23,951 nucleotides of DNA from a virus. Position numbers and translations under genes: made by a program. This document shows positions 1-23,951 of the stretch, piece by piece. Where the stretch lies: positions 1 to 23,951 of the IMG/VR virus record IMGVR_UViG_3300022693_000718; one strand, given 5' to 3'. The notes beneath the pieces are model-generated. The model searched no databases. It saw only the letters and a list, made by a program, of their open reading frames with translations, and had not been told where the DNA came from. Position 1 is the stretch's first letter. Each line of letters begins with the position of its first letter.

Positions 1-1
1 T

Positions 2-112
2 GTTGTTCCAGATTGGACGATGAGTGGATTGAGTTTGAGTGGACCCGTTCTGAATGATTCGGATGATTACTATGGTAGGGTTCTTACGGCAAGAGTGGTT
101 CTTGACCGTTAG
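2..112 (+). CDS. C-terminal end of a neck/tail-completion protein (partial)
   Basis: The window opens inside a reading frame that runs from base 2 to a TAG at 110-112. Only about 36 residues are visible, ending in GRVLTARVVLDR. Such a short tail cannot be assigned to a family from sequence alone. Its place directly before the tail tube gene is where siphoviruses usually encode a tail terminator or tail completion protein, so that is the inferred role. The gap to the next start is 26 bases and holds only a ribosome binding site. Confidence 0.55.
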   Translation, partial: VVPDWTMSGLSLSGPVLNDSDDYYGRVLTARVVLDR

Positions 113-123
113 GAAAACGAACG

Positions 124-129
124 CAGGAG
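124..129 (+). promoter_or_regulatory. Strong ribosome binding site of the tail tube gene
   Basis: AGGAGG, a full match to the anti-Shine-Dalgarno core, lies nine bases before the ATG at 139. Most genes in this operon rely on stop-start overlaps instead. The strong site fits the high copy number needed for a tail tube subunit. Confidence 0.7.
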
Positions 130-138
130 GTAAGTAAG

Positions 139-549
139 ATGGCAGTAGTAAATGGTAATTCGATAATTATATACATCGGTAACACCGCAGTGGGTTCTCA
201 ACGCGGAGTGACCTTCGACAGTTCGGCAGAAATGCTCGACATTTCAGACAAGACGAGCGCAGATGCAAAGTTCATATCTGGAAAGAGGACTGACACAGTA
301 ACTCTGTCTTCTTTCTATCTTGCGGCAGGAGATGCTCCGCAAGCAGCATTGCGAACTGCATACGAAGCCGGTTCATCGGTTGAAGTTGACTGGGTTGAGT
401 CTTCGACAGACGGACTTACTGGGACTGGGTTGCGTACTGCGGAAAACGCATTCATCAGTTCGTTGTCAGTCAATGCTCCTGAGCATGGACCGGCGGAAAC
501 TGAAGTCACGCTTCAGATCACTGGTGGCTGGGGAACTTACTCAGTCTAA
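139..549 (+). CDS. Major tail tube protein
   Basis: This 136-residue protein is predicted to polymerise into the hollow tail tube around the tape measure. It has the look of the TP901-1/phage_tail_2 type of tube protein: a short beta-rich N-terminus, then the stretch ISDKTSADAKFISGKRTD, typical of the loop in that family, then alternating polar and hydrophobic strands and a C-terminal GGWGTYSV. The length is normal for the family. It has the best ribosome binding site of the tail operon and lies directly before the two tail assembly chaperone frames, which is the standard gene order. The stop TAA overlaps the next ATG by one base (TAATG). The assignment is by pattern and synteny; no database search was possible. 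Confidence 0.85.
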   Translation: MAVVNGNSIIIYIGNTAVGSQRGVTFDSSAEMLDISDKTSADAKFISGKRTDTVTLSSFYLAAGDAPQAALRTAYEAGSSVEVDWVESSTDGLTGTGLRTAENAFISSLSVNAPEHGPAETEVTLQITGGWGTYSV

Positions 550-950
550 TGGGAATGACATCTGACCAACTGCGTGGGCGAGTAAGCATCCTGATCGATG
601 GTGAGGAGAAGTTTCTTCGCTTCGATCAGGGTGCGCTTTCTCGACTGATCGATCAACTTGGCCTGGAAGGGATGAGTTCGATTCCTTCTGCGATCTCCTC
701 ACTAGACATTGATACATTAATTGCTCTTGTCTGGGCTGGACGATTGTGGGAAGAACCGGAGTCGAAGATTGAGGAAGTTCGTAATTTGTTCTTTCCGATG
801 CTTCCAACATACAACTCTGCAATTGAGGCGATGAATCTCGCGTTGTGGGGATCACTTCAGCCTGACTTCGGGGGAAGCGATGACGATGTGGACCCTCCGA
901 AGGTGAAAGAAGAGAATGGGACTTTATCGACGCAAGAGATTTTGCAGTAA
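549..950 (+). CDS. Tail assembly chaperone, upstream frame (GTA gp10-like)
   Basis: This 133-residue protein matches the outline of the GTA-gp10/TAC-11 type of tail assembly chaperone. It shows an N-terminal beta pair (RGRVSILIDGEEKFLRF), a short helix (GALSRLIDQLG), a central helix (DIDTLIALVWAGRLW) and a helix near residues 85-103. In siphoviruses this protein (lambda gpG equivalent) and its frameshifted extension (gpGT) coat the tape measure and recruit tail tube subunits. The start ATG overlaps the stop of the tube gene; an in-frame ATG at 555 is an alternative. The last 22 codons overlap the -1 frame that continues as the downstream chaperone domain. Confidence 0.8.
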   Translation: MGMTSDQLRGRVSILIDGEEKFLRFDQGALSRLIDQLGLEGMSSIPSAISSLDIDTLIALVWAGRLWEEPESKIEEVRNLFFPMLPTYNSAIEAMNLALWGSLQPDFGGSDDDVDPPKVKEENGTLSTQEILQ

Positions 951-1273
951 TTCATCTTGGTTTTGATATCGATTCGTTTTGGCGTTTGACTCCAGCCGAG
1001 TTGAATGCTCTGTCGAGTGAGTACGGGAAGAAGCAGAAGTCTGAGTTTGAGACGTTAAGGGCATCCGTTTACTGGGCTGAATCATTGGCTCGAACGAAGC
1101 GTCTGCCTGATTTTAGGAGTTGGATAAGTCCCCCTAAGCCTGCAAGAAATCTAACGGGTGAGGAAGCCGCGTTGAGACTAGAAGAACATGAGAATGATGT
1201 CGCTTTAGCAATTTCCTTAAGGAATAGACGGGATGCTGCAAAGAACGAAGAAGGATCTTCTGTAGATGGCTGA
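884..1273 (+). CDS. Tail assembly chaperone, frameshift extension (DUF2376/TAC-like)
   Basis: The frame one base behind the gp10-like gene is open from 884, just after a TGA at 881-883, to the stop at 1273. Its coding character starts well before the first in-frame TTG at 983. The segment 917-985 gives WDFIDARDFAVIHLGF followed by DSFWRLTPAELNAL, which resembles the conserved core of DUF2376-type tail assembly chaperones (Trp-rich segment, FWR, TPxE). No ATG, GTG or TTG with a ribosome binding site precedes this core. The domain is therefore most likely made as a -1 frameshift fusion with the preceding gene, as in lambda gpGT. The C-terminal part is charged and helical. The stop overlaps the tape measure start by eight bases. 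The exact slip point is unknown, so the annotated start marks only the first possible codon. Confidence 0.75.
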   Translation, partial: RCGPSEGERREWDFIDARDFAVIHLGFDIDSFWRLTPAELNALSSEYGKKQKSEFETLRASVYWAESLARTKRLPDFRSWISPPKPARNLTGEEAALRLEEHENDVALAISLRNRRDAAKNEEGSSVDG

Positions 1274-3473
1274 ACCGATTGGCAAACTTGAATTAAAGCT
1301 TCAAGCTGATATTACGCAACTCGAATCTGACTTGAAGAAGGCAGAGGGTCGAGCGAACACTGCTGGCAAACGCATTGCGCGTAACATGCAAGGTGCGTTT
1401 AAGGGCGTTGGAGCGATTCGCGTCAAGCTTGGTTTGATGGTTTTTGCTCTTGCTCAGATTGCTGCGCTAGGCGGCATGAAGAGATTGGTAGATGGTGCTA
1501 TTGATGCGGCAGATGCAATTGGCAAGACCTCTGACAAGTTAGGCATCTCGAATTCCGCGTTGCAAGAATTTCAGTACGCAGCAGCACAGAGTGGAGTCAA
1601 ACTTGAGACTCTAAATATGGGATTGCAGCGGTTCGGACGCAGAGCAGCAGAAGCAGCCACAGGAACTGGAGAAGCACGCGGAGCCCTCAAGCGTTTGAAG
1701 ATCGAACTCACAGACGGGCAGGGCGCTCTCCGCTCAACAGAAGCTTTGTTCATGGACACAATGAAGGCATTGTCCGAAATCGAGAATCCACTTGAAAGAG
1801 TGCGACTGGGATTCAAGTTGTTCGATTCTGAAGGAGTTGCTTTAGTCAATATGGCAGGCAAGATGGGAGTGCTTCGCGACGAAGCGCAGAAAATGGGACT
1901 CATTCTCGATGATGAGGTAATTGCCAAGGCGGAAGAGACGAAGGACACGCTTTCTGCGTTAGCCAAAATAACAAGTGCCCAACTGACTCCTGCGCTTGCT
2001 GATCTAGGTGGTGGTGCGTTGATCGCAGTTGGTGAACAACTTGCGGTAGTAGCCTTCTGGGCGAACAAGATGTATCGGTCGCTTGCGGCTACTGCGAATC
2101 TCGGATTGAGCAACACTAAAATGCGGCTCATAGAAGCGAGAGATGAACTTTTAATAACTAATTTAATACTCAAAGAACTCGAAGATGAATTCGCGAGAAG
2201 CGGCGACCCGCGTGGGGCCACTAAGCATTTGGGTTTGGATAACAGAAGGAAATACCTAAATGCAGAAATCATCAGGCTGGAGAAGCAAAAGATAAATCTG
2301 GAAAATGCGCGAAAAAAAGAAGCGAATATCCTGTCTTCGGGACCACCAGTTTTCGATGCCAACGCGGAAGAGAAAGCGGCAGATATGCGTCGAAAGATTG
2401 CTGAGAAGGCATTTGAAGATCTTCGTGCTATGCGAGCAACGGATATAAAGAATATACAGCATGAAGCAAATAAAAAGATTGCCAAACTCGAAAAAGCAAC
2501 CAAAGACGAACTAAAGATCTACGGAGGCAAAGCTGAGGCGATAGAGGCGATAAGGGATGCTGCTGCAATCAAAATCGATGCAGTGAACGCAGAATCGCAT
2601 GAAAAGATGATCAAGCAACTTCAGAAAGATGTTGATCTAGAAGCTCGCAGGGCAGAAAAGATTAAGAAGATGCGCGATGGAGTTCATCAAAAGTTCCTTG
2701 AAGCAACGAAGACCGAAGAAGAGATGATCAAGATCAATCTCGCGAAGGAGATCGAGGAACTCAAAAGAAATATTGATAAAAAGCTTTACCTTCATGCTCA
2801 GTTCCTAGAAGACAAGGAAGAACTTGAAAGGGTAGCGGAAGAAGAAATCAAAGATCTCCGCAGGGACAATATTGATCTTGAGAAGCGTTACTTAGAAGAG
2901 CGCGAGAAAGCATTTGAGGAATCGTTCGGATTCATCCGAGATGGTTTTGCTGATGCGATGACAGAAATGATTCTTACAGGTGAGGCTTCGTTCAAGACAC
3001 TCGCGGATTCATTCTTGCGAGAGTTTGTGCAGCGAGCGATTGGAAGTCTTGCTGGCACTGCGTTTACTGCACTGAGTTTAGCCTTTTCGCCGACTCCGAT
3101 TGGCCCATTGCAAGCTGACGGTACGTTCAATGGTATTGGTTTGGCACATGGTGGTCCGATTGGTAGTAGCAGGGGACCAACGCTCGTCGGTGAATTGGGT
3201 CCAGAGTTATTTCTTCCTCACACTTCAGGATTTATTGCCAATAACCAAACACTCAGCAAGATGGGTGGTGGTGGTGGCAGCCCCGTCTCGGTGACTGTCA
3301 TCAACAACACAGGTCAGGAGTCATCGACAACAGAACAAAATGGGCCGAGTGGGAGATCCATTGAAGTGATGATTGGCAAAGCAATTTCTAAGAATATCTC
3401 AAGAGGTGGTGACGTGGATCAAGCAATCAGAAACTCGTATGGAGTCAATCGAATTGGGAGGCATGGAATCTAA
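1266..3473 (+). CDS. Tail tape measure protein
   Basis: A 735-residue protein that sets tail length and is probably ejected ahead of the DNA. The N-terminus (about 1-45) is an amphipathic helix rich in K, E and A. A hydrophobic segment near residues 52-70 (LGLMVFALAQIAALGG) is a likely membrane segment. Residues 75-250 resemble the common tape-measure core (AADAIGKTSDKLGIS, then LQEFQYAA). Residues 285-560 are charged coiled coil. The C-terminus, with SFKTLADSFLREF, a glycine-rich AHGGPI and the stretch LVGELGPELFLPH, is typical of lambda H-type tape measures. By the usual rule of about 1.5 angstrom per residue, the tail would be near 110 nm, which is an inference. It overlaps the chaperone gene and abuts the next ATG. 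Confidence 0.93.
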   Translation: MAEPIGKLELKLQADITQLESDLKKAEGRANTAGKRIARNMQGAFKGVGAIRVKLGLMVFALAQIAALGGMKRLVDGAIDAADAIGKTSDKLGISNSALQEFQYAAAQSGVKLETLNMGLQRFGRRAAEAATGTGEARGALKRLKIELTDGQGALRSTEALFMDTMKALSEIENPLERVRLGFKLFDSEGVALVNMAGKMGVLRDEAQKMGLILDDEVIAKAEETKDTLSALAKITSAQLTPALADLGGGALIAVGEQLAVVAFWANKMYRSLAATANLGLSNTKMRLIEARDELLITNLILKELEDEFARSGDPRGATKHLGLDNRRKYLNAEIIRLEKQKINLENARKKEANILSSGPPVFDANAEEKAADMRRKIAEKAFEDLRAMRATDIKNIQHEANKKIAKLEKATKDELKIYGGKAEAIEAIRDAAAIKIDAVNAESHEKMIKQLQKDVDLEARRAEKIKKMRDGVHQKFLEATKTEEEMIKINLAKEIEELKRNIDKKLYLHAQFLEDKEELERVAEEEIKDLRRDNIDLEKRYLEEREKAFEESFGFIRDGFADAMTEMILTGEASFKTLADSFLREFVQRAIGSLAGTAFTALSLAFSPTPIGPLQADGTFNGIGLAHGGPIGSSRGPTLVGELGPELFLPHTSGFIANNQTLSKMGGGGGSPVSVTVINNTGQESSTTEQNGPSGRSIEVMIGKAISKNISRGGDVDQAIRNSYGVNRIGRHGI

Positions 3474-3860
3474 ATGCCCGTTTGGCCTGACCTACCGACT
3501 GATCCGATGTACGGGTGGACCGAAGTGCCTGGAAACGCCACGATTCGGACAGAGACAGATTCCGGTCCAGCAAAGACTCGCAAGCGGTTCAGTTCTGCAC
3601 CAAGTAAGTTCTCACTTCAGTTCGCGATGTCAACCACTCAAGCAACGCGACTGATGCAGTTTTACACGAATTCGTCTGATGGTGATCCCGCTGGTACTGC
3701 GAGTGGTTCGTTGACCTTTGGTGGGTTGCCTCATCCGCGAGACAACTCTGCGGTAACTGCAACTCTCTTGACCGGATGGAGATTCACGTCGCCGCCCACG
3801 ATCACGCAGAATTCATTTGGTCGCTTTAATGCGACCGTTCAATTGGAGTTGATCGAATGA
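3474..3860 (+). CDS. Minor/distal tail protein
   Basis: This 128-residue protein starts immediately after the tape measure stop. It is beta-rich with many Thr and Ser. A basic segment RKRFSSAPSKFSLQF is followed by a helix (TTQATRLMQFYTNS) and further strands ending in VQLELIE. That layout fits the small minor tail proteins (lambda gpM or DUF2460/distal-tail-like) found between the tape measure and the DUF1833/NlpC genes. No catalytic motif is visible. The exact family is uncertain; the role rests mainly on position. The next gene overlaps it by ATGA at 3857-3860, suggesting translational coupling. Confidence 0.65.
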   Translation: MPVWPDLPTDPMYGWTEVPGNATIRTETDSGPAKTRKRFSSAPSKFSLQFAMSTTQATRLMQFYTNSSDGDPAGTASGSLTFGGLPHPRDNSAVTATLLTGWRFTSPPTITQNSFGRFNATVQLELIE

Positions 3861-4366
3861 GTCGGAGCGTTTCATCTGCTGCACGTCAAGCAATGTACTC
3901 GCAAAGTACCGAAGAGTTGTTTGTTCTCTTGCTTCAAATTAGCAATGAAGATGATCCGTCTGAGCCGATACGAACTGCGCTTGACTCGAAAAACTTGGAT
4001 TCCAAGATCACGGTTGATGGTGTCGATACATATTCGACTCCAGTTACATTTGCAGGGGGCTTTTTCGGAATCGAGCTACCTGAAGAGGCTGGAGAGAATA
4101 TCTCCAATGTTCGCCTGTCTATCGACAACGTAGACAGGGCGATTGTCACTGCCATTAGAAACGCATCTGAGCCGCCTGAAGTGCGGATGTGGATCGTTCT
4201 ACGAGACACACCTGATGTCGTTGAAGCTGGACCGTTTTATTTTGTGCTTGAAAGCGCAGAATACAATGGTTCAACGGTTACGGGTGAACTCGCCTTTGAG
4301 GATGTGACAAACAGACGCTATCCGAAGCACGAGTTCACACCGCATCTCACACCAGGGCTATTCTGA
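3857..4366 (+). CDS. DUF1833-like distal tail protein
   Basis: This 169-residue protein has the features I associate with phage DUF1833: an N-terminal helix then EELFVLLLQIS, a FGIELPEEAGENISNVRLSI segment with the conserved DNVDRAIV that follows, a central acidic PDVVEAGPF and a C-terminus FTPHLTPGLF. DUF1833 and related DUF2163-type proteins are usually encoded just before an NlpC/P60 peptidase and a J-type protein, exactly the order here. They are thought to form part of the distal tail or tail tip. The gene is coupled to both neighbours by stop-start overlaps (ATGA upstream, TGATG downstream). Confidence 0.78.
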   Translation: MSRSVSSAARQAMYSQSTEELFVLLLQISNEDDPSEPIRTALDSKNLDSKITVDGVDTYSTPVTFAGGFFGIELPEEAGENISNVRLSIDNVDRAIVTAIRNASEPPEVRMWIVLRDTPDVVEAGPFYFVLESAEYNGSTVTGELAFEDVTNRRYPKHEFTPHLTPGLF

Positions 4367-4755
4367 TGTCTTGGACAAACGACTACGTGGGCATTCCATA
4401 TGAGATCAACGGTAGGGAGATGGACGCACTCGACTGTTGGGGACTCGTTCGCCAAGTTTACAAACGCGAGCTTGGATTCGAGTTACCATCTTATGCGGGC
4501 TACGAACACAGTCTGGATAGCAAAGCTTTCACTGCGGCTTTCGAGCAAGAGAGAGATATGTGGAAGACTGTTGCGGTGCCGGAAGAATACGATGTAGCGT
4601 GGTGTCGGATCGTTGGCGTCGAGTGTCATTGTGGTGTGATGCTTGCTAACGGTCGAATGATGCTTCACGCAATGGAAGGGCAGGACATCTGTATTGTGTC
4701 TACATTGACACCAGTGTGGCAGCGGAGGATCTTGCGATGCTACCGGCTACAATAG
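4366..4755 (+). CDS. NlpC/P60-family tail-tip peptidase
   Basis: A 129-residue cysteine peptidase of the NlpC/P60 fold, as in lambda gpK and RcGTA gp14. It probably cleaves peptidoglycan stem peptides locally during DNA entry. The catalytic cysteine is in ALDCWGLVRQVY (Cys24). The partner His lies in the later ECHCGVML segment (His88), and MLHAMEG (His101) supplies a conserved-looking downstream His. The domain is complete but minimal, with no N-terminal JAB-like domain. It overlaps the TipJ gene by about 19 bases if that gene starts at 4737. Confidence 0.85.
   Translation: MSWTNDYVGIPYEINGREMDALDCWGLVRQVYKRELGFELPSYAGYEHSLDSKAFTAAFEQERDMWKTVAVPEEYDVAWCRIVGVECHCGVMLANGRMMLHAMEGQDICIVSTLTPVWQRRILRCYRLQ
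4724..4729 (+). promoter_or_regulatory. Ribosome binding site choosing the TipJ start
   Basis: GGAGGA lies seven bases before the ATG at 4737. A GTG at 4716 is in the same frame but sits upstream of this site, so the ATG at 4737 is preferred and shortens the protein by seven residues. Confidence 0.65.
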
Positions 4756-7700
4756 ATGTCCAGACGGCACGCAATCCATTCGAGAGTAATCGCGTCAATT
4801 CATACGCTATAGAAGGCGAGACGATTGAGACGATCATCATGTCGCAAGGGCTTCGGCTTGATGGTGTCTACACGGTCAATGCTGTTATCAACGGTGAGTT
4901 GGTTCCAGAACGGATGTTCGCCAAAGTCAGGCCGAAGGCTGGGACGTTAGTAGTTCTTCGCGTCATCCCTCGCGGTGGTAATGTAGGCAAGGGCATTCTG
5001 TCTATCGTCCTTGGCATTGTCATCATTGCCGCCTCATGGGGGACGCTGACTCCCCTTGTTGTTATTGCTGCGGGGGCTGCAATCTACTCCGGTATACAGT
5101 CCATTCTTGCACCACCTCCTGCTGTTCCATTTAGTGGTGACATTCCAGAGAGTCAGAACTCACCAGCGTTGTCAGGACAATCGAACACAGCTCGACTCTA
5201 TGGTCCGATTCGTACCGTTCTTGGTAAGTACCGGGTCTATCCCGATCTACTCGGCAAGCCGTTTATCGAGACGGTCGGACATGACTCGATTATTCGGATG
5301 CTTCTCTGTTTCGGATACGGTCCACTCGACATTACCGATATACGCATCGGCGAAATACCCATCATGGAGTTAATCTCGTCATCTGATTACAACGTACTCC
5401 AGGGATGGGACGATGATGCGCCACTGACGATCTTCCGAGATGAGGTGGACTTTGATGGAACAATTAAACCAGAGTTGCCGAGAGAAACCCCAGAGGTGGC
5501 TAACCTGACAACAAAACCAGGGCCGGAAGAGATATCGTTTGACATCGTATTTCCGGGTGGCCTTATTGCAATTGATAAGAATGGGAAGCCCCAGCCTGTC
5601 ACAGTTCGGTTAAGTATCAAAGAGAAAGAGACGGGTGGTGCGTTTTTGCCAATCGGCGATCCTTCTGGTGGCGTAGACTACGACACTGAAACCTTAACGG
5701 GCATCACGAAAGTCTCGGATGGGTTGTTCGATATCAAGTTAAAGGAACGCGGATCTGTTACTAGAGGATTCCGTTGGACGGTTCCGGTAGGTAGTACAGT
5801 CGGCGTCGTTCACCATGTTAAAGTGACGAGAGTCTTGACTCTTACGTCTGTCAGTGATTCTAAGCAGATCATCTCCGACGCAACGATCACGGGCATCAGG
5901 ACGATCAAGCCTCACATTGAGTCGAAGATCAAGAACCTTGCGAAGATCGAGTTGAAGATCAACGCAAGCGATACGGGGCTCAGTGGTGTTATCGGAAATC
6001 TCTCGGCGATCTGCACTTCCATTGCTCCGAAGTTCGACTCACTGACGCAATCATGGGGACCGGCGAAGGCTTCCTCTTCGGCATACAACGCCTCGATGTT
6101 TCCAACTCGTAATGCTGCATGGTTGTTCGCGCAGGTACTTCGCGGCCCTGCGAACTCTCGACCTATTGACGATTCAAGGATCGACGGCCCAGGGCTAGGT
6201 GACTGGGCTGGCAATCTAGAGGGAACAGGAGGCGAGCCGATTAGCGGAACCATCGACGTGCCTCGCAACCTCGATGCGGTGATTGATTACAAGACAACGA
6301 CGAGAAAGGTTCTAGCTGATATCGCTGGAGCCAGTCGCAGTGCTCTGAATCTCGTCGATGGTAAATACGGTGTTGTGCAGGACATCCCAAGAGATCAGAT
6401 CATTCAGCATTTCAGTCCACGAAACTCTCGAAACTTCTCTGGTGCTAAGTCGTTTCACAGGCGACCGCACGCCATTCGCACACACTTCATTAATCCGCAG
6501 CCCGTGAACAATGGCCCGTTATCATACCAGAAGGATGAGAGGATCGTCTACGACGATGGCTATTCTGAAGACGGAGATCACGTTGTCGATCTTGCCTTCC
6601 GAGGTTCTACGACACCGACCACTCTATTGGAGGGCGGTCCTGGCGCATCTGCTGCATGGTCCCGTAGCCCCATAGATGCATTCCTCGTTGGGAATCAAGG
6701 CTATTCGGTCAGGTTCTCCGTTTTAGGGAACAATCCTGAGTTCTATAACACTACGAACAACCTACTCTCCATTGACGCAGATGAGAATAAGTTCGTAAGA
6801 GTAAGGATGCGAAGAGTAATAGCAGGCGATGAGATTTGGCGTGGTCGGCTTGTCTTCCAATCCGGTACAGCAGCGTTCGACATTCTTGGGGGAATGAGTC
6901 AGCTCCAGTCAACTGAACCCGATTGGACAAAGGGTTGGATTACAGTAGTCTGGGATCTATCGGATAATTCCGACTGGACTGGGACCATCGACCGATTGCG
7001 ATTCGATTTTACTCAAGCCGGAAGTGGCGGCAGCTACGACATCGAGTCCATCATCGTAGACAACGACACGAAGCGAGCAGAAGAGTTTGCAGAGCTATCA
7101 CTCTGGGGTGTTGCCGATTCCGAGCAAGCCTTTCGCGATGCACGATACCACCTAGCCTCGACCAAGTTGCGACCGGAGGTGTTCACGATAGAAGTTGATG
7201 TTGAGCATCTTGTCTGCAATCGAGGCGATCTGGTTCGTATCTCTCACGATGTCATCGGTGTAGGCTTTGGCGGTGCCCGATTCACTGACGTTACTACGAA
7301 CGCTCAGAAACAGTTTCTTGGAGGAACACTCGACGAAGAGTTCGTTTATGAAGATGACAAGAACTATGCAATTCGCATTCGGGGGATGACTCCTAATAGC
7401 GAAGAACCCGCCAATATAATGGTGAACATTGAGAACCAAGGTAGTTCGAACTCTCCGAGTTCAAGAATAAGTATTGATGATCCGTTTTCTTTCAGCGATG
7501 ATCTGCCAATCCTAGTTCCACCCATCGGTACTACTAATATTAGGAATAACGGAGTCGGCAGCAATTTTGCTGGTATGCTTGGTTATGAATTTCAATCTAG
7601 CTCGGTGTTGGTCATCAATGTTCTTGGCGTTTGGGACGGACCTAATTTCACTGGTGGAGATCCGGGTCTGGGTCTTGAGGAAGAAACTCAGATTGGACTC

Positions 7701-9731
7701 TGGTCCGATTCAGGAGAGCTATTACGTTCGACAACCATTGGTTCAGGGTTTACGAGTGGTCTTCTGATTGATGGGTTCCGATATGGTTCGATAGATGAGA
7801 TCGAACTTTCAGCAGATGTCGATTATACCGTTGGAGCTTTGTATATTAGTCTTGACGGGAATGCGTTTCTTGATGGACATAATGCGTTTCCGCCAAATAC
7901 AGGTATTACGTGTACGCAAAGCGTATACAGTAGTGATGGTGGTTCCACCTTTACTATGCCTACGATTCCGCCTTCTGACGGAGACTTTCGTTGGATCGGT
8001 CCTAATATTGGATTTACAGGCTCTGCTAACGTAGAACCTCGCATCGGTGATCTCGTTCTATTCGGAGAGCGGAACATCGAGAGTTTGGAATGTATTATCC
8101 AGCGCATCTCTCCGCGTAACGATTTGACTGCGGTGATTGAATTGGTCGAATACAACGAAGCGGTCTACGACCCTGGGCCGATCCCCATGTACAATTCCAA
8201 GATCTCACTCCAGGCGAATCCGGTGCTATTGCGTCCAATCAATCCAGAGTTTGTAGGTGATCCGATTAGTGACGAGACGGTGATTGCATTCACCTCTGCG
8301 GGTGCCCCAGAGGCTCGGATCGTTATCAATGTCATCACACCGCAGAACGCAATAGGCACTTATTCCCCAACGACGCATTACCATGCACAGTTCCGAGGCA
8401 AGAGCGATGATGTTGCTGTGACTGGTTGGTACAACGTCCATCGCGTCGAAGCACTTGGCAACACGCGCATCGTGATCTATCCGGTTGAAGAAGGTGAGAT
8501 GTACGATATTCGCGTTCGCGCTATATCGGACCAGAGTGCAACAGCTAGCGAATGGATATACAAGAACAATCACACCGTCATCGGTCAATCGACTCCACCT
8601 GACCCGCCTGCTTTTCTATCAGTATGGGGCGATGCAATCCGCTGGAGCTACGGTGAGAAGCCGCAAGACTTTGCCGGGTTCATCGTCAAGCATCAGGCAG
8701 GAACCGACGCAACTTGGTCAACGGGGATCGTTCTCTCGGAGAATCTCATCACCGACAACTGGGTCCAGATCGGTGGACGGATTCAACCAGGGAATACAAC
8801 GCTGATGGTTCGCGCTGTTGATATCGGCGGCAACGAATCAACGACTCTCTCTACTGTTAAATTGATCGCCAGCCCAGAAGATCTCGACGTTGTATCTTCT
8901 GCAACGTGGACGGGATTCTGGAGCGGTACGAAAACGAACTGTGCGGTTGATGTTGTAACAGGATATCTAATCGCAGATATAAACGAATCGCCGCTCTTCT
9001 GGCCTGGAAGCGATGCTTCTACCTACTGGGCTGGAGACGATGATATAGATTTCTGGGGTCTTACCAACTACAATAATATGGTCTACGAACAAGCTCACAC
9101 ATTGGCCTACGACCCGGATGATGCAGAGAACCCACCTGAATGGCCCGCTGATGTTTACATCCCAGGCAAGCAGCGATTCGTAGACTTAGAGATCGAAGGG
9201 TCAGACTACAAGGTCGAATATCGTGCCTTGAAGACTTCCTCCGGTTCTGTCTATTACCAAGACTGGACACCGTGGCCTGGGGAGCGAACGATGCACGAAG
9301 TCGAGTTCCCTTGGCTTGATGCTGGTGTAGGCGGAGTATTGGAGAAGATCTATTTCAGAATTACGATCTCGGCAGGTGCAACAATTGGAAAGATAAAGGC
9401 GGCGAAGATTATCATTGAAGGACTCCCGAAGACGCATCGAGAGACGGTAACGATAAGCTCTGCACAAACAGCCGGAGTAGTTGTTGATATAACATCGGCA
9501 ACTACGGGCAAGGTGTGGCGCAAGATCACAAACGTGACTATCACTCCGGTTCAAGATGGAGTTACCAATCAGGGTGGCCTATTCGGGACGATGCACGACT
9601 TGCTTGCGAAGCACGAACCCGGAGGAACGGAAACAGGGGCTTGGGAGTTATCTGGTCCGACGCTCCAACTTTGGAATAGTGGTCTTACTAACACACATGG
9701 CGCAGCCGTCGTCGTACTTGAAGGATACTAA
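4737..9731 (+). CDS. TipJ/J-type host specificity tail-tip protein
   Basis: A 1664-residue tail-tip protein related to lambda gpJ, the central fibre hub that contacts the host. Residues 1-80 carry the J-type N-terminus. A hydrophobic hairpin at about 84-121 (GKGILSIVLGIVIIAA) precedes the conserved SGQSNTARLYGPI and the stretch GKYRVYPDLLGKP. A beta-barrel core follows, including the segments RPHAIRTHF and LSLWGVADSEQAFRDARYHL. A carbohydrate-binding-like jelly-roll insertion seems to lie at 610-775 and a DUF4082-like domain at about 886-1099. Fibronectin III-like domains occupy roughly 1178-1378. The C-terminal 280 residues form a further beta-rich, Trp-rich region that is probably receptor-facing. 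The start at 4737 is set by the ribosome binding site. The next gene starts four bases after the stop. Confidence 0.9.
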   Translation: MLPATIDVQTARNPFESNRVNSYAIEGETIETIIMSQGLRLDGVYTVNAVINGELVPERMFAKVRPKAGTLVVLRVIPRGGNVGKGILSIVLGIVIIAASWGTLTPLVVIAAGAAIYSGIQSILAPPPAVPFSGDIPESQNSPALSGQSNTARLYGPIRTVLGKYRVYPDLLGKPFIETVGHDSIIRMLLCFGYGPLDITDIRIGEIPIMELISSSDYNVLQGWDDDAPLTIFRDEVDFDGTIKPELPRETPEVANLTTKPGPEEISFDIVFPGGLIAIDKNGKPQPVTVRLSIKEKETGGAFLPIGDPSGGVDYDTETLTGITKVSDGLFDIKLKERGSVTRGFRWTVPVGSTVGVVHHVKVTRVLTLTSVSDSKQIISDATITGIRTIKPHIESKIKNLAKIELKINASDTGLSGVIGNLSAICTSIAPKFDSLTQSWGPAKASSSAYNASMFPTRNAAWLFAQVLRGPANSRPIDDSRIDGPGLGDWAGNLEGTGGEPISGTIDVPRNLDAVIDYKTTTRKVLADIAGASRSALNLVDGKYGVVQDIPRDQIIQHFSPRNSRNFSGAKSFHRRPHAIRTHFINPQPVNNGPLSYQKDERIVYDDGYSEDGDHVVDLAFRGSTTPTTLLEGGPGASAAWSRSPIDAFLVGNQGYSVRFSVLGNNPEFYNTTNNLLSIDADENKFVRVRMRRVIAGDEIWRGRLVFQSGTAAFDILGGMSQLQSTEPDWTKGWITVVWDLSDNSDWTGTIDRLRFDFTQAGSGGSYDIESIIVDNDTKRAEEFAELSLWGVADSEQAFRDARYHLASTKLRPEVFTIEVDVEHLVCNRGDLVRISHDVIGVGFGGARFTDVTTNAQKQFLGGTLDEEFVYEDDKNYAIRIRGMTPNSEEPANIMVNIENQGSSNSPSSRISIDDPFSFSDDLPILVPPIGTTNIRNNGVGSNFAGMLGYEFQSSSVLVINVLGVWDGPNFTGGDPGLGLEEETQIGLWSDSGELLRSTTIGSGFTSGLLIDGFRYGSIDEIELSADVDYTVGALYISLDGNAFLDGHNAFPPNTGITCTQSVYSSDGGSTFTMPTIPPSDGDFRWIGPNIGFTGSANVEPRIGDLVLFGERNIESLECIIQRISPRNDLTAVIELVEYNEAVYDPGPIPMYNSKISLQANPVLLRPINPEFVGDPISDETVIAFTSAGAPEARIVINVITPQNAIGTYSPTTHYHAQFRGKSDDVAVTGWYNVHRVEALGNTRIVIYPVEEGEMYDIRVRAISDQSATASEWIYKNNHTVIGQSTPPDPPAFLSVWGDAIRWSYGEKPQDFAGFIVKHQAGTDATWSTGIVLSENLITDNWVQIGGRIQPGNTTLMVRAVDIGGNESTTLSTVKLIASPEDLDVVSSATWTGFWSGTKTNCAVDVVTGYLIADINESPLFWPGSDASTYWAGDDDIDFWGLTNYNNMVYEQAHTLAYDPDDAENPPEWPADVYIPGKQRFVDLEIEGSDYKVEYRALKTSSGSVYYQDWTPWPGERTMHEVEFPWLDAGVGGVLEKIYFRITISAGATIGKIKAAKIIIEGLPKTHRETVTISSAQTAGVVVDITSATTGKVWRKITNVTITPVQDGVTNQGGLFGTMHDLLAKHEPGGTETGAWELSGPTLQLWNSGLTNTHGAAVVVLEGY

Positions 9732-9734
9732 CAC

Positions 9735-11336
9735 ATGGCAATTCTACCCGGCTCAGGATATCTAAGCGATGATGATCGAACCGAAGGTGAGATGAAAGTC
9801 GCAATGGAGCTTCTTCACGATGTCATCGCTGAACTCGGAAGTAAAGCTCCAACGCTCATCACCATAGATGGTAATTCAATAACGGACCCGCTTGCGAGCA
9901 TGATCCTAGTTCGATCACAGAATCATCTGTCTGCTGCGGGCGATGATCTTGACTCCATTGATAGAGCGAACATCACGCAAGGCCGCATCGTTATTCTCAA
10001 GAACAACGACGGGACAAGTACAGAGTCGAGCGGGCAGACGATCACTGTCAATAACGGCTCTGGCGAAGGCACAATAACGCTCAGAGATGGCGCGGCAAGC
10101 ACTTTCATTCTCTGCGCCGAGAGAATGCTTGCCTTAATTTACATTGGAGATCACTGGGTCGAGGTGTGGCGAAGCTACGGGCGAACGAACGCAGAGGATA
10201 GTAGTGCTGAACGAGATAATCTTGGACTAGGCACCGCATCGGTTGAGGCGATTGCGACAGGTTCTGGAGCAAGCGCAAACTCGACTGTGTTGAAAGTGGG
10301 ACCGGGTGCGAACATCCCGATAGGCGGTCTTCTTGCCCTCGACTTAAACGGCAACATCCAGACCGGATCTATCACAGGTGGGAATGCAGACACACTAGAT
10401 AATCACGATTCATCAGTCTTCGTTCGGAAAAATGATTCTAATGTTCAGAACATTATCGGCAACCTGATATCGAAAACGAGTGGTCCGACTAAGATCATTG
10501 TAAACACCTCTGACATCGGTGCTACGACAGTAGGCTTCTCGCTGCAAGATCAGGACGATGAACGCGCTTTTCTCCATCTCGACACTGGAGACGGTGACGT
10601 TTATCTAAGCACATACGACTCAGTTCACAATGCGAAGGCTGCGATTAGAATCAACGCTGCATCAAAGAGGCTCGAATTTAATTCTGAAGTTGGAGTAGAT
10701 ACATGGGAGAGTCTAACTCCCGGTGCAGGCAACGGACTGAATGCGGCTAATGCGTATACGCTCGAAGGAGTAGACCTTGCAACTATCAACGGACCTTCGC
10801 ATTGGTATTCAGGCAAAAAGTTATTCCATATTGATCCTGATGTACCAATTGTTAATGTACCTATTACTAATCCCAACAACATGCACGATGTAGTTGCTAT
10901 GGCTTGCCCAAGTTCTATGTCAATCCTTCAAGGTAAGTATGTAAAAATTGATTACTCCTTCTTTTTCAAGTACGCATCCAATAGAGCAATTCGGTTTGAT
11001 GTTTATTTTAAGGATGGTGGTACCAGCGGTATCGCACACTTTATGGGAAGGATTGTCGTTGCCGATGATGGACAACAGAACGGGCGACAAACTGCTCTGT
11101 TCGGTTCTTTTAAAATGCCAGACGCATTCGATTGGTTATTAATAAAGATGGGAGAGACTACCAGCACTAGCGGTCAGCCATTTTTCAACTGGCATCCGAA
11201 TGCGGATTTAGCATCCCATGCCGCTGCTAGCACAAATAAACCCGAAGAAACTAACCACCTAGAAATTTTAGAAAAGAGTGTTTTCCTCTTTGAGCTTATA
11301 GAGGACGGGACTAACGCTTACGGAGAATTCACCTGA
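9735..11336 (+). CDS. Tail fibre protein
   Basis: A 533-residue fibre, probably trimeric, that follows the TipJ gene. The N-terminus (MAILPGSGYLSDDDRTEGEM, then a helix) should attach to the tail tip. Residues 60-160 look like a phage tail-attached beta domain with many Thr and Gly. GNADTLDNHDSSVF at about 216-229 matches the NADTLDGxDSxxF repeat common in phage fibre shafts. The distal part (from about residue 355) is richer in aromatic residues and is encoded by more AT-rich DNA than the rest, as expected for a swapped receptor-binding tip. The function follows from motif and position; the receptor is unknown. The stop overlaps the next ATG (TGATG). Confidence 0.82.
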   Translation: MAILPGSGYLSDDDRTEGEMKVAMELLHDVIAELGSKAPTLITIDGNSITDPLASMILVRSQNHLSAAGDDLDSIDRANITQGRIVILKNNDGTSTESSGQTITVNNGSGEGTITLRDGAASTFILCAERMLALIYIGDHWVEVWRSYGRTNAEDSSAERDNLGLGTASVEAIATGSGASANSTVLKVGPGANIPIGGLLALDLNGNIQTGSITGGNADTLDNHDSSVFVRKNDSNVQNIIGNLISKTSGPTKIIVNTSDIGATTVGFSLQDQDDERAFLHLDTGDGDVYLSTYDSVHNAKAAIRINAASKRLEFNSEVGVDTWESLTPGAGNGLNAANAYTLEGVDLATINGPSHWYSGKKLFHIDPDVPIVNVPITNPNNMHDVVAMACPSSMSILQGKYVKIDYSFFFKYASNRAIRFDVYFKDGGTSGIAHFMGRIVVADDGQQNGRQTALFGSFKMPDAFDWLLIKMGETTSTSGQPFFNWHPNADLASHAAASTNKPEETNHLEILEKSVFLFELIEDGTNAYGEFT

Positions 11337-11662
11337 TGGCAACAGAACTCACAGTACAAACAGACATGGCATCGCCTTCGTTTACTGCTGCCGATGCAAG
11401 CGGGAACACCTGGGACAACTCTACCGGACAAGTCTATCTCTGGGTTGCGAATGCAAGCGGTTCTTCGGTCACGATTACGATTGCAGAGGTTCGGACGTGC
11501 AGCTTCAGTCACGCGGCGCAGAACTTCACGGCATCGGTAGCCGACAATGTAACGACGGCACTCGGCCCGTTTGACATCATGCGCTTCAACAACTCGGCGC
11601 GAAAGGCGACGGCCACTTACTCGGACGAGACAAGCATAACCGTCGCAGTAGTCCAGGGGTAG
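11336..11662 (+). CDS. Small beta-sandwich virion protein (decoration/fibre-accessory type)
   Basis: A 108-residue all-beta protein with alternating hydrophobic strands. The series VYLWVANASGSSVTITI, then LGPFDIMRFNN and ATATYSDETSITVAVVQG recalls a widespread class of small phage structural proteins with an immunoglobulin-like or decoration fold. It shows no signal peptide, membrane segment or catalytic motif. Translation is coupled to the tail fibre gene by overlap, so a fibre-tip or virion-surface accessory role is likely. That role is an inference from synteny. Confidence 0.6.
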   Translation: MATELTVQTDMASPSFTAADASGNTWDNSTGQVYLWVANASGSSVTITIAEVRTCSFSHAAQNFTASVADNVTTALGPFDIMRFNNSARKATATYSDETSITVAVVQG

Positions 11663-11668
11663 ATCGTC

Positions 11669-12325
11669 ATGGGCCATATCCAGACGTTCACAATTAGCGG
11701 GCATGAGTTCCGACACGTCGAGTCAGGCGATGAGAGTATCTGCTTCGTCAAAAACAAGTGGAAGTGGTTGAGGTCTGCGGCGGCTTTCACTTGGCGCGGA
11801 GAAGCGGATCTGCATTGCGCCCGTGAAGAACCCTATCGGATATTCTCAATCTACGATCCAAGCGATTCGTTCTGGGGTGTCTGGTCGCTATACCGGATAC
11901 GCGATATTACTCCGACTTCGATCAGTGCGCTCTGCTCTCCGACGTTCCCAACCGTGGCATCTAACATCCCGCAAGATTCGTTCGGACCAGACGGGACAAC
12001 GATCATCAACGCTGATGATGTTTCGCAGTCCACTATAAAGCGAGAGCAGTTCTGGCGGCAGACGTTTGCCTGCATCGAGTCGATGCTGCTGTTTCCGATG
12101 CAACTGAATGACGGTTCGTCTGTTTCAGTCGATCACTTCCGCTTCCCTTCGGTTGCAGACGAAGATCCGGCGCAGCATGAATGGAGCGGAGTCAAGGATC
12201 AGTTCGACCGATACTGCAAGATCGAGGTTGAGTTCGACGCGAACGGAACAGCAGTGAAGACGCTCCCTAGTTGGAAGTCAGTTGACCCTGACCCGGAGCG
12301 ATCTGTTGGTGAATTTGATGTTTAA
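11669..12325 (+). CDS. Hypothetical structural-region protein
   Basis: A 218-residue protein that I do not recognise. It is rich in Trp, Phe and Asp, with an N-terminal strand-rich part (MGHIQTFTISGHEFRHV) and a central FWGVWSLYRIRDITPTSISA. A more helical segment follows at 120-145 (IKREQFWRQTFACIESML), then an acidic C-terminus. There are no membrane segments or known catalytic motif. It lies between two beta-rich tail-region proteins on the same strand, six bases after the preceding stop, and its end overlaps the next start. A role in the tail-fibre complex is plausible but unproven. Confidence 0.6.
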   Translation: MGHIQTFTISGHEFRHVESGDESICFVKNKWKWLRSAAAFTWRGEADLHCAREEPYRIFSIYDPSDSFWGVWSLYRIRDITPTSISALCSPTFPTVASNIPQDSFGPDGTTIINADDVSQSTIKREQFWRQTFACIESMLLFPMQLNDGSSVSVDHFRFPSVADEDPAQHEWSGVKDQFDRYCKIEVEFDANGTAVKTLPSWKSVDPDPERSVGEFDV

Positions 12326-13712
12326 GTTCTTATCCGAAGTCGCACAAAGCGAGACGAACCTAATCAACACGTCTGGCGATACTCGATTCACAGGTGACAT
12401 AGAAGATAGGTTAATTGAGTATGACTCAACGATTCTGGATGTTGGACTTGGTGACGAGAAGAACGATCTTCGCTACGGCATAGTCTCACACTTCGACACG
12501 GGATCAATCCCGCTCGGCGCGAAGATCGACAGAACGCGTTTCATGCTACTTTCTTCCGAGACTCTTTCCGAAAGCATGACCATCGACGTATCTGTGTTGG
12601 ATCTGACCACTCGACTCGATGCTGTTGACATTCAGTTCAACGATGTTCTGATCGTTTACCTTCCAGACTCTGCGGATTTTCCTGCAACGTCTGTTTCGCT
12701 CTGGAATCTCGGATCGAAGATTGGCGGTTCGTTTATCCGTATCGCACTGCATGAAGATCAACGTGATGGTGTGAGTTCCGTTTCTCAAGCGTGGACATCG
12801 AACGCAAGTGATACTCCGCTTACTCTGCACTGGATCGTTGCCAAATCGGAAGGCTTGACATCAGACGCGAGAGTTCGCGCAAGGGTCTATACCGCAAAGG
12901 GGTCTTCGGGGAGTTACTACAAAGGAGCAATCGTTTCCGAAGGTGAGCTGACCGATGTTTCTGCCTGGAGTGTGTCTATGACCTCGCACACACTTTCACC
13001 AGTAGATGAGAACTGGTCGCCTACTTCCGGCGAAGTCTATGTGACGGAATTTGAGTTGATCCCCGGAGCGAGTCCTGGCAGTGGTTTCTTGTACTTGGCT
13101 TGGGACGTTGACTACGATGGTTCAGTCGATAACCAAACTTTCTATGCGGCACCCGGCAAGAAGATACAAGGGTTCGGAAGTACATGGGCTTCGCCACAGT
13201 GGGAGAGTCCTATGGCGATCAAGAACGCAGACCACATCGGAACGATTGATACCGTGACTGCTCATAATGCAGTTGAGGATAATCCTTCCGTTTTTGCGGG
13301 GGTAGGATACTCATCTTCTTTTTTCACAAGAATGCTCCCTAACTTTAAGTCGAATATGCAACTCGCTCTCGATGCCCGGTCTTCAACAGATCAATGGATT
13401 GGACTTCGGATGCAGAACTGGGATGCAGAGGAAGGACAGATTCGTAGATTCTATTCCATTGATGATACGCTTGCTGGATACACCGTAGGAGACAAGAAGG
13501 GATGGGTCTTGGAGATATACTACACGCTTCCCTACAGATCCGTCTCGCTCGATGGTTCAGCTTCATCAGTCTTCGCGTTAGTTGGATCTGGAACCTCCGC
13601 AGTTGCCCTGTACGGGTCTGCGACATCGGTGGCTGCGCTGGTAGGATCGGGAACTTCCACAGTCGCTCTGGACGGAACTGCGACATCGGTAGCCGCGCTC
13701 ATCGCTGGATAG
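12318..13712 (+). CDS. Putative fibre-associated protein with C-terminal 10-residue repeats
   Basis: The preferred start is the ATG at 12318, which overlaps the previous stop and follows GGTGA; a TTG at 12282 is upstream in the same frame. The product is about 464 residues and predicted all-beta, with a DxDxDG-like loop (AWDVDYDGSVDNQTF) that could bind calcium. The last 56 residues are 5.6 copies of a ten-residue unit of the form xALxGSxTSx, for example VALYGSATSV and AALVGSGTST. Such short Gly/Ser/Ala/Leu repeats suggest a beta-solenoid or a flexible surface tip. No family is recognised for the rest. Position in the fibre block suggests a virion surface or host-contact role. Confidence 0.65.
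   Translation: MFKFLSEVAQSETNLINTSGDTRFTGDIEDRLIEYDSTILDVGLGDEKNDLRYGIVSHFDTGSIPLGAKIDRTRFMLLSSETLSESMTIDVSVLDLTTRLDAVDIQFNDVLIVYLPDSADFPATSVSLWNLGSKIGGSFIRIALHEDQRDGVSSVSQAWTSNASDTPLTLHWIVAKSEGLTSDARVRARVYTAKGSSGSYYKGAIVSEGELTDVSAWSVSMTSHTLSPVDENWSPTSGEVYVTEFELIPGASPGSGFLYLAWDVDYDGSVDNQTFYAAPGKKIQGFGSTWASPQWESPMAIKNADHIGTIDTVTAHNAVEDNPSVFAGVGYSSSFFTRMLPNFKSNMQLALDARSSTDQWIGLRMQNWDAEEGQIRRFYSIDDTLAGYTVGDKKGWVLEIYYTLPYRSVSLDGSASSVFALVGSGTSAVALYGSATSVAALVGSGTSTVALDGTATSVAALIAG
13542..13709 (+). repeat. In-frame 30/60-bp repeats encoding a decapeptide array
   Basis: The 3' end of the preceding gene consists of a 60-bp unit present about 2.8 times. Each unit is two related 30-bp halves, giving 5.6 decapeptides. 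Third positions differ between copies (for example ACATCGGTGGCTGCGCTG against ACATCGGTAGCCGCGCTC). The array is therefore not a very recent duplication, and the protein pattern appears to be under selection. Confidence 0.85.
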
Positions 13713-13742
13713 CCGCATCTCGACATCAAGGAGTTGAACATA

Positions 13743-14099
13743 ATGACAAACGAACAGGACGTAACGCATATTCGAGGCGATGACCTCCAGATGCCAGTGA
13801 CAGTGACACTCGATGAATCGAGAACGCTCGATGGCACAGAGACATGGAAGTGGGTTCTCAGGCGAGGCGTCGATACGCCATCGCTTGTATCGAAATCAAG
13901 CCCATCTAGCGGGATTACGGTAGACGAAGCAACGAATCAACCCACCATCGTTCTCGCAGCAAGTGATTTCCCAACTTCTGTGTTCCAGGCAGCGGTAACG
14001 GACCAGATCTACCTGCACGAGATGCAGATGGTCAAGAGCGGCAAGACTGAGACAATCTTGCGTGGGAGCTTCACAGTACGAAGCGATGCGGTAACGTGA
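13743..14099 (+). CDS. Small Ig-like/baseplate-type tail protein
   Basis: A 118-residue protein starting at the ATG at 13743, eight bases after AAGGAG; a TTG at 13734 overlaps that site and is rejected. It begins with VTHIRGDDLQMPVTVTLDES and has a TWKWVLRRG strand. It ends YLHEMQMVKSGKTETILRGS then FTVRSDAVT, matching the usual layout of small beta-sandwich phage proteins encoded after fibre genes (BppU N-terminus-like). No enzymatic motif is seen. It is probably the last structural gene before the lysis cassette. The TGA stop overlaps the next ATG at 14099. Confidence 0.65.
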   Translation: MTNEQDVTHIRGDDLQMPVTVTLDESRTLDGTETWKWVLRRGVDTPSLVSKSSPSSGITVDEATNQPTIVLAASDFPTSVFQAAVTDQIYLHEMQMVKSGKTETILRGSFTVRSDAVT

Positions 14100-14386
14100 T
14101 GGATATGATGAATAACGGAGACTTCAAGAAATTATTGGTGGCTCTACTAACGATTGGAATCGTTGGAGCATGGTCATTTGCTGCAACCAGAGCATCAAGT
14201 GATGACATTGAGTCCGTTCGTCAAGAGATCAAAGAGGTCGAGGCAGAAGCGAAGGAACGAGACGCGAAGCTCGCGCATAGCGTTGACCAGATTCAGAAGA
14301 CGATTCACGCGGAAGCTATCGCTGCGGCTACGTTCAGAGCGCAGGTTCGCACTGCGTTGGAGATCCGAGAGACTCCCGGCTTGTGA
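14099..14386 (+). CDS. Membrane-anchored coiled-coil protein of the lysis cassette
   Basis: The ATG at 14099 overlaps the previous TGA (TGATG); a GTG at 14096 is in the same frame. The product is 95 residues. An N-terminal membrane segment (KLLVALLTIGIVGAWSFAA, about residues 10-28) is followed by a long charged coiled coil (ESVRQEIKEVEAEAKERDAK). One membrane span plus a periplasmic coiled coil is the design of an inner-membrane spanin, though some class III holins look similar. Its place at the head of a cassette with two other small membrane proteins, a peptidase and a lipoprotein supports a lysis role. Confidence 0.55.
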   Translation: MDMMNNGDFKKLLVALLTIGIVGAWSFAATRASSDDIESVRQEIKEVEAEAKERDAKLAHSVDQIQKTIHAEAIAAATFRAQVRTALEIRETPGL

Positions 14387-14403
14387 AGCTTGGCAGGAAA
14401 CAA
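14384..14403 (+). repeat. 20-bp direct repeat, copy 1 (decayed endolysin start)
   Basis: TGAAGCTTGGCAGGAAACAA here matches 14635-14654 at 19 of 20 bases. Read from the GTG at 14383 it encodes VKLGRKQWTVE and then a stop, so the first residues match the endolysin N-terminus MKLGRKQ. It looks like the abandoned start of a duplicated endolysin gene. Alternatively, it preserves a translation-initiation region. Confidence 0.8.
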
Positions 14404-14633
14404 TGGACAGTGGAGTAAGCAATTCGATCCTTGGTTGGCTAACCGCCGCAGTGGCTGGCGTTGCTGCGCTAGTTACAGCTTCCGTTCGTGGGGAAAAACT
14501 ACGGAATAAGGTCGATGTTATTTCCGCAACTGTTTCCAAGCACGATGAGATTATCGGTGTTATCAGAAAAGACCTCCACAGTATTCGGGAAAACGTGCAT
14601 ATTATGCGAGCCCTTTCAGAGCGGGACAGTTGA
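14403..14633 (+). CDS. Putative holin-like membrane protein
   Basis: The frame is open further upstream, but the natural start is the ATG at 14403 after GGCAGGAAAC. That gives 76 residues and avoids an arginine-rich out-of-character extension that overlaps the previous gene. One membrane segment (ILGWLTAAVAGVAALVTASV, about residues 9-28) is followed by a short linker and an amphipathic helix with many charges (VSKHDEIIGVIRKDLHSIRE). Single-span proteins of this size next to an endolysin are often holins or antiholins. The gene is bracketed by the two copies of a 20-bp repeat. Confidence 0.55.
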   Translation: MDSGVSNSILGWLTAAVAGVAALVTASVRGEKLRNKVDVISATVSKHDEIIGVIRKDLHSIRENVHIMRALSERDS

Positions 14634-14987
14634 ATGAAGCTCGGCAGGAAACAAGAGTTATTTTCCCAGGGACTCGCTCTGCTGTTGCAGTTTGCATCGT
14701 TCCGAGGTTTCGAGGTTCGGCTGGGACAGGTCGAGAGATCGAAGAAAGAGGCGAAGCGCCTTGGCTTTGAGGGATCGAATCATACGATACGATTAGCTGC
14801 CGATCTAAATCTCTTCCGGGGAGGTAAGTTCTTGACGCGCTCCGAGGATCACAGGACTCTGGGAGAGTTCTGGGAGGGGTTGAGCGGTGACTTTGATGAT
14901 GAGCGAGTGACGTTCTGTTGGGGAGGTCGCTTTGCAAAACCGGACGGCAATCACTACTCAGTCGAATCAAACAGGGGGACTAGGTGA
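14634..14987 (+). CDS. M15-type peptidase endolysin
   Basis: A 117-residue single-domain enzyme of the M15 (VanY/L-Ala-D-Glu or D-Ala-D-Ala) peptidase type, which cuts peptide bonds in peptidoglycan to release progeny. The zinc-binding pattern is visible as SNHTIRLAADLNLF (His50 and Asp57) and a C-terminal PDGNHYS (His107). GEFWEGL (Glu81) and CWGGRF lie between them, matching the usual HxxxxxxD...WGG.F..PD.nH layout. There is no cell-wall-binding domain or signal peptide, so export would rely on a holin. It overlaps the next gene by TGATG. The start ATG is one base after the previous stop. Confidence 0.85.
   Translation: MKLGRKQELFSQGLALLLQFASFRGFEVRLGQVERSKKEAKRLGFEGSNHTIRLAADLNLFRGGKFLTRSEDHRTLGEFWEGLSGDFDDERVTFCWGGRFAKPDGNHYSVESNRGTR
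14635..14654 (+). repeat. 20-bp direct repeat, copy 2 (endolysin start)
   Basis: TGAAGCTCGGCAGGAAACAA covers the start of the endolysin coding sequence (MKLGRKQ). It repeats 14384-14403 with one mismatch, and the copies are 251 bases apart. Confidence 0.8.
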
Positions 14988-15301
14988 TGAAATCAAGCAT
15001 GATAAAACTGATACTCGCAGGCGCAACGATCTTGAACGAGTCGCTTCAGGGACGGAAACGATGGATGTCGCTTTTCGCTTATGCGCTGCTCGCGATTTCG
15101 ACCTTGGCAGGATTCCAGATCGACGAGCTTGCGCGGAATCTCGCGCTCGATCCAGGGATCAACAAAGACTCAACGCTGATTGCTATTGCGACAGCAGCGG
15201 GGATCACGTTCAGGTTTTTCCAAAGCATGGGTCGCAACCGAGAGATGTCTAAACAGGTAGACTCGCTCGAAGCTCGACTCGACAAGAAAGGAATACGATG
15301 A
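14987..15301 (+). CDS. Two-span membrane protein, probable holin
   Basis: The ATG at 14987 overlaps the endolysin stop; an in-frame GTG lies at 14984. The product is 104 residues. Two hydrophobic stretches (WMSLFAYALLAISTLAGF and TLIAIATAAGITFRFF) are joined by a charged loop, and the C-terminus is a charged helix (MSKQVDSLEARLDKKGIR). This topology resembles a class II holin or a phage holin-like protein. It lies directly downstream of the endolysin and is coupled by ATGA to the lipoprotein gene, so a membrane role in lysis is likely. Confidence 0.6.
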   Translation: MKSSMIKLILAGATILNESLQGRKRWMSLFAYALLAISTLAGFQIDELARNLALDPGINKDSTLIAIATAAGITFRFFQSMGRNREMSKQVDSLEARLDKKGIR

Positions 15302-15543
15302 TGGATCAGAAACAGTGGATGCTCGTATTGTTGACGGCAGTGATGTCTATTTTGCTAGTTGGTTGTGTAGGGCTGGGTGTAACAATTAGTCCAGCAGACG
15401 GAAGGGTCAGCTTGGATTTCCAGGCTCGCGACTGCATCACTGACAATCTCGCAGGTAGAACGCTTTCCGCAGTTCCGCTAGTAGGTGATTGGGCGATGCT
15501 AAATTGGGGATGCAACACTTCTGCTCCAATGGTTGGCGAGTAG
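15298..15543 (+). CDS. Small lipoprotein, possible outer-membrane spanin
   Basis: An 81-residue protein with a clear lipoprotein signal: positively charged start, hydrophobic core (MLVLLTAVMSILLVGC) and the lipobox LVGC, giving a mature lipidated Cys at about residue 23. The mature part is only some 60 residues, not notably proline-rich, with two further Cys that could pair. A lipoprotein at the end of a lysis cassette fits an o-spanin partner for one of the coiled-coil membrane proteins, but the typical Rz1 proline-rich pattern is missing. It ends one base before the end of a convergent gene. Confidence 0.6.
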   Translation: MMDQKQWMLVLLTAVMSILLVGCVGLGVTISPADGRVSLDFQARDCITDNLAGRTLSAVPLVGDWAMLNWGCNTSAPMVGE

Positions 15544-15544
15544 A

Positions 15545-15985
15545 TCAGAGTATTTCCGCATCGCTGAATTTGATCTTCGACATCAGTTCATGGTAGTTGA
15601 ATCCGGCGCTGCGGTAAGCCATGCGTGCGAATATGCGAGTCCCGCTAAACCTTATGAACTCGCCTTCGCGAACTACCACATGCGAGTAGATCGAATGTTC
15701 GCCAAGTAGGAATCCCATGCCGTGATGCGTCATCGACCAGAAGCCAGAATCCCTCTTTCTGGGATCAGCGTTCACGCGCTGGGTGATCAGACCCCAATAT
15801 CGGTACTTCGCGAAGTCTCCACCACCACTGATGCCTCTAAGATCCTTGACATGAACCCACTTCTCTCCTCTGCGCGTGCGTTGCAAGAGATCGAACAAAG
15901 CCTCCAAGTCGGCTTTCGGAAATCTGCGTGTGTAGGTTCTTCTCACATGACCGCACGAGTCGCATCTCGATTCTTCTACGCTCAT
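15545..15985 (-). CDS. Zinc-ribbon/winged-helix-like phage protein
   Basis: A 146-residue leftward protein. The start is placed at 15985, nine bases after AGAGGA on the minus strand; the frame is open further upstream without a ribosome binding site. It opens with SRCDSCGHVRRTY, a CxxC knuckle. A helical part (ADLEALFDLLQRT) follows, then KYRYWGLITQRV and SGFWSMTHHGMGFLLGE, the arrangement of a winged helix as in a common family of phage proteins of unknown role (WGLI, then W.iT..G..Fl.g). A DNA-binding or regulatory role is inferred. It is convergent with the lysis cassette and divergent from the membrane gene at 16039. Confidence 0.65.
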   Translation of the reverse strand: MSVEESRCDSCGHVRRTYTRRFPKADLEALFDLLQRTRRGEKWVHVKDLRGISGGGDFAKYRYWGLITQRVNADPRKRDSGFWSMTHHGMGFLLGEHSIYSHVVVREGEFIRFSGTRIFARMAYRSAGFNYHELMSKIKFSDAEIL

Positions 15986-15999
15986 TCGACTGAATCCTC

Positions 16000-16005
16000 T
16001 ATAAT
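16000..16005 (+). promoter_or_regulatory. Candidate -10 box TATAAT before the membrane gene
   Basis: A perfect TATAAT lies 33 bases upstream of the ATG at 16039 in an AT-rich gap. The region 17 bases upstream has no good -35 hexamer. It is therefore either an extended or activated promoter or a chance match. A separate promoter would fit the small cassette being independently expressed. Confidence 0.35.
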
Positions 16006-16038
16006 TAGTAAAATCATTTATGATGTGGAAAAACAATA

Positions 16039-16323
16039 ATGAGCACTAACAAATTTGATGTATTTTCATTTGACAATTTATTACATTTCCTAGGAGGAGC
16101 AGCACTATCTGGTATTGTCGTTTCTGGATTTTGGCATCCTTGGACATTAGTTTTTACTGTTCCTATTCTCGTTTCAGTCGAAGGACTATTGCGAGAACAG
16201 GCTCAGAAGGGGCGCAATTGGCATCCCAGTGTATGGCTTACAAAGCGTAAGATAACCGAAGGTCTAATGTGGGGTGTAGGATCGGCGGCAACTACAGTGA
16301 CTGCATTTTTACTTTGGAGATAA
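16039..16323 (+). CDS. Small multi-span membrane protein (hypothetical)
   Basis: A 94-residue protein of unknown function. It has two or three hydrophobic stretches: LLHFLGGAALSGIVVSGF, then TLVFTVPILVSVEGLL, and a C-terminal MWGVGSAATTVTAFLLW. Between them lies a short charged loop with NWHPSVWLTKRK. The coding DNA is visibly more AT-rich than the flanking tail and recombination genes (for example ATTTGATGTATTTTCATTTG near its start). That suggests separate acquisition, in the manner of a moron gene. It could be a second holin or a superinfection-exclusion membrane protein; the sequence does not decide. Confidence 0.55.
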   Translation: MSTNKFDVFSFDNLLHFLGGAALSGIVVSGFWHPWTLVFTVPILVSVEGLLREQAQKGRNWHPSVWLTKRKITEGLMWGVGSAATTVTAFLLWR

Positions 16324-16354
16324 AGCAAGGGGAAGCTAATCGGCATCCTTACTT

Positions 16355-16582
16355 TCATTGATCTACCTCTTCCCCAAAGAGTTTGATCCACTGATCTGGC
16401 GTAACTCCGGTGAGAATGAATTCGCGTTCATCGGCGTTGCACTCAAAGAAGAAGTCTTGAACGAGTGGCATTCCCGGCGCACGATCCCAGAAGTCCCACT
16501 GGTCGATCTTCAGCTCAGTGGTATTGATCTCCATCGTGATTGGAAGTCCATCAAACGGAGATGTTCGTGTTAATTTAATCAC
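16355..16582 (-). CDS. Small conserved-type phage protein (hypothetical)
   Basis: A 75-residue protein and the last gene of the leftward operon, with a GTG start that overlaps the nuclease stop (GTGA). The C-terminus ADEREFILTGVTPDQWIKLF plus GEE has the look of a small conserved phage protein (DEREF then TGxTPxxW then FGE). I know such proteins only as hypotheticals carried in phage early regions. The first half is a beta-type segment. There is no membrane segment or catalytic motif. Its link to the nuclease is positional only. Confidence 0.6.
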   Translation of the reverse strand: MIKLTRTSPFDGLPITMEINTTELKIDQWDFWDRAPGMPLVQDFFFECNADEREFILTGVTPDQWIKLFGEEVDQ

Positions 16583-17334
16583 GGGTCAAACCTCGCATCA
16601 GTTGCTGGACTCCAACACCATTCTGCACGATCACACCACTTGCAGAATTTACAAGCATGACTCTTTGCCTCTGCCGGTCTTGGTGGTGGGAATTCGGAAT
16701 CATCGGTGACAATCATTGATTCTTGCAGGATCTGTTCACCTCGATCAGAGTCCTTCTCGATCTGCTCCCAGTGCATCTCACTGGTGTCTTTGTTGTAGAC
16801 GCAGATAACTGCGTCATCGATGTCATCAATGAAATGCATATATGCCTGAAGCTGATCTGCGTAGCCGGGATTCCAGGCTTCATAGCCAACCTTCTTGCAG
16901 AGATCGAAGCGGGCTGATTTTGCAGTCTTGATCTCAAGCAACGAATTCTTTTTCTGCATTCTACCGCTACGCGACCAGTTCAGAATGCCATCGATGTGCC
17001 CGATGAACGGGAAGCGTCCAACTTCAAGTTGTTGTGCGACCACCTGATAGCCTGGAGTGGCATTGATCAGAGCAACGATTTCAGCCTCGATGACGTGTCC
17101 CAGCCTGAAGATCTTCAGCAGTGGCGCTTTGAATCCTCTGCCAACATCGAGTGGCAACCCGTTAAAGACTGCCCAGCGTTCTCGATAGCAGCGTCCAGCG
17201 GCTGACATGCGATCCACATCGGGTGGATTTTCAGTGGCACCGACCCGTTTTATTTCTTCGATCTGATTCAGTTCTTTATCGATATCGTTATTGATCTGAT
17301 CGATAGACTTGATCAGGACGCGATCAATCTTCAT
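16579..17334 (-). CDS. PD-(D/E)XK exonuclease with Cys cluster (Cas4/RecB-like)
   Basis: A 251-residue nuclease. The ATG at 17334 follows GAGGAG; a TTG at 17346 is an upstream alternative that overlaps that site. The core motifs are GHVIEAE (His80), GHIDG (Asp115) and LLEIKTAKS (Glu134 and Lys136), then YADQLQAYM, which is the metal-dependent PD-(D/E)XK layout of RecB, Cas4 and phage exonucleases. One Cys precedes the core (AAGRCYRERW, Cys49) and four close the protein (ACKFCKWCDRAEWCW, Cys228, 231, 234 and 240). That resembles the split four-Cys iron-sulfur clamp of Cas4/AddB-type enzymes. It probably resects DNA ends for the annealing proteins upstream in the operon. A terminator-like hairpin stands immediately before it. 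Confidence 0.85.
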   Translation of the reverse strand: MKIDRVLIKSIDQINNDIDKELNQIEEIKRVGATENPPDVDRMSAAGRCYRERWAVFNGLPLDVGRGFKAPLLKIFRLGHVIEAEIVALINATPGYQVVAQQLEVGRFPFIGHIDGILNWSRSGRMQKKNSLLEIKTAKSARFDLCKKVGYEAWNPGYADQLQAYMHFIDDIDDAVICVYNKDTSEMHWEQIEKDSDRGEQILQESMIVTDDSEFPPPRPAEAKSHACKFCKWCDRAEWCWSPATDARFDP

Positions 17335-17348
17335 GTTGCTCCTCAATT

Positions 17349-17409
17349 AAAAAACAGGTTGCGCCGCCCATCAATGGAGTCGCCTAGGGAAACGAGCGGC
17401 GCAACCCTG
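17349..17409 (-). terminator. Terminator-like hairpin with U-tract before the nuclease gene
   Basis: GGTTGCGCCGC (17357-17367) pairs perfectly with GCGGCGCAACC (17396-17406). CAG/CTG extends the stem across a one-base bulge, giving about 14 bp with a 28-base loop. On the minus strand the stem is followed by six T (17349-17354) and then, within a few bases, by the GAGGAG and ATG of the nuclease gene. It reads as an intrinsic terminator or attenuator for the leftward operon. Confidence 0.7.
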
Positions 17410-17451
17410 GATCTGGTTTCTGACACAGTGGTGTGCGTCTTCACCAGATCC
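17409..17451 (-). promoter_or_regulatory. Second hairpin in the DUF669-nuclease gap
   Basis: GGATCTGGT (17409-17417) and ACCAGATCC (17443-17451) form a perfect 9-bp inverted repeat with a 25-base loop that can itself pair (CACA with TGTG). It sits directly after the DUF669 stop and shares the base at 17409 with the terminator-like stem. The gap therefore folds into two tandem hairpins. There is no U-tract of its own. It may protect the 3' end or take part in attenuation. Confidence 0.5.
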
Positions 17452-17469
17452 TATTCCTATCTGAACTTC

Positions 17470-18000
17470 TCAGAAAGGAGCCTCATCGAGATCTTCGTCG
17501 TTCTGTTTCGTCTCGCGCTTATTCTTCTTCTTCTTCTCAGCCTTCTTGTCCTTGCCGTCTTCGCCGAAGAAGCGAGCAACACCATTCTCGTTGCCGTCAT
17601 CATCACCATACTTTTCGCGTTGAGCAGCATCCTTGATGCGACTGCGCGTGACTTTGGCGATGACGATGCCACCCTCAATCTCGTTTGTGTCGCTGAAGCC
17701 TGATCGCTCAATGCTGAGAGCATCGAGAATTTCAGCCAGTCTCTGTTTGCCAATGAGTTGTGCCGTCTCATTTGGATTGACCACGTTCAGTCCCTCAAAA
17801 ATAGTACGACCATTGAACTCACCATCAATAACAGTGAGTTGAAGCGGGATGCGAAATCCAGTTCCAGCAGCAGTTGCGACGTAAGATGCTCGCGAGATCA
17901 TCACTCTATATCTGCCGGGTGGAAGTGCAGCATAAGAATTTCCAGCATTTTCGTCATCTGTTGAAACGTCTTCTAGTTCAAGATTTCCGATGATGTTCAT
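17470..18000 (-). CDS. DUF669-family protein, probable ssDNA-binding protein
   Basis: A 176-residue protein starting at the ATG at 18000 with AAGGAAA just upstream; the frame continues further up without support. The core AALPPGRYRVMISRASYV, then GTGFRIPLQLTVIDGEFNGR and LNVVNPNETAQLIGKQRL is the signature of phage DUF669. The middle ends in a low-complexity KKKNKRE stretch. The C-terminus QNDEDLDEAPF is acidic and ends in Pro-Phe, like the protein-interaction tip of bacterial SSB. In many phages DUF669 is coupled to a Sak4-type ATPase, as here (ATGA overlap). A single-strand DNA-binding role in recombination is the best inference. Confidence 0.8.
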   Translation of the reverse strand: MNIIGNLELEDVSTDDENAGNSYAALPPGRYRVMISRASYVATAAGTGFRIPLQLTVIDGEFNGRTIFEGLNVVNPNETAQLIGKQRLAEILDALSIERSGFSDTNEIEGGIVIAKVTRSRIKDAAQREKYGDDDGNENGVARFFGEDGKDKKAEKKKKNKRETKQNDEDLDEAPF

Positions 18001-18791
18001 TTCGATTTTCCTTTTTCTTTGGCTTGAGTTTGTGCTTCTTTCATTGCTTTTTCGACCACAGACCAACCATCGTCGATGCCAATTTTCAGTGAGTCTGGCA
18101 GACCTCGGCGATTCTTGGCAATAAAGCTGCCATCGTCCTGAAAGTGAATGACCCGGCTTTTGGCAGCACTCTTGCGAGTGGTGCGAACTGTGCGCGAACT
18201 GTCCTTATCACCCTTAGTGGTGATGATCTTCTCGAAATCCATGTGAGCAACGACATCTGACCAAGCAACACAGAGCGGAACAGCTTTTTTGTAAAGGTTG
18301 GGCTCCATTCGATCAAAAGCGCCGACAGTTGGATCTTCGACTGTGACGCGAATCGAGTGAGAGATCAGAATGATCTGCATTTCCCGGCTGGAGCGGAGAT
18401 CGTCCAGATCGTGCAGGAGCTTCTCTATTCTGCCAAAACTCTCGATATTGCCTTTGTAGTACGCGAAGTCGGACATGAATTCTTTGCCGTGTCGGTCGCA
18501 GACAGAGCGATCAATCAGATGCTCTACGCCGTCGATGGAGTCGATAACGAGAGTCCTGAAATCGTGATCTTCTTGACTCAGGGATTGAAGTGAATTGAGA
18601 ACATCGTCGTAGGTTTTCGCAATGGGGAAGCATGGCACCTTCAGAAGCCCTGTGCCGTCCTCTGTGCCCAGAACAACAGGCTTGTACGCTAGTGCTGCTG
18701 CATGTGTTTTACCGACTCCTGCGGGACCGTAGAGGAGTACACGGGGAGGCAGTGGTTTGCCTGAGAGTTCGATTTTGGAAATGCTAGACAT
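17997..18791 (-). CDS. Sak4-like RecA-fold recombination ATPase
   Basis: A 264-residue ATPase with Walker A GPAGVGKT (residues 22-29) and Walker B TLVIDSIDG (Asp84). A sensor-like ILISHSIRV follows, then a C-terminal basic tail (EAQTQAKEKGKSK). This is the pattern of the phage AAA_24/Sak4 group of single-strand annealing recombinases. It is the first gene of the leftward operon, with AAGGAAC before the ATG. It is translationally coupled to the DUF669 protein, and a nuclease lies further down. Together they make a plausible recombination set: end resection, ssDNA coating and annealing. A RecA-like strand-exchange role is not excluded. Confidence 0.85.
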   Translation of the reverse strand: MSSISKIELSGKPLPPRVLLYGPAGVGKTHAAALAYKPVVLGTEDGTGLLKVPCFPIAKTYDDVLNSLQSLSQEDHDFRTLVIDSIDGVEHLIDRSVCDRHGKEFMSDFAYYKGNIESFGRIEKLLHDLDDLRSSREMQIILISHSIRVTVEDPTVGAFDRMEPNLYKKAVPLCVAWSDVVAHMDFEKIITTKGDKDSSRTVRTTRKSAAKSRVIHFQDDGSFIAKNRRGLPDSLKIGIDDGWSVVEKAMKEAQTQAKEKGKSK

Positions 18792-18847
18792 GGGTTGTTC
18801 CTTTGTGGGTGAAATCCGACCGTAGCGAAAGATCGGTTTAATGCAAG

Positions 18848-18869
18848 TTTTCGCAAGCGTTTTTTCGCA
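18848..18869. promoter_or_regulatory. TTTTCGCA direct repeats in the divergent control region
   Basis: TTTTCGCA occurs at 18848-18855 and 18862-18869, 14 bases apart, in the gap between the leftward and rightward operons. Paired short repeats in a phage early control region are often repressor half-sites. No repressor assignment can be made from the sequence. Confidence 0.35.
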
Positions 18870-18879
18870 TTATGTGATA

Positions 18880-18908
18880 TTGCGTTGCTTCCGGCAGTTG
18901 CCTATTGC
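18880..18908 (+). promoter_or_regulatory. Candidate rightward early promoter
   Basis: TTGCGT (18880-18885) and TATTGC (18903-18908) are spaced by 17 bases. Both boxes are imperfect. The predicted start would fall at about 18915, inside the palindromic operator candidate, which is a common repressible-promoter layout. Confidence 0.35.
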
Positions 18909-18910
18909 CG

Positions 18911-18930
18911 CGTTACGGATATTCGTAACG
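18911..18930. promoter_or_regulatory. Palindromic operator candidate
   Basis: CGTTACG and CGTAACG form a perfect 7-bp inverted repeat around a 6-base centre (GATATT). It lies 22 bases before the Cro-like gene start and in the only divergent gap of the early region. This suggests a binding site for the Cro-like protein or for a repressor encoded outside the window. Confidence 0.55.
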
Positions 18931-18952
18931 TGAAGCACAAATGAGGATTGAT

Positions 18953-19174
18953 ATGAAGTTGCAGGACTACCTGAAAACGCATGGAGAAACGCAGGTGAGC
19001 TTCTCTAAAAGAACGATGATTCCACAGACTACCATCGCAGCAATCGTTATTGGAGGTGGTACAAGGGCAGTCACTGCCCAGCGGATCATCATGGCGACTG
19101 CCGGTCTGGTGTCACTTGAAGATCTGGTTGGAGACAAAAATCAAGAAGAAGACTCCGCCGAAGAGGGAGCGTAA
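18953..19174 (+). CDS. Cro-like helix-turn-helix regulator
   Basis: A 73-residue protein. The ATG at 18953 is six bases after GAGG; an ATG at 18941 overlaps that site and is rejected. The segment MKLQDYLKTHGETQVSFSKR, then TMIPQTTIAAIVIGGG is a compact Cro/CI-type helix-turn-helix in which the recognition helix follows TMIPQ. The C-terminus is acidic (DKNQEEDSAEEGA). It is the first gene of the rightward replication operon and lies next to the palindromic operator candidate, so it probably controls the divergent promoters. The stop TAA overlaps the next ATG. Confidence 0.7.
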   Translation: MKLQDYLKTHGETQVSFSKRTMIPQTTIAAIVIGGGTRAVTAQRIIMATAGLVSLEDLVGDKNQEEDSAEEGA

Positions 19175-19908
19175 TGCCACGAGTTCGCCCGCATTTCAAA
19201 GCACACACATCAATTTCCTACCATCGCAGGATGTCTGAGATCTACCCAGACAATGATCTTCTCGCCCTCTGGCTTCGCCTGGGAATTCTCGCAATTGAAC
19301 GATATGCCGCTAAAACCGATGACGTTCTGCGCGTTCATCGGAGCGAGCTATCCGCTCTCTGCGGGGGCAAAAGAAGGGACAAAGCCGAAGTAACCTTGAG
19401 GTTGCTTGCAAGTAAGTTGGAACTAACCCTGGAGTTAGTTGGAGAATACTTTGAAGTCGAGTGGCGTAACCTCGCGATAAAGCAGGGTTTCACTTCAAAG
19501 AATGATCAAAGAATTGCAGACCCTTATTATACAGATACAGATACTTATACTGTTAGTGTTGAGGGGAACGAGGGAGAAGAGGCGTTCACTGCGAGCGATC
19601 TTCTTCTACCAGAATTCGTTGAGCAGCTCCGACAGATTCGGCCCGGTGGAGTTCTCTTCTCGACAGAGCAAGTGGAGCATTGGTTTGAGCGCAAGCTTCC
19701 CATCATGCGAGCCCGTGGCATCAAGAACTTCAAACGAGCAGCGACCAACTGGTGGAATCGAGTGTCACGCAACGAGGTCGAAGCGGCTTCGCGCTGGGTA
19801 GGCATTCAGCGAATTGAAAAGTTGAAAGAGTCAATTAAGCATGTCGATGCAGTCGATATGGACGATCTCGATGATTTCGCGAATATGTTCAAATCGAAGC
19901 AAAAATGA
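19174..19908 (+). CDS. Replication initiator/replisome-organizer-like protein
   Basis: A 244-residue protein. The N-terminal domain (MPRVRPHFKAHTSISYHRRM, then PDNDLLALWLRLGILAI and VHRSELSALCGGKRRDKAEV) looks like the winged-helix region of phage replication initiators and replisome organizers. The second half has a helical, aromatic and basic segment (GIKNFKRAATNWWNRVSRNE) and an acidic end (DAVDMDDLDDFANMFKSKQK). In many phages such a gene precedes the helicase, as here, and delivers it to the origin. It overlaps the helicase gene by ATGA. Family assignment is by pattern only. Confidence 0.65.
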   Translation: MPRVRPHFKAHTSISYHRRMSEIYPDNDLLALWLRLGILAIERYAAKTDDVLRVHRSELSALCGGKRRDKAEVTLRLLASKLELTLELVGEYFEVEWRNLAIKQGFTSKNDQRIADPYYTDTDTYTVSVEGNEGEEAFTASDLLLPEFVEQLRQIRPGGVLFSTEQVEHWFERKLPIMRARGIKNFKRAATNWWNRVSRNEVEAASRWVGIQRIEKLKESIKHVDAVDMDDLDDFANMFKSKQK

Positions 19909-20936
19909 GATTTGCACAGAATCGAAAATCATCTGAAAGCTATATCGTGCAATTGTCGAATTGGCTGGATGGCATTCATGTGCAAGACGCTGCTGCATAT
20001 TGCAGAGAATCGATTGGTGACTTCAGCGATTGGAACACAGTTCAAAACTATGTGGAAGATTTGGCACATCAAGAACGAGAATTTGATCGGAGAGAGATCA
20101 GCCGGATGGTCGATATCATCCTGTCAATCGATGTAAAACTCAATTCTAATTCCCCAGGTCGGCGACTTATAAAAATTCTTCACGAAGCTAGGAAGAACTC
20201 AATTGCACCTGTTGAGTGGTCATCTCCAACGGATGATTTGCCAGACTCCACAACTCCGTTTTGGAAAACAGGTTGCGATTCGATTGACAAACTAACTGGT
20301 GGTGGTGCGGGCATGGTGGTCTGCGCCGGAATGCCCAAAGTTGGAAAAAGCCTGATCGCACTCAGCAGTAGTGTCGAAGCATCGCGTTTGGGATTCAAGA
20401 CGATTTATGTAAATGCTGAGATGAGCAGCGTCGATCTCCTACACCGATTCCATAATTACATGCAGAAGGTAGATCCGATTGTTGGTGAGAATTTGCATAT
20501 CGCTCATGTCGGTCCTGGCTTGACTATCGATACTCTCTTTGCCGAGATCAAGAACTTCGCGATTGATGATGACACTGAGAAGATTTTGATCATTCTAGAT
20601 TCTATTAATCGCATCGTTGAGTTTGGTTGCTCTGCGGATGGCAGCGAAGACGGATATTGGAAGACGCTTACTGATTGGTCAGCGTGGGCAATGAATTCAC
20701 GCAGAGCGTCAGAGGGCAGAATCAGTTGGCTCCTGATCTCAGAGTTGAATTCGCAGGGATCGGTAAAAGGGCGCAACCTAGAATACACTGCTGATATCGT
20801 AATTAGATTGCAAAATAGTGGTGTGGAAGATGTAGTGGAAATCGATGTTCCATATTCTCGCATTTCAAAATCTGGAAAGATCGGTATGGCATTCAGGGAT
20901 TTTTCAACGGGGAGGTTCATCGTCCATGACGAATGA
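19905..20936 (+). CDS. DnaB/RecA-fold replicative helicase
   Basis: A 343-residue protein. The N-terminal 110 residues are helical and lack a clear DnaB N-domain. The ATPase core follows: Walker A GMPKVGKS (142-149), IYVNAEMS with the catalytic Glu (about 172), Walker B ILIILDSINR (Asp232) and WLLISELN with a sensor residue. This is the DnaB-like or RecA-like single-domain helicase layout. It is smaller than bacterial DnaB (about 470 residues), so it may need the upstream initiator as loader. Its end overlaps the RuvC-like gene by 11 bases. Confidence 0.83.
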   Translation: MRFAQNRKSSESYIVQLSNWLDGIHVQDAAAYCRESIGDFSDWNTVQNYVEDLAHQEREFDRREISRMVDIILSIDVKLNSNSPGRRLIKILHEARKNSIAPVEWSSPTDDLPDSTTPFWKTGCDSIDKLTGGGAGMVVCAGMPKVGKSLIALSSSVEASRLGFKTIYVNAEMSSVDLLHRFHNYMQKVDPIVGENLHIAHVGPGLTIDTLFAEIKNFAIDDDTEKILIILDSINRIVEFGCSADGSEDGYWKTLTDWSAWAMNSRRASEGRISWLLISELNSQGSVKGRNLEYTADIVIRLQNSGVEDVVEIDVPYSRISKSGKIGMAFRDFSTGRFIVHDE

Positions 20937-21405
20937 AAGTAGGAAAGTGGTTGGCATCGATCTCGGAACGCACACTGGTTACGCATTCTGCACTGACGAT
21001 GTGCCAAGAATCGCATTCAGTGGCGTACAGGACTTCACACCAAGACGGTATGAGGGTGGCGGGATGCGCTTCATGCGCTTCGGATTGTGGCTCGATGAAT
21101 TCCTTGCCGGTGATCATGTGATTGTGTTCTACGAGGAAGTGGCAAGCCACAAAGGAGTACACGCAGCACACATCTATGGTGGATTGCTTGCATTGCTCAC
21201 AGAGCATTGCGAAAAGAACGATATTCCTTACCTGGGCTTTCCTGTTGGTACTGTGAAGAAGTTCGCGACAGGGCGAGGTAACGCGAGTAAGAATGACATG
21301 ATGGCCCATGCGGAAACCAAGTTCGGTGGTTCAGTAGAATCGCATGATCAAGCTGATGCACTATGGATCTTGGCCTTGGGTCTTCGGGAATTGGGGGTGA
21401 AATGA
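20926..21405 (+). CDS. RuvC-like Holliday junction resolvase
   Basis: A 159-residue RNase H-fold nuclease. The ATG at 20926 follows GGGGAGG and is preferred over longer in-frame starts inside the helicase gene. Catalytic acids appear in order: VVGIDLGTHTGYAFC (Asp12), VIVFYEEVASHKG (Glu70/71) and ESHDQADALWILAL (Asp141/Asp144). The loop VGTVKKFATGRGNASKNDM is the usual basic one. The protein should cut four-way or branched DNA made during replication and recombination, or before packaging. The stop overlaps the HNH gene (ATGA). Confidence 0.82.
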   Translation: MTNESRKVVGIDLGTHTGYAFCTDDVPRIAFSGVQDFTPRRYEGGGMRFMRFGLWLDEFLAGDHVIVFYEEVASHKGVHAAHIYGGLLALLTEHCEKNDIPYLGFPVGTVKKFATGRGNASKNDMMAHAETKFGGSVESHDQADALWILALGLRELGVK

Positions 21406-21725
21406 AGATCAAAGATATCATCAGGAAAAATACGTCACGAAGAAAACGAAGAAGCTCACGGTGGCGAGGTGTTCGCAAGAAGCATCTTGTAATCTCTCCA
21501 ACTTGTGCCGTATGTGGCAGCAAGCGTAGCCTTGAGGTGCATCACATCGTTCCATTCCATATCGATCCGAGCCTTGAATTGAACGTGAGTAATCTATTGA
21601 CACTTTGCGATGGCTTGTGGGGATTGAATTGTCATTTTGTCTTCGGACATCTCCGTAATTGGCGCAAGGTCAATCATTCTGTTGTTAATGATTCGTCACA
21701 CTGGCGCAAAAAGTTTGGTCGATGA
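21402..21725 (+). CDS. HNH endonuclease
   Basis: A 107-residue protein starting at the ATG at 21402 with a very basic N-terminus (TSRRKRRSSRWRGVRKKH). Zinc and active-site residues are visible: CAVCG (Cys35 and Cys38), EVHHIVPFH (His47/48), Asn64, LCDG (Cys69), NCHFVFGH (Cys77, His78 and His83). The HH-N-H spacing and the two Cys pairs fit a phage HNH nuclease with a structural zinc. Free-standing HNH enzymes often act with terminases, or as nicking enzymes near replication genes. There is no sign of an intron. It is coupled to the genes on both sides by ATGA overlaps. Confidence 0.82.
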   Translation: MKIKDIIRKNTSRRKRRSSRWRGVRKKHLVISPTCAVCGSKRSLEVHHIVPFHIDPSLELNVSNLLTLCDGLWGLNCHFVFGHLRNWRKVNHSVVNDSSHWRKKFGR

Positions 21726-22000
21726 GTGATCACTCTGATTTGATCTCGATGGAGATCGACGAAGCCATTCGGGAAAAGTTCAAACGTGGACGTTTGGTTT
21801 ATGGTGATCAACCGTGGGTGGGGCCGCATCCTCTTCTCTGCGCCCATGACGAAATACTCGATACGCTGGCGTATTTGACGAAATGTCAATCTGAAATGAA
21901 CGAGGATCTGTTCTTCAATCTCTTTAATCAGAGTGTAGATCTGTTGCGCGGCATTCGCGTTGCAATCGCAATTCATAAAGGAAAACAAAATGGTCAATGA
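21722..22000 (+). CDS. Small helical protein, possibly MazG-like
   Basis: A 92-residue protein. The centre (GPHPLLCAHDEILDTLAYLT) contains an E-x-L-D helix reminiscent of the metal-binding helix of MazG/dUTPase-type all-alpha nucleotide pyrophosphohydrolases. Only one such acidic helix is clear, so the enzyme may be incomplete or merely similar. The C-terminal part is a second helix (QSVDLLRGIRVAIAIHKGK). The start ATG overlaps the HNH stop, and the end overlaps the ParB-like gene. Nucleotide-pool housekeeping is a possible role but uncertain. Confidence 0.5.
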   Translation: MSDHSDLISMEIDEAIREKFKRGRLVYGDQPWVGPHPLLCAHDEILDTLAYLTKCQSEMNEDLFFNLFNQSVDLLRGIRVAIAIHKGKQNGQ

Positions 22001-22601
22001 CACGTCAGCAAAATACGTCGATCCGAAGACTCTCATTCCTTGGGAGAATAATCCACGCAATAACGATGCTGCCGTTAGCAATCTCAAAAAAGCAATAGAA
22101 CTCTTTGGATTCACGTCTCCGATCATTGTTCGCAAACAAACGAATCAAGTCATTGCGGGGCATACCAGATTGAAGGCTGCGCTCTCTCTCGACTTGAAGG
22201 TTGTTCCTGTGCGCTTCATCGAGATCAGCGAAAGCCAAGCACGCCAACTAGCCATTGCCGATAACAAGATCGGGGAAATCGCAACGTGGAATGACGATGA
22301 GCTTGCGAAGCAGTTTGAACTGATCAAGGAAGAAATGGAAGACTTCGATTTCAATGACATCGGATTTACAGATGAAGAGGTCGATGCAATGGTGAGGGCA
22401 GACTTCGATGTGATTGGCGATTCTTATGGTGAAGAGGAAGCAGAGTCAGAGCAGCCTGGACTGACAAAGATCGCATTTACTGTCCCCTCCGACTTTGCAG
22501 ATGAAGCCATGAGTGCAGTCAAGAAGTATCTCGATGATGCATTGCCTGATTTGTCGATTCACATCTCAGCAACTGAGATTAAAACGAAGACGTTTCATTG
22601 A
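21990..22601 (+). CDS. ParB/Srx-domain protein
   Basis: A 203-residue protein starting at the ATG at 21990 after AAAGGAAAA; the longer frame is rejected. The N-terminal ParB-type domain is clear: DPKTLIPWENNPRNNDAAVS, then SPIIVRKQTNQVIAGHTRLK and ESQARQLAIADNKIGEIATW. In phages this domain is often joined to a DNA methyltransferase, but no methyltransferase motifs follow here. The second part is acidic (GDSYGEEEAESEQPGL) and ends in a small alpha-beta region. It may bind or nick DNA, or bind CTP. Its partner, if any, lies outside this window. Confidence 0.8.
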   Translation: MVNDTSAKYVDPKTLIPWENNPRNNDAAVSNLKKAIELFGFTSPIIVRKQTNQVIAGHTRLKAALSLDLKVVPVRFIEISESQARQLAIADNKIGEIATWNDDELAKQFELIKEEMEDFDFNDIGFTDEEVDAMVRADFDVIGDSYGEEEAESEQPGLTKIAFTVPSDFADEAMSAVKKYLDDALPDLSIHISATEIKTKTFH

Positions 22602-22801
22602 GAAACATCTGAGTGTCAGCATTCCAGTTCTGAAAGTCTGGCGTGTCTGGTCGAATCGCTCAAAGGAGCTTACGACGAAAGATATTCGAGAGAAGATATC
22701 TCGGAGAAAAGAAATACTCACTAATAGGGGGGGTGGGGGTGTTGAAGAAAAAAAGCACTCAGAAAAATGACTCAGAATCTGAGCGGAAAGGGTTTGAAGA
22801 A
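22602..22801 (+). other. Ambiguous stretch with G7 and A7 runs after the ParB-like gene
   Basis: This 200-base gap has no ATG-, GTG- or TTG-started gene I can defend. All three forward frames are open for long parts. One (from TGAGAA at 22599 on) gives an acidic helix ending EDISEKRNTH. Another gives KVWRVWSNRSKELTTKDIRE. A G7 run (22727-22733), a G5 run and an A7 run (22748-22754) lie close together. AAAGGAG at 22662-22668 is a good ribosome binding site with no proper start after it. It could be a decayed gene, a gene with a frameshift, or a sequencing error in the homopolymers. Confidence 0.5.
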
Positions 22802-23041
22802 ATGGTCACGGATTTCATAGACAACACCAAGAAAAAATTGGGTATCGAAGAGATGGTTGTCACAACTGTGCGTCTTGATGAACGAAGAAATTTCTGGTCC
22901 GTATATCCATCCCTTTACGATGATGGCTGCATCGTGGAAAGTGGCGACTTGGTGCTGGCAGTGGGAAGCCTCAGAGCGGCAAAATCTCTGATCGTCGCGT
23001 TGAAATACGCGGTGGAAATGCTGGAGAATAACGAGGGTTAA
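22802..23041 (+). CDS. Small hypothetical protein at the end of the replication operon
   Basis: A 79-residue protein of unknown function. The start is the ATG at 22802, nine bases after AAAGGG; an in-frame TTG at 22742 would add a charged KKKSTQKND extension. It has a helical N-terminus (MVTDFIDNTKKKLGIEEM), a strand with FWSVYPSLYDDG and a C-terminal helix (RAAKSLIVALKYAVEMLENN). There is no membrane span or known catalytic motif. It is probably the last gene transcribed before the terminator at 23563-23604. Confidence 0.6.
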   Translation: MVTDFIDNTKKKLGIEEMVVTTVRLDERRNFWSVYPSLYDDGCIVESGDLVLAVGSLRAAKSLIVALKYAVEMLENNEG

Positions 23042-23244
23042 TTCTCCTGCGTTTTCTTCGGCCTTTGCTGGGCGATCCTGACTGGATTTTTTGCTTGAGC
23101 GATGCGGTAGGATTCTTCGCGAATTGAAGGGCTCAAAAAAAATGTTCAGGAATTCTGAATGATCAGGGAATTTTCCGTTTGTTCTAATTTGAGAATAAAT
23201 TTTCGGGGGTCAAGGTTCTAATATTGACGTGAAATCGGTAAAAT

Positions 23245-23333
23245 GAAAATGAAAGTCATTTTCAATTAGAATTTTTAATGGAAATGAAAGTCGTTTTCAA
23301 TTAGAATTTTCATTGAAAATGAAAGTCGTTTTC
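23245..23333. repeat. Three tandem 35-bp repeats with Fur-box-like palindromes
   Basis: Copies begin at 23245, 23280 and 23315, exactly 35 bases apart; the third is truncated after its first 21 bases. Each opens with a 19-mer of dyad symmetry. Copy 1 is GAAAATGAAAGTCATTTTC, with perfect 8-bp arms around AAG; copies 2 and 3 differ from it at two and one positions. Copy 1 matches the classical Fur box GATAATGATAATCATTATC at 15 of 19 positions, copy 3 at 14 and copy 2 at 13. The 16-base connector includes ATTAGAATTTT. These could be replication iterons or repressor operators. Confidence 0.85.
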
Positions 23334-23497
23334 AAAAAGCGGATTTGCGCGATGGCACCGGCAGATTTTGAGTGTGGTGATTTCCCCATAGCATCCATAT
23401 CCAGCGTAAATCGACCATAAAATGGTCAATTGACTGGATTCCGAGATCTTAAATTGTGAGCGTCCTGTGAATTTCTGTCTTGATCTACTCCCTCCGT

Positions 23498-23533
23498 TTG
23501 ACAAATCGAAACTAATCGGTAGTTTTGATTTGT
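23498..23533 (+). promoter_or_regulatory. TTGACA box and imperfect hairpin before the terminator
   Basis: A consensus TTGACA lies at 23498-23503, but the best -10 at 16-base spacing is the poor TAGTTT (23520-23525). ACAAATCGAAACT (23501-23513) and AGTTTTGATTTGT (23521-23533) form a 13-bp stem with one mismatch and a 7-base loop. There is no T-tract after it. It may be an operator over a weak promoter, or part of a short RNA ending at the terminator downstream. Confidence 0.4.
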
Positions 23534-23562
23534 GATTTCCTTTGTGTTTGGGTGAGCGATAG

Positions 23563-23604
23563 AGCGCCGCAGTCTGCCCTCTCTGACTGCGGCGCTTTAT
23601 TTTC
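23563..23604 (+). terminator. Intrinsic terminator of the rightward operon
   Basis: AGCGCCGCAGTC (23563-23574) and GACTGCGGCGCT (23585-23596) form a perfect 12-bp GC-rich stem with a 10-base loop, followed by TTATTTTCT. The T-rich side is on the plus strand, so it stops rightward transcription just before the convergent gene, whose stop codon lies in the T-tract. The minus-strand side lacks a T-run and is not a good terminator for that gene. Confidence 0.85.
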
Positions 23605-23951
23605 TATCGGCTGGGGTGTATATCCGGTTCAGTTTTTTGACTCGCTTGAGAAGTGACACTCTAGAGCGTCGCTTTCCGGCATCGTAAAGCATCCGCCAGA
23701 TCCGCGTGTACCGACTGCCGGATTGGAATTCTTCGTAGCGTTCGATGTGCATCGATAGTCCAAGTTCTTTTGCCTCTAGATCAGTCTGCTTGCAGGAATC
23801 AAACTCAGAGCATCCGCTTGGCCTTGCTTCGTAGATCGAGCATCGACCGGATTTGAAATGAATGCAATAACCCTTCAGCGTAGATTTGAGCGCGAGGGTT
23901 GGAATGTCGATTTGCTCTCCGGTTCGAGTGTTCTTGATGCTTGCGCCAGCC
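23597..23951 (-). CDS. YkgJ-like cysteine-cluster protein (5' end outside the window)
   Basis: The minus-strand frame is open from the window edge (first full codon at 23950-23948) to a TAA at 23597-23599, giving 117 visible C-terminal residues. It contains GYCIHFKSGRCSIYEARPSG, followed by CSEFDSCK. This is the GxCxIYxxRPxxCxxF.C pattern of YkgJ-family proteins, thought to bind zinc or an iron-sulfur cluster through clustered Cys. The rest is a basic helical tail (YTRIWRMLYDAGKRRSRVSL). The N-terminal Cys residues of the cluster would lie outside the window. It runs convergent to the replication operon and may begin another leftward unit. Function in phages is unknown. Confidence 0.72.
   Translation of the reverse strand, partial: AGASIKNTRTGEQIDIPTLALKSTLKGYCIHFKSGRCSIYEARPSGCSEFDSCKQTDLEAKELGLSMHIERYEEFQSGSRYTRIWRMLYDAGKRRSRVSLLKRVKKLNRIYTPADRK

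What the first reader, a model, noticed from the sequence alone, without database searches (positions are those of the whole stretch)
17334..17470. Terminator-like double hairpin pressed against the nuclease start
A roughly 14-bp GC-rich stem with a U6 tract ends five bases before the GAGGAG of the Cas4-like nuclease gene, in the middle of the leftward operon. There is no room for a new promoter after it. The nuclease can therefore be made only by read-through, by antitermination or from a promoter upstream of the hairpin. A second perfect 9-bp inverted repeat adjoins it. This looks like an attenuator that keeps the exonuclease scarce or conditional relative to the ATPase and the ssDNA-binding protein.
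Basis: partly seen in the sequence, partly recalled or inferred. Interest (0 to 1): 0.6.

Follow-up and report, generated by a model that had tools for sequence, protein, structure and literature searches.

The report
Mid-operon terminator after phage SSB gene
A strong transcription stop signal sits directly after the virus's single-stranded-DNA-binding-protein gene and just before its nuclease gene, and many unrelated phages carry a different-sequence stop signal at the same spot, so it most likely lets the virus make much more of the binding protein than of the enzymes encoded after it.

Summary
On the minus strand, 19 nt after the SSB (DUF669) stop codon, there are two adjoining hairpins. 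The second (-31.8 kcal/mol) runs into U6, four bases before the GAGGAG of the Cas4-type exonuclease gene. It is far stronger than chance (z -5.7) and is the only strict hairpin-plus-U-run on that strand of the 24-kb record. The stock scan missed it because its loop is long.

Relatives show that it is a recurrent feature. Strict intrinsic terminators, mostly of unrelated sequence, follow the SSB gene in 38 of 77 non-redundant phage loci (34 after removing doubtful ones), against 4 of 87 other co-directional gaps in the same loci (Fisher P about 1e-11 to 1e-9). Compensatory changes keep the stem in homologous sets. T4 gene 32 has the same layout.

The hairpin follows the SSB whichever gene comes next, so it belongs to the SSB end rather than to the nuclease. 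My best reading is a partial, unregulated intrinsic terminator that keeps SSB (and Sak4) transcripts in excess, with downstream genes made by read-through. I found no competing antiterminator. Some lineages keep the gene order without the hairpin, and several have the hairpin without a U-run. No RNA data were available.

The parts
17997..18791 (-). Sak4-like ssDNA annealing ATPase gene (AAA_24), first gene of the leftward operon
   Evidence: phrog_124 E 4.6e-37; Pfam AAA_24 E 4.1e-35
17470..18000 (-). DUF669-type single-stranded-DNA-binding protein gene, stop codon 17472-17470
   Evidence: phrog_2300 E 1e-22, phrog_6015 (SSB) E 2e-16; Pfam DUF669 E 1.2e-8
17409..17451 (-). Hairpin 1: perfect 9-bp outer stem with inner 6-bp stem
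   Evidence: folded at -21.9 kcal/mol
17355..17408 (-). Hairpin 2: GC-rich terminator stem with long loop
   Evidence: -31.8 kcal/mol
17349..17354 (-). U6 tract, predicted RNA 3' end for most transcripts
   Evidence: sequence
17339..17344 (-). Shine-Dalgarno GAGGAG of the Cas4-type nuclease gene
   Evidence: sequence
16579..17334 (-). Cas4-domain exonuclease gene, predicted to be made by read-through
   Evidence: phrog_1990 E 1.2e-30; 48-55% identity to L002, L013, L035/L036
16355..16582 (-). 75-aa gene overlapping the end of the nuclease gene, also beyond the terminator
   Evidence: phrog_20898 E 2e-11

Best explanation
It is a Rho-independent terminator placed at the 3' end of the SSB gene inside a co-directional replication/recombination operon. 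RNA polymerase coming through Sak4 and SSB mostly stops in the U6 tract (inferred). This yields abundant Sak4-SSB mRNA with a hairpin-protected 3' end, and the minority that reads through produces the Cas4-type nuclease and the following gene, whose ribosome-binding site begins right after the U-run. The purpose is stoichiometric: SSB coats DNA and is needed in bulk, whereas the nuclease is catalytic. Shown here: the structure, its position, its recurrence, and its maintenance by compensatory changes in homologous sets. Inferred: termination efficiency, read-through and the stoichiometric purpose.
For: Fold and U-run far beyond chance. The closest relatives have a hairpin of unrelated sequence at the same junction: L002 -34.0, L013 -45.8, L036 -49.7 with U-runs or UCUUU, and L014 -31.5 without. 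Set chosen by protein only: 31 of 66 SSB ends have a strict terminator within 130 nt, against 1 of 277 other same-strand ORF ends (P 1.5e-24). Clustered at 80% SSB identity: 38 of 77, against 4 of 87 other co-directional gaps of 30-160 nt (P 2.6e-11). In most positives the next start codon lies roughly 15-35 nt after the U-run. Compensatory changes: four of 13 pairs changed on both sides in the PaMx25-like set, covariation score 0.251 against 0.119 shuffled, 0 of 500; two of nine with no broken pair in the Rosemountvirus/Loughboroughvirus set. GenBank annotates a terminator there in PaMx25. T4 gene 32, an unrelated SSB, has GGGGACC-CUAGA-GGUCCCC-U6 just after its stop codon.
Against: No RNA data. 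At least four of the annotated phages with a gap (L003, L038, L047, L054), and L014 among the close relatives, have the hairpin but no proper U-run. Other DUF669 modules have no gap and no hairpin. The window's loop is longer than in textbook terminators. The loci share ancestry, so the P-values overstate independence.
Confidence: 0.74

Rival explanations
1. The hairpins are mainly an mRNA 3'-end stabiliser or processing boundary: the polycistronic RNA is cut and the hairpin protects the upstream Sak4-SSB segment, so SSB mRNA outlives the nuclease mRNA. Termination would be secondary.
For: Some lineages keep a strong hairpin but not the U-run (L003, L014, L038, L047, L054, L084, L086, L107, L112). 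Double hairpins occur in the window, L013, L035/L036, L037 and L038. T4 gene 32 mRNA is RNase-E-processed near its stop codon and unusually stable (PMC3014915).
Against: About half of the non-redundant loci have a canonical U-run exactly where an intrinsic terminator needs it, which a pure stabiliser does not require.
Confidence: 0.15
2. A regulated attenuator or antitermination switch: a phage factor, ribosome coupling, or SSB itself controls read-through so that the nuclease is made only under some condition or time.
For: Mid-operon position. A weak long-range fold can pair the terminator's 5' arm with SSB coding sequence and the nuclease SD with the SSB end.
Against: No competing structure within 15 kcal/mol. 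Hairpin 1 starts 19 nt after the stop, beyond a terminating ribosome. Most other phages have a single simple hairpin with no alternative pairing partner evident.
Confidence: 0.08
3. Chance hairpin or remnant of an inserted element with no role.
For: Single-copy; no primary-sequence conservation; some relatives lack it.
Against: Positional recurrence in dozens of phages with unrelated sequences and compensatory changes.
Confidence: 0.03

Closest known systems
Terminator downstream of phage T4 gene 32 (SSB)
   Same: A GC hairpin and U6 about 25 nt after an SSB stop codon, with further same-strand genes downstream
   Different: Unrelated SSB family; next gene about 145 nt away, leaving room for other signals; T4 gene 32 also has leader autoregulation and RNase E processing (PMC3014915)
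T7-type terminator immediately after the major capsid protein gene (as in LUZ100, PMC10134795)
   Same: Intrinsic stop directly after a protein needed in bulk, within a run of co-directional genes
   Different: Late structural gene, phage RNA polymerase, dedicated local promoter
T1 terminator between rpsU and dnaG in the E. coli rpsU-dnaG-rpoD operon (PMC7863352)
   Same: [quoted passage not shown] genes with very different needs
   Different: Bacterial operon with other internal promoters and processing; a different pair of proteins
T4 mobE terminator between nrdA and nrdB (PMC2988022)
   Same: Intra-operonic partial terminator (~30% termination) proposed to balance two products
   Different: Inside a homing-endonuclease gene, weak, with a separate promoter for the next gene

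Membership tests
Rho-independent (intrinsic) terminator | Stable GC-rich hairpin | tested here: met
   -31.8 kcal/mol, GC-rich 11-bp core
Rho-independent (intrinsic) terminator | U-rich tract immediately after the stem | tested here: met
   UG then U6, or stem extended to CUG and then U6
Rho-independent (intrinsic) terminator | Short loop (about 3-9 nt); typical but not obligatory | tested here: not met
   Loop of 20-odd nt with a small inner stem; most relatives outside the closest group have short loops
Rho-independent (intrinsic) terminator | RNA 3' ends in the U-run in vivo or in vitro | not testable with these tools
   no RNA data
Regulated attenuator (trp/riboswitch type) | Mutually exclusive antiterminator structure | tested here: not met
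   Best alternative about 15 kcal/mol worse, long-range into translated SSB
Regulated attenuator (trp/riboswitch type) | Read-through responds to a signal | not testable with these tools
   needs reporter or RNA-seq
REP-like intercistronic repeat stabiliser | Palindromic element repeated in the genome | tested here: not met
   Single copy in the record
Known structured RNA family (Rfam 15) | Match at gathering threshold | tested here: not met
   No match; only chance-level matches at E about 1

The most novel reading that the evidence does not exclude
The post-SSB terminator is a conserved control point of the Sak4-SSB-nuclease module whose read-through is tuned by SSB level or by translation of the SSB tail (the end of the SSB gene can pair with the nuclease SD), giving feedback between ssDNA coverage and nuclease/helicase synthesis in many phage families.
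Probability: 0.08. Interest if true: 0.7.

Novelty: new member of a known kind. Interest (0 to 1): 0.42.

Why it matters
Mid-operon terminators that set stoichiometry are known one by one. Here the same solution recurs, with mostly unrelated sequences, at one specific junction (directly after the SSB gene) across phages of enterobacteria, Pseudomonas, Vibrio, Sphingomonas, cyanobacteria and many uncultured hosts. Nine literature searches found no description of it as a general rule. It predicts a step in RNA coverage after the SSB gene in many sequenced phages, which existing RNA-seq could test, and it warns that terminator-based operon prediction will wrongly split these operons.

Tried and rejected
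DNA-level search for relatives in phages gave nothing, so relatives were found by protein. Single-protein scans with Cas4 found nothing and with Sak4 found one locus. Genome-contig scans with two alignments found nothing. I first read L002 as lacking the hairpin because the longest ORF starts at ATG 1983; a TTG at 2046 with AAGGGA before it fits the homologous N-terminus better and leaves a -34 kcal/mol hairpin in the gap. A first permissive detector had a background of 0.36 per 130 nt and was discarded for a strict one. still include a few doubtful hits: L040 and L049 lie inside the next gene, and L068 and L127 are unclear; removing four leaves 34 of 77, P 1e-9. Integron attC and REP repeats were considered and dropped: the attC arm order is wrong and the element is single-copy. 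Rfam gave nothing. T7 gene 2.5 abuts the next gene with no gap, so not every phage SSB uses this layout. Literature searches found analogues but no description of this pattern.

Full report
What is there. The window is a 23,951-base virus record. A leftward gene set runs Sak4-like ATPase (18791-17997), DUF669 SSB (18000-17470), Cas4-domain exonuclease (17334-16579) and a 75-aa gene (16582-16355). Between the SSB stop and the nuclease ATG lie two adjoining hairpins and a U6 run that ends four bases before the nuclease's GAGGAG. The 137-nt interval folds at -59.9 kcal/mol, z -5.7 against shuffles. Among all hairpin-plus-U-run candidates it is the strongest in the record (-31.8), followed by a plus-strand one at 23600 (-29.9); under a strict definition it is the only one on its strand. 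The routine scan missed it because of the long loop.

Close relatives. With protein profiles I found viral contigs carrying the same gene order. L002 (55% Cas4 identity), L013 and L035/L036 (48-49%) and L014 (38-39%) all have a strong hairpin between SSB stop and nuclease SD, with no sequence resemblance to the window's. L013, L035 and L036 even repeat the double-hairpin plan. L014 has the hairpin pressed against GAGGAGG without a U-run. In L002 the hairpin sits in the gap if translation starts at TTG 2046, which fits the homologous N-terminus.

Wider set. In annotated cultured phages with Sak4-DUF669 modules and a gap after the SSB, a hairpin was found after the SSB in every case inspected (L003, L037-L039, L041-L048, L050-L054), most with a U-run: 9g, slur01, PaMx25, Klebsiella Kpn2-P2, Rosemountvirus yarpen, Loughboroughvirus ZCSE2, Serratia, Sphingomonas, Microcystis, Erwinia and Aminobacter phages. 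GenBank labels it 'terminator' in PaMx25. Those with abutting or overlapping genes (Moraxella, Streptococcus, Paenibacillus, ct76p945) do not have it, nor do the marine contigs L015-L030 and L008-L011. Tunturi_1 (L007) has a gap after the SSB but no strict terminator.

Statistics. A set of 72 contigs retrieved with a 9g-type SSB profile, plus three Rosemountvirus/Loughboroughvirus-type contigs, selected without regard to hairpins, gave 31 strict terminators in 66 testable SSB ends, against 1 in 277 other same-strand ORF ends. Pooling everything, clustering SSBs at 80% identity and using a stricter control (other co-directional gaps of 30-160 nt in the same loci) gave 38 of 77 against 4 of 87, P 2.6e-11; removing four doubtful positives leaves P 1e-9. 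Several 'negatives' have near-threshold terminators (L080, L099) or big hairpins without a U-run (L084, L086, L107, L112). Hairpins regardless of U-run: 65 of 101 against 35 of 428 controls. That count includes redundant loci, and omits the window itself because its hairpin ends beyond the 100-nt limit.

Selection on pairing. In the PaMx25-like group, aligned on flanking homology, 93.6% of cells pair; four pairs have changes on both sides and the covariation score exceeds all 500 shuffles and all slid registers. yarpen and ZCSE2 differ by two full compensatory changes and no broken pair. These sets are small.

What it belongs to. The gene after the hairpin varies: nuclease, dCMP deaminase, DksA-like protein, DUF165 protein, rotamase or a small ORF before a helicase. 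The constant neighbour is the SSB gene upstream. T4 gene 32, an unrelated SSB, ends the same way, whereas T7 gene 2.5 does not.

Mechanism. In the window only about 14 nt separate U-run and start codon, and no promoter-like site is seen there, so the nuclease needs read-through. No credible antiterminator exists. The simplest model is a fixed partial terminator giving excess SSB mRNA, as for the capsid gene of T7-like phages (PMC10134795), the rpsU-dnaG T1 terminator (PMC7863352) and the T4 nrdA/mobE terminator with ~30% termination (PMC2988022). Hairpins without U-runs in some lineages leave room for an mRNA-stability role. Termination efficiency and read-through are inferred, not shown.

Verdict. 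Real, functional-looking and, as an individual element, of a known kind. What is new is the statistical recurrence after one specific gene in many phages, for which I found no prior description in the searched open-access library.

Noticed in passing
window ~23556-23600 (+): A second very strong intrinsic-terminator-like hairpin (GAGCGCCGCAGTC/GACTGCGGCGCTT, -25 to -30 kcal/mol, then TTTT) beyond the last long rightward ORFs, the likely end of the rightward transcription unit.
   Followed up: no
window 17470-17484 and 17339-17344 (-): The end of the SSB gene (GCTCCT, codons of its ...APF tail) is perfectly complementary to the nuclease SD (AGGAGC), so a translation-coupled masking across the hairpins is conceivable. 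CCN-UUY codons of SSB tails resemble an anti-SD in general, so it may be trivial.
   Followed up: partly
L100-L103, just after the SSB stop (~3483-3570): A tRNA-3'-half-like sequence (GCGGGTTCGAATCCCGC) follows the SSB gene where other phages have the terminator; possibly a tRNA remnant or attachment-like site.
   Followed up: no
window 17409-17451 (-), L013 ~3884-3902, L036 ~3868-3890, L037 ~7947-7968, L038 ~2545-2580: A subset of loci has two tandem hairpins after the SSB rather than one; the role of the first hairpin is unexplained.
   Followed up: partly
L034 4447-4879: SSB and nuclease are separated by about 430 nt in this contig, suggesting an inserted small gene or element at the same junction.
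   Followed up: no
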